Assembly (NCBI GenBank): GCA_012520095.1
Contig: JAAYOV010000105.1
Span: 1-64,000, forward strand
Length of the DNA stretch: 64,000 nt
Origin: Tissierellia bacterium
GTDB taxonomy: Bacteria > Bacillota > Clostridia > Peptostreptococcales > Acidaminobacteraceae
Direction: 5' to 3'
The stretch's first letter is position 1; every line of letters begins with the position of its first letter. The notes beneath the pieces were generated by a model. It worked only from the letters and a program-made list of their open reading frames with translations, was not told the DNA's origin and made no database searches. This document shows positions 1-64,000 of this stretch, piece by piece. Both the position numbers and the translations under genes were made by a program.

Positions 1-352
1 AAGTTCAGTTCTTACCATTCATGTTTTTCTTGTTTCACGCAATAAAACTAAGGTGGTAATATTAATGGGTTTTCTTCATGTTTTTTGCCTTGCCAACTGC
101 ATCCATTCTAATAATCAAACCACTTCCTGTCAATCATGCGCATGGCTTGATACATTTCCGTATACTTGTGAAAGATTGTAAATACCTTTTCAGACAAAAG
201 GAAATCTTCTCTGATGAGTTTCATACCTGCAAGATAACAGTTCACGCAGGAACAACCTAACATTTTTGTCAAAGCATCGTCACACTGCCGGTTGCCCCTG
301 CAAAGCTATAGATGAATTGGATGAGAATATCTTTCAAGTGATTTCAATAAAA
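1..352. other. Stretch without a convincing gene
   Basis: No open reading frame here has a ribosome binding site together with recognisable protein character. The plus-strand frames overlap the tRNAs or lack a Shine-Dalgarno sequence. The only candidate is the short Cys-rich minus-strand frame listed separately. The stretch lies downstream of the tRNA operon terminator and could be the 3' flank of a gene outside the window. Confidence 0.5.
108..263 (-). CDS. Possible 51-residue Cys-rich small protein or gene remnant
   Basis: This minus-strand frame encodes 51 residues with a CSCVNC cluster near the N-terminus, followed by a charged, helix-like stretch ending in KWFDY. The frame stays open upstream of the ATG to a TAG, so it could begin earlier, for example at a TTG, or be the tail of a decayed gene. 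No good Shine-Dalgarno sequence precedes the ATG. I do not recognise a family. Because it sits just downstream of the tRNA terminator it would need its own promoter, which I cannot identify. It may be chance. Confidence 0.2.
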   Translation of the reverse strand: MLGCSCVNCYLAGMKLIREDFLLSEKVFTIFHKYTEMYQAMRMIDRKWFDY

Positions 353-383
353 CAAAAAAGGACACCCGAACCGGATATGTCCT
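353..383 (-). terminator. Intrinsic terminator of the tRNA operon
   Basis: On the minus strand an AGGACA arm (383-378) pairs with TGTCCT (364-359), with an inner CCG/CGG pairing, and is followed by a run of T. It begins a few bases after the 3' end of tRNA-Arg, so it ends the Pro-His-Arg transcript. Confidence 0.75.
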
Positions 384-389
384 CAGAGT

Positions 390-466
390 TGGCGCGTCCG
401 AAGGGACTCGAACCCCTGACCTACAGCTTAGGAGGCTATCGCTCTATCCACCTGAGCTACGGACGC
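390..466 (-). tRNA. tRNA-Arg (anticodon CCT)
   Basis: A complete cloverleaf: acceptor stem GCGTCCG/CGGACGC, anticodon loop CTCCTAA with anticodon CCT (reads AGG), and the T-loop GGTTCGAGTCC. The 3' CCA is encoded. It is the last gene of a three-tRNA operon. Confidence 0.95.
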
Positions 467-470
467 AATA

Positions 471-546
471 TGGGGCGGCTAGTGGGATTCGAACCCACGA
501 TGCAGGAGCCACAATCCTGTGTCTTAACCACTTGACGATAGCCGCC
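471..546 (-). tRNA. tRNA-His (anticodon GTG)
   Basis: Anticodon stem CAGGA/TCCTG with loop TTGTGGC gives anticodon GTG. The extra 5' G (position -1) opposite a C discriminator, the identity element of tRNA-His, is present in the gene. CCA is encoded. The spacer to tRNA-Arg is only 4 bases. Confidence 0.95.
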
Positions 547-563
547 GTATTTGTCCTTCGGGG

Positions 564-640
<77 letters not shown>

Positions 641-653
641 GAGCATGAACTAC

Positions 654-682
654 ATTCTACAAGAAAAGCCTCTTCTCGTCAA
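654..682 (-). promoter_or_regulatory. Promoter of the tRNA Pro-His-Arg operon
   Basis: A minus-strand -35 TTGACG (682-677) and -10 TAGAAT (659-654) are separated by exactly 17 bases. The -35 box overlaps the stop codon of the preceding phosphodiesterase gene, so the tRNA promoter is embedded in the end of that coding sequence. Confidence 0.75.
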
Positions 683-1161
683 CTACCAATGTCTACATGA
701 AATGACTCAAGCGAAAACCGGTGCATTTCCTGTCCGTGTCCTTCTCCAATAAAAGTTACATTGATTTCATCGGTTATCTCCAAGGAGATCCCTGAGTGTT
801 TTGCACTTCCCGGATTTAATAGGATCATGCCTTCTGTCTCAGATATATGTGGGGTATGTGTGTGGCCAAAGAGCACGATGCGCGCTCCGGCCTCTTTTCC
901 CGCCTGCATCAGAGATCTTAAGCCTGCTTTTACGCCGTGGCGGTGACCATGTGTCAGGAAGATGCGCACGCCTTCAATTGTAACCGCTCTAACCCTTGCG
1001 CCTATGGCATAGGGATCACAGTTTCCCGGAACACGCAGCGCCCCGGGAAGATCATCATAATAGTCCCCCAAATGGATGAGTTTATCAGGACACTCTTCAC
1101 GGATCCACTCCTCCATTTTACCGATTGACCCGTGGCTATCCGAGAAAATCAGGATCTTCAC
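679..1161 (-). CDS. YfcE/MJ0936-type metallophosphodiesterase
   Basis: A 160-residue calcineurin-like phosphoesterase. The metal-binding motifs appear in the family order: FSDSHG at 6-11, HLGDY near 31-35, GNCD near 47-50, THGHRHG near 70-76 and FGHTHTP near 98-104. The length fits the small YfcE/MJ0936 subfamily, cytosolic two-metal phosphodiesterases whose physiological substrate is usually unknown. The start is a GTG that overlaps the 3' end of rdgB by 26 bases, so translation is probably coupled to rdgB. The gene ends the long minus-strand run, and its stop codon lies inside the tRNA promoter. Pairing rdgB with a YfcE-like gene is common in Bacillota (established knowledge). The family call is secure; the substrate is not. 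Confidence 0.9.
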   Translation of the reverse strand: MKILIFSDSHGSIGKMEEWIREECPDKLIHLGDYYDDLPGALRVPGNCDPYAIGARVRAVTIEGVRIFLTHGHRHGVKAGLRSLMQAGKEAGARIVLFGHTHTPHISETEGMILLNPGSAKHSGISLEITDEINVTFIGEGHGQEMHRFSLESFHVDIGS

Positions 1162-1735
1162 GGCGCACGATCTCTTCTAATGCTTTGAGGGCTTCATACC
1201 GATGAGAGAGGGAGTGCTTCTCTTCCATCTCCATCTGGCCGAATGTCTTTTTCAGCGGCGGATAATAAAAAATGCTGTCATAGCCAAAGCCCTTGTCGCC
1301 GATATCTTCTTTCGAGATTTCTCCGCGTACAATCCCCTCCGCAGTATAAAGCTTCTCGCCGATCAAGAGAGCGGCGGCACAAATAAAATGAGCTGAGCGA
1401 TCTTCCTTGTCTTCGAGTTCGCGCACAAGAAGCTTTCGTTTTACCGAATAAGGAGCCCTTCCTCCAAAACGGGACGAGTGAATTCCGGGACGACCGTCAA
1501 GAGCCGAGATGCAGAGTCCGGAATCATCGCTCAAAATCGGATCTCGGGTAAATTGTCTAAGTGTCTCTACTTTGATGCGGGCATTGTCTAAAAATGTATC
1601 CCCGTCTTCAAGGATGTCGATTTCATCAAGTCCCAAATCCTCCAGACTCATGAGCTCGACATTCCAATGGCGCAGAATATAACGAAATTCTTTCATTTTA
1701 CCAGGATTGTGTGTAGCTACGACGATATGCTTCAA
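1136..1735 (-). CDS. rdgB: XTP/dITP diphosphatase (RdgB/HAM1)
   Basis: A 199-residue non-canonical purine NTP pyrophosphatase that removes dITP, ITP and XTP from the nucleotide pool. The family signatures are visible: ATHNPGK at the N-terminus, LSDDSGLCISAL in the middle, GFGYDSIFYYP and SHRYEALK toward the C-terminus. The start is TTG, not an ATG: AGGAGG lies 6 bases before TTG-AAG-CAT, and starting there gives the normal family N-terminus. A longer in-frame reading would add 17 unrelated residues that overlap rph. The gene overlaps the end of rph by 38 bases and the start of the phosphodiesterase by 26, so the three are probably translationally coupled. Confidence 0.93.
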   Translation of the reverse strand: MKHIVVATHNPGKMKEFRYILRHWNVELMSLEDLGLDEIDILEDGDTFLDNARIKVETLRQFTRDPILSDDSGLCISALDGRPGIHSSRFGGRAPYSVKRKLLVRELEDKEDRSAHFICAAALLIGEKLYTAEGIVRGEISKEDIGDKGFGYDSIFYYPPLKKTFGQMEMEEKHSLSHRYEALKALEEIVRREDPDFLG

Positions 1736-2408
1736 GGCTATCCTCCTGTTTTTGGAAAATCTGTTCAATCCCTTTGCGAGCAGCATCGATCATGCGCATC
1801 AGCTCATCTTCGCTAAATGTCCCCTTCTCTCCGGTTCCTTGAATCTCTATGAACTCTCCTTGTTGATTCATGATGACGTTGAAGTCGATCTCCGCACGCA
1901 CATCCTGCTCATAGGAGAGATCGCAGACCATGCGCCCGTCCACTCTTCCAACGCTGACGGCTCCCACAAGACCTGTATAAGGATCATCCACTAAAAAACC
2001 GTTGTTGAGAAGTTTGTCCACGGCAAGGCGAAGAGCAAGCGACGCACCGCTGATGGCTGCCGTTCTGGTGCCGCCGTCAGCTTGTAAAACGTCACAGTCA
2101 ATATATAGAGTCATCCGCCCCAGTTTTCTCAAATCGACACAACTTCTCAGAGACCTTCCGATCAAGCGACTGATCTCCACCGTCCTTCCGTCCAGCTCCC
2201 CCGCCGCCGTCCTGCGCTTCTTCCTCACATAAGTCGAACCGGGAAGCATGGAGTATTCCGCCGTCAGCCAGCCGGCATCGTCTTCAACAAAATTTGGTAC
2301 GCCTTCTTCTGCCTTAACAGTGCACAGGACAATGGTTTTTCCGAAACGTACCAACACGGACCCTTCCGGGTTTTGGGTAAAGCCACAGATAAATTCAATA
2401 TCCCTCAT
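1698..2408 (-). CDS. rph: Ribonuclease PH, short N-terminus
   Basis: A 236-residue RNase PH, the phosphorolytic 3'-5' exoribonuclease that trims tRNA 3' ends. Recognisable blocks are AEYSMLPGSTYVR, DGRTVEISRLIGRSLR, DCDVLQADGGTRTAAISGA, GLVGAVSVG and VCDLSYEQD. The usual N-terminal RxDGR...LRP segment, about a dozen residues, is missing: the protein begins MRDIEFICGF and enters the family alignment near its HAEGSVL block, here NPEGSVL. An in-frame TAG sits two codons upstream of the ATG, so this is not a start error. The trigger of translation may be the end of the upstream AIR-synthase-like gene, which stops 3 bases before. Function is likely retained, but the missing arm should be noted. 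Confidence 0.9.
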   Translation of the reverse strand: MRDIEFICGFTQNPEGSVLVRFGKTIVLCTVKAEEGVPNFVEDDAGWLTAEYSMLPGSTYVRKKRRTAAGELDGRTVEISRLIGRSLRSCVDLRKLGRMTLYIDCDVLQADGGTRTAAISGASLALRLAVDKLLNNGFLVDDPYTGLVGAVSVGRVDGRMVCDLSYEQDVRAEIDFNVIMNQQGEFIEIQGTGEKGTFSEDELMRMIDAARKGIEQIFQKQEDSLEAYRRSYTQSW

Positions 2409-2411
2409 ATC

Positions 2412-7467
<5,056 letters not shown>

Positions 7468-7486
7468 GATTTTCCTATTCTAACGC

Positions 7487-9010
7487 CTACCCTCTGAGCG
7501 GAAACAAGAGGGATAAGTACAGTCCTTCGTCTGTCGTCATATCTCTCAGGAGCGTGCCTTCGAGATTTCTGGCAAGGAGTTTGAGATGCTCCAATACTTT
7601 TTCATCGACGGCATCCGTTCCTGTAAGAGAGAAGAATATCTGCAATTGCTCTTCAAAACGCAGTATTTCAATTACATATCGACGAGTTTTCTTTCTGCAA
7701 AGAGAAAAGAAATCGCGTAGAATTCCCTCCAAAAGATCCGGATCGCTCTCCAGGAGAAAGGGGTCTCCCCTCAATTCCATAGGGGCTTGCGGATCGGTCG
7801 CCTCATGGGTTGAGCGAATCAGATCAATGAGAGAAAATTCTTCTCGCCGCTTCTCTAAAATGACCCCTTCCGTAAACTTCGACTCCTCGCTCAAACTCTG
7901 TATGCGCCTTTCCAAGCTCAGAAGTTGCACCTGCTGCCTCTTCAGTTTTAATTCGAAATCCTCTTTTTGTGAGGACCATTCTGTTTCTTTTAGGCGCATG
8001 TCGGAGAAGATACCGTTTAGGGTCGGAGTCAAGCTGAAATGGCGGAACAGAGGTTCTTGCGTAAGCTGTGTCTTTCCTTCATATGCACGTAGCAAAATAT
8101 CGTTCATCATCTCCTGGTCTCTTCGAAGAGATGAGGAGAAAAAGTGAAAGACGACCCCTCCTGAGACAAGGAGGATCAAAAAGAAAGCCGCCAGCTCCAG
8201 AAGATGATTTTTTAAAAAGCCGGAAAACAACGCCTCGCGACTTGCAAGGGCCAGATCCAACGCCTCGCGGCTGATGAGATATCCAAAAGAGAATCCGGAA
8301 ATATCAGATTTTTCCACACTATAGATGACATCTTTTCTGGCCTCAAGCTCGGAAATAGTCGAAATTTGCGCATGGGGAGCGAGATTGACTTCGTGCTCGT
8401 CAAAGACGAGAATCGAAGGATCCAACTCGAGATATTTCGGAAGATTAATTAGCATTCTACGGCGAATTTCTTCATCCAAATGCGTGTAGACGACAAAATT
8501 CCCCTGCGGATACCTAAGCGCCTGAGAAAAATACAGCATTTGATCATCTTGTGAGTGCCCGATCGCCTCGAAGGTAAACGAACTCGGAGGCTTGTCGCCA
8601 AAATGCTGATCGTTGGTATCGTCTTGAATATAAAAAGAGAAACCGCTTCCCTGCTCAAACTGAGAGAGAAGTTGCTGCATGCGAACTTCAATGGAGTCCG
8701 GAGCGCTGTTCAGCGTAAAATACAGATCAAAGATTGAATTTTTCATCGAATCGGAGACCATTTCGAGCTCGTCTTGCAATTCCTGAGCTTCCTGCAAATA
8801 TGAGCGCTCTCCTTCCATTCTCACTCGATGCGCCCGATTGTCGACCGACTCTTGCAAAAGAATTTCCTGCTGAGCTGAAAATGTCTGTGTTTCAAGAGCA
8901 AAGCGAGTATAGAGAAAGTTGATCCACAAAAAAGCGAGAACACTCACGATCAAAATGACTGCCAATAGAAGGCGTCTCATATAATGCCTGATAATCGCTT
9001 CATTTACCAT
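7487..9010 (-). CDS. Membrane protein resembling a sensor kinase without catalytic motifs
   Basis: 507 residues. An N-terminal membrane helix (about 13-32) and a second near residues 275-295 enclose an extracytoplasmic domain of some 240 residues. A cytoplasmic part follows with a predicted coiled coil rich in Q, E, L and R (SSQKEDFELKLKRQQ and onward). The C-terminal segment from EFSLIDLI to the end has the spacing of a GHKL-type histidine kinase ATPase, but I see no phosphorylatable His box and no N, G1 or G2 motifs. It is either a pseudokinase-like sensor or an unrelated membrane protein. The start was taken at the second ATG because GGAG lies 6 bases before it. It overlaps the stop of the transporter gene upstream. 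No response regulator is nearby. Confidence 0.6.
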   Translation of the reverse strand: MVNEAIIRHYMRRLLLAVILIVSVLAFLWINFLYTRFALETQTFSAQQEILLQESVDNRAHRVRMEGERSYLQEAQELQDELEMVSDSMKNSIFDLYFTLNSAPDSIEVRMQQLLSQFEQGSGFSFYIQDDTNDQHFGDKPPSSFTFEAIGHSQDDQMLYFSQALRYPQGNFVVYTHLDEEIRRRMLINLPKYLELDPSILVFDEHEVNLAPHAQISTISELEARKDVIYSVEKSDISGFSFGYLISREALDLALASREALFSGFLKNHLLELAAFFLILLVSGGVVFHFFSSSLRRDQEMMNDILLRAYEGKTQLTQEPLFRHFSLTPTLNGIFSDMRLKETEWSSQKEDFELKLKRQQVQLLSLERRIQSLSEESKFTEGVILEKRREEFSLIDLIRSTHEATDPQAPMELRGDPFLLESDPDLLEGILRDFFSLCRKKTRRYVIEILRFEEQLQIFFSLTGTDAVDEKVLEHLKLLARNLEGTLLRDMTTDEGLYLSLLFPLRG

Positions 9011-9701
9011 GTTGAGCTCCATATTCCCAGAGCGGACGCATGCTGCGCATCAAATAGACAAAAGGCGTATCTAGGATCGCGCTCAGCGCCTTGATGAGGT
9101 ACGTGCTCACCACAATCTGCCAAAGCACATCCAACGGATAGATTCCCCAAAAAGCGATCAGGACAAAGAGCACCGAATCGATCAGCTGGCTGATCAATGT
9201 GCTTCCATTGTTTCGAATCCACAGAGCCCTTTCAGAGGGAAAAGCGCGACGAATGCGCTCAAACAGATGGACATCGCTGAGTTGACTGACGAGAAAGGCA
9301 ATCAAAGAACCTGCGCTGAGCCGAGGCAAAAAAGAAAAGAGCGCCTCCATCGGCCCCTGTGCAAAGTCATTGACAGAAGCGGGGATTTTCAGCACAAGCT
9401 GCATGATCAGCGTGAAAGTCAGAAGTGAGAAAAAGCCCATATAGACCGCCTTTTCCGATATCTTCTTACCATATTTTTCGTTGATCAAATCTGTCGAGAG
9501 ATTGATACTTCCGTAAATTGCATTTCCCAGAGTTGCCGCAAGCCCTAAAAGCTCGACACTTTTTAGAACCTGAATATTTGCGGTGATGACGGCGGCACTT
9601 ATCCAGCCGAAAAGGCCGATAAGGCCGAACAATTTATATGTAATGGCACAGAGTGCAAACTGCAGCAGCAGCAGAATCAACCAGAGAATGAGCGTCTTCA
9701 T
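9000..9701 (-). CDS. Queuosine-precursor transporter, YhhQ/VUT family
   Basis: A 233-residue integral membrane protein with about six hydrophobic helices. Family marks are STDLINEKYGKK after the second helix, the charged LSDVHLFERIRR loop and IRNNGSTLISQLIDSVLF. YhhQ/VUT (formerly DUF165) proteins bring preQ0 or preQ1 into the cell for queuosine modification of tRNA (established for E. coli YhhQ). The ATG overlaps the stop of the CBS gene as AATGA. No queuosine biosynthesis genes lie in the window, so a pure salvage role is plausible but not shown. Confidence 0.85.
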   Translation of the reverse strand: MKTLILWLILLLLQFALCAITYKLFGLIGLFGWISAAVITANIQVLKSVELLGLAATLGNAIYGSINLSTDLINEKYGKKISEKAVYMGFFSLLTFTLIMQLVLKIPASVNDFAQGPMEALFSFLPRLSAGSLIAFLVSQLSDVHLFERIRRAFPSERALWIRNNGSTLISQLIDSVLFVLIAFWGIYPLDVLWQIVVSTYLIKALSAILDTPFVYLMRSMRPLWEYGAQHGK

Positions 9702-10147
9702 TTTTTATCTTGTACTTCCGTGTCTGCGTTTTCAAACAACTTGTGTTCCAGGCTTAAAAGGATGTCTTTTCGGGTGATGATGCCGATAAAAATTCCCTGA
9801 TCATCGATCACCGGCACAAAATTTTGAACCATGATCATAGAGAAAAGATCCGCTAAATCAGCCGTTATGAGGACCGGTTCCATCGAATGGTGCTTTGGAA
9901 TCTGCTCCAATTTGATCTTTTCAGCCTCTTTTCGAGAAATAGGATCGAGAGAGAGGAGTTTTTTAAGCACATCTCCATCGCTTACCGATTCGACATATCT
10001 CCCGGCTGCATCCAGAATCGGAATGTGCGTATAGCCATGGTGGTCCATCTTTTCGATGAGCTGGCGCAAACTGGCATCTTCATACTCAAAGATCACTTCA
10101 TTTTTCGGCGTCAGATAAAAAGCAATACTTTTCAATTCCACCCTCAC
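9698..10147 (-). CDS. Two-CBS-domain protein
   Basis: A 149-residue protein made almost entirely of a CBS pair: first domain around LRQLIEKMDHHGYTHIPILDAAGRYVESVSDGDVL, second around MEPVLITADLADLFSMIM through FIGIITRKDIL. Stand-alone CBS pairs bind adenine nucleotides. In Bacillota the CbpB (YkuL) proteins of this size bind cyclic di-AMP, and this could be one (inference). The start is uncertain: a GTG at 10147 overlaps the upstream stop, while a TTG at 10135 has an excellent AAAGGTGA Shine-Dalgarno sequence at the right distance. Either way both domains are intact. Confidence 0.8.
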   Translation of the reverse strand: MRVELKSIAFYLTPKNEVIFEYEDASLRQLIEKMDHHGYTHIPILDAAGRYVESVSDGDVLKKLLSLDPISRKEAEKIKLEQIPKHHSMEPVLITADLADLFSMIMVQNFVPVIDDQGIFIGIITRKDILLSLEHKLFENADTEVQDKK

Positions 10148-10689
10148 CTTTCAAGCCAATATTCGACCCAGTGGCAATTATCTATCTTCTGTTCATCCCA
10201 CAAAAGTTTACCCCCCAAAAAATAGAGGCGAAAAAGCATAGCCACCGCTCCATGAGAAATAATCAGCACGTGGTTGAATGGCTCTTTTTTCAGATCTTCT
10301 AAAAAACTATTCACACGATCTCTGACGGAGCCGAGCGATTCGATTCCAAATAAAGAGTAGTCATACTCGCTGTACGATCGCTCCCACTCAAAACCCGCAG
10401 CCAGGAGATCCTCGACCGAGCGCATCTGGAACTCCCCGAAATAACGCTCCGACAGCCGGTCATCGAAAATGACGGGGACATCTCGTCCCTTCAACACAAT
10501 CTCAGCCGTCTGACGGGCACGAAGAAGCGGCGAACAATAGACGCAGTCGACAGAAATGTCCTTCCATTTCTTTGCCGCCTCGTTCGCCTGCTCAACTCCG
10601 ATATCGCTGATTGGGGTATCTGTCCTCCCTTGCAAGATTCCGTCTCTGTTTGCCTGCGTCTGCGCATGGCGCAGGAAACTCACTTTCAC
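10144..10689 (-). CDS. Histidine phosphatase family protein
   Basis: A 181-residue protein of the phosphoglycerate-mutase-like superfamily, one-domain cytosolic phosphatases that use a phosphohistidine. The nucleophile motif is FLRHAQTQANRDG (RHA rather than the common RHG), the second Arg is in SPLLRARQTAEI, the Glu is in LSERYFGEFQ, and the second catalytic His is in LIISHGAVAM. The start is GTG. The substrate cannot be told; relatives act on alpha-ribazole phosphate, phosphoglycerate or phosphosugars. It is the first gene of the run toward the tRNAs. Confidence 0.85.
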   Translation of the reverse strand: MKVSFLRHAQTQANRDGILQGRTDTPISDIGVEQANEAAKKWKDISVDCVYCSPLLRARQTAEIVLKGRDVPVIFDDRLSERYFGEFQMRSVEDLLAAGFEWERSYSEYDYSLFGIESLGSVRDRVNSFLEDLKKEPFNHVLIISHGAVAMLFRLYFLGGKLLWDEQKIDNCHWVEYWLER

Positions 10690-10749
10690 AGAGAATGACC
10701 TTTCTTTGGCACAGCGCAGAAAAATTCCACCATGCCAACAAAAGCGGGA

Positions 10750-10769
10750 ATGTCTGTTTTGACAGACAT
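10750..10769 (-). terminator. Hairpin after purD, weak terminator candidate
   Basis: An 8-bp perfect stem (ATGTCTGT/ACAGACAT) with a 4-base loop lies 25 bases after the purD stop. There is no clean T run after it, only CCCGCTTTTG, so it may only slow transcription or protect the purD end. It separates the purine operon from the next gene run. Confidence 0.35.
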
Positions 10770-10793
10770 CGCTTCACCTTCGCATCGTATCAT

Positions 10794-12029
10794 TCAAATG
10801 TCCTTTCTGTACCACATGCCTGCAAATTGAATATTGTCAATATTTTTATATACCCTGGAGCGGGCCTGCTCAACATTATCTGCAAAAGCGACGAGAGAAA
10901 AAACTCGGCCTCCGACGGCCATCAGCTCTCCATCGATTTTCTTGGTCCCCGCATGGAATAACAAGACGCCTTCGTCACGCGGAAGAAGTGTCACCTTCTG
11001 TGCAGAGGCAGCTTTTAATGGATAGCCCTCCGAAGCAATGCATACACAGACACCGGCTCCATGTCGATAGGACACTCCCGCCGGAAGCTTCCCTCCCTCT
11101 GCCGTCTTCTTCAAAAGAAGCAAAATGTCGTCATCAACTCTTGGAAGCAAACTCTGCGTCTCCGGGTCGCCGAAGCGAACATTGTACTCGAGAACTTTCA
11201 GCCCGTCTTCTGTTCGCATCGCTCCGATAAAGATGATGCCTCGATAATCGATGCCTCTGGAAAGGAGACCATTATGCGTCTTCTCCATGATCTGTTGCGC
11301 CTGAACCTTTTCTTCAGGTGAAAGTTCCTCAGCGGGAGAAATCGTTCCCATGCCACCTGTATTTGGCCCCAAGTCTCCCTCATACGCTCTCTTATGATCT
11401 CGAGCCGAGCCCAAATACGTGAAGCCTGTTTCATTGCGGAGCATGAAAAGAGATATTTCCGGCCCAAAGAGTCTCTCTTCAAAAAGGAGGCACTCTCCCG
11501 AGGAACCGAGTTTTCGATGGACAAAGATGTCCATCAAAACGGATTCCAGCTCTTCAAGTGAATCCGGAAGAAAGACGCCCTTTCCCGCTGCCAATCCGTC
11601 TGCTTTTAGTACAGGAAGACCATTCCAATCTCGGGCAATGTCTCTTGCTTCATCAAGATTGGAAGCAAATGATACCTTCGCCGTGGGGATGGAAAATTCT
11701 TCCATAAATTCTTTTGCAAACGCCTTGCTCCCTTCGAGTTTGGCTCCCTCTCTCCCGGGTCCGAAGACCGACACTCCTTCATCTCGCAAAATGTCGGCCA
11801 AACCGCCCACGAGGGGCTGTTCCGGACCTATGACGACCAGCTCAATGTGTTCTTTTTTCACAAGTTCGACCAGCTCAGGCGGACTCATCTCCCCTGTCAC
11901 TGTGGTGGTGACATCTTCCATTCCGGGGTTTCCCGGAGACACATAAACCTTTTGCGCATGAGGACTTTTACTGACACAAAATGCCAGAGTATGCTCCCGC
12001 CCCCCTGCGCCGACAATGAGCACGCGCAT
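10794..12029 (-). CDS. purD: Phosphoribosylamine-glycine ligase
   Basis: A 411-residue GAR synthetase that joins phosphoribosylamine and glycine using ATP (step 2 of IMP synthesis). ATP-grasp fold: N-terminal VLIVGAGGREHTLAF, VIGPEQPLVGGLAD, KADGLAAGKGVFL, GPEISLFML, GPNTGGMGTISP, and NVRFGDPETQ near the metal site. The ATG was chosen over an upstream TTG because it gives the canonical N-terminus; it lies one base after the purH stop. Last gene of the operon, so translation is probably coupled. Confidence 0.95.
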   Translation of the reverse strand: MRVLIVGAGGREHTLAFCVSKSPHAQKVYVSPGNPGMEDVTTTVTGEMSPPELVELVKKEHIELVVIGPEQPLVGGLADILRDEGVSVFGPGREGAKLEGSKAFAKEFMEEFSIPTAKVSFASNLDEARDIARDWNGLPVLKADGLAAGKGVFLPDSLEELESVLMDIFVHRKLGSSGECLLFEERLFGPEISLFMLRNETGFTYLGSARDHKRAYEGDLGPNTGGMGTISPAEELSPEEKVQAQQIMEKTHNGLLSRGIDYRGIIFIGAMRTEDGLKVLEYNVRFGDPETQSLLPRVDDDILLLLKKTAEGGKLPAGVSYRHGAGVCVCIASEGYPLKAASAQKVTLLPRDEGVLLFHAGTKKIDGELMAVGGRVFSLVAFADNVEQARSRVYKNIDNIQFAGMWYRKDI

Positions 12030-12030
12030 A

Positions 12031-13521
12031 TCAGTGTCTAAAATGGCGCATGCCGGTAAAGACAAGGACTATGCCGTGGCGATTGCAAGCGTCTATGCTT
12101 GCCTGATCCTGAATGGAGCCACCCGGCTGAATGATCGCTTCGATTCCCATTCGAGCCGCCTCTTCAACGACATCGTCAAACGGGAAGAAAGCGTCTGAGG
12201 CAAGCAGGGTTCCTCCCTGTCCTCTTTCAAGGGCAATCTTCGTCGCATCGATGCGATTTACATTTCCTGCGCCGATTCCGGCCGCCTTCTTACCGTCCGA
12301 GACGACGATGGCATTGCTCTTTGCATATTTAACGACCCGGAAGGCAAATAGAAGGCCCTCCAGCTGTTCCTTTGTCGGTTGTTTTTCACTGACGACTTCG
12401 AGTTTCTCATACAGATCATGGTCGGGCGACTGCAGGAGAAGTCCTCCGTCGACGGATGTCATCACCGGCCGATCGGAAGGGGTACCCTTCAGGAGAAGGA
12501 TGCGGAGATTCTTTTTCTTCTTCAAGACGTCCAGCGCTTCCTGTGTAAAAGAGGGCGCCGCGACGATTTCAAGGAAAATCTCGTTCATCTTCTCAGCCGT
12601 TGCGGCATCAACTTCCTGATTAAAAGCGACGATGCCTCCAAAAATCGACACCGGATCGCAGCTATACGCCAACTCATACGCCTCAAAAGCCGTCTCCGCG
12701 CGCCCAACTCCACAGGGCGTGCAGTGCTTCACCGCTACACAGACTCCCTCTTCAAAGGAAAGCGCCAACCCGATTGCCGCATCGGCATCTCGCAAGTTGT
12801 TATAAGACAGCGCCTTGCCTCCCAAAAGTTCCGCCTCGCTTAGCAATCCGGGCATGAGAGGATCTGTGTAAAAGGCCGCCTCTTGATGCGGGTTCTCTCC
12901 ATAGCGTAGTATTTCCTTCCTGACAAAGCTCAGATGCAACTCGTCAGGAAATAGCTCCTGATTCAAATAGTTGGCAATGCGAGCATCATACCCTGCACAG
13001 TGTGAAAACGCTGCCGCCGCAAGTCTTTTTCGATACTCTGCATCGAGTCGATTTTCTTTTGAGCGTGCGATAAATTCTTCGTACTGTTTTTGGGAAGAAA
13101 GCACCAAAACGGAAGAATAATTTTTTGCAGCGCTTCGGATCATCGTCGGCCCACCGATGTCGATGAGCTCAATCATCTCAGGAAACGGAAGATTTTTCTT
13201 CAATCCTTCCTCAAATGGATATAGATTGCAGACGACCAGATCGATCGGCTCAATACCCTGTTGTCGAATCTGACGAATGTGTTCGGGATCGTCTTTTCTT
13301 GCAAGAATTCCGGCATGAATGGCAGGGTGAAGAGTTTTCACTCTGCCGCCTAGAAGCTCGGGAAAACCTGTCACTTCTTCCACAGCCGTGACAGGGCAAC
13401 CCGCTTCTTTTAAGGTCTTCAGGCTTCCTCCCGTTGAAAGAAGTTCGTAGCCGAGTTCAACGAGTTCTTTTGCCAGAGTTGTGATTCCTGTCTTATCATA
13501 GACGCTTATAAGTGCTCTCAC
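12031..13521 (-). CDS. purH: Bifunctional AICAR transformylase/IMP cyclohydrolase
   Basis: 496 residues, the last two steps to IMP. The N-terminal MGS-like cyclohydrolase domain contains DKTGI, STGGS, RVKTLHPAIHAGIL and VCNLYPFE. The C-terminal transformylase domain contains RYGENPHQ, the KHCTPCGVG block with the catalytic Lys-His, SCDPVSIFGGIVAFN and SDAFFPFDD. Slightly shorter than the E. coli enzyme but with both active sites. The start overlaps the purN stop by 4 bases. Confidence 0.96.
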   Translation of the reverse strand: MRALISVYDKTGITTLAKELVELGYELLSTGGSLKTLKEAGCPVTAVEEVTGFPELLGGRVKTLHPAIHAGILARKDDPEHIRQIRQQGIEPIDLVVCNLYPFEEGLKKNLPFPEMIELIDIGGPTMIRSAAKNYSSVLVLSSQKQYEEFIARSKENRLDAEYRKRLAAAAFSHCAGYDARIANYLNQELFPDELHLSFVRKEILRYGENPHQEAAFYTDPLMPGLLSEAELLGGKALSYNNLRDADAAIGLALSFEEGVCVAVKHCTPCGVGRAETAFEAYELAYSCDPVSIFGGIVAFNQEVDAATAEKMNEIFLEIVAAPSFTQEALDVLKKKKNLRILLLKGTPSDRPVMTSVDGGLLLQSPDHDLYEKLEVVSEKQPTKEQLEGLLFAFRVVKYAKSNAIVVSDGKKAAGIGAGNVNRIDATKIALERGQGGTLLASDAFFPFDDVVEEAARMGIEAIIQPGGSIQDQASIDACNRHGIVLVFTGMRHFRH

Positions 13522-14078
13522 GCTTCTTCCTCCAATACTTTCCTAATTGTGTTTAAAAACAACGGTTTTTCAACAGCTTGTACCGCTGCGGCCAGCGAAT
13601 CGGCATCCATGTCGGGTCGCACTTCGACGACGCTCTGGGCGAGGATACTTCCGGTATCAATCCCTTCATCGACTCGATGCACCGTGGCGCCGCTTATGGC
13701 CTGCGCGCTTTGAATGACCGCTTCATGTACATGGTGTCCATAAAACCCTTTCCCTCCAAACTTGGGCAAGAGAGCCGGATGGACATTGAGTATTTTTCCC
13801 CGAAACGCCTCCACGATGTCTTCGGGTATGGCTTTGAGATATCCGGCCAGGCAGATAAGATCGGGCTTTAGTTGACGAAGTGTTTCCTTCCACTTTCCAT
13901 CCGCCTTAATGTCGACCACGGGAACTCCCCTTTGACGCGCCTTCTCTCTGACACCGGCTTCGACTCGATTGCAAAAGAGAGCCGATATCTCGAAGTCGTC
14001 CCTGCCTTCATCGTAAAGGTAAGCAAATGTACTGCCGCTGCCCGAAGCAAATACGACGATCCGCTTCAGCGCAGACAT
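13518..14078 (-). CDS. purN: Phosphoribosylglycinamide formyltransferase
   Basis: A 186-residue 10-formyl-THF-dependent GAR transformylase (step 3). Catalytic landmarks: FASGSGSTF for the phosphate site, LAGYLKAIP, the NVHPALLPKFGGKG loop carrying the catalytic Asn and His, and VDEGIDTGSIL carrying the catalytic Asp. It starts at ATG with GGTGAAG just upstream and overlaps the purM end by 13 bases. Confidence 0.95.
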   Translation of the reverse strand: MSALKRIVVFASGSGSTFAYLYDEGRDDFEISALFCNRVEAGVREKARQRGVPVVDIKADGKWKETLRQLKPDLICLAGYLKAIPEDIVEAFRGKILNVHPALLPKFGGKGFYGHHVHEAVIQSAQAISGATVHRVDEGIDTGSILAQSVVEVRPDMDADSLAAAVQAVEKPLFLNTIRKVLEEEA

Positions 14079-15064
14079 GGTTCTTCACCTTCTACCACGA
14101 CTCCGATGGTATATGCCTCCCATCCCGTCTCGTTTAAGATTTGATGGGCCGACTCCAGCTCATCGGGCGATAGTGCAATGACCATGCCAATGCCCATGTT
14201 GAAGGTGGAAAAGAGCTCTTCTTCATCCAATTGACTCAGTTGTGCAATCTTCTGATACAGAGCGGAGCGAGGCCAGGTGCGAGTATCGACGTCAAAACTG
14301 AGCCCCTTTGGAAGCATCCTCGGAATATTTTCAAAGAAGCCTCCCCCCGTGATATGGGCCATTCCCTTGACGCCGACCTTCTTCCACAGCGCCGCAAGCG
14401 GCTCTGTATACAAGTGTGTCGGACGCAAAAGCTCCTCGGCAAAGGATGCAAGCTCATCCGGATAAAGTTCCAAAAACAATTTTCGAATCAAAGAGTAGCC
14501 ATTTGAATGAACGCCGCTTGAGGCAAGGCCGATGAGCACGTCGCCCGCTTCGATTGTCGTCCCGTCAATGATCTTGCTTCTCTCCACGATTCCTACACAA
14601 AACCCCGCCATATCCACATCGCCGGGGGCATATACTCCGGGCATCTCAGCGCTCTCTCCTCCGATAAGGGCGCATCCGGCATGCGTACAGGCGCGCGCAA
14701 TGCTCTCGACAAGAGAGACGACGACATCCGGTTCGAGCCTCGCACTGGCAAGATAGTCGAGAAAGAACAGAGGCTTGGCTCCATGGCAGAGGATATCATT
14801 TACACACATCGCCACGAGATCCTGTCCTAACCCTGAAAAATCTCCGAGTTCCTTTGCGAGAAGGATTTTCGTTCCCACGCCGTCTGTACCGCTGACGAGC
14901 ACCGGCTCGTCATAGCCGTCAGGCACACGAAAAAACCCGGCAAAGCTCCCAAGTTCAGCAAGAACATCCGGAGTGTATGTAGCCTCTACGGCCGCCTTCA
15001 TTTTTTGGACGGCTTCCTGTCCGCGCCGGACATCGACGCCGGCCTGCGCATAACTGACTTTCAA
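14066..15064 (-). CDS. purM: Phosphoribosylformylglycinamidine cyclo-ligase
   Basis: A 332-residue AIR synthetase (step 5), ATP-dependent ring closure of FGAM. Marks are YAQAGVDVRRGQE at the start, the SGTDGVGTKILLA nucleotide loop, CVNDILCHGAKPLFFLDY, LIGGESAEMPGVY and ITGGGFFENIPR. The start is TTG with GGAGGT five bases upstream. This gene shows the family signature that distinguishes the purine enzyme from the AIR-synthase paralogue at 2412. Confidence 0.96.
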   Translation of the reverse strand: MKVSYAQAGVDVRRGQEAVQKMKAAVEATYTPDVLAELGSFAGFFRVPDGYDEPVLVSGTDGVGTKILLAKELGDFSGLGQDLVAMCVNDILCHGAKPLFFLDYLASARLEPDVVVSLVESIARACTHAGCALIGGESAEMPGVYAPGDVDMAGFCVGIVERSKIIDGTTIEAGDVLIGLASSGVHSNGYSLIRKLFLELYPDELASFAEELLRPTHLYTEPLAALWKKVGVKGMAHITGGGFFENIPRMLPKGLSFDVDTRTWPRSALYQKIAQLSQLDEEELFSTFNMGIGMVIALSPDELESAHQILNETGWEAYTIGVVVEGEEPCLR

Positions 15065-15078
15065 AGTCTACCTCCGTT

Positions 15079-16479
15079 CTAATATTTTTCAAAGACGTAT
15101 CGACTCTGCACCTTGGGCACTTCCATGGGATAGTTCCCGTCAAAACAGGCACAACAGAGACAATCCTGAGGCAGTCCGATCGCTTCGATTAAATCATCGA
15201 GCTCAAGATACATCAGGGAGTCGGCTCCGATATGTTGGGCGATCCTCTCGATCTCGTAATTTGCACCTATAAGAGCTTTTTTCAAAGGAGTATCGATTCC
15301 GAAATAACAAGAATACTTGATGGGAGGAGAGCAGATGCGCACATGCACTTCTTTTGCCCCCGCTCCTTTTATTCGCTCGACAAGCCGCTTCATCGTCGTC
15401 CCGCGAACGATCGAGTCGTCGACCAAAAGAACACGCTTATCCTTCACCGTCTCCTTGAGAATGCCGAGTTTCAGTCTCAGCAGCCTCTCTCTCTCTTCTT
15501 GTGTAGGATCCATAAAGGTCCTTCCGATATATTTGTTCTTAATCAGTACGTGTGTATAGGGCAGACCTGATGCATTGGCAAAGCCCACCGCGGCAGGGAT
15601 CCCGCTGTCAGGCACAGGCGCCACTAAGTCGTATTCTCCCCTGTCTTTTTTGGCAAGAAGTTCACCCATTTTTACTCTGGCTTCGTAAACGCTTCGCCCC
15701 TCCTGCCTGGAGTCGGGTCTGGAAAAATATACGTATTCAAAGGCGCACATCGCTCTGCGCTTTGAATCGTCGTAGTAATAGCTTCGATAGTCGCAGCCGT
15801 CCACCTCCACGATTTCTCCCTTATCGATATCTCTGATAAACTCAGCTTCAAGCAGGTCGAGGGTGCATGTCTCCGAGGCAAAGACAATCTCATCGTTTTT
15901 CGTCCTGCCCATCACAAGCGGACGAAGAGCGTTCGGATCACGCACGCCATACATTTTTCCGTCGAGGATCAGTATGAGCGCAAAACCTCCCTGAATCTGC
16001 CTAAGCGTCTGTATCAACGCCTCAATGCCATTGTTTTTATAATTTTTGGAAAGAAGGCGCACAATGATTTCCGAGTCGATGGTCGTCGTAAAACTGTGAC
16101 CTTCATCGATCAGTTCTTCGCGAATCGATACGGCATTGATGAGATTTCCGTTATGCACCAGCGCCATGGAACCGCCCTTGAAGTCGACCACAAGAGGCTG
16201 AGCATTCTTTCTCTCCTGGGAGCCGGTTGTGCTATATCGCACATGGCCAATGCCGATCGAGCCGTTGAGGGGGCGCAGGTTTTCCTGATGAAACACCTCC
16301 GACGCCAACCCTGTATTTTTAAAATACGTCATCACGCCCTCATGATACGCGGCAATCCCGGCAGCTTCCTGTCCTCTATGCTGAACGCTCATCAGCGCAT
16401 CATAAATTTTCGTCCCCAAGGGCTGATAATGTGGAGAACAGATTCCCACCAGCCCGCATTCTTCTCTGAGCTTGTCCAT
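15079..16479 (-). CDS. purF: Amidophosphoribosyltransferase
   Basis: 466 residues, first committed step: PRPP and glutamine to phosphoribosylamine. The N-terminal Ntn glutaminase follows a short 7-residue propeptide; the nucleophile is Cys8 of EECGLVGI, and HRGQEAAGIA follows. The PRPP site is VLLVDDSIVRGTTMKRL. Cys residues in CSPPIKYSCYFG and CLCCACF fit the structural 4Fe-4S cluster of the Bacillus-type enzyme. The glutaminase of this enzyme is intact, in contrast to that of PurL in the same operon. Confidence 0.96.
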   Translation of the reverse strand: MDKLREECGLVGICSPHYQPLGTKIYDALMSVQHRGQEAAGIAAYHEGVMTYFKNTGLASEVFHQENLRPLNGSIGIGHVRYSTTGSQERKNAQPLVVDFKGGSMALVHNGNLINAVSIREELIDEGHSFTTTIDSEIIVRLLSKNYKNNGIEALIQTLRQIQGGFALILILDGKMYGVRDPNALRPLVMGRTKNDEIVFASETCTLDLLEAEFIRDIDKGEIVEVDGCDYRSYYYDDSKRRAMCAFEYVYFSRPDSRQEGRSVYEARVKMGELLAKKDRGEYDLVAPVPDSGIPAAVGFANASGLPYTHVLIKNKYIGRTFMDPTQEERERLLRLKLGILKETVKDKRVLLVDDSIVRGTTMKRLVERIKGAGAKEVHVRICSPPIKYSCYFGIDTPLKKALIGANYEIERIAQHIGADSLMYLELDDLIEAIGLPQDCLCCACFDGNYPMEVPKVQSRYVFEKY

Positions 16480-16487
16480 TCTTATCC

Positions 16488-16985
16488 TTATTCATGCAGG
16501 CGCGTCAATTCGACGACTTCCCGATCCTGCTGTCTGACTTTTTCTTCTTGTTGTTTCACATAATCTCTATACGAAGCGGCAAGCGCCTCATCTTCAATAG
16601 CCAATATCCTCATCGCAAGGAGCGCCGCATTAGCGGAGGCATTGATTCCCACACACGCCACCGGAACACCCGATGGCATCTGCACAATGCTCAATAAGGA
16701 GTCCAACCCACCCATCATCGACGTCTGCACAGGAATCCCAATGACGGGAAGTTCTGTGACCGATGCAAGAACGCCCGGAAGATGAGCGGCCTTCCCCGCT
16801 GCGGCAAGGATGACGGAAAATCCGTTCGCTTTTGCTTCTTTTGCAAATATCAGAGCCTCCTGCGTCGTGCGATGGGCACTTAAGACTCTCGTCTCTACAG
16901 AGACACCAAATTCTCTGCATATGTCCAGAGCGGGCTTCACCGCATCGAAATCGCTTCGACTCCCCATAATCAGTGCAATTTTCAT
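16488..16985 (-). CDS. purE: 5-(carboxyamino)imidazole ribonucleotide mutase
   Basis: A 165-residue class I PurE. It shows IMGSRSDFDAVKPA at the N-terminus, LSAHRTTQEAL with the catalytic His, and AAAGKAAHLPGVLAS. Class I PurE normally works with PurK, which is not in this operon. It begins inside the purL stop (ATGA overlap) and is followed within 10 bases by purF. Confidence 0.93.
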   Translation of the reverse strand: MKIALIMGSRSDFDAVKPALDICREFGVSVETRVLSAHRTTQEALIFAKEAKANGFSVILAAAGKAAHLPGVLASVTELPVIGIPVQTSMMGGLDSLLSIVQMPSGVPVACVGINASANAALLAMRILAIEDEALAASYRDYVKQQEEKVRQQDREVVELTRLHE

Positions 16986-19900
16986 TTTTTTCCTTTCAAA
17001 AACTTCACGGCAGAGGCAAACATATCGAAGGCGCTTCTTGCGCCGACATTGATTCCCGCGACGTTTTGCAGGCGTTCGTCATGCGTTGCTCTGCCTATAA
17101 TTCTACCACAAGGGCTGATCAATCCTTCGATGTTTTGCGCCGATCCATTCGGATTTTCCAGATACACGGAGGCAATCTGTCCACGACGGGCCAGTAGAGA
17201 CAGATCCTCATCGGATGCATAAAATCGTCCCTCCGCATGGGACACGGGTACACGCGAAACCATTCCCTTTTTCGCTTCCATCATCCATGGAGCCCTGTCC
17301 GTCTGCGGAGCGATGTCCACATACATCGACTGATGCCTTCCGTTCTTATTGAGGGCAAGACCCATGGTAACTTCTTCAGGGCTGATGATCTTCCCATCAT
17401 AGAAGACGCCGAGTCGAAGAAGAGCGGAAAAACCGTTTCCGATTCCTATTGTCATTCCCCCCTCGGATTGGAAGGAGTGGAATGCGTCTTTTACCCGCTC
17501 ATTTCGAAAGACACTTTCAATAAAGCGAACACTGCCGTCGGGCTCATGGCCCGATGAGTACCCTCCTACAAGGGCAAGAATGTCGGTATTACCTAAGCGG
17601 AGGCTAAGCTCCTCCATCGACTCCTCCATCGATTGATCTCGAAACACCCAGATCTCCACTTCCGCTCCGGATTGAGTGAACACCCGAGCGACATCGTCTT
17701 CTTCCGTCGTCCCGGGAAATACCGGAATCAGCACCTTCACTTCCGCCTTCGACTTGACATCTTCCGGTTGAGTTGTCTTGAACGAATCCGGCGCTTCCCC
17801 TGTTCGAGACGGCAGCTCATAGACGTCTGAGAGCGTCGCTTCGCGCTCCTTCAGCGCCTCTTTTAGAGAAATTACCGATCCGTCAAAGACGAGGATACTC
17901 GATCCGTTTGTTCGTCCGATGTGCAGAAGCAAGGGATGGCTCAACTCTTGCTCGCTCTCAATGAGAAGAGAACCGTAGCTCTCACCGACTCCACGCACCT
18001 CTGCACCGATGCCATTTCCAAAAGCGCTGCGAAGAAGGGTTTCCCTTAGAGAGCCTTCGACCACTGACGCGCTGAGAATTCCCTCTTTTTTAATTTCAAG
18101 AAATGCCTCGGCCGCCTCTTTTACCTTGGCCAGATCAAATGAATAATCATCGAGCTTTTCCATAGGAAGCAGATAGAGATGACTTCCAGCCCGCTTCCAC
18201 TCCGGACTGATCACATCGTCAATATGAGCGGTGTTGACGGCAAAGGAAATCAACGTTGGCGGAACGCAAATCTCCCCACCTTCCCACAGATAAGACCCAC
18301 TCATCGAGTCCTTTCCTCCTATGGAAGCCAAAGAAAATGTATTGAGAACGGAATTCGCTCCGAGAAGAGCCATCAGCGGTTTGCCCCATCTCTTGGGATC
18401 CTCGCCCAATCTCTCAAAATACTCCTGGAATGTAAAGCGGATTCCCTTGATGTCCGAACCCAGAGCCAAGGCCCTGAGAAGGCTGAGAAGCACCGCTGCC
18501 TGAGCGCCATGATACGGACTCCACTCGGCCAGATGCGGATCGTATCCCCAAGTAGCGATGCTGACATCCTCTGAGTTGTCTCCGACAGGAATCAGCGACA
18601 CCATGCCTTCAAGCGGAGTCTTTTGATATTTTCCGCCATACGGTGAGAAAACATTCAATGAGCCGGCTGTCGAATCAAACATCTCGCTTAACCCCTGAAG
18701 AGAAGCGTATCGAAGGGCGTCGCGCTCGACATTTTCTTTGCAATAGGGATATGCCTGCATATCAGGAGCCTGAGGCCTCGCCTTTGCTCTGCGCTCAGCT
18801 CCGCTGCTGGAGAGGAATTCACGGCTCAGATCGATGACTTTTCTTCCTTGACTTTTTACAATGAAGCGCGGTTCATCCGTCACCTCGCCGAGGAAAGAAA
18901 AGGTCAAATTTTCTCTTCTTGCCGTCTCTTCAAAGAGGGTTCGATCCTCCGCGCGAATGACGAGTGCCATTCGCTCCTGTGATTCACTCAGGAGCACTTC
19001 CCACGGATGAATGTCTTCGCTTTTGACGGGAACATGATCGAGCGAGAGACTCAGACCCGGTGCGATTTCCCCAAAAGCAACTCCGATACCTCCGGCTCCC
19101 ATATCATTGCAGCGGACGATTTTCGGTCCGACCCCTTCATCACGGAAAAATCGAACTAATTTTCGTTCTTCAGGCGCATTTCCCTTTTGCACTTCACTTG
19201 CGGCGCCTTCAACCACCGTTTCATCATGGCTTTTTGAAGAGCCGGATGCGCCGCCGATCCCGTCTCTTCCCGTCTTTCCGCCAACAAGAAGCAGAAGATC
19301 ACCGGCAGCAGGGGTGCCGCGGGTTACATGACTCTTTCTTGCTGCGGCGATGACAAATCCCGCCTCCATCCTCTTTGCTTCAAAACCGGGATGATAGAAT
19401 TCCTGAACACATCCGGCAGGCAGTCCGATCTGATTTGCGTAGGAGCTGAAGCCTTCCGCCGCTCTTCGACACAACGTCATCTGAGGCAATTTTCCCTCGA
19501 GCGTTCTCCTGTCTCGGGGATCTCTTGCACCCGTCAGTCTCATCGACTGATAGACGTAACTGCGTCCTGAGAGAGGATCGCGGATGGCGCCTCCGAGGCA
19601 TGTGGCCGCCCCTCCAAAAGGCTCAATTTCCGTCGGGTGATTGTGCGTCTCATTTTTAAACATCAGCAGAATATCTTCACCACCCGCTCTGCGATAGATG
19701 CTGGCGGCATTGATCTCTTCACTTTCTTCCAGATCGCCGAGATTACCTTGATGCTTTTGCCATTTTGTGCTAAACACCGCCAAGTCCATTAAGGTGACGG
19801 GTTTTTCAGTCAACTCTTTTCTCGTTTTTTCATAAAAGGAAAAATCTTTTTTTGCACTTTCGATACCGCACACACTGAGATCGATCTCTTCAAGTATTGT

Positions 19901-20551
19901 ATTAAAAGTAGTGTGGCGACAGTGATCACTCCAAAACGTCTCTAAAAACTTAAGCTCGCTCCAATTGGGCTGGCGACCTTCCGAGAGGAAGTACGATCGG
20001 ATCTCTTCCATGTCTTCAACGGAAAGCGCCAAATCCCATTTTTGCAAGACGTGGTTAAGATCGGCATCTTTAAGAGAGATTGTTTCAAAACTCAGATCCC
20101 GATACGCGCTGCCCTTTACCTCTGCAAAGGAGTCCAATTTTACCTTTTTCGTTTCAACGGGGTTGATGATATAATCTTGAATGGCTTGCCACTGCACCTC
20201 ATCTGCCACTTTTGCCATATAGATCATTGCCGTCGACACCGGGGCCGGCTTTCCAATCACTTCCAGACATTTCTCCATCCAAAACGCCTGCTGGTCAAAC
20301 TGAGAGCGAAGCGGCTCTACGCGCAGCGCTCGAAAACCCTCAGGCACCGCCAAGACAAACGAAAACTCATCAATGCCTGGATCACAGAAAAGTGTTCGAA
20401 TTTCTTCTTCGCTTAATTCCACCGGCGTGTAGTACAGTCGTACCAGCCGCAATTCTTCAACACAAAAACCAAGCTGGGCTTCCCATTCGCGCTTCAGTCT
20501 TTCTTCCTGAGTGCGAAATCCTTCTTTTTTTTCCACATAGACAGTAAACAT
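16982..20551 (-). CDS. purL: Single-chain FGAM synthase with altered glutaminase nucleophile
   Basis: 1189 residues, the clostridial/streptococcal single-polypeptide form: a PurS-like N-terminus, two AIR-synthase-like halves (FKNETHNHPTEIEPFGGAAT, GGKTGRDGIGGAS, NDMGAGGIGVAFGE, SIGGKDSMSGSY) and a C-terminal class I glutamine amidotransferase domain from about residue 935. The nucleophile elbow that reads GICNGF in relatives reads GIGNGF here, with Gly1038 (codon GGA, 17438-17440) in place of Cys. The His1105 and Glu1107 of the triad (SHAEGRF) are kept. Glutamine hydrolysis should be lost, leaving ammonia-dependent activity (inference). First gene of the purine operon, with AGGAGG before the ATG, and divergent from a LysR regulator. 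Confidence 0.93.
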   Translation of the reverse strand: MFTVYVEKKEGFRTQEERLKREWEAQLGFCVEELRLVRLYYTPVELSEEEIRTLFCDPGIDEFSFVLAVPEGFRALRVEPLRSQFDQQAFWMEKCLEVIGKPAPVSTAMIYMAKVADEVQWQAIQDYIINPVETKKVKLDSFAEVKGSAYRDLSFETISLKDADLNHVLQKWDLALSVEDMEEIRSYFLSEGRQPNWSELKFLETFWSDHCRHTTFNTILEEIDLSVCGIESAKKDFSFYEKTRKELTEKPVTLMDLAVFSTKWQKHQGNLGDLEESEEINAASIYRRAGGEDILLMFKNETHNHPTEIEPFGGAATCLGGAIRDPLSGRSYVYQSMRLTGARDPRDRRTLEGKLPQMTLCRRAAEGFSSYANQIGLPAGCVQEFYHPGFEAKRMEAGFVIAAARKSHVTRGTPAAGDLLLLVGGKTGRDGIGGASGSSKSHDETVVEGAASEVQKGNAPEERKLVRFFRDEGVGPKIVRCNDMGAGGIGVAFGEIAPGLSLSLDHVPVKSEDIHPWEVLLSESQERMALVIRAEDRTLFEETARRENLTFSFLGEVTDEPRFIVKSQGRKVIDLSREFLSSSGAERRAKARPQAPDMQAYPYCKENVERDALRYASLQGLSEMFDSTAGSLNVFSPYGGKYQKTPLEGMVSLIPVGDNSEDVSIATWGYDPHLAEWSPYHGAQAAVLLSLLRALALGSDIKGIRFTFQEYFERLGEDPKRWGKPLMALLGANSVLNTFSLASIGGKDSMSGSYLWEGGEICVPPTLISFAVNTAHIDDVISPEWKRAGSHLYLLPMEKLDDYSFDLAKVKEAAEAFLEIKKEGILSASVVEGSLRETLLRSAFGNGIGAEVRGVGESYGSLLIESEQELSHPLLLHIGRTNGSSILVFDGSVISLKEALKEREATLSDVYELPSRTGEAPDSFKTTQPEDVKSKAEVKVLIPVFPGTTEEDDVARVFTQSGAEVEIWVFRDQSMEESMEELSLRLGNTDILALVGGYSSGHEPDGSVRFIESVFRNERVKDAFHSFQSEGGMTIGIGNGFSALLRLGVFYDGKIISPEEVTMGLALNKNGRHQSMYVDIAPQTDRAPWMMEAKKGMVSRVPVSHAEGRFYASDEDLSLLARRGQIASVYLENPNGSAQNIEGLISPCGRIIGRATHDERLQNVAGINVGARSAFDMFASAVKFLKGKK

Positions 20552-20634
20552 ACACCCTCCTCTGTTTCCATTGTAAGAGGTTTTACATTATAATTAAACA
20601 GAGGATTTACTAATACTTATTATAAGGTGAGCTA
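20552..20634. promoter_or_regulatory. Divergent promoter/operator region between purL and lysR
   Basis: This 83-base spacer must hold both promoters. It contains a perfect 10-bp inverted repeat (20558-20567 and 20596-20605, TCCTCTGTTT/AAACAGAGGA); the left arm includes the purL ribosome binding site. A second small palindrome, TAATACTTATTA, lies at 20611-20622 just before the LysR ribosome binding site. TATAAT occurs on both strands around 20587-20594. There is no room for a purine riboswitch. The arrangement is typical of a LysR regulator controlling its divergent neighbour, but the operator is inferred. Confidence 0.55.
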
Positions 20635-21519
20635 ATGAATGATTTAGAAAAATACCGCGTCTTCTTTGAAGCGGCCCGATATGAAAATTTTACGCGCGCT
20701 GCCAAAGAGCTCTTTGTCACACAGAGTTCCATCTCCCAGTCCGTCAAAACTCTTGAAAAAGCACTGGGGGTGCAGCTTTTTTCACGCAGAGGAAAGCGCG
20801 TCTTTCTCACAGAAGAAGGAAAGATGCTTCAGGGAGAGCTCGAACAAGCATTTGGGAGAATACGCAGAGCAGAGGAGATCCTTGAAGAGGTGACGCAGGC
20901 TCGAAGAGGCTCTCTTGCAATCGGTGCCAGCGACACTCTCTGCAGACACTTTCTCCTGGATACCTTTGCCTGTTTTAGAAAAAGATATCCCTATATTCAT
21001 CTGCGTCTGGTCAACCGCCCCTCACCGGCCATTATTGAAGAACTCCACCGTGGCACTGTCGACATCGGTTTTGCATCCCTCGAGGATTCAAAATCGATAG
21101 CGCTTCAAGCACTTCCACTGTATCCTATGGACGAAGTCTTCTTTACAAATGTCGACTTTGCCTTTCTCGCCGATAAAAAACAGTCACTTCAATCTCTGTT
21201 AACCTATCCCTGGGTCAGCCTCGGCCTTCATACCAGCACGCGCCAAGTCCTCGAGAACTTGTTTGAAGAGCATCAGCTCTCCTGGAAACCGAGTGTAGAA
21301 GTGATCAGCATCGATCTCTTGGTTGATCTGGTTGCCAGCGGTTTTGGCATCGGTTATTCTCCCCGCCGAATCGTCGACAAAGCCGATCTATTCGAAATCC
21401 ATGTCATTGAAAAGCCTCCTAAACGCACCTTGCATCTTTTGTATAATCCCACACTCCCCATGAGCATTGCGGCTGAGAGATTCCTTCATCTCGTTCAAGA
21501 AAGTGCGGCCTGCACATAA
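20635..21519 (+). CDS. LysR family transcriptional regulator
   Basis: 294 residues. The N-terminal winged helix-turn-helix is clear: RVFFEAARYENFTRAAKELFVTQSSISQSVKTLEKALGVQLF at about 8-50, then SRRGKRVFLTEEG. The C-terminal periplasmic-binding-like effector domain begins near GSLAIGASDTLCRHFLLD and continues to the end. Start by AAGGTGAG, 5 bases before the ATG. It is transcribed divergently from the purL operon with an 83-base spacer, so control of purine synthesis, or of itself, is the natural first guess. No LysR regulator is an established purine regulator in Bacillota that I know of, so this assignment rests on position only. Confidence 0.9.
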   Translation: MNDLEKYRVFFEAARYENFTRAAKELFVTQSSISQSVKTLEKALGVQLFSRRGKRVFLTEEGKMLQGELEQAFGRIRRAEEILEEVTQARRGSLAIGASDTLCRHFLLDTFACFRKRYPYIHLRLVNRPSPAIIEELHRGTVDIGFASLEDSKSIALQALPLYPMDEVFFTNVDFAFLADKKQSLQSLLTYPWVSLGLHTSTRQVLENLFEEHQLSWKPSVEVISIDLLVDLVASGFGIGYSPRRIVDKADLFEIHVIEKPPKRTLHLLYNPTLPMSIAAERFLHLVQESAACT

Positions 21520-21609
21520 GAGAAGACTTGACCGAGCAAGAAAATCCCGGTTTTTCATTGTTTTTATATCAATTGCAGAAAAAACTTTACACTGAATTGC
21601 AATTTATCC

Positions 21610-21639
21610 TTGCCATCACCTGTGCTTTCATGATAATAT
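21610..21639 (+). promoter_or_regulatory. Likely rpsT promoter
   Basis: TTGCCA at 21610-21615 with TAATAT at 21634-21639 (18-base spacer), or GATAAT at 21632-21637 (16-base spacer). It lies 30-60 bases before the rpsT start, in the gap after lysR. Confidence 0.5.
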
Positions 21640-21671
21640 GGCTCTGTTACAGCATAAAGGAGGTGAACCGC

Positions 21672-21935
21672 TTGGCAAATATTAAGTCGGCGAAGAAGCG
21701 CATCCTCGTCATCAACAAGAAGACAGAGCGCAACAAAGCTGCCAAATCCCGAATGAAAACCTCTGTGCGCCGCTTCAATGAAGCTCTCGCCACAAACGAA
21801 CGTGAACTGGCCGAGCAGAAGTTTATCGACGCGCAGAAGATCGTCCAGAAGACGGCATCGAAAGGAAGCATCCATCGAAATACTGCCCGTCGTAAAGTCG
21901 CAAGAATGGCAAAAGCATTAAACAAGCTTGCCTAA
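21672..21935 (+). CDS. rpsT: 30S ribosomal protein S20
   Basis: 87 residues, a basic helical bundle protein bound to the 16S rRNA body. The N-terminus ANIKSAKKRI and the tail IHRNTARRKVARMAKALNKLA are typical. The start is TTG, decided by a near-perfect AAAGGAGGTGA five bases upstream; a TTG or other weak start fits the known autoregulation of rpsT in some bacteria. A longer in-frame reading to 21528 adds a non-S20 hydrophobic segment and is not used. Followed directly by a strong terminator. Confidence 0.95.
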   Translation: MANIKSAKKRILVINKKTERNKAAKSRMKTSVRRFNEALATNERELAEQKFIDAQKIVQKTASKGSIHRNTARRKVARMAKALNKLA

Positions 21936-21956
21936 ATGACTGTGGACATAGAAAAC

Positions 21957-21979
21957 GGCTATTTTCATAGCCTTTTTTT
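21957..21979 (+). terminator. Intrinsic terminator of rpsT
   Basis: Perfect stem GGCTAT/ATAGCC with loop TTTC, followed by seven T residues, 21 bases after the rpsT stop. Confidence 0.9.
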
Positions 21980-22030
21980 ATTCTCATTCCGGCAAGCTTG
22001 CCTATCATTATCAATTTATAAAGGAACCAA

Positions 22031-22054
22031 GGGCACCGATTATCTCGTGTGCCC
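22031..22054 (-). terminator. Possible terminator at the end of proA
   Basis: On the minus strand GGGCAC and GTGCCC pair across the proA stop codon and are followed by TTGGTTCCTTTAT, a poor T run. It would end the infC-to-proA transcript, facing rpsT. Confidence 0.4.
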
Positions 22055-23272
22055 TTTTCCTTCCAAAATATATTTATTCGACGTCAGTTCTTCCAGCCCC
22101 ATCGGACCTCTGGCATGAAGTTTCTGTGTCGAGATGCCGATTTCTCCACCAAAGCCGAACTCTCCTCCGTCTGTAAAGCGTGTGGACGCATTGACATAGA
22201 CGACTGCAGAATCAACTTCACGCGTAAATTTACTTGCGTGGTTTCTGTTTTCTGTCAGGATCGAATCGGAATGACCGCTTCCGTATTCGCGGATATGCTC
22301 GATCGCCTCATCGACACTTCCCAGCACTTTTATCGCAAGAATTAAATCGGCAAACTCGGTAGCAAAGTCCTCCATGGACGCCTCTTGGATATCCGGGAGA
22401 ATCTTCACCGTCTTTTTGCAACCCCTGAGTTCCACACCGCTCAGAGCTTCTCGGACTTTGGGAAGGAACTCCCCGGCCACATCTTGATGAACGAGCAGCG
22501 TTTCCACCGCATTGCAAACGGACGGACGCTGCATCTTTGCGTTGACGATGATAGGCACTGCTTTGAGTAGATCCGCCTCCGCGTCGACGTAAATATGACA
22601 GTTACCTATGCCCGTTTCAATGACGGGGACTCTTGCATTTTCCAGCACACTTTTTATCAGGCCGGGTCCTCCGCGCGGAATCAACACATCGATCCACTCC
22701 GTTGCCATCATCAACTCTCTTGTCACTTCTCTGGAATTGTCTGTGACAAGCTGAATCAGATCCTGTGAAAAACCGCTCTCCTTCATGCTCGCCCGCAAGG
22801 AATCAACGATTGAGCGATTGCTGTAAAACGCCTCTTTCCCGCCTTTTAAAATGACGCTATTTCCGGCTTTGAAGCACAGGCCTCCCGCCTCAGCCGAGAC
22901 ATTCGGGCGGGACTCATAGATAAATCCGATAACGCCTAAAGGCACGCTCACCTTTTTTGCCACAAGCCCTTCGCGGATTTCTCTCTCCCAAAGCACTTTA
23001 TTGAGAGGAGAAGGCAGCTTAGCCGTCGCCTCTAACCCGCGCGCCATCCCCTCTACTCTCTCCGGCGTAAGAAGAAGCCGGTCTTGCATCGCCTTGTTCA
23101 TGCCCGACTCATGCGCCAATCGCATATCTTCTGCATTGGCTTTGAGGATCACATCCTGATTGTCTCTGATGCCCTGCGCCATTTTCATCAACGCACCGTC
23201 GATCTCTTCGCTCGTCTTATGGATGCTCTCTCTCAAAGCATATTTTGCTCGTTTTCCCATGTGCTCAATCAT
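22040..23272 (-). CDS. proA: Glutamate-5-semialdehyde dehydrogenase
   Basis: A 410-residue gamma-glutamyl phosphate reductase, second step of proline synthesis: NADPH-dependent reduction of glutamyl phosphate. Visible are the cofactor region VPLGVIGFIYESRPNVS, FKAGNSVILKGGKEA, the IPRGGPGLIKSV loop and the catalytic Cys in QRPSVCNAVETLLVH; the C-terminal RFTDGGEFGFGGEIGISTQKLHARGPMGLEELT-type block is split by no gap. It overlaps proB by 8 bases. AAGGAG precedes the ATG. Confidence 0.96.
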   Translation of the reverse strand: MIEHMGKRAKYALRESIHKTSEEIDGALMKMAQGIRDNQDVILKANAEDMRLAHESGMNKAMQDRLLLTPERVEGMARGLEATAKLPSPLNKVLWEREIREGLVAKKVSVPLGVIGFIYESRPNVSAEAGGLCFKAGNSVILKGGKEAFYSNRSIVDSLRASMKESGFSQDLIQLVTDNSREVTRELMMATEWIDVLIPRGGPGLIKSVLENARVPVIETGIGNCHIYVDAEADLLKAVPIIVNAKMQRPSVCNAVETLLVHQDVAGEFLPKVREALSGVELRGCKKTVKILPDIQEASMEDFATEFADLILAIKVLGSVDEAIEHIREYGSGHSDSILTENRNHASKFTREVDSAVVYVNASTRFTDGGEFGFGGEIGISTQKLHARGPMGLEELTSNKYILEGKGHTR

Positions 23273-24071
23273 CCGACTCTCCTTCTATAAAAAGCGTTCC
23301 TAAAGTTTCTCCGTCAAAGAAGCGGTAGAGATCTCGGGGCTGCTCTCCGCTCATCACCCAGGTAAATATTCCTTTGGGCACCGTCAAAGATGCCGCGGCA
23401 AATTTTGTCACCATTCCCCCGACAGCATGAGAGCTTCCCGCTCCGCTGATGCCTGAGCGCACTTTCTTCGAGTTGAGATTTGCCGTCTCCATTTTCACGG
23501 CATCCGGATTTTTTCTGGGATCACTGTCATAAACTCCGTCAATATCGCTGAGCATGATCAACGCATCCGCCTCCACTAACAATGCGACCAAAGCCGAGAG
23601 AGTGTCATTATCTCCCACAATAATTTCTTCCACCGTGACCGAGTCATTTTCATTTACTATGGGTAAAACGTTCATCTCCAACAGCCTCAAGAATGTATTG
23701 GTGACATTTTCTCTTCTCTCCTCGACCTCAAAAGCATCCTTAGTCAAAAGAATCTGCGCTACTTTGACATGAAACTGAGAGAAGAACTTATCGTAAAGAT
23801 ACATCAGTTCGCATTGGCCTATGGCGGCGCACGCTTGTTTTCCCGGAAGATCTGCCGGCCGCTCTGCATAGCCCATTTTCCCTACGCCGACGGCGATGGC
23901 TCCGGAGGAAACCAAAATGATCTCCAGTCCCCGATTTTTCAAATCCGAGAGAACGGTGATCAATTCCTCCAATTTCCTGAGATGGATCTTTCCGGAAGGA
24001 TACGTCAAAGAGGATGTCCCCACTTTGATGACGATTCGTTTTAGTTTCAATTTGTCGACTTTTGTGTCCAT
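23265..24071 (-). CDS. proB: Glutamate 5-kinase
   Basis: A 268-residue amino-acid kinase, first step of proline synthesis. Motifs are VIKVGTSSLT at the N-terminus, ILVSSGAIAVGVGKMGY, NENDSVTVEEI, GDNDTLSALVALL, LMLSDIDGVYDSDPR (here IMLSDIDGVYDSDP) and GGMVTKFAAA. It lacks the C-terminal PUA domain present in the E. coli enzyme, as in many Bacillota. The second of two adjacent ATG codons has the better AGAGG spacing and overlaps the holA stop. Confidence 0.95.
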   Translation of the reverse strand: MDTKVDKLKLKRIVIKVGTSSLTYPSGKIHLRKLEELITVLSDLKNRGLEIILVSSGAIAVGVGKMGYAERPADLPGKQACAAIGQCELMYLYDKFFSQFHVKVAQILLTKDAFEVEERRENVTNTFLRLLEMNVLPIVNENDSVTVEEIIVGDNDTLSALVALLVEADALIMLSDIDGVYDSDPRKNPDAVKMETANLNSKKVRSGISGAGSSHAVGGMVTKFAAASLTVPKGIFTWVMSGEQPRDLYRFFDGETLGTLFIEGESDD

Positions 24072-25084
24072 CATTTCCTCTTTTTCCCTGCCCTTTGCAG
24101 AAGCTGAACGATCAGATTTTCAACGACTTCCGTTAATTCTACGGTCTCCAATCGACTTCGATGCAATGTGTCTAAACACAATTCCAGTTGTTCCAAAAGA
24201 AACTCTCTGCTATGCTCGCCTGCCTGATTTTGGATCTTCCGAAGGACGAAACCGCTGCGCAGCCCGAGAACATTTCCCAGTTCGTTTTGGCTTCGAGAAG
24301 ACTCGGCAAATATCTTCGCTATTAAGAGCTGCTCATAGTTTCGAATAAGCAGAGAGAGTATATTATAGACTTCTCCTGACGCTTTGAGATGAGAATACAT
24401 TTCCAACGCGCGTTCGCTCTTTGCCATGGTGATGGCTTCGATCATATCAAAGACCCTCTCTTCGGCGGGGATGGCCAGCATGGATCGCACTCTCTCCACA
24501 CCGATCTTCTGCTCCGGTGTCGAGAACAGTTTATCGAGCTCGCTCTTGATGAAGAAGAGATCGATACGAGATTGATACTCAAAGTACCGACTTCCCTCAA
24601 TCACTTCTCTCATCGCCTCTTGTGTCATCGTTTTATCAGCGAGCCGGGCCTCTTTTTGAATCCATCCCTGCATCTGCCTTCTGTCTATGCTCTGTGAGAC
24701 GACGGGTGTTCCAAGCGTTTTGAGAGTCCGAACGCTTCCTCCCTCTCGGTCAATAACAAAAGCGATCGTCACTCCTTCAAATAACTGTTCAGCGATCAAT
24801 TTTTTCATCGCCTGTGTCCATTTGATATCCTGCGCACTCCTTACAACGATCAGCCTGTGGTCGCCAAACAGCGACAATGTCCCCAGGGCAAGCTGCAGGG
24901 TCTCCAAATCGACCTCGCCTCCCTCCAAGCGCGTCAAATTTAGGGACTCACTTCCCTCCGGAATCAACTTCCTCGTCAGTTTATCAAGGAAGTCCTCTGT
25001 CAGATACGGTTCCGGTCCTTCCAATATTAGACAGGGCGGCAAGGAGCCATCCTTTAACTTCTGGAGAGCTTCATAATAATTCAT
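24071..25084 (-). CDS. holA: DNA polymerase III subunit delta
   Basis: A 337-residue clamp-loader delta subunit, an AAA+-like protein without a Walker A motif that opens the beta clamp. Family features: the N-terminal YYEALQKLKDG...CLILEGPEPYL block, LTRLEGGEVDLETLQLALGTLSLFGDHRLIVV, and a C-terminal helical collar with LLIRNYEQLLIAK. The start was set at the second of two ATG codons after CCGGAGGA. It follows comEC by 29 bases, the common comEC-holA order, and here runs directly into proB. Confidence 0.92.
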   Translation of the reverse strand: MNYYEALQKLKDGSLPPCLILEGPEPYLTEDFLDKLTRKLIPEGSESLNLTRLEGGEVDLETLQLALGTLSLFGDHRLIVVRSAQDIKWTQAMKKLIAEQLFEGVTIAFVIDREGGSVRTLKTLGTPVVSQSIDRRQMQGWIQKEARLADKTMTQEAMREVIEGSRYFEYQSRIDLFFIKSELDKLFSTPEQKIGVERVRSMLAIPAEERVFDMIEAITMAKSERALEMYSHLKASGEVYNILSLLIRNYEQLLIAKIFAESSRSQNELGNVLGLRSGFVLRKIQNQAGEHSREFLLEQLELCLDTLHRSRLETVELTEVVENLIVQLLQRAGKKRK

Positions 25085-25113
25085 CATTCCTCCGGCCAAA
25101 TTGTAACACGCAT

Positions 25114-27093
25114 TTAATAAGAGCGGAAGCCTGTTTCATTAAAGAAGAAGTTCCCGGACATCCATGTACTGTGATATCGAAGTCCTCGTTTTTCCAATGC
25201 TTCTATGACATGAGGCGAAGGATGGTGATAATTGTTTCGCCCGACAGACAGGATCGTCATCAGAGGCTGCATTGTATCAAGAGCACCCTCATGAAGAGAA
25301 GATCTCGCGCCATGATGAGGAAACTTGAGTACATCGACATAGCCTAAGTCCAAACTTCCCAACACCGCCGCTCCCACGTCGCCTGTATAGAGGACTCTCT
25401 TTCCATAGCACTCGACCAACAACACCAGACTGTCATCATTTCGATCGCTGCCCGCTCTTTGGGGATGATGAACAAATATGTCCACGTCGTCAATGGATAG
25501 AAAGTCTCCCTTTCTCAGAGGAATTCCCATCGACTCTCCTACGGGAACATAGAGCTCTCGACAGGGGATTTCCTCCGCCAGCGCACTGTGATCTGCATCG
25601 AGGTGAGAGAGAATCAGCATGTCTACCTGCTCGATCCCCAGTGTTTTCAACTTCCTAATCAGGGTTTTATCTCTTCCTGTATCAATTAATATACTCCTTC
25701 CGCTTTGGGTCACAATCAGCGATGCGTCTCCTTGACCGACGTCAAAAAAAATGACTCCTCGCTGCATTTTTTTATCGAATACAAGTGTCATCGAACTTAG
25801 AATTAGACCGGCTGCAAGAAACCAAGCTGCCTTGTTTTTTCCCCATGTCCAAGCCGGCTCTTTTTCACGCAATAGAAGGCGAAATATCCAGAGAAGATAG
25901 ATGACAACGAGACTCAAACAAGCCGGAGAGGGCATCTGCACCGAGAATAGAACCACCTGCCTTGTTAGATAGAGTGCTCTTACAAGGCCGGCTAAGAGAA
26001 AGGAAGCAAGCGGCTGAAGAGATGTCCATATGAAAGCAACAGCTATCAGAGAAAGCAAAGGCGCGCTCAGAGCACTCACGATTGCATTGACAATCAAGTA
26101 CACAATCGACAGTCTCTCGACGAAAAGAATTTGCATCGGTAATAATGCAATATTCATCCAAAACAGCTTATACTTTCTGCTCAATCTGAGTCCGGCATAG
26201 GCAATGGTGCCTAAGAGAAAAGAAAGGCTTCCCGCCCATGCGGGATTTATCCATAACAGGATCAGGCAGACAAGGCCAAGCGACTCTGATTGATCAGGTT
26301 TCCTCTTTAAGTAAAAACCGATGCTTCGCACCAGAGCAAGCAAAAGCGTTCTCAAGGCGCTGACATGCCAACTGCTGAGATAACAAAAAAACAATAGCAA
26401 CGAAAACGCAATGATTTCCACTGCCATCCGCGGAAGAGACAAGGCATTTCCCAGCCGGATCACACCTCGATAATAGATTCCCAAGTGAAGGCCCGAAAGG
26501 ACAAAGAGATGGAGCATCCCAAGTTCCTGAAGTCCCTTTTCCATCTCTCGATCCAATCCTTCTCGAATCCCGAAGAGCAAGCTGAAAGCCATTCCCCTAT
26601 GCTCGCCCATCCCTTCCATACGCCGGTGGAAGGAAGAAAGAAGGCGCTGTCTCAGCGTAAGAGGGATGTCGGCTTCAAACTCGGCTTTCATCACTTTCGC
26701 CTCAGCAAAAATTCCTCGTGCTGCATATGACCGATTGATGAACCATCTTCCGTTTTTTTGCGGAAACGGCCGGATTTCAAAGGTCCCCCAATATTCTCCT
26801 TGCGGTAATTTTCCAAAATAGCGATAAGAATTCTCCTCGGTTGCGATCACTTTATCCGTTTGTATGACACCGTGATCGACAATAGAAAAAGCACCTGAAT
26901 ATTCCCCCGCGCAGACATTCGGGCAGATCACGACAGGTAAAAAGCACAAAAGTACCAGCCATAACTTCATTGGAAATAAAGAAAGAAGGATACAAAAAAG
27001 CGGGAGTACCATCCCTCCCGCCGGAAAAGAAAAGGCCAGGCATAGTAGCCAGGAGCCAAGCGCCAGCAGGAAGATCGGCCGTCTTACCTGCAT
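25114..27093 (-). CDS. comEC: ComEC/Rec2 family DNA-uptake channel
   Basis: 659 residues. Short hydrophobic N-terminus, then the Competence domain with many membrane helices (from FLLGLRE-like HRGMAFSLLFGIREGLD through YLLWIFRLLL), then a metallo-beta-lactamase domain: FFDVGQGDASLIV near 450, SILIDTG, LSHLDADHSALA with the zinc ligands, VLYTGDVG and FPHHGARSS. ComEC transports single-stranded DNA across the membrane in natural competence, and the C-terminal domain may degrade the second strand. No other com genes are in the window. Good GGAGGAGGGAAC before the ATG. Confidence 0.93.
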   Translation of the reverse strand: MQVRRPIFLLALGSWLLCLAFSFPAGGMVLPLFCILLSLFPMKLWLVLLCFLPVVICPNVCAGEYSGAFSIVDHGVIQTDKVIATEENSYRYFGKLPQGEYWGTFEIRPFPQKNGRWFINRSYAARGIFAEAKVMKAEFEADIPLTLRQRLLSSFHRRMEGMGEHRGMAFSLLFGIREGLDREMEKGLQELGMLHLFVLSGLHLGIYYRGVIRLGNALSLPRMAVEIIAFSLLLFFCYLSSWHVSALRTLLLALVRSIGFYLKRKPDQSESLGLVCLILLWINPAWAGSLSFLLGTIAYAGLRLSRKYKLFWMNIALLPMQILFVERLSIVYLIVNAIVSALSAPLLSLIAVAFIWTSLQPLASFLLAGLVRALYLTRQVVLFSVQMPSPACLSLVVIYLLWIFRLLLREKEPAWTWGKNKAAWFLAAGLILSSMTLVFDKKMQRGVIFFDVGQGDASLIVTQSGRSILIDTGRDKTLIRKLKTLGIEQVDMLILSHLDADHSALAEEIPCRELYVPVGESMGIPLRKGDFLSIDDVDIFVHHPQRAGSDRNDDSLVLLVECYGKRVLYTGDVGAAVLGSLDLGYVDVLKFPHHGARSSLHEGALDTMQPLMTILSVGRNNYHHPSPHVIEALEKRGLRYHSTWMSGNFFFNETGFRSY

Positions 27094-27113
27094 GTTCCCT
27101 CCTCCGCTCTACA

Positions 27114-28304
27114 CTAGAATTGTATCTTGACTCGGCTCACAAACGGCTGTGCTTCCACATAATAAGTGTAGTATAGGTATTCTCCTGCCGGAAGCATTTC
27201 CACCGGAACTCCCTTTAAGGAATACTCCTTGTACTGGTTGTCGCGGATGACGCGCAGTGTCGAACCATCACTTAAAAAGATGTCCTCGTCCTTAAAGCGG
27301 ATCTGGTCAAAAGAAAGATCATAATACGAAAGAAACTGTGGGTCCGTTCCATAGTAGAAGCGGCCGGCAAAAGAAATGACATAATAACCGTCGACCCAGA
27401 GATCCTCAACAAATGCAGCTGCATTTGCCAGCTCTACGCAATCTCTCAATCGAGTTTCAATATCAATCGCATTCGAATACAGCACGCCATCTTTTTTTGT
27501 CAGATACCGGACTCGTCCCCTCTCATCAAAATGAGGTGAGGTCGTCACTTCTTCACCCTCCGCCGTTAAATGCATCTGTGTGTCGGTGGAGGTCTCAATA
27601 AAATATACTCCGAGTCTTGTCGGAGTGGAGCTGTCTCCGTACAAGACGACGGCCTCTGTCGGCGAGGCGCTCAAAAAGCATCCTTCCTCGATGCTGAGCA
27701 ATTCTTTTGTCTCGTTGATATAGATCTCAAAAGTATTGTCCTCATCATCCGAGACAACATAATACTGAGTTCCGTTTACAAGGAATATGCCTTCGAGGGA
27801 TGTGACAGGCATTTCTTCCGTGTTTTCAAGAAGCCTCTGCACTGTATTTCGGATCGGACTCAAAAGCTGCACGCCTTCAGAATTGAGAAAGAGAATATTG
27901 TCTTTGAGATAGTGAATGTCGCTGACACCCTGAGCAAGGACAATAATCTCCTCTCCATCGATCTGGACAAGATCCGTCCCACGCATACCGTAGAATAGAT
28001 TATCCCGGACATATCCGACATCGATCGCCTCTTCGGACCGAATAAGAATTTGTTCTTCCCAGTTCACCTCTGCAGGGACATCACCGACATAGATAACCCC
28101 ATCGTATTCGATCAATCCGTCGGGACTGTATATAGCAATCTCAGGCTGCTCCTGATCAATGCCGTCACCGAGATCCGTCGCCACTTCAAAATTCTCCTCA
28201 TTTGAATTCAAAGGCGCCTTCTTATCACGAAAAAACACGGCCCACGAAAAAAAAACCAATAGACTTACAAGTATGACTCCAAACGCGATTGCTCGATTTT
28301 TCAT
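27114..28304 (-). CDS. Membrane-anchored beta-rich exported protein
   Basis: 396 residues from the ATG that follows GGGAGAAAC; the upstream in-frame extension overlaps rplT and is rejected. Residues 5-25 form one hydrophobic anchor (AIAFGVILVSLLVFFSWAVFF), and the rest is acidic and rich in alternating Tyr, Val, Ile and Gly blades (YDGVIYVGDV, DNLFYGMRG, DNILFLNSEG, DGYYVISFAGRFYYG), suggesting a beta-propeller like the DUF5050 proteins. It sits between rplT and comEC, and the rplT terminator overlaps its leader, so its expression depends on read-through or its own promoter. No function is recognised. Confidence 0.7.
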   Translation of the reverse strand: MKNRAIAFGVILVSLLVFFSWAVFFRDKKAPLNSNEENFEVATDLGDGIDQEQPEIAIYSPDGLIEYDGVIYVGDVPAEVNWEEQILIRSEEAIDVGYVRDNLFYGMRGTDLVQIDGEEIIVLAQGVSDIHYLKDNILFLNSEGVQLLSPIRNTVQRLLENTEEMPVTSLEGIFLVNGTQYYVVSDDEDNTFEIYINETKELLSIEEGCFLSASPTEAVVLYGDSSTPTRLGVYFIETSTDTQMHLTAEGEEVTTSPHFDERGRVRYLTKKDGVLYSNAIDIETRLRDCVELANAAAFVEDLWVDGYYVISFAGRFYYGTDPQFLSYYDLSFDQIRFKDEDIFLSDGSTLRVIRDNQYKEYSLKGVPVEMLPAGEYLYYTYYVEAQPFVSRVKIQF

Positions 28305-28314
28305 TGTTTCTCCC

Positions 28315-28343
28315 AAAAAAAAGATACACGCAGAGTGTATCTT
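28315..28343 (-). terminator. Intrinsic terminator after rplT
   Basis: Perfect 9-bp stem AAGATACAC/GTGTATCTT with a 5-base loop and a run of about 8 T. The first arm overlaps the rplT stop codon, and the T run ends just before the ribosome binding site of the next gene, so it partly insulates the comEC run. Confidence 0.9.
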
Positions 28344-28695
28344 AAGAATTCGACTTGATGCGCTCAACCAAACTTGTAAAAGCTGCCGGATCATTGACTG
28401 CCATATCTGCGAGAATCTTTCGGTTGATAGTGATCCCCTGATTTTTCAGTCCATGCATGAAGGTGCTGTATGTCATGCCGTTGATGCGGCTGGCCGCATT
28501 GATGCGGGTAATCCAGAGCTTTCTGAAATCCCTTCTTCGGAGCTTGCGACCGACAAATTGTGAGCGCAGGCTTCGCATGACAGCGATATTAGCCGCTCGG
28601 AACACCTTGCTCTTCTGTCCGTAAAAACCTTTTGCCTGTTTGAGGACTTTCTTATGTTTTTTCTTGGCGTTAACTGCGCCTTTCACTCTTGCCAT
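28342..28695 (-). CDS. rplT: 50S ribosomal protein L20
   Basis: 117 residues, basic N-terminal arm [25 protein letters not shown] and the globular part [27 protein letters not shown]20 is an assembly protein for 23S rRNA and, in Bacillota, the repressor of its own operon through the leader (established for B. subtilis). Confidence 0.97.
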
Positions 28696-28714
28696 GATTT
28701 ATCTCCTCCCGATC

Positions 28715-28909
28715 CTAATAAGGCATCCCGCTGTCGATGCGCTTCTGATCTCCCGCGGAAACAATGGCGCTCTTGCGAAGTTTGCGTTTAACATTGGATG
28801 ATTTGTGTCCTAATTTGTGACGCATGCCCTGCTGCTGTCTCTTGAGTTTACCTGATCCGGTTCTCTTAAAGCGTTTGGCAATGCTCTTTCTTGTTTTCAT
28901 TTTCGTCAT
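28715..28909 (-). CDS. rpmI: 50S ribosomal protein L35
   Basis: 64 residues, very basic: [22 protein letters not shown] at the N-terminus and [14 protein letters not shown] at the end. Middle gene of infC-rpmI-rplT; GGAGAG precedes the ATG by 5 bases. Confidence 0.97.
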
Positions 28910-28918
28910 GGTTCTCTC

Positions 28919-29428
28919 CTATTTCTTAACCGGAGTAAAAAAGGCGACGACGCTGCGCCCTTCAATGCTTGGGCGTTTGTCCAGCTCTCCGTACTCCTTG
29001 ATCATCTCTGCAAATCTCTCAACGACTTCTACCCCCAGTTCTTTGCGACTGAGCTGACGGCCGCGAAATCGCAGAGATACTTTGAGGCGATCTCCCGCCT
29101 CGAGGAATCGAATCGCGTGTTTTGCCTTAGTCTCCATATCGCCGCCGTCGATATTGACGCTGAGGCGAATTTCCTTAACTTGGATAATGCGCTGTTTTTT
29201 TCTGGCTTCTTTTTCCATCTTCGACTGTTCGTACTTGTACTTTCCATAGTCCATGATTTTACACACGGGTGGACGCGCTTGCGGCGCTATTTTTACCAGG
29301 TCCAGCTTTGCTTCATCCGCTGCTTCCAATGCCTCTTGTATAGAGACAATTCCTATTTGTCGACCGTCTACATTGATCAGTCTGACTTCACGATCGCGAA
29401 TTTCCTCATTAATTTCTGTCTTTTTTAT
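28919..29428 (-). CDS. infC: Translation initiation factor IF-3, AUA start
   Basis: 169 residues from the proposed start. Two-domain IF-3: the N-terminal domain EINEEIRDREVRLINVDGRQIGIVS, the basic linker YKYEQSKMEKEARKKQR, and the C-terminal domain KEIRLSVNIDGGDMETK...VSLRFRGRQLSRKELG. The start is set at ATA (29428-29426), because GGAGG lies exactly 5 bases upstream and the length then matches relatives. An in-frame ATG further upstream would have to be read through the terminator hairpin and has no Shine-Dalgarno sequence. infC is known for rare starts (AUU in E. coli and B. subtilis) that allow IF-3 to limit its own synthesis. Confidence 0.92.
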   Translation of the reverse strand: MKKTEINEEIRDREVRLINVDGRQIGIVSIQEALEAADEAKLDLVKIAPQARPPVCKIMDYGKYKYEQSKMEKEARKKQRIIQVKEIRLSVNIDGGDMETKAKHAIRFLEAGDRLKVSLRFRGRQLSRKELGVEVVERFAEMIKEYGELDKRPSIEGRSVVAFFTPVKK

Positions 29429-29438
29429 ACCTGCCTCC

Positions 29439-29468
29439 AAAAAAAATGCGGACATTTTGCCCGCATTT
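29439..29468 (-). terminator. Attenuator hairpin in front of infC
   Basis: On the minus strand an 11-bp stem with one G-U pair (29468-29458 with 29454-29444), a 3-base loop and eight T. It ends one base before the infC Shine-Dalgarno sequence, so it controls read-through into infC-rpmI-rplT. Confidence 0.9.
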
Positions 29469-29545
29469 CTACCGAATTCATACACTTGCTATGAACCCAT
29501 GGCTTCAGCCATCAGGTGAGAAAGGGGGCTTTCTGCTTGTTAACA
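29439..29545 (-). ncRNA. infC-rpmI-rplT leader (L20-leader type)
   Basis: The transcript from the promoter at 29552-29580 has about 100 bases of leader containing small hairpins (ATGGCT/AGCCAT near 29495-29510, TTCATA/TATGAA near 29474-29492) before the attenuator. The gene order and position match the B. subtilis leader in which L20 binding forces termination. I infer the same mechanism; I could not verify the L20 site itself. Confidence 0.65.
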
Positions 29546-29551
29546 GTGTAA

Positions 29552-29580
29552 ATACTATCAAGAATATTAGCATGTGTCAA
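29552..29580 (-). promoter_or_regulatory. Promoter of infC-rpmI-rplT
   Basis: Consensus -35 TTGACA (29580-29575) and -10 TAGTAT (29557-29552), spacer 17. The decamer AACTTGACAC that contains the -35 is repeated 27 bases upstream (29601-29610) without a matching -10. Confidence 0.85.
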
Positions 29581-29620
29581 GTTTTGAATTGAATAGGGTC
29601 GTGTCAAGTTGTTGTAGGTC

Positions 29621-29679
29621 AACACAATCGTATGCAAATGCACGCCATTGTGTTTGTCTCCTTCATTTAGACAAACACA
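29621..29679. repeat. Overlapping inverted repeats between thrS and infC
   Basis: A perfect 11-bp stem (29649-29659 with 29669-29679, TGTGTTTGTCT/AGACAAACACA, 9-base loop) shares its left arm with a second perfect 8-bp inverted repeat (29621-29628 with 29647-29654, AACACAAT/ATTGTGTT). The two pairings exclude each other. No T run follows on either strand. It lies after the thrS stop. Confidence 0.6.
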
Positions 29680-29706
29680 GCGACAAATACGAAGCCTTTA
29701 TGTGTT

Positions 29707-31635
29707 TTAAGCCTGGATGGCGCGAGAGGAGACTTCCTCTCTAAGCTTGTCTATTAGTTCCGGGAGCCCCATCTCAAACTGCTTGTTTTTCCCCTTTTCA
29801 TCGACTGAGAAGTGACGCACGGCAAATACGCCCTCGTCCATCTCTTTATCGCCGATGACAAGCATATAGGGAACCTTTTCCATCTGTGCCTGCCGGATTT
29901 TATAGCCGACCTTCTCACTTCTCTGATCGTGACGAACCCGAAAACCGGCTTCCAAGAGCTGATCGGCCACTTTCTTAGAAAACGCATGATGGCGGTCGGA
30001 AACGGGAATCACTCTGACCTGCTCAGGGGCAATCCATAACGGGAATTTTCCCGCAAACTCCTCGATCAGGATTCCCATAAACCGCTCCAAGCTCCCGAGA
30101 ATCGTTCGGTGAACCATGACAGGCCTTGCCTTCTCTCCCTGCTCATTGATATAAGTCATGTCAAATCGTTCGGGCATTTGGAAGTCGAGCTGTATCGTCC
30201 CGCACTGCCATGTGCGTCCGATGGCGTCTGCAAGATGAAAATCGATTTTCGGGCCATAGAAAGCACCGTCTCCCTCATTGAGGATGTATTCCCTTCCCAT
30301 CTCTCCAAGAGCTTCCTTGAGCTGAAGTTCCGCAAAATCCCATTGTTCTCGTTCCCCCATCGAATTTTCCGGTCGAGTGGACAATTCCATGTGGTAATTA
30401 AATCCGAACGTTCCGTAAATATCATCACACAATCGAATGACACCTTTTATTTCCTCTTTGATCATGCCGGCCGTCATAAACAGGTGCGCATCATCCTGCG
30501 TAAAAGCTCGCACACGCATCAGGCCGTGAAGCGCACCGGAGAGCTCATGGCGGTGAACCAAGCCCAGCTCCGCCCAGCGCATAGGAAAGTCTCGATAACT
30601 ATACATGCGGTTTTTATAGATGAGAATCGAACCCGGACAGTTCATCGGCTTGATGGCATACTCTTCGTCATCGATCTTGGTAAAGTACATATTCTCTTTA
30701 TAGTGATCCCAATGACCCGAGCGATGCCAGAGGCTTTCATTCAAAATCATGGGAGTACGAATCTCATCATATCCTGCTGCTTTGTGCTTTTCTCTCCAGA
30801 AACTCTCAAGCTCATTTCGGATTATCATTCCCTTCGAGTGGAAAAACGGAAATCCGGGACCCTCCTCGTGCATGCTGAACAGATCCATCTCTCTTCCAAT
30901 CTTGCGATGGTCGCGCTTCTTGGCCTCTTCAAGAAAATGCAGATGCGCCTCGAGGTCCTTTTTCTTCTCATAGGTCGTACCATAGATCCTCTGAAGCATC
31001 TTGTTCTTTTCATCTCCGCGCCAATACGCTCCGGCGATGCTGAGAAGTTTTATCGCCTTGACTTTAGAAATATCTTTGAGATGAGGTCCTCTGCATAAGT
31101 CGATGAATTCTCCCAATTGATAAAAACTGATCACTTCATCTTCCGGAAGACTCTCAATAAGATCAACTTTATAGACCTCTCCCATCGGCCTAAATCGATC
31201 GAGAGCCTCTTCCCGACTCATCTCAAAGCGCTCAAGCAAATGGCCTTCAGCGACTATTTTTTTCATTTCTTCTTCAATCCGCTCAAGATCTTCCGGAGAA
31301 AAACGATGCTCCGTATCGAAATCATAGTAGAAGCCGTCATCTATGGCAGGTCCGATGGCAAAACGCACATCGGGGTACAGACGCTGGACGGCAAGCGCCA
31401 TAATATGAGCGCTGGTATGCCAAAAAATCGCTTTTCCCTCGGGGTCCTCAAAACGGACAAAGCGAACCGAGGCATTTTCTGTCAACGTCTCTTGAAGCCC
31501 TCTGGTTTCTCCATTGACGACAGCTCCCAGAACATTTCGAGCGAGGCCTTCAGAAATACTTCGAGCAATCTCATAAAGCTGAACTCCCTTTTCATATTCT
31601 CTTGCCGATCCGTCCGGAAATGTTACCTTGATCAT
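29707..31635 (-). CDS. thrS: Threonyl-tRNA synthetase
   Basis: A 642-residue class II synthetase. N-terminal TGS domain (IKVTFPDGSAREYEKG), editing domain with HTSAHIMALAVQRLYP and CRGPHL, catalytic core with motif 2 RWAELGLVHRHELSGALHGL and motif 3 near VMVHRTILGSLERF, zinc ligands in MNCPGS, HRHELSG and MVHRTI, and a C-terminal anticodon-binding domain beginning PLWIAPEQVRVIPV. The ATG was chosen because AGGAGG lies 4 bases before it; the longer frame runs into the T-box terminator. Expression is controlled by the T-box leader directly upstream. Confidence 0.97.
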   Translation of the reverse strand: MIKVTFPDGSAREYEKGVQLYEIARSISEGLARNVLGAVVNGETRGLQETLTENASVRFVRFEDPEGKAIFWHTSAHIMALAVQRLYPDVRFAIGPAIDDGFYYDFDTEHRFSPEDLERIEEEMKKIVAEGHLLERFEMSREEALDRFRPMGEVYKVDLIESLPEDEVISFYQLGEFIDLCRGPHLKDISKVKAIKLLSIAGAYWRGDEKNKMLQRIYGTTYEKKKDLEAHLHFLEEAKKRDHRKIGREMDLFSMHEEGPGFPFFHSKGMIIRNELESFWREKHKAAGYDEIRTPMILNESLWHRSGHWDHYKENMYFTKIDDEEYAIKPMNCPGSILIYKNRMYSYRDFPMRWAELGLVHRHELSGALHGLMRVRAFTQDDAHLFMTAGMIKEEIKGVIRLCDDIYGTFGFNYHMELSTRPENSMGEREQWDFAELQLKEALGEMGREYILNEGDGAFYGPKIDFHLADAIGRTWQCGTIQLDFQMPERFDMTYINEQGEKARPVMVHRTILGSLERFMGILIEEFAGKFPLWIAPEQVRVIPVSDRHHAFSKKVADQLLEAGFRVRHDQRSEKVGYKIRQAQMEKVPYMLVIGDKEMDEGVFAVRHFSVDEKGKNKQFEMGLPELIDKLREEVSSRAIQA

Positions 31636-31645
31636 GATTCCTCCT

Positions 31646-31853
31646 AAAAAAAAATCCCGCCTCATAGGGCGAGTCAACGCGGTTCCACCTAATTTCATCC
31701 TCAGATCTCAAAAGGGGATAACGCCCCCATGCGTCAGTCATTACCTGAAACTCCGCAGCGGTACCGCTCTCATTCAATGAAAGCCTTTCACCTCCCGGCT
31801 TCTCTCTGCACATCGTCGTGAGAGTGCATGTCTGCATCTTCGTCTTATAAAAT
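31646..31853 (-). promoter_or_regulatory. Threonine T-box riboswitch
   Basis: The T-box core AGGTGGAACCGCG is at 31690-31678, followed by a G/C-rich terminator (CTCGCC/GGCGGG, 31673-31656) and nine T. Stem I carries the AGAGAG and GGTG elements, and the specifier ACC (Thr) lies at 31762-31760 in the position corresponding to ATC in the ileS leader. Uncharged tRNA-Thr should stabilise the antiterminator and allow thrS transcription. Confidence 0.9.
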
Positions 31854-31860
31854 TACGTTC

Positions 31861-31889
31861 ATTCTATACCCACAAATAGAAGGTGTCAA
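31861..31889 (-). promoter_or_regulatory. thrS promoter
   Basis: -35 TTGACA (31889-31884), spacer 17, -10 TAGAAT (31866-31861), placing the start of the T-box leader near 31853. Confidence 0.85.
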
Positions 31890-32022
31890 ATCAGAAATTT
31901 AAACTCTCCTTGCTTTAATATATTTTCGCTTTCGCTATCGTTATCGTTATTCATAATCGAACATTCTCTTGTCATTGCGATCTCTCAACTCGCCCCAAAC
32001 CATTCCTATGCACGCAGACATT

Positions 32023-32062
32023 AAAAAACCCTCCGCGGAAGCTGTCTTCCCGCTTAGAGGGT
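32023..32062 (-). terminator. Terminator of the peptide-transport operon
   Basis: ACCCTC pairs with GAGGGT, with an inner GCGG(G)AAG/CTTCCGC stem, followed by six T on the minus strand, 16 bases after the last transporter gene. Between it and the thrS promoter (31890-32022) I see no gene. Confidence 0.85.
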
Positions 32063-32077
32063 CGATTGCATGTAGTA

Positions 32078-33013
32078 TTATCGATTTGCTTCCATCCTAT
32101 AGCCTTCCATCTCCCTTTGATTGCCAAGGACAAAATGACCGGGAACGACTTCTTCCCACACAGGCGGATCCTCATCATAATCATGCACGCTCGGATCATA
32201 TACCAATATTTTTTTACCTCGCTCACTCTCGGGGTCGGGCTGGGGAACAACGGACAAAAGAGCTTTCGTATACGGATGCAGCGGAGCGCGAAACAATTCT
32301 TCACTTGGAGCCAATTCCACAAGTTGTCCTCGACTGATGACAGCGATGCGATCGGATATGAAACGCATGACGGAGAGGTCGTGGGCAATAAACAAATACG
32401 TCAGCCCTCTCTCCTTTTGAAGCTTGCTCAGCAGATTGAGGACTTGCGCTCGAATCGATACATCCAATGCGCTGATCGGCTCATCCGCTACAATGAATTC
32501 AGGCTCCATAATAAGAGAGCGAGCTACCCCGATTCTCTGGCGCTGTCCGCCGGAAAACTCGTGAGGAAAACGACTGGCAAACTCAGGAAGCAGTCCTACA
32601 TCGAGAAGCGCCTGATCGACTAAGAGCGCTCTTTCGCGCTTCGAGAGATGTTTTTTCGTATTGTACGTGCCCTCTGCGACGATATAGTCAACTTTTGCAC
32701 GCTCATTTAAGCTACTCATCGGATCTTGAAAGATCATCTGGATCTCCGAGACGACCTTTCTGTCCAATTCTCGAGAAATCTTGCCACTGATTCTCTCACC
32801 TTTATAGAGAATCTCCCCTCCGCTGACCGGGTGAATCCGCAGAATCGCCCGCCCAATCGTCGTCTTTCCGCTTCCGGATTCTCCTACAAGGCCAAATGTC
32901 TCTCCTTTATAAATGTCAAAGCTGACATTTTTAACGGCTCGAAATGGTTTGCGGCGCGATCCGAAGTTGACATCTAAGTTTCTGACGCTGAGAATAACGT
33001 CTCTTTCTTCCAT
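32078..33013 (-). CDS. Oligopeptide ABC transporter ATPase (OppF/DppF type)
   Basis: 311 residues. Walker A GESGSGKTTIGRAIL near 38-52, Q-loop IFQDPMSSLN, signature FSGGQRQRIGVARSL, Walker B FIVADEPISALDV, H-loop FIAHDLSVM, then the oligopeptide-type C-terminal extension with HPYTKALLSVVPQPDP. It energises import with the second ATPase. The start is the second ATG, 6 bases after AAGGAG; it overlaps the end of the preceding ATPase gene. Last gene of the operon. Confidence 0.93.
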   Translation of the reverse strand: MEERDVILSVRNLDVNFGSRRKPFRAVKNVSFDIYKGETFGLVGESGSGKTTIGRAILRIHPVSGGEILYKGERISGKISRELDRKVVSEIQMIFQDPMSSLNERAKVDYIVAEGTYNTKKHLSKRERALLVDQALLDVGLLPEFASRFPHEFSGGQRQRIGVARSLIMEPEFIVADEPISALDVSIRAQVLNLLSKLQKERGLTYLFIAHDLSVMRFISDRIAVISRGQLVELAPSEELFRAPLHPYTKALLSVVPQPDPESERGKKILVYDPSVHDYDEDPPVWEEVVPGHFVLGNQREMEGYRMEANR

Positions 33014-33015
33014 CG

Positions 33016-34059
33016 TCATCTCCTTCCCATGCCGCGGATGTTCTTAATATATTCCGGAGGTTCTACCTTCGGGGCCCGCGGATCCAAGAGCCAGGTCTTT
33101 GCCTTGTGCGTCGGCGAGACCTCAAAATACGGAGGCTCCTTTAAAAAATCGATTTCAAGCGCCTGTGGATTTCTCGGAGCAAAGGCGTCCCCCACTATCG
33201 GCGCAAAGAGATTGGGGGGCGTTCCCTTAATGGAGTACAGCTCTTCCCCCTTGATGCCCAATTGAGGAAGAGAGCTCAGCAGCGCCCATGTGTAAGGATG
33301 CCTGGGATCATAAAAGACCTCTTCAGCCGTGCCGATTTCCACGATGTCACCGGCATACATGACGGCCACCCGGTCTGCCACATTAGCCACCACGCCCAAA
33401 TCATGGGTGATAAAAATGATGGTGAGCATCAGCTTTTTCTTAAGTTCTTTCAAAAGATTGAGAATCTGCGCTTGAATCGTCACATCGAGCGCAGTGGTAG
33501 GCTCATCGCAGATGAGAATCTTAGGCTGACAGGCGATGGCGATGGCGATGACGACGCGCTGCCTCATGCCACCGCTGAACTCATGAGGATATTGTCGAGC
33601 TCTTTTTTCCGGATTTTCAATCCCCACTTCATGTAAAAGCTCATGAACGGCTACCTTGAGATCGTCCCCGACCAGTTTTTGGTGGACTCGCACCGCTTCG
33701 GCAATCTGCGAACCGATCGTCTTAAGGGGATTGAGGCTGGTCATCGGATCCTGCAAAATCATGCTGATTTCTCGTCCCCGAAAGCCGAGCCAGTCCTTTT
33801 CTCCCTTAAATTTAGCCAAATCGCGCACCTCATGATCTCCATAGTAGAGTATTTCTCCACCGTCGATGAAGCCGTTGGCATCCAGAAGGCCGATAAAATT
33901 CTTATTGAGAACCGTCTTTCCGCTTCCGGACTCACCAACGATTGCCAATGTCTCTCCCCGATATACGTCGACAGAAAGAGAGCGAATGGCGTGGAGTGTT
34001 CTGCCCCTTAAATTGAATTTTACATCGAGATCTTTAACACTGAGAATTTGCTTCTGCAT
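33016..34059 (-). CDS. Oligopeptide ABC transporter ATPase (OppD/DppD type)
   Basis: 347 residues. Walker A GESGSGKTVLNKNFIG, Q-loop ILQDPMTSLNP, signature FSGGMRQRVVIAIAI, Walker B ILICDEPTTALDVT, H-loop FITHDLGVVANVAD. The C-terminus has the HPYTWALLSSLPQ element; the usual Cys cluster that binds an iron-sulfur cluster in many OppD proteins is not evident. The start by GGGGGAG lies 11 bases after the permease stop, chosen over a longer reading that overlaps it. Confidence 0.93.
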   Translation of the reverse strand: MQKQILSVKDLDVKFNLRGRTLHAIRSLSVDVYRGETLAIVGESGSGKTVLNKNFIGLLDANGFIDGGEILYYGDHEVRDLAKFKGEKDWLGFRGREISMILQDPMTSLNPLKTIGSQIAEAVRVHQKLVGDDLKVAVHELLHEVGIENPEKRARQYPHEFSGGMRQRVVIAIAIACQPKILICDEPTTALDVTIQAQILNLLKELKKKLMLTIIFITHDLGVVANVADRVAVMYAGDIVEIGTAEEVFYDPRHPYTWALLSSLPQLGIKGEELYSIKGTPPNLFAPIVGDAFAPRNPQALEIDFLKEPPYFEVSPTHKAKTWLLDPRAPKVEPPEYIKNIRGMGRR

Positions 34060-34069
34060 ATTCTCCCCC

Positions 34070-35104
34070 TTAAACGTGCTGTTTCGGATCAGCTGCATCC
34101 GAGAAGGCGTTGCCCGAAACATAGAATGAAATCGTCACAAGCGAGAGAATAATCGTCGGATAGATGAGCTGATAGCGAAGAGACGGCGAGAGCATCATCT
34201 GACGTCCGACATTGATGAGGTTTCCTAGACTCGCAACTGTCGCCGGCAGGCCTAAACCGATATAGGTGATAAAAACTTCATATCCGATATTTGCCGGAAT
34301 AGACAGCGCCATTCGGAGCATGATGATAGAAATCAGATAGGGCAGAAGGTTTTTGACGATAATTTTTGGAGTCTTCGTGCCCAGGCATCGCGAAGCGAGA
34401 TTATATTCCCTATCTCGGATAATGATAATAAAGTTTCTGATGAATCTCGCCATGCCGATCCATCCTGTCAGACTCATCGCAAGGATCAGCGTTCCCACAC
34501 CCGCCGGAAGGATGTAGGCAATCAAAATCAGAACGATGGTGACCGGGATATTGTCGAGAACATTGTAAAGCTCGGTGAAAAAGAAGTCGAGCTTTCGCAC
34601 ATATCCCCATAGCACCCCGACAATAATACCGACAAAAGCCTCGATCAGCGCGACGACGACGCCGATGAACAGCGAGGTCCTCGTTCCCGCCCAAATATTA
34701 GCCCAGAGATCCTGTCCGATGGAGTTGGTTCCCAAGATAAAGCGATGTTGGGTTCCGTCCGTTAGCATGACTTCTGTACCCGGTTGCAAATTCCTATAGG
34801 GCAAGCCCGTCGCCGGATCATTGTTGACCTGAAAATAGCCTATCTGCCCCGGAAGCAAGGGCTGGATAAACGTAAAGAGTACGAGGATGACGACAATACT
34901 CAAGAAAAACATGGCTGATTTTTTCCTGGCAAATGCCCGGAAGGTCGAACGCCAATAGGAGTAATTGCTGTAACCCGTCTTCTCTACTTTTGATTCGTCG
35001 AACTCGGCAAAGCGGAAGAGCTCTTCATCACTCATCTCTTCAGCCATTTTTTTTGTAAATTCATCTTCCATCGACTCGATAGCGGGATGTTTGAGACGAG
35101 GCAT
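34070..35104 (-). CDS. Oligopeptide ABC transporter permease (OppC/DppC type)
   Basis: 344 residues with an unusually long cytoplasmic N-terminal tail of about 60 charged residues before the first membrane helix (KSAMFFLSIVVILVLFTFI). The segment LGTNSIGQDLWANIWAGTRTSLFIG and the EAA-type coupling loop RFIRNFIIIIRDREYNLASRCLG are typical of the DppC subfamily. About six membrane helices. The start overlaps the stop of the other permease (TGATG). Confidence 0.92.
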   Translation of the reverse strand: MPRLKHPAIESMEDEFTKKMAEEMSDEELFRFAEFDESKVEKTGYSNYSYWRSTFRAFARKKSAMFFLSIVVILVLFTFIQPLLPGQIGYFQVNNDPATGLPYRNLQPGTEVMLTDGTQHRFILGTNSIGQDLWANIWAGTRTSLFIGVVVALIEAFVGIIVGVLWGYVRKLDFFFTELYNVLDNIPVTIVLILIAYILPAGVGTLILAMSLTGWIGMARFIRNFIIIIRDREYNLASRCLGTKTPKIIVKNLLPYLISIIMLRMALSIPANIGYEVFITYIGLGLPATVASLGNLINVGRQMMLSPSLRYQLIYPTIILSLVTISFYVSGNAFSDAADPKQHV

Positions 35105-36045
35105 CAGCGTCCCCCTTTCTTTTGACCCAAGGTTATGCGCGGATCCAGCAGCACCATCGCCATATCCCCGAGAATCAGCCCGATGATACCCACTGTTGCA
35201 AACAGAAGGACGATCGCCTGCACCATCGTATTATCCTGGCGCTTGATAACATCAACTAGAAGCCCTCCCATTCCCGGGATGCTGTAAAGAGATTCAATAT
35301 AGATCGAACCGATGACTGTATTGAGAAACGAAGTAGGCAAATACTGTACCATCGGGACAAAGGCATTGCGAAACACATGGCTGAACATGATGTTGTTCTC
35401 CGAAAGACCCTTGATTCTCGCTAATTGGACATAATCTTTTGTCGACTCATCGACCATATAGCGGCGAAGCCACATGGCATAATATGCGATATTTCCCAAG
35501 GACATGGAAAAAACCGGCAAAATCCACATCTTCCAGTCATTAATATTAAAGAGCATCTTGATGCCGAGAAGTTGCGTGCCATATAATTGCAAAAATAAAT
35601 AGTAGACTGCAGCCGGGACAGCCTGAATAAATACGACAAATCCGGTTCCCAAATGGTCGAAGAATTTCCCCTTGTGCCGAGCCATCAGCGTCCCCATGGG
35701 AATGCCTATCGTTAAAGAGAGAAGAAGCGCCATGCTTCCAAGTTTTAAAGAAACGGGGATTTTCGGGGCAAGTATTTCTGTTACCGGCACATTATTTCGA
35801 TAGATTCTTGATGTCCCCAAATCCCCCTGCAGGAGATTTTTAAACATGCGCCCTAATTGCACGGGCATGGGCTGATCAAGGCCCATCTGATGCAGTCCGC
35901 TCTCGATCTGCAATTTACTCATTTTATCAAAATTGGGGAAATACCCCTCAATAGGCATCTGTCTCAAAAGAATAAATACAATCGTCAAAATGATAAACAG
36001 AGTCAGCAGAGAGCGCAGGAGGCGCTTGGAGATATACATAAGCAT
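35104..36045 (-). CDS. Oligopeptide ABC transporter permease (OppB/DppB type)
   Basis: 313 residues. N-terminal RLLRSLLTLFIILTIVFILLRQMPIEGY is the family start; about six membrane helices follow; the EAA loop is YVQLARIKGLSENNIMFSHVFRNAFVP, and the end has SIPGMGGLLVDVIKRQDNTMVQAIVLL. GGAGGAG precedes the ATG. An intergenic hairpin separates it from the binding protein gene. Confidence 0.93.
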   Translation of the reverse strand: MLMYISKRLLRSLLTLFIILTIVFILLRQMPIEGYFPNFDKMSKLQIESGLHQMGLDQPMPVQLGRMFKNLLQGDLGTSRIYRNNVPVTEILAPKIPVSLKLGSMALLLSLTIGIPMGTLMARHKGKFFDHLGTGFVVFIQAVPAAVYYLFLQLYGTQLLGIKMLFNINDWKMWILPVFSMSLGNIAYYAMWLRRYMVDESTKDYVQLARIKGLSENNIMFSHVFRNAFVPMVQYLPTSFLNTVIGSIYIESLYSIPGMGGLLVDVIKRQDNTMVQAIVLLFATVGIIGLILGDMAMVLLDPRITLGQKKGGR

Positions 36046-36078
36046 ATTGATGCTCCTCCGGTGATCTTTGATAAAACT

Positions 36079-36105
36079 CAGGGCTCCTGTGAAACAAGAG
36101 CCCTG
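36079..36105 (-). repeat. Hairpin between binding-protein and permease genes
   Basis: An 8-bp perfect stem CAGGGCTC/GAGCCCTG with an 11-base loop, followed on the minus strand by AGTTTTAT. The weak T run suggests partial termination or protection of the upstream message, a common way to make more binding protein than permease (inference). Confidence 0.6.
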
Positions 36106-36126
36106 AAACTCAGTCTGTTTCGCCTA

Positions 36127-38127
36127 TTATTGGACACCTATTTTGTCAAGCCACTCATCATATCTCTGATTGAAAGTTTCCATGTCTACGTAATCATCGT
36201 AAATCGTCTGTCCCTTGTAACGGAGATTCGAGACGCCGCACGGAGCATACTGGCCTTCAAAGATATTCAGACGCGTAGCCTGATAGCCTGCAGGATCAAT
36301 AAAGTAAGGAATGACCACGGCGTTTTCAATGAGCATTGCTTCCGCTTCCGCGAAGGCCTTATATCTCGGCAATGTATCGGCAATCCCCTTGGCTTCCTTC
36401 ACTTTGGCGTAGTAAGCAGTCAGAAGTGTCTTCATGTCGCTTTCGCCTTCTTCAAAGAGGAGATAGTCCATATCATTGTACGTATTGGCTTCGCGCTTAT
36501 TGTCCGTGTCGCGAATGGTGTCATCGATAGCAAATGGCTCAGTCCATGTAGACGGATCTTCATAGTCGGCGCCCCAGTTCAGGCGCATAAAGCCGTACAT
36601 GCCGTTTCGGCGTACCTGGCGGAGGAACCCGTCAGCAGGTCCACCATAGAGCTCACAGACGAGGAAATCCGTTCCGAGAGCACCCTCCAGTTGCTGTTTG
36701 AGAAGGACACATTCCTGCTCCCAGTTGCTCATGTTGGAGCGGTATCCGAGGATCATTTTTACAGGCAGTGTAACACCGGCTGCCGTCAACTCCTCGATCG
36801 CCGCTTGTTTGTATTTCTCAATTTGCCCTGGATTGTAGAAATACTGGTCAACATTGTCAAATTCAGGAAGCATGGAGTAGTCAACATCGTCGACGCTGGT
36901 AAATGTTCTGGGGGTGATCGTACGCTGTGTCACTTCGATGCGCGCCTGCTCGTCGGGCTCCAGTGCATACATGGAGTAGTTGCGATCAAAAGCGGCCATG
37001 ATTGCGCGACGGAAGTTGGTGTTTTGAACGGCCTTATCCCAGTTCTCGGGCTCCCAGCCATTTTCTTCCCAGGTCTTGAGCCGCTCGTCGTTGCCGGAAG
37101 CTGCACGGAAGTTAAATCCGTAGAAATACGAATAATCGGGAACAGCGCGTCCTTTTGAGACGTATTCAGGATAGCTTGCCAGCCATTCATCGACGATGTC
37201 ATTGCTGATAGCTGCGTAATCGACCTCGCCGCGGAGCACCATGGTGGGTGCCAACGTTGCCGCTTCGGCATTATAAGTGAGTTCGATTTTAGTGATGTGC
37301 ACATTGCCGGCATCCCAGTTGGCATAATTCTTTTCATATACGCGCCTAACCTGAGGCTCATAGCTGGTGACAATATACGCACCGTTGTAGTACATGCGAT
37401 CATTTGCTGTTCCGAAATCGAGCTTTAACTCGTCGAGAAGCGGGCCATATGCGGGCATATAGCACACATATGTCAAACATGTCGGGAAGAAGGGATATTT
37501 ATCCACGGTTGTATATTCAAGGGTATATTCATCGATCGCCTTGACTCCGACGGTGGCAAAGTCGGCGCCTGAATCATCCGCCACTTTCACATCCGTTTCA
37601 GCGAGTGTCTGATAGTATTCAGAAACCGTGTCATAATAGTCTGCAGCACCCTCAATCAGGTCGAGAATCATATAATCCGTTCCGGACTGATTTTGTGGAT
37701 CGCAGACATATTTTGCCGCCGATACAAAGTCATGTGCCGTCACTTCCGCCATAGGCTCACCCAGATGGTTGAACCATTTGGTGCCCTGGCGAAGATGGAA
37801 AGTCCAAGTGAGTCCATCTTCCGATACTTCCCAGCTTTCAGCTAAACCCGGGATCAGCTCTCCGAATTCATTGTATTCAACCAATGTATCGATGACATTG
37901 GCACCTACGGTTTGTTCATTGGTGGCGCCTTCAATGAGATAATTCATCGATGAAATCTCAGCGCTGTACAGCGAACGATACACCATCGCTTCGCTGTCAC
38001 CCAATGCATTGGCAACTTCCGTCGGTTCTTCGGGCGTTGACTCCTCTGTGGGAGCAGGAGACTGCTGGCACGAGGTAAGCAGTGAAAGCACAAGTACGAG
38101 GACCAAAATCCAAGTTACTCTTTTCAT
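36127..38127 (-). CDS. Peptide-binding lipoprotein, solute-binding family 5
   Basis: 666 residues, longer than the 530-600 usual for OppA/DppA. Lipoprotein signal: MKR, then a hydrophobic stretch and the lipobox LTSC with Cys20. A Gln/Thr/Glu-rich linker follows, then the family 5 fold: SLYSAEISSMNYLIEGATNEQTVG, LAESWEVSEDGLTWTFHLRQGTKWFNHLG, and the C-terminal LNWGADYEDPSTWTEPF block (binding pocket, usually YGW.ADYPDP). It captures peptides outside the cell and delivers them to the permeases. Upstream sequence 38128-38247 is AT-rich with no clear promoter, so it is probably co-transcribed with the hydrolase genes. Confidence 0.93.
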   Translation of the reverse strand: MKRVTWILVLVLVLSLLTSCQQSPAPTEESTPEEPTEVANALGDSEAMVYRSLYSAEISSMNYLIEGATNEQTVGANVIDTLVEYNEFGELIPGLAESWEVSEDGLTWTFHLRQGTKWFNHLGEPMAEVTAHDFVSAAKYVCDPQNQSGTDYMILDLIEGAADYYDTVSEYYQTLAETDVKVADDSGADFATVGVKAIDEYTLEYTTVDKYPFFPTCLTYVCYMPAYGPLLDELKLDFGTANDRMYYNGAYIVTSYEPQVRRVYEKNYANWDAGNVHITKIELTYNAEAATLAPTMVLRGEVDYAAISNDIVDEWLASYPEYVSKGRAVPDYSYFYGFNFRAASGNDERLKTWEENGWEPENWDKAVQNTNFRRAIMAAFDRNYSMYALEPDEQARIEVTQRTITPRTFTSVDDVDYSMLPEFDNVDQYFYNPGQIEKYKQAAIEELTAAGVTLPVKMILGYRSNMSNWEQECVLLKQQLEGALGTDFLVCELYGGPADGFLRQVRRNGMYGFMRLNWGADYEDPSTWTEPFAIDDTIRDTDNKREANTYNDMDYLLFEEGESDMKTLLTAYYAKVKEAKGIADTLPRYKAFAEAEAMLIENAVVIPYFIDPAGYQATRLNIFEGQYAPCGVSNLRYKGQTIYDDYVDMETFNQRYDEWLDKIGVQ

Positions 38128-38247
38128 TATTTCCTCCCATTTTAAATTCGTAACGGAACTCCATCCGTTCGTTAAAAAACATTATAAAGCATATTACAGG
38201 AATACTCCAGTTTACAATTCTCTTATAGATATGTTTTATTATTTTTA

Positions 38248-39105
38248 TTATTGAGAATCATGAATTGTGTTTAGCATTCCGCCCAGTGCCAGAAATCTCT
38301 CTAAAATCATCCTGGACACTCTCGCTCCATAAATATACGACTCGTGCTTTGAATGATAGAGCGGATCGTGAAAGTCTTTATGGAACATCGCGATGACATA
38401 ATCCCCTTTCGGGGTGAAGATGATCCCGCCATCCGTTCTACAAGCATCCATGCTACCGCTTTTCGACGCTACGGTAATCTTCTCTTCATCCGATACAGTA
38501 CTGTCTTCTCCTGCTAGATAATATGGAGGGAATTCCCCCACAAGCATGCTGTTGTAGTGCTGTCGACTGAAAATGGAGATCATGTCCTCACATGCTTCTT
38601 TTGAGACGAGCTCTCCCTGATGCAGTCTATAGAAAAACTCACCATAATCTTTCACAGTGCTCGTACCGAGGTTCTTATATTTTTCCCAATCGATTGGATT
38701 GTGGAGGACCGTATTGGAAAAACCGTATTTCTTGATCGTCTCATTGATATGCTCAAGGCCCAAGTAGTCGATCATGACGTTGGTCGCCGTATTATCACTT
38801 ACGATGATCATTAAGATTGCGATGTTGCGCGCGCTCATCGAAAAACCGGGCTTCAAAGACTGAAGGACGCCGGAACCCTCGACGACAAATTTCTCCTCCA
38901 CCGTCAATAATTCTTCCAGGTCTTTTAAGCCGGAAGCGGCCTGCTCGTAGAGATCTAAGAGGATAAAGCTTTTGATCGTACTGGCCGTTTCGAAAGGCTC
39001 ATCTTCGCAAACAGAGGCCGTATTGCCTTTAAAATCCCTTACGTACAGTGCCATATGGCCACTGTAGCTAATCAACTCTCTCTGTACTCTTTGAATAATA
39101 TCCAT
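38248..39105 (-). CDS. Class A beta-lactamase-fold serine hydrolase, no signal peptide
   Basis: 285 residues. The three class A motifs are intact: S42-T-I-K45, S103-D-N105 and K215-S-G217. There is no N-terminal signal or membrane segment, so the protein should be cytoplasmic, unlike a secreted beta-lactamase. The Glu166-type deacylating residue of true lactamases is not obvious (the region reads NPIDWEKYKNLGTST), so it may be a peptidase or esterase of the Beta-lactamase2 family. It lies 6 bases after an NlpC/P60 peptidase gene and 120 bases before the peptide-binding protein gene. A resistance role is unlikely; internal peptide or muropeptide processing is my inference. Confidence 0.8.
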   Translation of the reverse strand: MDIIQRVQRELISYSGHMALYVRDFKGNTASVCEDEPFETASTIKSFILLDLYEQAASGLKDLEELLTVEEKFVVEGSGVLQSLKPGFSMSARNIAILMIIVSDNTATNVMIDYLGLEHINETIKKYGFSNTVLHNPIDWEKYKNLGTSTVKDYGEFFYRLHQGELVSKEACEDMISIFSRQHYNSMLVGEFPPYYLAGEDSTVSDEEKITVASKSGSMDACRTDGGIIFTPKGDYVIAMFHKDFHDPLYHSKHESYIYGARVSRMILERFLALGGMLNTIHDSQ

Positions 39106-39110
39106 TCGCC

Positions 39111-39926
39111 TTACCTGAAAATGCTCGCAGCCGCCGTATAGGAGTTGACGAGATCCTCTCGATAATCCTCATCTTCTTCATTAAGGCTATTGTAGTCGAC
39201 TCCGTTATTTGCCGAAGAAGAGTGTATGTAGCGGCCGTCCTCTATATACATGGCGACATGCCCCGGAAAGAACATCAGATCCCCCTTCTGAATATCCTCT
39301 TTCGGGATCTCCTTCAAAATAAATCCGTCTTTAATGGCGGCATCGCGGTAAATCGTATATCCGTTGAGGAGATATGCCATCGAAGTGAGTCCGGAACAAT
39401 CGAGTCCGGCCGGTGTCTTTCCTCCCCAACGGTACTGAGCCCCCAGATACATTTCAGCCGTGCGCACGAGGGATTCGCGCAATTCCTCCTCATCGGCGAT
39501 GTCATCAAGCTCCAAAAGATCCGTCAGATTATCTACAAATGTCCAGCCCTCGGTGCCGTCAGGAAGCAAGACTTTCTGCCAGCGATCGTCGCGAGTTTCC
39601 GCAATAACCGCTATACGGCCACCACGTGGGATCCCTTGAAGAAAAGCGCCCTGCACTTTGGGCTCCGCATGAATATCTGCATATGGCGTGATCACCACTT
39701 TCTTTTCCGCCCGGACCCATTCAGGATCACACAGTTCCTCAACGAGAAAATCATCTCGGTGAATGAGAGCCTCATATCGATAATGTGTTCGAACTCGATA
39801 CCATTGACCTTCTTGATGGGAAAGGATTTCTACCGGCATGCCGAACAGCGCTTCATCTGCCAGTTCACACATCGCTGTAGGCTCGCTCATGAGCGGAGCA
39901 ATATCGCGAATAATCCAAGCCTTCAT
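39111..39926 (-). CDS. NlpC/P60 (C40) peptidase, YkfC-like, no signal peptide
   Basis: 271 residues. Two SH3-like domains fill residues 1-140 (GQWYRVRTHYRYEALIHRDDF; KVQGAFLQGIPRGGRI...EGWTFVDNL). The catalytic domain follows, with Cys177 in LDCSG, His223 in PGHVAMYI and His235 in YIHSS. YkfC/dipeptidyl peptidase VI enzymes cut gamma-D-Glu-Lys or gamma-D-Glu-diaminopimelate bonds in imported murein peptides, and a cytoplasmic location is expected from the missing signal. The start is the ATG after AAAGGAGGAG, overlapping the stop of the upstream hydrolase (ATGA). The peptide transporter in the same operon supports a murein-peptide salvage role. Confidence 0.88.
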   Translation of the reverse strand: MKAWIIRDIAPLMSEPTAMCELADEALFGMPVEILSHQEGQWYRVRTHYRYEALIHRDDFLVEELCDPEWVRAEKKVVITPYADIHAEPKVQGAFLQGIPRGGRIAVIAETRDDRWQKVLLPDGTEGWTFVDNLTDLLELDDIADEEELRESLVRTAEMYLGAQYRWGGKTPAGLDCSGLTSMAYLLNGYTIYRDAAIKDGFILKEIPKEDIQKGDLMFFPGHVAMYIEDGRYIHSSSANNGVDYNSLNEEDEDYREDLVNSYTAAASIFR

Positions 39927-40717
39927 ATCTCCTCCTTTAACAGCCATCTGCCAATGTGGCCGATGGTCTTCTCACGCATTTCTTGCATTTCTTCTCCGGG
40001 GGCGCTCGTTGTCATCGCAGCAACCAAAATATCTTTCTTCGCAAAAAAGATTCCAACATCGTGGCTGACTTCATCGAGGCCTCCCGTCTTATGGGCAAAT
40101 TCTATATTCCGGGGCAAAAATCTCTTCAAAAGCCTGGTGTCTCGACATCTCTTCATCAATTCTATCGCCCGCTGACATGGATCTTCTTTAAAATACTCTC
40201 TGCGATAAATTGCGCGAAGAAGTGTCGCCATATCCGAAGCGCAAGTCATATTGTCAATTCCCTTTGCCCTGGCCTCTGTATCCATCATTTTTCTCTGAAG
40301 CACGGTCTCCGTCATGCCAAGATCATTGAAAATTCGATTGACACGATCCCAACCGACCAAATCGATGAGAACATTGGTAGAGGCATTGCAACTTTCCAGC
40401 ATCATCCACTGCAAATACTCCTTCACTGTATAGCTTCCCTCTTCCATTTCCACGACCACACTGAAGTCGACCGCGTTTTCAGAAGAGAGCTCGATGACGT
40501 CGGAAAACGAAAAGCCTCTCCCCTCTTCTTCCAGCACCGCCATCATAAGAGGTACTTTGATCGTACTGGCACTGGAGTGCGCCATATGATCGGCAAGCAC
40601 AACCTGCTGTCCGCTTGTAAGCTCTTCGAGCACCAGCGACAGAGTGATTTTGCGCTCCTTAGCCATCTGCTCGGCATGTGTTTTCACATATTCCATCCGC
40701 CTGACGAGTTGATTCAT
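39923..40717 (-). CDS. Class A beta-lactamase-fold serine hydrolase, no signal peptide
   Basis: 264 residues and the first gene of the eight-gene operon. Motifs: S51-T-I-K54, then S109-C-N111 where SDN is usual, and K210-T-G212. The section KMMDTEARAKGIDNMTCASDMATLL resembles Beta-lactamase2-family hydrolases and does not contain the ExxxN of true class A lactamases. No signal peptide. It is only distantly similar to the second hydrolase in the operon (38248), so this is probably not a recent duplication. AGGAG lies 8 bases before the ATG. Substrate unknown; the operon context points to imported peptides. Confidence 0.8.
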   Translation of the reverse strand: MNQLVRRMEYVKTHAEQMAKERKITLSLVLEELTSGQQVVLADHMAHSSASTIKVPLMMAVLEEEGRGFSFSDVIELSSENAVDFSVVVEMEEGSYTVKEYLQWMMLESCNASTNVLIDLVGWDRVNRIFNDLGMTETVLQRKMMDTEARAKGIDNMTCASDMATLLRAIYRREYFKEDPCQRAIELMKRCRDTRLLKRFLPRNIEFAHKTGGLDEVSHDVGIFFAKKDILVAAMTTSAPGEEMQEMREKTIGHIGRWLLKEEI

Positions 40718-40759
40718 GTGATTGTCTCCTAATTATGAAGTCGTCGCTTTCTCAGTTAT

Positions 40760-40792
40760 AATAAAATACAATGCCCTTGCGAGCACTGTATT
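40760..40792 (-). terminator. Terminator of the methyltransferase gene
   Basis: A 10-bp stem with one G-U pair (AATACAGTGC/GCATTGTATT), 8-base loop, then TTATT on the minus strand, 16 bases after the methyltransferase stop. It separates that gene from the peptide operon. Confidence 0.7.
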
Positions 40793-40807
40793 GCCTCCGG
40801 GCACTCA

Positions 40808-41524
40808 TCATAACCCTTTTCTGCATTTCATTCCACCATCTCTTTTCACAGCACAAAATATTTGACGCTCCATTGTCTCGATCATCTCCACTGACGAAAA
40901 GCCCGCTTCAAAAAGGGCCTCTCGGATCTCACTCGGCTTCCAGGCTCTTTGAAAATGATATTCTCTCTCTTTTCGATATCGCTCCCCCTCTCGGATAAAA
41001 ATGAGAAGATCAAAATATACTCCTCTTTCTTCAGGAACAAATTGGTTCTGCCAAATCAGCGCAAACTCTTCTTCATCATAGATGAAAACATTCTCAGCAA
41101 GCTCTTCTCGGATCTTTTTTTCCGTACTGATGTCAAAAAGAAGTGCGCCTCCCGGCACAAGAGCGCGAAAACTTCGAGAGAAAAAGGATTCAATTTCCTC
41201 TTCCTGCATATAATTGACCACATCAACAGCCGCAAGGACAACATCCAGTTCGCGAGAAAATTCCTCTCCTTGATCGATCATAAGATGAAGGCCTTGTTGA
41301 TTGCCAAGCCTTGAAGCCGCAAGCGATAGCATCTCCTCCGATACGTCCAGAGCCCAGTACTCCCTCGATCGAGGCAGGAGCTTTTGAGTAATTCTTCCGC
41401 TCCCGCAGCCCATCTCGAGCATTCGCCCTTTCAGTGTGTACAAGGATGAGAAGGCTCCTATCAGTTCATCATAAGGAAAGTCATCCATCAATTGATCGTA
41501 TATCTGTGCAAACGAATTATACAT
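40808..41524 (-). CDS. Class I SAM-dependent methyltransferase
   Basis: 238 residues. SAM site MLEMGCGSGRITQKLL (motif I), the acidic LDVSEEMLSLA (motif II), VVLAAVDVVNYM (motif III/IV) and LVPGGALLFDIS. The N-terminus YNSFAQIYDQLMDDFPYDE is typical of a large clostridial group of uncharacterised small-molecule methyltransferases, often found near HD or ribosome-silencing genes. The ATG at 41524 was chosen over an in-frame extension because it lies just inside the 3' end of the CPBP protease gene (8-base overlap). Substrate not predictable. Confidence 0.85.
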   Translation of the reverse strand: MYNSFAQIYDQLMDDFPYDELIGAFSSLYTLKGRMLEMGCGSGRITQKLLPRSREYWALDVSEEMLSLAASRLGNQQGLHLMIDQGEEFSRELDVVLAAVDVVNYMQEEEIESFFSRSFRALVPGGALLFDISTEKKIREELAENVFIYDEEEFALIWQNQFVPEERGVYFDLLIFIREGERYRKEREYHFQRAWKPSEIREALFEAGFSSVEMIETMERQIFCAVKRDGGMKCRKGL

Positions 41525-42500
41525 ACATTCCCATCCGTATGAACCATTCACTGAGGATGGCCATCGCCACAAAAAGTATGACTGACAGAAAAAGGGGAAG
41601 CCATACCCCTAACGGAATGCGCTGATATCTCTCTGTCGACGCATTCTCGGGAAAATCAGATTCATCTGTCTCCTCACAATCCTTCCATTTTTGGTTCATC
41701 TCTTCCGAAGAGAGGGTTCCCGTTCCCACCGCGATGAGATCTGCCGGCATCTCTCGACTCTGATAGAGACGGCGAAAGATCGCCCCGGTGGAAAAAACTC
41801 CGAAAAGGGCAAGCGGAAAAATACCGAACACCGCTTGCATCGTCAGCGCCTCAGGTGTTTCACCGGGCATGTCTGCCGTCAGCTGAATATAATATACAAT
41901 GGCATTAAAATAGGTATGCCCTAAGATCGCAGGCACAACAGAGTCATAGATATGTGCCAGCAAGGAAAACACCACCCCGAGATAAATGGGGCTTAATAAG
42001 TTATATGCATTAAAGTGAATCAGCCCAAAAAATATGGAACTCAAAATAATCGCCTTGGAAAGTGGAAGTTTTTCAGCATATGATCGCAGAAAAAACCCTC
42101 GAAACATCAACTCTTCACATATCCCGGGCATGACGGAAAACATAAGTACTATGATAGCCGGATGGAACGCGGTTTCCAAGATGTCGATCGGTTGATAATG
42201 AGTCATTCCCAGTGACTCCAAAAGTATAATGACAAATCCGTTTAAAAAAGTGGAGACGGGAATGGCGAGGAAACTCAATACAAACGCCCAAAAAAAAGCA
42301 CTTATAGGGACTTCGTTAAGTCGAAGAAAAGTAAGCACTCCCCCTCTTCTTTTCGCAAGCACGACTGTGGGCAAAAGAAAAAGGAGAAGCTGAGATAAAA
42401 CCAGCCCGACATATCCCAAAAAAGCCTGTAGAGGAGCGGCCACAAACAGTTGAATTAGACAGAGGAAAAAAAAATACCACGTCGTTCTCGTCGGATGCAT
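41517..42500 (-). CDS. CPBP family intramembrane glutamic protease
   Basis: 327 residues with about seven or eight membrane helices. The catalytic motifs of the CAAX protease/Abi family are present: CEELMFRGFFL (EExxxR) in one helix, FFGLIHFN (FxxxH) in the next, and GHTYFNAIVYY further on. Such proteins cut within membranes; in Bacillota some are linked to bacteriocin immunity or protein processing. The C-terminal 60 residues carry an acidic loop (SEEMNQKWKDCEETDESDF) and one more helix. The ATG was chosen after AAAGGA; it is divergent from the Asd-like gene. Confidence 0.88.
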   Translation of the reverse strand: MHPTRTTWYFFFLCLIQLFVAAPLQAFLGYVGLVLSQLLLFLLPTVVLAKRRGGVLTFLRLNEVPISAFFWAFVLSFLAIPVSTFLNGFVIILLESLGMTHYQPIDILETAFHPAIIVLMFSVMPGICEELMFRGFFLRSYAEKLPLSKAIILSSIFFGLIHFNAYNLLSPIYLGVVFSLLAHIYDSVVPAILGHTYFNAIVYYIQLTADMPGETPEALTMQAVFGIFPLALFGVFSTGAIFRRLYQSREMPADLIAVGTGTLSSEEMNQKWKDCEETDESDFPENASTERYQRIPLGVWLPLFLSVILFVAMAILSEWFIRMGMYV

Positions 42501-42525
42501 ATAGTTCCTTTCCAAAAATGGTTTC

Positions 42526-42553
42526 TTGCCAACAGGGTATATATGTTTATAAT
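42526..42553 (+). promoter_or_regulatory. Promoter of the Asd-like gene
   Basis: TTGCCA at 42526-42531, spacer 16, TATAAT at 42548-42553; the ATG is 16 bases after the -10. Confidence 0.65.
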
Positions 42554-42568
42554 GAAGTGGGAGGGAAA

Positions 42569-43408
42569 ATGAAATTTGCCATCATCGGACATCAAAGTCC
42601 GCTTGCAAAGCCGTTTCTTAATCTGCTCAATCAAGTATCGGATGAGCATGAATACACCTTCTATGAAAAGGGCAAGTTATTGCCCGTCATAGAGTTTCGC
42701 GGGCATGAAATGCCCGTTTATCCCCTGGAAAATGCGGAATCGGTCGATGCCGATCTTCTCATCTTCTTTCCCGAAGCGGCTGATCGTAAATACATGCTCA
42801 ACGCCGAAGGAGCCGGAAAACGAGTTCTTGATTTAAAGGGCTTGTTTGCTGATGAAAATACCATCCCTCTCGTCGTCCCCAATATCAAGACTTCCAGGTA
42901 TCGAAACGCTCCCATCATCTCCGTTGCCGATGTCCATCTGTTTATCATCTCTCCTCTTTTGAAGACGATGGAAAGTCGCTTCCGCATCAAAAGGGCTTCG
43001 ATCGTGATCAACACTCCCGAGCCGATTCAAACAGCGGAAGACGACTACACAGATCGCGAAATCGACTTCATCAATCAGGGGCTTAAGATCCTCGACGACA
43101 AACAGACGCGCATTACCGTCTCTTTTACAGAAAATTTGTACGACAAGAAGACCAATATTCTCTTAAACGTTGAGTTTATCCGGCCTCTCAACACCGACAC
43201 ACTGAAAAAGCAGATTCAAGAGATCCCTATGTTCACCTATTCGCATGACGAGGCAAAAGAAGATGATTCCAGGGTTCTGATCACGCGAACCAGAAGGGAT
43301 CTCAGTGTCGATAGCGGATTGCATATGAGTCTACAAGCGCAGAATCTTTCCAAGATATATGCTGAAGGGCTGAAATCGCTACTCGAGACAATAGCACAAT
43401 CGCAGTAA
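42569..43408 (+). CDS. Aspartate-semialdehyde-dehydrogenase-like protein lacking catalytic Cys
   Basis: 279 residues. The N-terminal half follows the Asd NAD(P)-binding fold (KFAIIGHQSPLAKPFLNLL, LLIFFPEAADRKYM, VLDLKGLFADENTIPLVVPNI), and the C-terminal half keeps the RRDLSVDSGLHMSL block, which corresponds to GRIRxD...GLxxW. At the place of NPNCST the sequence reads SVADVHL, so the nucleophilic Cys is Val122, and the whole protein contains no Cys. It is shorter than true Asd (about 330-360). It should not catalyse the aspartate semialdehyde reaction. No dap or thr genes are nearby. Start by GGGAGG, 5 bases before the ATG. Confidence 0.7.
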   Translation: MKFAIIGHQSPLAKPFLNLLNQVSDEHEYTFYEKGKLLPVIEFRGHEMPVYPLENAESVDADLLIFFPEAADRKYMLNAEGAGKRVLDLKGLFADENTIPLVVPNIKTSRYRNAPIISVADVHLFIISPLLKTMESRFRIKRASIVINTPEPIQTAEDDYTDREIDFINQGLKILDDKQTRITVSFTENLYDKKTNILLNVEFIRPLNTDTLKKQIQEIPMFTYSHDEAKEDDSRVLITRTRRDLSVDSGLHMSLQAQNLSKIYAEGLKSLLETIAQSQ

Positions 43409-43418
43409 TTCAGAGTCT

Positions 43419-44132
43419 CTATTTCTTGGTTTCTTCGAACGCAGCCACACTGACAGGAAATGCCTCTCTTGCCAACGTCTCAAGCGCAGCCGCATAATCG
43501 CGAATCTCTGATTGAGCGCCTTCTCCTGAGCGAAGATCCAGGAAATGAATCAAACCCTGAAGGCTGACCGTCCAATACCAGCGTACGTATAGTCCATAGG
43601 CGCTCGGCAGGAAAAGCCTGGCCATCTCCGTGGCAATTCCGTTTTCCGATGCCCATTCGTAATTTTTCATCCCCTCCTCAATCTGTTCGAGGAGTTTTTT
43701 TGTCGCTTCTTCTCCTAATTCAAGGGGCACCATCGCTCCGCTCCCCTGCTTCGTGTCCTCAGGAGACGACCTCCATTGATCTGCAGCAGGAATGTAAAAT
43801 TTCACCGCCTCACTTACATATCGCCTGGAGGACTCATTCCAAGCCGTCATTGGATCCTGTGCGCCTTCCTGATGAGAAGAGCCGATAATGTGTTTCCACC
43901 ATTGTCTGGCGATCATGAGAGGCGCATACACTTCAAACTGCAAAACAGCATGGCGGAAGGGACTTGTGTGTTTTTCTCTGATCAAAAAATTGATCAGCCT
44001 TTTATCGCGTTCGGAAAGAACTTCGGATGCCTTATCGTAAGAGACGCGCGCAGCATTTACCGGGGTCAAGTCTGAACCTAATACATCGACAAGACGGACA
44101 TAACCTTTGTCTAAAACATCAATCTTTTTCAC
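43419..44132 (-). CDS. thyX: FAD-dependent thymidylate synthase
   Basis: A 237-residue ThyX, which makes dTMP from dUMP with methylene-THF and NADPH through FAD. The N-terminal VNAARVSYDKAS, HTSPFRHAVLQFEVYAPLMIARQWW and the SSRRYV substrate block are clear. The ThyX signature (usually RHRxxSxNExSxRY) is stretched and altered: RQWWKHIIGSSHQEG, about ten residues, then AWNESSRRYV. The dUMP-binding Arg residues near SSRRY are kept. The start is GTG, 4 bases after AAGGAGTAAGG and 2 bases after hpt, so the two nucleotide genes form one unit. Confidence 0.92.
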   Translation of the reverse strand: MKKIDVLDKGYVRLVDVLGSDLTPVNAARVSYDKASEVLSERDKRLINFLIREKHTSPFRHAVLQFEVYAPLMIARQWWKHIIGSSHQEGAQDPMTAWNESSRRYVSEAVKFYIPAADQWRSSPEDTKQGSGAMVPLELGEEATKKLLEQIEEGMKNYEWASENGIATEMARLFLPSAYGLYVRWYWTVSLQGLIHFLDLRSGEGAQSEIRDYAAALETLAREAFPVSVAAFEETKK

Positions 44133-44134
44133 CC

Positions 44135-44653
44135 TTACTCCTTAAAAATAAAAATGTGATCTACATTTCGATAGTAGTCGCCATAGTTAAGACCGTAACC
44201 GACAATAAAGACATCGTCTACGGTGAATCCGACATAATCACTCTCAAAATCCACCTTTCTGCGAGATGGCTTATCAAGGAAAGTGCATGTGCGAAGGCTT
44301 CGAGGCTTCCTATCCTTCAGCACATTGTATACGGTCTTCATAGTATACCCTGTATCGATGATATCATCGACAATGAGAACGTCGAATTGAGAGAGATCTC
44401 GAGAAACATCCTGGAGGATATTCACCACGCCAGTACTCACTTCACTCGACTGATAACTCGATGTCGTCATAAATTCAACGACGAGTGGAAGATCAATCTG
44501 ACGGATCAAATCCGCCGCAAATACAAACCCTCCTTTCATCAGGGTGATGACTAACAGCTCTTTATCCTGATAGTCCCCCGTTATTTCCTCACCCAGCTCC
44601 TCGACTCGTCGTGCGATGGCATCTCGATTGAGGAGAATTTCCCTTTCTTTCAT
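44135..44653 (-). CDS. hpt: Hypoxanthine phosphoribosyltransferase
   Basis: A 172-residue purine salvage enzyme (hypoxanthine or guanine plus PRPP). LMKGGFVFAADLIRQI near the active-site loop, the SYQSSEVSTG flexible loop, the PRPP motif VLIVDDIIDTGYTM and the C-terminal DYVGFTVDDVFIVGYGLNYGDYYR that stacks on the base. AAAGGAGG precedes the ATG. In operon with thyX. Confidence 0.95.
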   Translation of the reverse strand: MKEREILLNRDAIARRVEELGEEITGDYQDKELLVITLMKGGFVFAADLIRQIDLPLVVEFMTTSSYQSSEVSTGVVNILQDVSRDLSQFDVLIVDDIIDTGYTMKTVYNVLKDRKPRSLRTCTFLDKPSRRKVDFESDYVGFTVDDVFIVGYGLNYGDYYRNVDHIFIFKE

Positions 44654-44699
44654 TAAGCCTCCTTTCGCCTATTCTACCACAGAAAATGAATGACAAAAT

Positions 44700-44719
44700 A
44701 AAAAAAGGCGCTAAGCGCC
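44700..44719 (-). terminator. Terminator of the RAYT-like gene
   Basis: Perfect GGCGC/GCGCC stem with a TTA loop and seven T on the minus strand, immediately after the stop codon. It separates this gene from hpt. Confidence 0.9.
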
Positions 44720-44722
44720 TTA

Positions 44723-45463
44723 TCACCCTTCCCTTAGGATGCGTATCACACTCGTGTGGCTCATTCCCAGTACATATCCTATATCTCGGAAACTCAGATC
44801 CGTCTCCTCTCGAAATGCCCGAATGAGTTCAAAACGACTGCTGCGATGCTCCTCCCTCATCAATTCTTCAAGACTTAAGGCGCGTGACTCCAAGAACTGA
44901 TCCAAAAATGCTTTGGCCCGCGCCCTTCGCTTGCTCAATTTGTCCGGTTCAAAAACTTCTATACTCGTAAACAACTGCGCATATGCAGGCTCCGGCTCAC
45001 GAACCATATGTTGCAGAAAAGTTTCTCGATCCCTGAAATTTCCGCTGAGTAGCGACCAGCCCAACGGAACACTGACCAATTCTCGCTTGACATAACGAGA
45101 GTAGCGCTCATATTCCTCCAGAGAATTGTCTTCTCCCTGATGAATATATCGGAGAAGTTGTGTTCTCTCTTTTGCACTCAAACGCTGGCGCATCTTATAG
45201 ACAAATCGCAACTCCTTATTATGCTGAGTGGAATAATAATACACAAACGCATCGAGAACTCCATCGAGGAATTGTTTCAGCCTCTCGTGTTCGCCAACCA
45301 ATAGATGCAACACGCCCGATTTAAAACGATAGCCCGCTACTGAAATCTGCATTCGATGAGCATACAGTTCCAAGTAGCGCTTCATCGTATGAATATCTTC
45401 TTTTTTGGAGAAAACGGGAAGATTGTCAGGTGTGCCGATAATAAGATGAATAGACTCTGCCAT
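44723..45463 (-). CDS. REP-associated tyrosine-transposase-like protein with C-terminal HTH
   Basis: 246 residues. The first 150 follow the IS200/RAYT (Y1) fold: AGYRFKSGVLHLLV corresponds to the HUH strand (normally NHVHLL), and LLRYIHQGEDNSLEEYERYSRYV matches the helix with the catalytic Tyr, here Tyr106. The first His of HUH is Val51 and only His53 remains, so metal binding and strand cleavage are doubtful. The last 25 residues (LSFRDIGYVLGMSHTSVIRIL) form a helix-turn-helix. It has its own promoter and terminator, no flanking repeats and normal codon use, and looks like a domesticated, DNA-binding descendant of a transposase. Confidence 0.75.
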   Translation of the reverse strand: MAESIHLIIGTPDNLPVFSKKEDIHTMKRYLELYAHRMQISVAGYRFKSGVLHLLVGEHERLKQFLDGVLDAFVYYYSTQHNKELRFVYKMRQRLSAKERTQLLRYIHQGEDNSLEEYERYSRYVKRELVSVPLGWSLLSGNFRDRETFLQHMVREPEPAYAQLFTSIEVFEPDKLSKRRARAKAFLDQFLESRALSLEELMREEHRSSRFELIRAFREETDLSFRDIGYVLGMSHTSVIRILREG

Positions 45464-45495
45464 AAAGACCTCCTTTGTTAGCGCGAGTCTATCAC

Positions 45496-45524
45496 ATTAT
45501 ATACTATATAATATACTTTTGCAA
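45496..45524 (-). promoter_or_regulatory. Promoter of the RAYT-like gene
   Basis: -35 TTGCAA (45524-45519), spacer 17 of alternating AT, -10 TATAAT (45501-45496); the start codon follows an AGGAGG. The spacer between the boxes is a near palindrome of A and T. Confidence 0.8.
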
Positions 45525-45535
45525 AATATTTACTA

Positions 45536-45661
45536 TTAGGAACTATTCCTTTGTGTTAACTTTCTAATTTCGCGTACTTCATTTAAAATCTGCAGCAGCG
45601 TATACTGAATGGAAGTCAAAACAACGAACAAGCTTACGACGACGATGACCGTGTAATTCAT
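45536..45661 (-). CDS. 41-residue single-span membrane peptide
   Basis: A small gene with an excellent GGAGGAG 4 bases before the ATG. The peptide starts MNYTVIVVVSLFVVLTSIQY (one membrane helix, residues 4-24) and ends in a charged tail, LNEVREIRKLTQRNSS. The shape, a hydrophobic helix then an amphipathic basic tail, resembles small membrane regulators or toxins, but I recognise no family. It lies between the DUF4364 gene (divergent) and the RAYT-like gene; it would be transcribed into the RAYT promoter region. Confidence 0.6.
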   Translation of the reverse strand: MNYTVIVVVSLFVVLTSIQYTLLQILNEVREIRKLTQRNSS

Positions 45662-45738
45662 TTTCTCCTCCCTTTACCCAAGAGCCCGGTCTGTGCTATA
45701 GTTGATTTGTTCATACCCGAAACGATAAAAGAGGTCTC

Positions 45739-46254
45739 ATGGAACCGCTTCAAACACAAGAAAAACTGAGTATTTTGCATATGCTCGATATATATGGAGC
45801 GCAGATCCCCGTCGATACATGCGTGGATTTTTTTCTTGACCAAAATATTCTCACTAACGATGAACTCTCGCAAGCTCTTGCGGAGTTGATTGAGCGCGGT
45901 CTTGTCTCTCTTTTTCAAAAAGGCCACCAAGACGTCCTGACTCTCAGCGACGACGGCATGATCGTTCTGCATTTTTTCCGCGACCGATTAAGCGCAGAGA
46001 TTCAAGAACAAATTACATCAGCGGTTCTCAAGCTCAAACAGGAGCATCCCAAAGAGGAGCTCCTGCTTAATTACGATCCGATGAGCCAGATGATGGAATT
46101 AACTTTTCTCGAAAACGGAAAAAAAGTCTTTGCCATAGAGATGATTCTCGATGAAGAGATGTTCTACTCACAACGAGAATGGCTCAGAACCCTAACAAAA
46201 AAGGACATCTCCAATATAAGACGTGTCCTCTTCGGATTCAATCAAAACAAATAA
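45739..46254 (+). CDS. DUF4364 family protein
   Basis: 171 residues. The N-terminal 75 residues look like a winged helix: KLSILHMLDIYGAQIPVDTCVDFFL, LTNDELSQALAELIERGLVSLF, then a small wing DVLTLSDDGMIVLHFF. The C-terminal half is a beta-alpha domain ending KDISNIRRVLFGF. DUF4364 proteins are found in clostridia and are of unknown role; a transcription factor is likely from the fold. It is convergent with rnfB and shares a bidirectional terminator. RBS AGAGG, 4 bases before the ATG. Confidence 0.8.
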   Translation: MEPLQTQEKLSILHMLDIYGAQIPVDTCVDFFLDQNILTNDELSQALAELIERGLVSLFQKGHQDVLTLSDDGMIVLHFFRDRLSAEIQEQITSAVLKLKQEHPKEELLLNYDPMSQMMELTFLENGKKVFAIEMILDEEMFYSQREWLRTLTKKDISNIRRVLFGFNQNK

Positions 46255-46255
46255 G

Positions 46256-46282
46256 AAAAGGAGCTTTTCCAGCTCCTTTTTT
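46256..46282. terminator. Bidirectional terminator between DUF4364 gene and rnfB
   Basis: Perfect 10-bp stem AAAAGGAGCT/AGCTCCTTTT with loop TTTCC, T run on the plus strand and a shorter one on the minus strand. It serves both convergent genes. Confidence 0.88.
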
Positions 46283-46294
46283 CTTTTGAATTCT

Positions 46295-47110
46295 TTATTC
46301 CACTGTTGGAATACCGCCTACGACATGAATGCATTTCGTGGGGCATGCTTTTGCACATTCCATGCAATTTGTACATTTTTCATAGTCGATGACCGCTACA
46401 TTGTTGACGACTTCAATAGCGCCATGCGGGCAGGTCTTTTCACAGCGCTTGCATCCAATGCATGCATTTGAGCAATTCTTTCTGACATGGCCTCCAAATT
46501 CTTTATTCTTGCAGTCAACGAAGACAAGCTGAGGTTCAGGAACCAAGTCGATGAGATTTTTCGGGCACGCCGCTACACAAGCTTCACAGCCGACACATTT
46601 TTCCGGATCGACTTGCGCCACATTATTTTCATTGATATGAATCGCATCAAATTTGCAGGCGCGCACACAATCTCCACCGCCGAGGCAACCGTCTTTACAG
46701 GCTTTGGGGCCTCCAAGAACAAAGTTTGCCGCCACACATTCATTTAAACCATTGTATTGGAATGCATCAACACAATTGGTACCGCCATGGCACTTGACGC
46801 GGGCGATCATTTTTGTCGTTGCCTCGACGCCGCCTATGCCCATGATATCTGCAATTTTTGCAGCAACTGACGGACCTCCGACGGTGCATTTGTCCAGGGG
46901 ATCTCCCCCGACGACAGCTGTCGCGTAATTATTACACCCGGGATAGCCGCATCCGCCGCAGTTCGCGCCGGGAAGAATGGCGTCGATTTGGCCGATTCGC
47001 GGATCTTCCTCCACTGCAAACTGAGTCGAAGCAAAAGACAGAAGACCTCCGAACACCAGGCCGACAGCGCCTAAACTCAAAATCGGAGTAACGAGTAGAT
47101 TGATATCCAT
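46295..47110 (-). CDS. rnfB: Rnf complex subunit B
   Basis: 271 residues. One N-terminal membrane helix, then the four-Cys cluster CGGCGYPGC (about 53-61), a middle domain with further Cys, and at the C-terminus several ferredoxin-type 4Fe-4S motifs: CVGCEACVAACP, CIGCKRCEKTCP and CTNCMECAKACP. RnfB takes electrons from reduced ferredoxin. Last gene of the operon in the order C-D-G-E-A-B typical of clostridia. Confidence 0.96.
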   Translation of the reverse strand: MDINLLVTPILSLGAVGLVFGGLLSFASTQFAVEEDPRIGQIDAILPGANCGGCGYPGCNNYATAVVGGDPLDKCTVGGPSVAAKIADIMGIGGVEATTKMIARVKCHGGTNCVDAFQYNGLNECVAANFVLGGPKACKDGCLGGGDCVRACKFDAIHINENNVAQVDPEKCVGCEACVAACPKNLIDLVPEPQLVFVDCKNKEFGGHVRKNCSNACIGCKRCEKTCPHGAIEVVNNVAVIDYEKCTNCMECAKACPTKCIHVVGGIPTVE

Positions 47111-47119
47111 GTGTGCCTC

Positions 47120-47701
47120 CTAAATCATCCCCTGGAATCCCAGGAAGGCAAACGAAAGAAGACTGGCCGTAATCAGAGCGATGGGAAAACCTTTAAAAGC
47201 TTGTGGAACGTCGTTTGATTCCATCTTTTCACGAATAAAGGCAAAGATGACGATGGCCATGGTGAACCCTACCGCCGCCGCTACACTATGAACAACGCTC
47301 TGAACGAGATTGAAGCTGTACTGCACATTGAGAAGTGCAACACCGAGTACGGCACAGTTTGTCGTAATGAGGGGCAAAAAGATTCCCAGCGCCTGATAGA
47401 GCGACGGAAGAACCTTTTTTAGCACGATCTCAACAAACTGAACAAGCGAAGCAATGATCAGTATGTACATAACGACTCTCAGATATTGGATGTTGAAATA
47501 CTCGAGAATATACACCTCTGCAAAATAGGCAAAGACACTTGCCATCGCCATGACAAAAATGTCAGCAAGGCCAAGTCCGAGCGCCGTCTCAACTTTCTGA
47601 GAGATGCCGATGAACGAGCAGATGCCCAGGAAGCGCGAGAGGACAAAATTGTTGACCAATATTGCTGAAATGACAATGGTCAAAATACTTGCATTTTCCA
47701 T
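47120..47701 (-). CDS. rnfA: Rnf complex subunit A
   Basis: 193 residues, six membrane helices. Family blocks: LVNNFVLSRFLGICSFIGISQKVETALGLG near the N-terminus with the conserved Cys that, with RnfE, ligates an in-membrane iron-sulfur cluster, and LPLITTNCAVLGVAL. Membrane part of the ion-translocating ferredoxin:NAD oxidoreductase. Confidence 0.96.
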   Translation of the reverse strand: MENASILTIVISAILVNNFVLSRFLGICSFIGISQKVETALGLGLADIFVMAMASVFAYFAEVYILEYFNIQYLRVVMYILIIASLVQFVEIVLKKVLPSLYQALGIFLPLITTNCAVLGVALLNVQYSFNLVQSVVHSVAAAVGFTMAIVIFAFIREKMESNDVPQAFKGFPIALITASLLSFAFLGFQGMI

Positions 47702-47704
47702 GAA

Positions 47705-48301
47705 TTACGCCTCCTTCTTACTAATCTTGTTGACAAGAGCAATCAACATGCCCATTACCAGGAAAGCCCCCGGAGGTAGAATCATTGAAATCGTCGCCGG
47801 TATCGGAAGCTGAAATAGTGTGGTTCCGAACAACTCAATGCCACCTGTTCCCAGAAACTCCCGGATAAATCCAAGCAAAGTCAGAGCTAAGGTAAAGCCG
47901 AGCCCCATTCCAAGTCCGTCGAGCATCGAGTCCAATACTCCGTTTTCATAAGCAAACGCTTCGGCGCGGGCAAGAATAATACAGTTGACGACGATCAGGG
48001 GTATGAAAAGTCCAAGTGCATTGTACAGCGGTGGCACGAAGCCTTCCAAGAGCATCTCCACCACGGATACAAATGTCGCGATGACGACGATAAAAATCGG
48101 AATGCGAATTTTGTCAGGCACGATCTTTCGAACAAGAGAAACGAGAATATTGCTGGCGATGAGAACGGAAGTCGTCGCAACCCCCATTCCAATCCCGTTT
48201 TGCAGACTCGTTGTGACCGCTAAAGTCGGACACATGCCGAGGAGCTGATAAAAAACAGGATTTTCTTTTATTAACCCATTCGTAAAACTGGAAAGCTTCA
48301 T
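47705..48301 (-). CDS. rnfE: Rnf complex subunit E
   Basis: 198 residues, six membrane helices, homologous to RnfA in inverted topology. Marks: NPVFYQLLGMCPTLAVTTSLQNGIGMG with the conserved Cys, IPLIVVNCIILARAEAFA and a C-terminal PPGAFLVMG block. It overlaps the rnfG stop by 4 bases. Confidence 0.96.
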   Translation of the reverse strand: MKLSSFTNGLIKENPVFYQLLGMCPTLAVTTSLQNGIGMGVATTSVLIASNILVSLVRKIVPDKIRIPIFIVVIATFVSVVEMLLEGFVPPLYNALGLFIPLIVVNCIILARAEAFAYENGVLDSMLDGLGMGLGFTLALTLLGFIREFLGTGGIELFGTTLFQLPIPATISMILPPGAFLVMGMLIALVNKISKKEA

Positions 48302-48873
48302 GGATTCACCAACCTTTCAAGGAGCTTGCCGACGCGATTGACACCGTCAGTGACGGCAGATGAGGTAATAGTGGCGGCAGTAACAGCCTGCACTTGATTG
48401 TCGCCGGCGCTTGTCTTATCGACAATGATATCTCGGGTGAGCGTCATTCCTTCAAATTGCTCATAAAATTCCGGATTTGCGGCATTGGCTCCGAGACCGG
48501 GGGTTTCAGCGTGTGTTCCAAGCCTCAGCCCCGTAATCTCGCCATTTACATCAAATCCGACGATGACTTCAATAGCGCCCCCGAATCCTTGAGAAGACAC
48601 TTTGACGACATGACCGATTACCTCTCCCTGCTTATACGCTTGATGGACATCCAAAATTGTCGCATCTTCACTTTGAAGTTGCACCAAGAGTCCCTCATCG
48701 AGAGGCGCAAAATCATCGGCTTCACTCATGACTTCTCTTCGATTGGCAATATCTGTCGCTGCACGGCTCTGCGTAATCACGTCAATGGTGGCTCCATATG
48801 TCATCGAGAGAGCCAAGGCGGAGACTAAACAGAAAGCCATCAATATGAGACCCATCTTTGCGACATCTTTCAT
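48298..48873 (-). CDS. rnfG: Rnf complex subunit G (FMN-binding)
   Basis: 191 residues. One N-terminal membrane helix (GLILMAFCLVSALALSM), then an FMN-binding domain with GFDVNGEITGLRLGTHAETPGLGANA. The covalent flavin site, normally (S/T)GATxT, reads TAATIT, so the Thr acceptor is kept while the Gly is Ala. RnfG passes electrons between the other subunits on the outer face of the membrane. Overlaps rnfD by 1 base. Confidence 0.94.
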   Translation of the reverse strand: MKDVAKMGLILMAFCLVSALALSMTYGATIDVITQSRAATDIANRREVMSEADDFAPLDEGLLVQLQSEDATILDVHQAYKQGEVIGHVVKVSSQGFGGAIEVIVGFDVNGEITGLRLGTHAETPGLGANAANPEFYEQFEGMTLTRDIIVDKTSAGDNQVQAVTAATITSSAVTDGVNRVGKLLERLVNP

Positions 48874-49835
48874 CAGTTAGCCCTCCTTTTTTCCGTTCCG
48901 AAAACTCTTGGCGCCGTATAATGTTCGATCATCGGTGTGAGCATGTTCATCAGAAGGACTGAAAACATCACGCCTTCATTGTATCCGCCAAACACTCGAA
49001 TGAGAACGGTAATGAGCGCCGCTCCGAACGCATAAATGATTTGACCGGTTCGATTCATCGGAGAAGTCGCATAGTCAGTGAGCATGAAAATTCCTCCGAG
49101 AAAGACGCCACCGGCAATGACACTGTAAAGACTCATCGATACATCGAATCCGTTTAATAGGAAGGTGAGACCGAAGACTCCTCCGATGTAGATGACCGGA
49201 ATATGCCAAGTGATGATTTTTCTGACGAGAAGATAGATCAGGCCAATAAGAAGAGCAATCGTGCTCGTCTCACCGATCGTACCGGGGATAAAACCGAGGA
49301 AAGAATCTTTCAGACTTGGCAATTGATTGAATAATTCAGCTCCACCCACTTCGGCCGTCTTTATTATAGCCAAAGGAGTTGCCTGAGAAATAGCATCCGT
49401 AATCGGATCGACAAAACGAGTCATGATCGTCGGATAGCTGACAACAAGGAATACCCTTGCTCCCATTGCAGGGTTCATAAAGTTCTGACCCAACCCGCCA
49501 AAGAGCTGCTTAACGATAATAATGGCGAAGAAGCTTCCGATCGGAGCAATCCAAAGTGGTGCATTTGACGGAAGGTTTAGGGCGAGAATCAGACCCGTGA
49601 CCGCTGCGCTGAGATCATTGACACTCACCGTTTGCTTCATCATCTTCTGATAGACATACTCAAAGAGGACACTACTGGCCACACACAGGATGACGAGCAG
49701 GCCTGCGTTCAAACCGAAGTTGTAGAGTCCTACTGCAGTAGTAGGAAGCAAGGCGATGAGCACATCACGCATCACACCTGTCGTCGTCTCAGGAGCCCTG
49801 ATATGAGGAGATGAAGTCGCTTGTAATAATTCCAT
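48873..49835 (-). CDS. rnfD: Rnf complex subunit D
   Basis: 320 residues with about eight to ten membrane helices. Residues SSPHIRAPETTTGVMRDVLIALLPTT at the N-terminus, LNLPSNAPLWIAPIGSFFAIIIVKQLFGGLGQNFMNPAMGARVFL, and the covalent-FMN region AISQATPLAI with the acceptor Thr. Central membrane subunit of the sodium- or proton-translocating complex. Confidence 0.96.
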   Translation of the reverse strand: MELLQATSSPHIRAPETTTGVMRDVLIALLPTTAVGLYNFGLNAGLLVILCVASSVLFEYVYQKMMKQTVSVNDLSAAVTGLILALNLPSNAPLWIAPIGSFFAIIIVKQLFGGLGQNFMNPAMGARVFLVVSYPTIMTRFVDPITDAISQATPLAIIKTAEVGGAELFNQLPSLKDSFLGFIPGTIGETSTIALLIGLIYLLVRKIITWHIPVIYIGGVFGLTFLLNGFDVSMSLYSVIAGGVFLGGIFMLTDYATSPMNRTGQIIYAFGAALITVLIRVFGGYNEGVMFSVLLMNMLTPMIEHYTAPRVFGTEKRRAN

Positions 49836-49843
49836 GATTCCTC

Positions 49844-51163
49844 CTAACTCTTCTTCCTGTTTTCAAGGATCTGTCTCTTGGCGACCCGAATGGAGTGAAC
49901 CAGCGGTCTTTTAGCCGGGCAGATAAAGGAGCAGGATCCGCATTCTATACAGTCAAGCGGATGGTATTTCTCCGCTCGGGCAAGATTGCCCTGCAATGTA
50001 TAAAAACTGATGTATGCGGGCTGCAGGAAAACCGGACAAACATCTGAGCATCGTCCGCAGCGCATGCAGGCGGTAGGCTCGGGAATCCTGGCATCTTCTT
50101 CATTGAGTACAAGGAGGCCGCCGGTTGTCTTTGTCGAGGCAATGTCGAGAGAGTCAACGGCATTTCCCATCATGGGCCCCCCAAGAATGACCTTGACAGC
50201 ATCTTCACTAAGGCCGCCTGCAGTAGAAATCAGATGAGACAACTTTGTGCCGTTTTTGATTCGCAGATTAACCGGTTCATTGACGCCGCTTCCCGTCACT
50301 GTGCAAACACGTTCGATGAGTGGAATGCCTTTTTCAAAATATTCACCGACTGCATAGACAGTGGCAATATTGGACACAACACATCCCACATCCATCGGAA
50401 GTCCGCCTGAGGGAACTTCTCTTTTCGTAATGGCATTGATGAGTTGCTTCTCAGCTCCTTGAGGATACTTTGTCCTAACGCTGACAACTTGAAAGGCATT
50501 ATCGCCTTTCACTGCGTTTTTCAGTGCATCGATAGCATCGGGCTTGTTGTCTTCGACGGCAATGTAGCAGGAGTCGACTCCTAATGCCTTCATGACAAAT
50601 CGGGCGCCGAGGAGAATTCCTTCTGTCCCCTCAAGCATCAGACGGTGATCTGTCGTCAGATACGGCTCACATTCAGCACCGTTGATGATAAACGTATCAA
50701 TCACTTTTTCCGGGGGCGGACTAAGTTTTACATGGAGCGGAAAACCCGCCCCTCCCATTCCGACAATTCCGGATTCGGCTAATCCTTTTCGGATTTCTTC
50801 CTTTGTCAGATCCGCCACATCGCCGATTTTTTTAACACTCTCATGCCAAGTTTCATTTCCATCATTGGAAATCTCCACGACCGTCGTGTCTACCCCCATG
50901 ACCTTCATGTTATGTATTTTTTTGACGGTGCCGGAAACACTACTGTGTATGTGAGCGCTGACAAATCCACCGGCCTGACCGATCACCTGCCCTTTAAGCA
51001 CTTCCTCTCCCGGCTGAACGACAACTTTTGCCGGTGCTCCGATATGCTGGCGCATCGACAAAAAAACAGCTTCGGGAGGTGGGCAGTTGACGATGGGTTT
51101 TTTTTCTGTCCGCTCTTTTGAGTGTGGTACTTGCGCACCGCCTCTAAATGTGAAAAGACCCAT
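49844..51163 (-). CDS. rnfC: Rnf complex subunit C (NADH/FMN-binding)
   Basis: 439 residues. N-terminal barrel GLFTFRGGAQVPHSKERTEK, the NAD/FMN region GMGGAGFPLHVKLSPPPEKVIDTFIINGAECEPYLTTDHRLM, the SLBB segment, and two 4Fe-4S clusters CMRCGRCSDVCP and CIECGSCSFICP. RnfC delivers electrons to NAD. The start was chosen at the ATG after AGGAGGAAG; the longer reading adds 27 residues without a ribosome binding site. First gene of the operon. Confidence 0.96.
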   Translation of the reverse strand: MGLFTFRGGAQVPHSKERTEKKPIVNCPPPEAVFLSMRQHIGAPAKVVVQPGEEVLKGQVIGQAGGFVSAHIHSSVSGTVKKIHNMKVMGVDTTVVEISNDGNETWHESVKKIGDVADLTKEEIRKGLAESGIVGMGGAGFPLHVKLSPPPEKVIDTFIINGAECEPYLTTDHRLMLEGTEGILLGARFVMKALGVDSCYIAVEDNKPDAIDALKNAVKGDNAFQVVSVRTKYPQGAEKQLINAITKREVPSGGLPMDVGCVVSNIATVYAVGEYFEKGIPLIERVCTVTGSGVNEPVNLRIKNGTKLSHLISTAGGLSEDAVKVILGGPMMGNAVDSLDIASTKTTGGLLVLNEEDARIPEPTACMRCGRCSDVCPVFLQPAYISFYTLQGNLARAEKYHPLDCIECGSCSFICPAKRPLVHSIRVAKRQILENRKKS

Positions 51164-51242
51164 ACTTCCTCCTAGAGTAAGAAAATACCTGAATAAACCT
51201 TTCTGTGACGAGAGATTGTTTCCAACTCCTCGACACTCCGCC

Positions 51243-51251
51243 ATTATAACA
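51243..51251 (-). promoter_or_regulatory. Likely rnf operon promoter (extended -10)
   Basis: TGTTATAAT on the minus strand, an extended -10 element, with a poor -35 (T-rich). It lies 80 bases before the rnfC start. The leader between them has no clear structure. Confidence 0.5.
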
Positions 51252-51388
51252 TAATTTAGAAAAGAAAAAGGTGTTTTCAGAAAAGAATGTGAATTTCGTG
51301 TCGAAAGCTCTTTGTTATATGTTTTTCACATAAATCCGGTCTCATAAAATGCTTAGTCGCTCTTATCTCTTCTTTTTCTTCTTAAATG

Positions 51389-51428
51389 AAAATCCGAACC
51401 TTTCCTTCCATGAAGTTTCAGTTCGGAT
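51389..51428 (-). terminator. Terminator of the tRNA-Leu gene
   Basis: On the minus strand ATCCGAAC (51428-51421) pairs with GTTCGGAT (51399-51392), with further pairing in the 21-base loop, followed by TTTCATTT. It begins about ten bases after the tRNA end. Confidence 0.65.
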
Positions 51429-51438
51429 GATCTTAATT

Positions 51439-51525
51439 TGGTGCGAGAGGCGGGACTTGAACCCGCACGTCCGTTTGGACACTACCCCCTCAAAGTAGCG
51501 CGTCTGCCAATTCCGCCACTCTCGC
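51439..51525 (-). tRNA. tRNA-Leu (anticodon GAG)
   Basis: Acceptor stem GCGAGAG/CTCTCGC, anticodon stem CTACT/GGTAG with loop TTGAGGG (anticodon GAG), a long variable arm typical of tRNA-Leu, discriminator A and encoded CCA. Length 87 bases. Confidence 0.95.
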
Positions 51526-51587
51526 GCGCATGATTAATTATATCGTTTACTGAGAGCTTGTCAACCATCTTTTTTGAAGATGCGCTG

Positions 51588-52022
51588 CTATCGCCGTTTC
51601 TCCAACTCATCGATGAGTTCAGACAGATTCTCGGTCTTCGCATCGATCAGAACTTCTCTTGTCTTCCCCTGCTCATCGACAAACACCAGAAGAAAATCTC
51701 TATCTTGCCTGCTGAGCCGGACCACCTGCACTATGTGTGACTTGAAAAAAGCTCCCTCAAATCTCAGATGAGGGCCTTGTTTTATAAAAAGGCCGCTTTC
51801 CTTCCCTCTTTTTATCTCCTCATATACGGAAAAAACGACTCCGGGAATTAAGAGGAGAAGAATCAGAAGGGGTGACCAGGAAGCCAGCGGACTCATTCGA
51901 AATTTTTCGCTCGTGGAGTAGAGTAGAGCAATGATGAGTCCGACAGCGACCAGCCCCGTCGGAAGCCCGCCGACTCTGAATGCTCCTCTCCCTCTTCTTT
52001 TTACTTGCCAGCGCTTATTCAT
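51588..52022 (-). CDS. Two-helix membrane protein of unknown function
   Basis: 144 residues. A very basic N-terminus (KRWQVKRRGRGAFR) precedes two membrane helices (about 21-37 and 46-66), then a cytoplasmic part of about 75 residues with alternating beta strands (LFIKQGPHLRFEGAFFKSHIVQVVRL, DFLLVFVDEQGKTREVLI) ending in a helix. The soluble part resembles a PH-like fold, as in small bacterial PH-domain membrane proteins (inference). It follows pyrR by 11 bases and could share its transcript. Confidence 0.65.
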   Translation of the reverse strand: MNKRWQVKRRGRGAFRVGGLPTGLVAVGLIIALLYSTSEKFRMSPLASWSPLLILLLLIPGVVFSVYEEIKRGKESGLFIKQGPHLRFEGAFFKSHIVQVVRLSRQDRDFLLVFVDEQGKTREVLIDAKTENLSELIDELEKRR

Positions 52023-52033
52023 GCTTATCTTCC

Positions 52034-52558
52034 TTATGATGAGCGGGCTATGTACACGCCGGATTCCCCGTCAACATCCATCACTTTAACCATTACCTCT
52101 TCAGTATGAGATGAGGGAATATTTTTTCCGACATAATCCGCTCGAATCGGCAGCTCTCTGTGTCCTCTGTCGACTAATACGGCGACCTGAATGGTCGAAG
52201 CTCTTCCTCTTGAAAACACCGCTTCCAAAGCGGCACGAAGTGTTCTCCCGGTATGCAGGACGTCATCGACGACGATGACATCCTTGCCTTGAAGCGAGAC
52301 GGGAATCTCGCTTATATCCTCTGTTCTCTCTTCTTGCCGGCGGTCGTCGCGAAAAGGAGTGATGTCCAGCGTTCCCACGGGCACTCTGATGCCTTCAAAT
52401 CGCTCGAGATTATCCGCAATAATGCGACTGAGACTTCCTCCTCTTGTAAGGATCCCCAGGAGGACGATGTTTTCCACTCCTTTATTACGTTCAATAATTT
52501 CATGAGAGATGCGCGCCAGGGAGCGGGCAACGCTCTTTTCATCCATCAATCTTCGCAT
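52034..52558 (-). CDS. pyrR: Pyrimidine regulator/uracil phosphoribosyltransferase PyrR
   Basis: 174 residues. Phosphoribosyltransferase fold with the PRPP motif VIVVDDVLHTGRTLRAAL, the loop ILTRGGSLSRIIA, DITPFRDDRR and the C-terminal VLVDRGHRELPIRADYVGKNIPSS. PyrR binds UMP and attenuator RNA of pyr operons; no pyr genes are in this window, so its target lies elsewhere. The start is the ATG that overlaps the rluD stop by one base, chosen over a 26-residue extension inside rluD. The rluD-pyrR order is common in Bacillota. Confidence 0.93.
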   Translation of the reverse strand: MRRLMDEKSVARSLARISHEIIERNKGVENIVLLGILTRGGSLSRIIADNLERFEGIRVPVGTLDITPFRDDRRQEERTEDISEIPVSLQGKDVIVVDDVLHTGRTLRAALEAVFSRGRASTIQVAVLVDRGHRELPIRADYVGKNIPSSHTEEVMVKVMDVDGESGVYIARSS

Positions 52559-53430
52559 CACTTCCACTCTTTTTCCTTCATTGTCGCAAGCACCTTCGAA
52601 AAGTCTTCCGGAAGAGGAGCGCTGAGTTCTATCCATTTGCCGGTCGAGGGGTGAGAAAACCCGAGTCTTTGCGCATGCAGGAGCTGTCCCGGTTTTCTCC
52701 CTCTGCTCCTTCCGCCGTAAAGCGGATCACCGACAATCGGATGACCTATCGACTGCAGATGAACCCGAATCTGATGAGTTCTTCCCGTCTTTAATCGGCA
52801 TCGAAGCAGCGAGAAGCCCTCAAAAACTCCTTCAAGCTGTACCTCTGTGAGCGCTCTCTTTCCCTCTGCTTCAACCGTCCTCTTGAGAGGATTTCCTCTG
52901 CTTCTTGCCAAGGAGAGATCGATCATGAGCTCCGTAAAATTGACTTCCCCCTCCACAAGTGCTAGATACTCTCTTAAAATATCGCGATCTTTGAACTTCT
53001 TGTGGAAGTACTCCCAACTCTCATCCGTCTTCGCAACAAGGATCAGTCCCGTCGTATCTTTGTCGAGTCTGTGGACAATCCCCGGTCGATCTTCACCACC
53101 TCTTCGAGTAATATCAGGAAAGTAATGCAAAAGAGCATGGGCCAACGTCCCGCTTGCATGCCCCGCTGAAGGGTGTACTACCATGCCGCGGGGCTTATTC
53201 ACGATAATGGCCTGAGAATCCTCATAGACAATGTCCAAGGGAATTTCTTCCGGCAACATAAGATCATCTTCCTCCGGAAAATCAATGAGGAAATCTTCTT
53301 CACCGGTGACAACGGCACTCTTTTGAAGGATCTTTCCGTCCAGGCTCACCCTCCCCTCTTCAATCCAGCGCTGAAGACGCGCCCTTGAATACTGAGGGTA
53401 TTTACGACGCAAAAACTGATCGAGGCGCAT
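52558..53430 (-). CDS. rluD: RluD-type 23S rRNA pseudouridine synthase
   Basis: 290 residues. The N-terminal S4 RNA-binding domain MRLDQFLRRKYPQYSRARLQRWIEEGRVSLDGKIL is followed by the RluA catalytic core: VNKPRGMVVHPSAGH, the active-site HRLDKDTTGLILVAK with the catalytic Asp, and TGRTHQIRVHLQSIGHPIVGDPLYGG. The exact rRNA position modified cannot be assigned with certainty. The start overlaps the ileS stop (TGATG), so translation is coupled to ileS. Confidence 0.92.
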   Translation of the reverse strand: MRLDQFLRRKYPQYSRARLQRWIEEGRVSLDGKILQKSAVVTGEEDFLIDFPEEDDLMLPEEIPLDIVYEDSQAIIVNKPRGMVVHPSAGHASGTLAHALLHYFPDITRRGGEDRPGIVHRLDKDTTGLILVAKTDESWEYFHKKFKDRDILREYLALVEGEVNFTELMIDLSLARSRGNPLKRTVEAEGKRALTEVQLEGVFEGFSLLRCRLKTGRTHQIRVHLQSIGHPIVGDPLYGGRSRGRKPGQLLHAQRLGFSHPSTGKWIELSAPLPEDFSKVLATMKEKEWK

Positions 53431-56400
53431 CACTTTGCCGATAAATTGGTGAGGCGGATTCTTGTTGGCTGTCCATTGAGCACGTATTCTTCACCGCTTA
53501 TCTCCGTACAAAGCATCTCTTCAGCGAGCACCTCATTCATGATGAAGTCGCGATGTGCTTCCACTGCCGCTTCAAACTCCGGTGTGGAGCAGTATTCCAC
53601 TCGAATGCGATCCGCCACATGATAGCCATTGTTCTTTCTCTGTTGTTGGAGGCGAGAGACAAATTCTCTGGCATATCCCTCAGCCTTCAGTTCATTGCTG
53701 ATGTCGATGTCGAGGATGACAAACAGATTTCCCTGTACTTCTACTGTAAAGTGTTCCCTCGCTTCAACGGAGATCTCCACTAGTTCATTACTCAAGAGAA
53801 TATCCCCGCCTTCATAGGTAAACATCACCTCTTCACCGTTTCTCAATTTCATAGCCAGTTCATCAACTTGTGCATCGCGCAGCGCCTTTTGAAAGACTCC
53901 CATGTTTTTTCCAAGGCGCGGCCCTAAGATCCGGAAGTTCGGTTTTAAGAGGAAACGGACATATTCAGATGGTTTCTCAACGTATTCCATCTGTTTGACG
54001 TTCAGCTCTTCCAATATGATCGATTCGACATCCTTCAGTTTTTCGCGAAGTTGTTCATCGACTAATACGCGACTGAGAGGCTGTCGGACTTTGATGCCGA
54101 CTTGCTCGCGAGATGCGCGCCCAAGAAATACAATTTTCCTGGCCAAATCCATCTTCTCTTCAAGCTGAGCATCCTGCCAGGCGGCATCAGATTTTGGAAA
54201 GAAGCCCAAGTGCACGCTCATCTCTCCCGTGAGATTTCGGTAAATCTCTTCCGTGATGAAGGGGGCGATGGGCGAAGCCATAAGGCACACATCCTTTAAC
54301 ACCTTTGCCGTAACGACATAGGCAGCTTTCTTATCGCCGTCCAAACCCTCTTTCCAGTAGCGTCTACGGCTTCTCCTGATATACCAGTTTGAAAAGTCCT
54401 CATTGAGGAAATCCTGAAGAGCATGTGTGACCTTGGTGACATCATATTCCTCATAAGCAGCCGCAACTGCGTCGATCGTCTGAGAAAGCCTCAAAAGAAT
54501 CCAGCGATCCAGCATAGAGTAATCTTGCGAATCTACTTCAAGTTCTTCGACATGGATGCCGTCATTATTTGCATACAGCGTCAAAAGGTGGTAAGCATTC
54601 TTCAATGTCCCGAAGAACTTGCTCTGAACCTCTCTCAAACCGTCCGGGTCGAACTTCGTGGTCATCCACGCCGGTGAGACATACGACAGATACCACCGCA
54701 CCGTGTCGGCTCCCACCTCATCAAACAACTGAATCGGATCTAAGGTGTTTCCCCGACTCTTTGACATTTTTTTGCCGTCTTTATCAAGGAGGTGGTCGTT
54801 GACCAGAACATTTTTGTAGGGCGCGCGTCCACCGATAAAGGTGGATATGGCCATCAGAGAATAGAACCAGCCACGCGTCTGATCGATTCCCTCGCAAATA
54901 TAGTCTGCCGGATAGTACAAGTCGAAATCATCCTTGTGCTCAAACGGATAGTGCATCTGCGCAAACGGCATGGCTCCCGAATCAAACCAGACGTCGACTA
55001 CATAATCTTCTCGTTTCATGCGCCCTTTGCACTTCGGACATTCAATCTCTACGCGATCCACATACGGTCTGTGCAGCTCGATGTTTTCATCAATGGGATC
55101 GATGCTGCGCTCGACGAGTTCTTTTCTCGATCCAATCGACTCCTCATGGCCGCACTCACACACCCATACATTGAGCGGAGTTCCCCAATAGCGGTCCCTC
55201 GAGATGGCCCAGTCTTTGATATTTTCTAGCCAATTGCCGAATCTCTTTTCACCTACATGAGCAGGATACCAGTTGACCGTGTTGTTGTTTTCCACCAATT
55301 GATCGCGAAGAGCGCTCATCTTGATGTACCAGCTCGGATTGGCATAGTAAAGAAGGGGAGTGTCGCAGCGCCAGCAGTGCGGATAATTGTGATCCATCCT
55401 CTGCTTTTTATACAGTTTTCCGTTTTCACGCAGCCATTCCACTATGTGCTCGTCGGCATCCATGACAAACATGCCCTTCCAGGGTGTCTGCGTATATTTC
55501 CCTTCCAAATCCACAGGTTGAAGGACCGGAGCATTATAATTCTGCCCCGTCTGATAGTCTTCCTCGCCAAATGCAGGCGCCGTATGCACGATGCCGGTAC
55601 CGTCTTCCGTCGTGACATAATCGGCAAGCGTGACAAAAAAGGCCTTTTTATCCACTTCTATAAAGGGCATCAGCTGCTCATATTCGACATATTCGAGCTC
55701 TTTGCCCAAAAACTCATCGAGTATTTCCACTTCATCGCCCATCACCTGATGCACAAGGTTTTTAGCAAGGATGAACACATGCTCTCCTTGGCGAACGCGG
55801 ACATAGGTGACCTCCGGATGAACCGTCAACAAGACATTGGATGCCAGCGTCCACGGTGTCGTCGTCCAAACGAGAAAATACTCTTCTCGATCCTTTCTCT
55901 TAAACGCAACCGTGACCGTCTCCTGCTTAATATCCTTATATCCTTGTGCGACTTCATGCGATGCCAGTCCCGTACCGCAACGGCTGCAATAGGGAAGAAT
56001 CTTAAATCCTTTGTACATGTATCCGCGCTCATGGAATTGTTTGAGAATCCACCAGCAGCTCTCTATATACTTGTCTTCAAGGGTGATATACGGATCATCC
56101 ATGTCCAGTAAATACGCCATCCGCTCGGAGAGCTCTCTCCACGCAGACTCATATTCGAATACAGACTTTCTGCATAAGTTGTTAAAAGCTTCGATGCCGT
56201 AATCTTCGATCTGTTGCTTGTGGGTAAATCCGAGCTTGCGCTCCACTTCGATTTCCACAGGAAGCCCATGGGTATCCCATCCGCCCTTTCTCGGAACCAG
56301 ATATCCTTTCAAGTTCCAATAGCGACAGATGGAGTCCTTGAGATTTCTTGAAACAACGTGGTGAAGCCCCGGCATTCCGTTTGCCGTCGGCGGCCCCTCA

Positions 56401-56528
56401 TAAAAGATAAAGCGGGGCTGATCTTTCCTCATTTCCAGCGTTGTTCGCAGCAAATCGATTTCTTCCCAATACATGCGCTGTGCATGTTCGGCATCCTTTA
56501 CTGATGAACTGATTAACGGTTGATACAT
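53430..56528 (-). CDS. ileS: Isoleucyl-tRNA synthetase, IleRS2-like, with GxHH signature
   Basis: 1032 residues. The class I first signature, normally HIGH, reads G54-L-H-H57 in PPTANGMPGLHHVVSR. KMSKS is normal (KMSKSRGN). The WDTHGLPVE block, the editing domain (VWTTTPWTLASNVLL, GTGIVHTAPAFGEEDY) and a long C-terminal extension fit the eukaryote-like IleRS2 type rather than IleRS1. IleRS2 enzymes resist mupirocin, and a GxHH exchange of the first and third signature residues is known to give extreme resistance (established knowledge). Expression is controlled by an isoleucine T-box upstream. It is the only ileS in the window, so it may be the housekeeping enzyme. Confidence 0.95.
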   Translation of the reverse strand: MYQPLISSSVKDAEHAQRMYWEEIDLLRTTLEMRKDQPRFIFYEGPPTANGMPGLHHVVSRNLKDSICRYWNLKGYLVPRKGGWDTHGLPVEIEVERKLGFTHKQQIEDYGIEAFNNLCRKSVFEYESAWRELSERMAYLLDMDDPYITLEDKYIESCWWILKQFHERGYMYKGFKILPYCSRCGTGLASHEVAQGYKDIKQETVTVAFKRKDREEYFLVWTTTPWTLASNVLLTVHPEVTYVRVRQGEHVFILAKNLVHQVMGDEVEILDEFLGKELEYVEYEQLMPFIEVDKKAFFVTLADYVTTEDGTGIVHTAPAFGEEDYQTGQNYNAPVLQPVDLEGKYTQTPWKGMFVMDADEHIVEWLRENGKLYKKQRMDHNYPHCWRCDTPLLYYANPSWYIKMSALRDQLVENNNTVNWYPAHVGEKRFGNWLENIKDWAISRDRYWGTPLNVWVCECGHEESIGSRKELVERSIDPIDENIELHRPYVDRVEIECPKCKGRMKREDYVVDVWFDSGAMPFAQMHYPFEHKDDFDLYYPADYICEGIDQTRGWFYSLMAISTFIGGRAPYKNVLVNDHLLDKDGKKMSKSRGNTLDPIQLFDEVGADTVRWYLSYVSPAWMTTKFDPDGLREVQSKFFGTLKNAYHLLTLYANNDGIHVEELEVDSQDYSMLDRWILLRLSQTIDAVAAAYEEYDVTKVTHALQDFLNEDFSNWYIRRSRRRYWKEGLDGDKKAAYVVTAKVLKDVCLMASPIAPFITEEIYRNLTGEMSVHLGFFPKSDAAWQDAQLEEKMDLARKIVFLGRASREQVGIKVRQPLSRVLVDEQLREKLKDVESIILEELNVKQMEYVEKPSEYVRFLLKPNFRILGPRLGKNMGVFQKALRDAQVDELAMKLRNGEEVMFTYEGGDILLSNELVEISVEAREHFTVEVQGNLFVILDIDISNELKAEGYAREFVSRLQQQRKNNGYHVADRIRVEYCSTPEFEAAVEAHRDFIMNEVLAEEMLCTEISGEEYVLNGQPTRIRLTNLSAK

Positions 56529-56546
56529 ATATTATTTCCTCCTGAC

Positions 56547-56745
56547 AAAATAAAAGGCCCGGCATAGGGGCGCCTAATACGCGGTACCACCCTATTTGCC
56601 TGAGGCCACTTTCCCTGTTAACGCGGGGTTTTGCGTCGGTTTTACCGATTCAACATGCAGTGATAATGCAAAAAGACTTCTTGCTGCCTCTCACCCGGGT
56701 TGACAGCTCTCTGCAAAGAAGGATCTCGTTGATCGTGTCTGCAAG
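56547..56745 (-). promoter_or_regulatory. Isoleucine T-box riboswitch
   Basis: The T-box core AGGGTGGTACCGCG is at 56593-56580, then a terminator (AGGCGCCC.../GGGCCT, 56575-56555) and TTTTATTTT. Stem I holds CAGAGAGC, GGGTGAGAG and the specifier ATC (Ile) at 56664-56662 within TTATCACTGC. It starts at the end of yggT; a separate promoter is not clear, so read-through from yggT or a promoter inside it is possible. Confidence 0.88.
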
Positions 56746-56749
56746 TGTT

Positions 56750-57016
56750 TTAAAAAAGCGACATACGAAGCACATACTTCAAAAGTTCAACCACAAGATA
56801 CGAGCCAAGCACGGAGAAGTCGAACATGCCGCCTTGCATCAAGGGAGCAAGCATACTTCTCACCGGACCCACTATCGGCTCAGTGATCGTGATGATAAAT
56901 TGGTACAATGGACTGCCGGGATTTCTCATAAAAATCCAAGAGCTGATCGCCCGCACGACGAGGAGCCACTGGAGTAAGTCGAGAAACCTGAACAGGTAAA
57001 TGCCGAAACGTATCAT
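56750..57016 (-). CDS. YggT family membrane protein
   Basis: 88 residues with two membrane helices. The family pattern is the pair of FLDLLQWLLVVRAISSWIF and PLYQFIITITEPIVGPVRSMLAPLMQGG segments. YggT proteins sit next to sepF in Bacillota and are thought to act in division or osmotic response; the role is not established. The start overlaps the sepF stop (ATGA). Confidence 0.88.
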   Translation of the reverse strand: MIRFGIYLFRFLDLLQWLLVVRAISSWIFMRNPGSPLYQFIITITEPIVGPVRSMLAPLMQGGMFDFSVLGSYLVVELLKYVLRMSLF

Positions 57017-57546
57017 AAAATTCCCGGAAGCTCCTCTTTAACAATAGGAGCTCGCTGGGCATTGCTGTGGACATCGACTCCATGAGGCACGATGATGTAT
57101 ATGGCGTTGGCTATTTTGCTGATATCTGCATCCAGTGCATAGGCGGCGCCTTCACATATATTGATTATTTTCGCACTGACATAGTCTTCCGTCTCCTCAA
57201 AATTGAGAATGACAGGGCGACCAAGCTTAATATCGTCGATGATCGAAGTGCTCTCTCGATGGTCTATCGGCGCATACTTGCAGATAATCATCTTCGCGTC
57301 GGATGCGGAGTATTCGGGGGCAAAGGAGCGTTGCTGCGCCTGTGTATTATAAGCTCTTTCACGTTCAGAACGTTCCGGATAGCTTCGCGCAGGCTGACGT
57401 CGTTCTCTTCTCTCCGAGGGGACATATTCTGATTCGGGTTGGGCTCTTCTTTCGCCTCTTGTGTCTCTTCTAGGCTCTTCACTCGCTTCATTTTCTTCTT
57501 CCTCAAGACCGAAGAAAAATTTCACTTTGTCGCCAAAACTGTTCAT
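57013..57546 (-). CDS. sepF: Cell division protein SepF
   Basis: 177 residues. An N-terminal amphipathic helix for membrane binding (NSFGDKVKFFFGL), a disordered Arg/Glu-rich linker of about 65 residues, and the C-terminal FtsZ-binding domain KMIICKYAPIDHRESTSIIDDIKLGRPVILNFE. SepF anchors and aligns FtsZ filaments; ftsZ itself lies at 63447-64000. AGGAGG precedes the ATG. Confidence 0.93.
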   Translation of the reverse strand: MNSFGDKVKFFFGLEEEENEASEEPRRDTRGERRAQPESEYVPSERRERRQPARSYPERSERERAYNTQAQQRSFAPEYSASDAKMIICKYAPIDHRESTSIIDDIKLGRPVILNFEETEDYVSAKIINICEGAAYALDADISKIANAIYIIVPHGVDVHSNAQRAPIVKEELPGIL

Positions 57547-57554
57547 CCTGCCTC

Positions 57555-58217
57555 CTATTCAAAAATCCGACTTCCAATTCGGACCATATTGCTTCCTGAT
57601 TCCAAGGCCTCGCGATAGTCTCCGCTCATTCCCATGGATAAGATACTTATTCGGGAATTATTATATAGAGTTTTACGGTAGTAGTCAAAAATTAATTTTG
57701 CGTGTGAAAAAAGCGCGCGCAACTGTGCAGGCTCTTCATCAAACGGCGCCATCATCATAAAACCGCGGACGTCCAGATGCGCAAGTTCCTCGAATTCGCG
57801 CATAGCCTCTTTAATTTCTTCTTCATAAAAACCAAATTTGTTCTCTTCTCTTGCCAGATTGATCTGCACCAGAACTTGCTGACGCTTGCCTATCCGCTCC
57901 GCCTGCTTATCAATTTCATAAGCTAAACGAATCGAGTCGAGAGAGTGAATGAGATGTGCGATGGGAACCACTTGTCGAACTTTGTTACGCTGAAGATGAC
58001 CTATAAAGTGAATGCGCATATCCTTCGGAATGTCGGAAACTTTTTCCAGCAACTCTTGGACTCTATTTTCTCCTATGTCCATCACCCCGTATCGGTGGAG
58101 TTCTCGGATCATCTGCGTGGAGCGATTCTTCGTCACCGCCACCAGAGTTGCTTCTACACCCGTTCGCTCTTTCACCTCAAGAATATCTTGGCGAATCAAA
58201 TCGATCTGTTCTTTCAT
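57555..58217 (-). CDS. YggS family PLP-binding protein
   Basis: 220 residues, a TIM-barrel PLP protein (PLPBP). Lys of ATLVAVTKNRS binds PLP; GENRVQELLEK and HFIGHLQRNKVRQV follow, and SMGMSGDYREALESGSNMVRIGSRIF is the C-terminal phosphate-binding loop. These proteins keep vitamin B6 and amino acid pools in balance; no enzymatic reaction is known. In the cluster sepF-yggT-yggS common in Bacillota. Confidence 0.93.
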   Translation of the reverse strand: MKEQIDLIRQDILEVKERTGVEATLVAVTKNRSTQMIRELHRYGVMDIGENRVQELLEKVSDIPKDMRIHFIGHLQRNKVRQVVPIAHLIHSLDSIRLAYEIDKQAERIGKRQQVLVQINLAREENKFGFYEEEIKEAMREFEELAHLDVRGFMMMAPFDEEPAQLRALFSHAKLIFDYYRKTLYNNSRISILSMGMSGDYREALESGSNMVRIGSRIFE

Positions 58218-59365
58218 CGGCCCCCCTCCCGAATTTCATCATAGAGACTGACCGTTTCTGTAGGTTCCGTATCGTCTCCAGAGTAAAAATAATCACTGTA
58301 AATAACTGCTTCATCTCCGCTGATGCCTTTAATCCGGATCGGAACAAAGGAAAAGTCGTCTTCTGAATGCATGACATATACTCCCTGTCTTCCTCCTTCT
58401 GCAACGATGCTGTTCGTCTTAATGACAAGTCCGGAAAAGCGCCTGGGAATGACGCGAATTTTCACCTCCCTCATGTCCTGATCACCTTCAAATGTCTCCA
58501 AAAAGCGTAGGACAACCCCCGACTGCTCATCCGTCTCAAAGATTTCTTCGACGACAGGTCTTAGGGAGATGTCATTGATCACTGCATCTATGCGCTCACC
58601 TTCAAGATCTCGAAAATATTCAAATTCTTCCGGCTCGAGCACAAGTACGACAAAACTCGCTCTGTTATCGATCATTCGAAACAGTCCTTCGCCTTCGGCG
58701 ACTTCCGTTTTCAACTCTCCTTCCTCTATTTTGCCGAGTTTGTCATAGCGTAAAATCAATCGGTTTTCAAAGGCAAAGAGAGGGTCGGAAGGCGATACGC
58801 GAAGCCCGACAACGCCTGCTATTGGCGATCGGATCACATAGCGCTTGTCGACAATTTCTCCCGTCACCGTCTGAGGCTGCAGTGACAGGCGAGGTTCCAA
58901 ATATGAATTTTCTATGACATAAAGATGATCTAAACTCTTCTGTACCCCGTCGATTTCTTCAAATTTATTCTCACGGACCAAATAGGATAACTCATCTTCA
59001 AGGGCGCGGATGCGGGCTTTGAGCACATCTAAATCTATGAGAAGCTGGGAAAGATTATCTTCATATTTCGAGACGCCCTTTTGCGGCGGAGTAATGCTCG
59101 TATCGATTCGCACAATCGGCGTGCCCTTGGCAACGCGCGTATTGTCATCGACCAGGAATTCGACTCTCCCGCCTCTGTTCGACGCTACGACGATTTCGCG
59201 GCGTATCAGAATCCCTTCTGCATCAAAGGCCACCTCTAAAGTGCCCAATCGCGCAGGATATGTTGTAGAGGCTCCGGAAAATATACCGGTAATATTAATC
59301 AGCACAATCACTAGGAAAAACGCCAGTGCCAGCAGGAACAGGCGCGCTAACCATTTTCGTTTCAT
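58214..59365 (-). CDS. HlyD-like membrane fusion/adaptor protein
   Basis: 383 residues. One N-terminal membrane helix (LFLLALAFFLVIVLINITG), a lipoyl/barrel region VAFDAEGILIRREIVVASNRGGRVEFLVDDNTRVAKGTPI, a helical hairpin (DNLSQLLIDLDVLKARIRALEDELSYLVRENKF), then YVIRSPIAGVVGLRVSP and a beta-rich C-terminal part. Adaptor proteins of this type join exporters, but no ABC or RND exporter is adjacent; in Bacillota such genes are often found next to yggS/sepF with unknown function. ATGA overlap with gpsA. Confidence 0.8.
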   Translation of the reverse strand: MKRKWLARLFLLALAFFLVIVLINITGIFSGASTTYPARLGTLEVAFDAEGILIRREIVVASNRGGRVEFLVDDNTRVAKGTPIVRIDTSITPPQKGVSKYEDNLSQLLIDLDVLKARIRALEDELSYLVRENKFEEIDGVQKSLDHLYVIENSYLEPRLSLQPQTVTGEIVDKRYVIRSPIAGVVGLRVSPSDPLFAFENRLILRYDKLGKIEEGELKTEVAEGEGLFRMIDNRASFVVLVLEPEEFEYFRDLEGERIDAVINDISLRPVVEEIFETDEQSGVVLRFLETFEGDQDMREVKIRVIPRRFSGLVIKTNSIVAEGGRQGVYVMHSEDDFSFVPIRIKGISGDEAVIYSDYFYSGDDTEPTETVSLYDEIREGGR

Positions 59366-60354
59366 ACCTGTATTTCTTCTTTCATTTCTCTTCGCATCAA
59401 TTTTTCAACAGTATCTTCTACACTGCCGCTTCCATCCAAAATATCTCGAAGCACTTGACAAATGGGCATTTCAATTCCGAGTTTTTCAGAAAGCGCCAGC
59501 GTACTCTCCAGCGTGGGAACGCTTTCAACGACCATGCCGATGCGTTTAATCGCTTCTTCGGGAGCAATTCCACGTCCGATAAGCTCACCGCACCTGCGAT
59601 TTCTCGAGTGTTTCGATGTGCACGTGACGATGAGGTCGCCCATTCCACTGAGCCCTAAAAAGGTCGAGAGTTTCGCACCCAACGCCAGTCCCAAACGTAG
59701 AATTTCCGCCATTCCACGAGTCATCAGCGCCGCTTTCGTATTGTCTGCATATCCATATCCGTCGCTAATCCCCACCGCCAGGGCAATCACATTCTTTAAA
59801 GCTCCCCCTAATTCAACGCCCGAAAGATCGTCTGACGTATAGATGCGAAGCGTATTGTCATTTAAGCATTCCTGGACTATTTTGGACGTTTCGGGGCAGG
59901 AAGAGGCAGCTACTACAGTGGTTGGAAGATCTGTGGCCACTTCCTCTGCATGTGAAGGGCCACTGAGAGCCGTATAACGAAGGCCCGGGAGAAACTCTTC
60001 GTAGACTTCATGCATCAATTTATGAGTTCCCACTTCAATACCTTTAGACAGGCTGACGACCATTTTCCCTTTGAGCTTTGAAGCATGGGTGTCCAAAAAA
60101 GAGCGTACGTTCTGAGCTCCAATCGCCATAATCACCATCTCAGCGTCGTTAAGCGCATCTTCCGTTATATCTGAAAAGCGGATGCTCCGAGGCAGGATAA
60201 TGTCGGGAAGATACTGCGAATTGATGTGAGTGTCGCGAATCTCTTCCAACACTTCCCGCCGACGAGCGTAGAGGGTCACATCATGGCCGAGATGAGCGCA
60301 ATGACGCGCCATGGCCGTTCCCCAACTTCCCGCGCCGACAATCGTTATCTTCAT
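59362..60354 (-). CDS. gpsA: Glycerol-3-phosphate dehydrogenase [NAD(P)+]
   Basis: 330 residues. The NAD motif VGAGSWGTAMARH, SLSKGIEVGTHKLM, LSGPSHAEEVATDLPTTVV, ELGGALKNVIALAVGISDGYGYADNTKAALMTRG with the catalytic Lys, and GLSGMGDLIVTCTSKHSRNRRCG. It makes glycerol-3-phosphate for phospholipids. The ATG (second of GTG-ATG) has GGGAG at the correct distance and overlaps the der stop. Confidence 0.95.
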   Translation of the reverse strand: MKITIVGAGSWGTAMARHCAHLGHDVTLYARRREVLEEIRDTHINSQYLPDIILPRSIRFSDITEDALNDAEMVIMAIGAQNVRSFLDTHASKLKGKMVVSLSKGIEVGTHKLMHEVYEEFLPGLRYTALSGPSHAEEVATDLPTTVVAASSCPETSKIVQECLNDNTLRIYTSDDLSGVELGGALKNVIALAVGISDGYGYADNTKAALMTRGMAEILRLGLALGAKLSTFLGLSGMGDLIVTCTSKHSRNRRCGELIGRGIAPEEAIKRIGMVVESVPTLESTLALSEKLGIEMPICQVLRDILDGSGSVEDTVEKLMRREMKEEIQV

Positions 60355-61667
60355 CACTTCTCCCTTTCTTTCAGCACAAAATGCATCGGTGTGCCTTCAA
60401 AATCAAAGCTCTCGCGTATCTTGTTTTCCAAATAGCGCTGATAAGAAAAGTGCATTCGCTTGCGCGAATTGACAAACAGCACAAAGGTAGGCGGAGCAAC
60501 ACTAGACTGAGTAATGTAATATATTTTAAGACTCTTTCCCTTATCAGAAGGTAACTCGTGCATGAGAACGGCTTCCTGAAGAAGATCGTTCAGCACTCCG
60601 GTCGGAATGCGCCGCATTCGGTTTTCCTGAATCCTGTCGATCATCGGCAGCAGTCTATGCACTCGTTCTTTTTCAAGCACGGAAATCATCTCAACAGTGG
60701 CGTATTTCAAAAACGGGAATTCTCTTCGAAAATTCATCTGCCAAGTCTTATACGTCTTGTGATCCTTTTCTATCAGATCCCATTTGTTGACAAGCACCAA
60801 GATCCCTTTTCCGGCATCATGGGCGTGACCGATAATCTTTTTGTCCTGCTCGGTAAAGCCAATTTCCGCATCGACAACGAGGATGGCAATATCGGCGCGG
60901 TCGATCGCATAAAAGCTCCGCAGCACCGCATAGTGCTCAATGGCTCCTTCAAGCTGCTTTTTTCTCCTAATACCGGCCGTGTCAATAAATTTATACACTT
61001 TTCCACCGGCTCTGAGTGTCGTATCGACAGCCTCTCGGGTCGTTCCTGCAATCGGTGAAACGATCAGGCGCTCCTCTCCTAAAATCAGATTGATCAGAGA
61101 ACTTTTCCCGACATTTGGCCTTCCGACAACCGCCACGCTAATGCTCTCCTCTTCTTCAAACTCCAAATTCTGTGGAGGAAAATGAGAGATGATCTCATCA
61201 AGTAGATCGCCAATATTCAGGGCATTGACAGAGCTGATCCCGATAAGATTGAAACCCAGAGAATAAAAATCATATATATTTTGTTCTTGAGAAAGCGAGT
61301 CGATCTGATTGACGACCAAAATAATCGGCTTCTTGCTGACGCGCAGGAGCATAGCAACCTCTTCATCCATTGGACTGACTCCCTCTCTGCCATTGACCAT
61401 GAAGAGAATCACATCCGCCAGATCTGCCGCAATCAACGCCTGTTCGCGTATGCGCGCCTGAAAATGATCATCGCTTCTCGGGTCCAATCCGCCGGTGTCG
61501 ATCAGCGTAAACTCTCTGCCCAACCAATTGGCGTCGGCGTATATTCTATCACGCGTTACTCCCGGCGTCTCTTGTTCGATAGATATACGCTCTCCAACGA
61601 CTCTGTTAAAAAATGTGCTCTTTCCCACATTGGGGCGCCCGACTATGGCGACAACGGGTTTAGACAT
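60354..61667 (-). CDS. der: Ribosome biogenesis GTPase Der
   Basis: 437 residues, two tandem GTPase domains: first GRPNVGKSTFFNRVVG, DTGG, NQID; second GRPNVGKSSLINLILG, DTAGIRRK, NKWDL; then a KH-like C-terminal domain. Der is needed for 50S assembly. Start by AAAGGAG. The upstream radical-SAM gene overlaps its first 25 bases. Confidence 0.97.
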   Translation of the reverse strand: MSKPVVAIVGRPNVGKSTFFNRVVGERISIEQETPGVTRDRIYADANWLGREFTLIDTGGLDPRSDDHFQARIREQALIAADLADVILFMVNGREGVSPMDEEVAMLLRVSKKPIILVVNQIDSLSQEQNIYDFYSLGFNLIGISSVNALNIGDLLDEIISHFPPQNLEFEEEESISVAVVGRPNVGKSSLINLILGEERLIVSPIAGTTREAVDTTLRAGGKVYKFIDTAGIRRKKQLEGAIEHYAVLRSFYAIDRADIAILVVDAEIGFTEQDKKIIGHAHDAGKGILVLVNKWDLIEKDHKTYKTWQMNFRREFPFLKYATVEMISVLEKERVHRLLPMIDRIQENRMRRIPTGVLNDLLQEAVLMHELPSDKGKSLKIYYITQSSVAPPTFVLFVNSRKRMHFSYQRYLENKIRESFDFEGTPMHFVLKEREK

Positions 61668-62956
61668 CTTTTCTCCTTTAATAATGACAACAGAGCATCG
61701 GCATGAGGCTCAACAAACCTTACATGCCGATAGACTTTTGCAAAGTCCTCCGCTTTTTTCCCATCGAGAGTTATTCCATCTATATTATACATGGCGCGGC
61801 TTAATATCAGCGTTCTATTTTCATCTTCTTGTATTTGAGAAACAATATCGCTGTAACTGAGCAATGCGCTGACATTGACCCCGCCTCCTAAAAGTCGGTT
61901 TTCTACCGCCACGATTTCCAGCTTAACCCGGCTGCTCCCTTCTATCTCTTGTGCCAGTTTTGCAAATATAGGGGCAAATGCCGTTCCCGTCGCAATGACG
62001 TATTGTCCGCAGGCATCGGACGGAAAGTCCTTAAGAAGCTCTCGCATCTCATGGACAAAACGGCGAATCATCCCGATCCCGTCTTCATAGTGGAGATATC
62101 CTTCGTAATGGGCATGTTCCGGAATCTTTCTATCTGCCAAGAGATAAAACTCATCGGCCAAAAAAACGAAGGAGGTCCCTCTTTCTTCTAAATATTTATT
62201 TTGAAGCGGTTCAACCGAATCGATCACCTCCGACGCATCTGCCTTTGACAGAGGCGAAATGTCACTGAGGCCCTCCCTGTGAGCGGTAAGCCCGACCGGC
62301 ACGACGGCAACAGAAAGAAAATTTTCCCCCAGCGCATACAGACCCTCAATGGTGCGCAAGAGATCCTCTCCATCATTGTACCCGGGAACCAAGACAATCT
62401 GTCCGTTCAAAGACACGCCGGCGTTGACCAGAAAAGAGAGTTGCTCATGGATCTGTGCGCTTTTTGGGTTCTTCATCAGACGCATACGAATCTGCGGATC
62501 AAGCGAATGAACCGAGACATTGATCGGATGAATTCCATATTCTACAATTCTTTCGAGTTGGGCATCGGTAACATTGGTAAGCGTCACAAAATTCCCTTGT
62601 AAAAAAGAGAGCCGTGTATCGTCGTCTTTAAAGTACAAGGAAGATCTAAGCCCTTTCGGAAGTTGATCGACAAAGCAGAAGACACACGCGTTGGCACAGT
62701 GTCCGGGTTCATCCATAAGTCCGCTTTCAAAAATAAACCCCAGATCTTCATCGGGATCTTTTTCTACATCAAAGAGGATCACTTCTCCCGAAGGATCCTC
62801 AATTTCTACTTCCAGATTGTCATCACTGCTCATAAAGAGATAATCGAGAGAGTCCGTGATCGTTCTTCCATTGATTCGCAGAAGCCGAGAGCCCGGAACG
62901 ACATTCATCTCTTCTGCAATGCTTCCGGGTTCAACTCCGCAGATGCAAACGCTCAA
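61643..62956 (-). CDS. DUF512 radical-SAM/PDZ protein
   Basis: 437 residues. An N-terminal PDZ-like part (EEMNVVPGSRLLRINGRTI), then the radical-SAM cluster motif Cys87, Cys91, Cys94 (CANACVFC), the block TRLSFLQGNFVTLTNVTDAQLERIVEYGIHPINVSVHSLDP, and the DUF512 C-terminal domain. Found next to der in many clostridia; the reaction is not known. The start is TTG, overlapping the nrdR stop. Confidence 0.9.
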   Translation of the reverse strand: MSVCICGVEPGSIAEEMNVVPGSRLLRINGRTITDSLDYLFMSSDDNLEVEIEDPSGEVILFDVEKDPDEDLGFIFESGLMDEPGHCANACVFCFVDQLPKGLRSSLYFKDDDTRLSFLQGNFVTLTNVTDAQLERIVEYGIHPINVSVHSLDPQIRMRLMKNPKSAQIHEQLSFLVNAGVSLNGQIVLVPGYNDGEDLLRTIEGLYALGENFLSVAVVPVGLTAHREGLSDISPLSKADASEVIDSVEPLQNKYLEERGTSFVFLADEFYLLADRKIPEHAHYEGYLHYEDGIGMIRRFVHEMRELLKDFPSDACGQYVIATGTAFAPIFAKLAQEIEGSSRVKLEIVAVENRLLGGGVNVSALLSYSDIVSQIQEDENRTLILSRAMYNIDGITLDGKKAEDFAKVYRHVRFVEPHADALLSLLKEKRCLNPLSP

Positions 62957-63411
62957 TTCTTCTCACGCTTTAACTCTTCGAGCTCAGCCTGAAAGCTCTC
63001 GATGTCCTTAAAAGACTTATATACCGAGGCGAAGCGGACATAGGCGACTTCATCGAGTTCTTTGAGTTCTTCCATTACAAATTGTCCAATAAGTTGCGAG
63101 CTGACCTCTTTATTCAGGAGATTCGCCGCCTTTTGCTCAATGCGTTGGGCGACGGACTCGATCTGTTGCATGCTGATCGGCCTTTTCTCACATGCCCGAA
63201 CGATCCCTCCGATGAGTTTCGAACGAGAAAAGACTTCACGAGTATCATCTTTTTTGATGATGACAAGGTTAATATCCTCAATGCGCTCATAAGTTGTAAA
63301 GCGGCGCCCACAATCGAGGCATTCGCGTCGACGTCTGATAAAACTCTTGTCTTCTCCTGAGCGCGAATCGGTCACCTTAGACTCAGGAGCATTGCAGTAA
63401 GGGCATCTCAT
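62953..63411 (-). CDS. nrdR: Transcriptional repressor NrdR
   Basis: 152 residues. N-terminal zinc ribbon MRCPYCNAPESKV...CLDCGRRFTTYERI, then the ATP-cone domain VIIKKDDTREVFSRSKLIGGIVRACEKRPI. NrdR binds NrdR boxes of ribonucleotide reductase operons according to ATP/dATP. No nrd genes are in the window. RBS GGGAG, 3 bases before the ATG. Confidence 0.96.
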   Translation of the reverse strand: MRCPYCNAPESKVTDSRSGEDKSFIRRRRECLDCGRRFTTYERIEDINLVIIKKDDTREVFSRSKLIGGIVRACEKRPISMQQIESVAQRIEQKAANLLNKEVSSQLIGQFVMEELKELDEVAYVRFASVYKSFKDIESFQAELEELKREKN

Positions 63412-63422
63412 ATCTCTCCCTC

Positions 63423-63448
63423 CAAAAAAGAAAGACCTTTACAGGTCT
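63423..63448 (-). terminator. Terminator of ftsZ
   Basis: Perfect AGACCT/AGGTCT stem with a 4-base loop, then TTTCTTTTTT on the minus strand. It overlaps the last base or two of ftsZ and lies just before the nrdR ribosome binding site. Confidence 0.75.
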
Positions 63449-64000
63449 ATCTCCTTTTCAAAAAGTCCGGAAGGTCCGCCTGAGGTGACTCCCCGCCCAG
63501 ATCCCAATTCTCACGTTTGAAATCGGAACGATCCACTTCCATCTCTTGGCGAGTCTGCACCATTTCTCGTTTTATGTCTTTTAAGGAATGATACTGATTT
63601 TCCTGTGAAATCGGACGAGTAAATCGTGGTCTGCGAGCACTCGAAAATCCGGTGGCAATCACCGTAATTTTGATCTCGTCGCTCATATTTTCATTGATCG
63701 ATGTGCCGTAGATGATCTCGGCATCGGGATTAGCAAGTTCGGTAATGAGCTGGAGAGCTTCGGCCGTCTCATGAAGTCCGACAGTAGCATTTCCGGTCAC
63801 ATTGATTAGAAGACCGGTTGCTCCTTCAATTGTCGTCTCAAGAAGAGGACTCGAAGCGGCCTGCCTGGCAGCATCAACTGCGCGCGTTTCGCCTTTTCCG
63901 ACGCCAACGCCCATGTGTGCCATGCCGCGATTTTTCATAATCGTGCTCACGTCCGCAAAGTCCAGAGAAATGAGACCGGGAGCGGTGATGAGATCGGAAA
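63447..64000 (-). CDS. ftsZ: Cell division protein FtsZ, C-terminal part (runs off the window)
   Basis: About 184 residues of the C-terminal part; the 5' end with the GTP-binding G-box lies beyond position 64000. The visible part begins in the segment DLITAPGLISLDFADVSTIM, continues with GMAHMGVGVGKGETRAVDAARQA, the NVTGNATVGLHETAEA block and DAEIIYGTSINENMSDEIKITVIATGF, then a linker and the C-terminal peptide DLPDFLKRR that binds FtsA and SepF. sepF lies 6 kb away. This is an edge truncation. Confidence 0.96.
   Translation of the reverse strand, partial: SDLITAPGLISLDFADVSTIMKNRGMAHMGVGVGKGETRAVDAARQAASSPLLETTIEGATGLLINVTGNATVGLHETAEALQLITELANPDAEIIYGTSINENMSDEIKITVIATGFSSARRPRFTRPISQENQYHSLKDIKREMVQTRQEMEVDRSDFKRENWDLGGESPQADLPDFLKRR

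Follow-up and report, generated by a model that had tools for sequence, protein, structure and literature searches.

The window analysed here, a 64,000-nucleotide stretch of DNA from an uncultured clostridial (Tissierellia-like) bacterium, encodes an isoleucyl-tRNA synthetase (IleRS) whose first class I signature reads Gly-Leu-His-His (GLHH). This gene is very probably the housekeeping ileS of the organism, coding for a GXHH type 2 enzyme with an inherited motif and predicted mupirocin resistance. Such an enzyme is not novel; it is a further example of a variant described in 2023 (PMC10485003). The value of the finding lies mostly in annotation: a class I synthetase variant already described gains one more example, together with a count across its clade.

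A type 2 isoleucyl-tRNA synthetase with a GLHH signature

The ileS gene (53430..56528, minus strand) was delimited as an open reading frame of 1032 residues, and its product was identified by the family model TIGR00392 and by its best structure match. In the profile search, the TIGR00392 match scored 919.9 bits against a curated cut-off of 621.4. The closest solved structure is IleRS2 of Priestia megaterium (E 2.5e-294), matched at 982 bits compared with at most 399 bits for PmIleRS1, and IleRS1 structures in general match far more weakly than IleRS2 structures. All four P. megaterium IleRS2 chains head the list of structures, and among them the engineered GVHH form 8c8w scores slightly above the HVGH form. 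In addition, residues 836-1026 (53451..54023, minus strand) form a C-terminal DUF5915 domain (PF19302, E 4.3e-50), which we take to be a mark of type 2 IleRS, and in the tree the protein falls with IleRS2, which a branch of support 100 divides from IleRS1. The IleRS2-like assignment made in an earlier note is borne out by these three lines of evidence and, judged by its sequence, the enzyme is a type 2 IleRS of the GXHH subgroup.

The non-canonical signature was read directly at residues 54-57, where the minus strand has the codons GGG CTT CAC CAC (56369..56358), as the earlier note had reported. The second class I signature, KMSKS, is intact at residues 587-591 (54756..54770, minus strand; coordinates computed from the open reading frame). 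With Gly at motif position 1, His at positions 3 and 4 and this intact KMSKS, the protein has the hallmarks of the G/AXHH group. In HMMER alignments, gapless across the motif for P. megaterium IleRS2, each residue of GLHH stands opposite its counterpart in the HVGH of that enzyme and likewise in the HVGH of Thermus thermophilus IleRS, and the residues opposite it in the solved structure 8c8w are the engineered GVHH. A true HxGH at another position, which the earlier note had named as the alignment result that would speak against its reading, is absent: no alternative HxGH lies near GLHH in the alignment to the solved IleRS2 structures.

Published mechanism and predicted mupirocin resistance

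Bacterial IleRS2 was already shown to occur in clostridia in a 2016 study (PMC4861432). A survey of 379 IleRS sequences, published in Nature Communications in 2023, included 163 IleRS2, 86 with G/AXHH and 77 with HXGH, and reported solved structures together with a housekeeping role and broad distribution of G/AXHH enzymes (PMC10485003). The earlier note had described HxGH as nearly invariant; this holds for IleRS1 and for class I synthetases generally but not for IleRS2, about half of which have G/AXHH in that survey. Exchanging the motif in either direction changes the mupirocin Ki up to 10^3-fold, G/AXHH being the cause of hyper-resistance, and among the homologues studied the Ki of G/AXHH IleRS2 is about 10^2 to 10^3-fold over that of HXGH IleRS2 (PMC10485003).

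The structural explanation given in the same work is that IleRS2 enzymes have a shifted signature helix, so that the third-position His replaces the first His of HxGH and the adenine is not displaced; this third-position His was also modelled to clash with mupirocin (PMC10485003). By analogy, the third-position His of GLHH would do the catalytic work of the first HxGH His, which the shifted signature helix of IleRS2 would make possible. The same bulky residue would clash with bound mupirocin, and the Ki is therefore predicted to be high, between high micromolar and millimolar values. The window sequence does not depart in any respect from the mechanism of the published homologues. The connection that the earlier note drew between a GxHH swap and very high mupirocin resistance is thus documented for homologues (PMC10485003), and from them we infer resistance of the window enzyme.

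Distribution and probable inheritance of GxHH

The earlier note had proposed an alignment and a count of GxHH members. In the loci of named genomes, 76 N-termini could be read; 74 have GxHH and the other two, from Paenibacillus, have HIGH. All 27 readable order-level relatives have it as well. When the phylum was sampled evenly, the IleRS2 genes read comprised 36 with GxHH and 52 with HxGH, and the two motifs are split by clade. The rarity that the note implied is contradicted by these counts, and a housekeeping role for such enzymes had already been published.

A FastTree phylogeny, built with the motif masked and provisional in its deep branches, places the clostridial GxHH genes in a single clade (62 rows, support 100), and HxGH IleRS2 genes cluster separately with weaker support (79). 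At least two changes are required on this tree to account for GxHH. The GLHH form itself is common to the window enzyme, a congeneric genome (L151) and the metagenome-assembled genomes nearest to it. GxHH is the normal state in the clostridial clade of the window gene, and GLHH would have been inherited from the ancestor of this large clade without recent acquisition by the window genome. On a broader scale, the odds are about even that mupirocin hyper-resistance is intrinsic to a large clostridial lineage, whose sole IleRS would have had GxHH since the lineage ancestor; the swap would then be an inherited state of the active site and would not have arisen lately under the drug. These anaerobes are predicted not to respond to mupirocin, a point of practical use where culture media contain it as a selective agent.

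Why the motif was kept can be read differently. It may have persisted by inheritance, drift or some catalytic reason unrelated to antibiotics, resistance being a side effect in a lineage seldom exposed to mupirocin. GxHH is fixed throughout a deep clade and changes seldom along the tree, a pattern that resembles inheritance and not recent selection. In the 2023 study, however, the effect on resistance is direct and can be reversed, and its authors favour selection by antibiotics (PMC10485003). We consider this account of the origin unlikely, though it has some weight. The question bears on origin only, and the biochemical consequence is not contradicted by either answer.

Two further observations were made on IleRS2 signatures. 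A distant IleRS2 (L252 / L213, G309:C46:29722-32697) has GVHH in the context NNPMGVHH, at 33% identity and on a long branch; it is possibly part of a minor IleRS2 clade with an independent GxHH. Separately, HxGH-type IleRS2 of the phylum often have Ala or Pro at motif position 2, as HAGH or HPGH (L160-L168, L171, L172, L174-L178 and others), and these fall outside the residues listed for that position (Ile, Val, Leu, Met or Tyr) in PMC10485003.

Genomic context and copy number

The surroundings of ileS are those of an ordinary housekeeping cluster, in the order der-gpsA-...-yggS-sepF-yggT-ileS-rluD-pyrR. On the 5' side lie der, gpsA, an HlyD-like gene, yggS, sepF (57013..57546, minus strand; PF04472, E 1.7e-16) and a small open reading frame of 88 residues between sepF and the T-box (56750..57016, minus strand), assigned as a YggT/YlmG-like small membrane protein by sequence reading. 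On the 3' side, an RluD-type pseudouridine synthase (52558..53433, minus strand; PF00849 and PF01479) follows directly with a 4-base overlap, and a PyrR-like phosphoribosyltransferase comes next. A T-box leader precedes ileS at 56563..56750 on the minus strand (Rfam RF00230, E 5.5e-13), with a score of 62.1 bits that is under the gathering score of 93. An AUC at 56664-56662 was assigned by eye from the alignment to the specifier-loop region, and with the specifier so placed the leader fits isoleucine specificity. A scan of 14 related loci placed a T-box directly before ileS in seven of them (L015, L018, L020, L023, L040, L041 and L043) and elsewhere in the locus in L025 and L029. The normal operon and the T-box of the earlier note are upheld, the leader at its below-gathering score and with isoleucine as its probable specificity.

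The genome, 96.8% complete in 126 contigs, was searched with the protein and with the TIGR00392 profile, and a single ileS was found, in agreement with the earlier note, which had called the gene the only ileS of the window and suggested a genome-wide search for another. At this completeness and contig number, a missed second copy keeps a small probability. The remaining weaker matches were rejected as ileS, being ValRS, LeuRS and MetRS by reading; ValRS lies on C15 upstream of a folC-like open reading frame, and MetRS on C24. The assembly is fragmented, with leuS divided between contig ends (G000, end of C84 and start of C94). The TIGR00392 cut-off is exceeded exactly once per genome in all 31 genomes compared, namely the window genome and 30 relatives from the genus, family and order. 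Because ileS is single in the genome and stands in an ordinary cluster behind a T-box, the window gene is the housekeeping copy and not an acquired resistance gene, as the earlier note had surmised.

It is accordingly very improbable that the gene came in by horizontal transfer as a mupirocin-resistance determinant like MupA or MupB. The MupA and MupB models do match the protein, at 915.6 and 910.7 bits, as all of these are IleRS2, but the scores are half of the curated cut-off of 1900 bits. Furthermore, the window ileS is the sole copy found, with no resident ileS beside it, its neighbours are cell-division and housekeeping genes, a T-box precedes it, and it groups on the tree with congeneric and related clostridial genes. 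Still less credible is the idea that faulty assembly or misalignment of the signature hides a true HxGH; nothing was found in its favour, and it is ruled out by GLHH or GIHH at that column in independently assembled relatives (for example GLHH in L008, at 85% identity) and by the gapless alignment to solved IleRS2 structures.

HxGT signatures in IleRS1

A separate observation concerns IleRS1 of the phylum, in which 6 of 20 sampled sequences, read as controls, have HLGT in place of HxGH (e.g. L214, L217, L222, L227, L228 and L231). With an exact degenerate pattern, an IleRS1-type HxGT signature, in which the fourth His is Thr, was found in 97 of 396 genomes of the phylum, and the reversed control of the pattern gave no genome among the matches listed. 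All 12 HxGT loci checked (L254-L265) encode IleRS1, with 52-68% identity to a clostridial IleRS1. These genomes conflict with the statement that all IleRS1 have HXGH; laboratory resistance mutants of Staphylococcus aureus can have His to Gln at the fourth motif position (PMC10485003). In the paper library searched, no report of HLGT with isoleucyl-tRNA synthetase was found. HxGT IleRS1 may be a newer finding than the GLHH of the window, from which it is separate.

Comparison with known systems

Among known enzymes, MupA and MupB are type 2 IleRS like the window protein but are acquired second copies. IleRS2 of P. megaterium (8c8u, 8c8v, 8c8w and 8c9d) matches the window enzyme over almost its full length with the same domain order; however, its natural motif is HVGH, unlike GLHH, and the GVHH of 8c8w is engineered. 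The G/AXHH IleRS2 enzymes of PMC10485003, such as those of Deinococcus radiodurans (ALHH) and Streptomyces griseus, share with the window enzyme the same motif column, the same swap, the type 2 architecture and the housekeeping role. The window enzyme differs from them in having Leu at X and belonging to another lineage.
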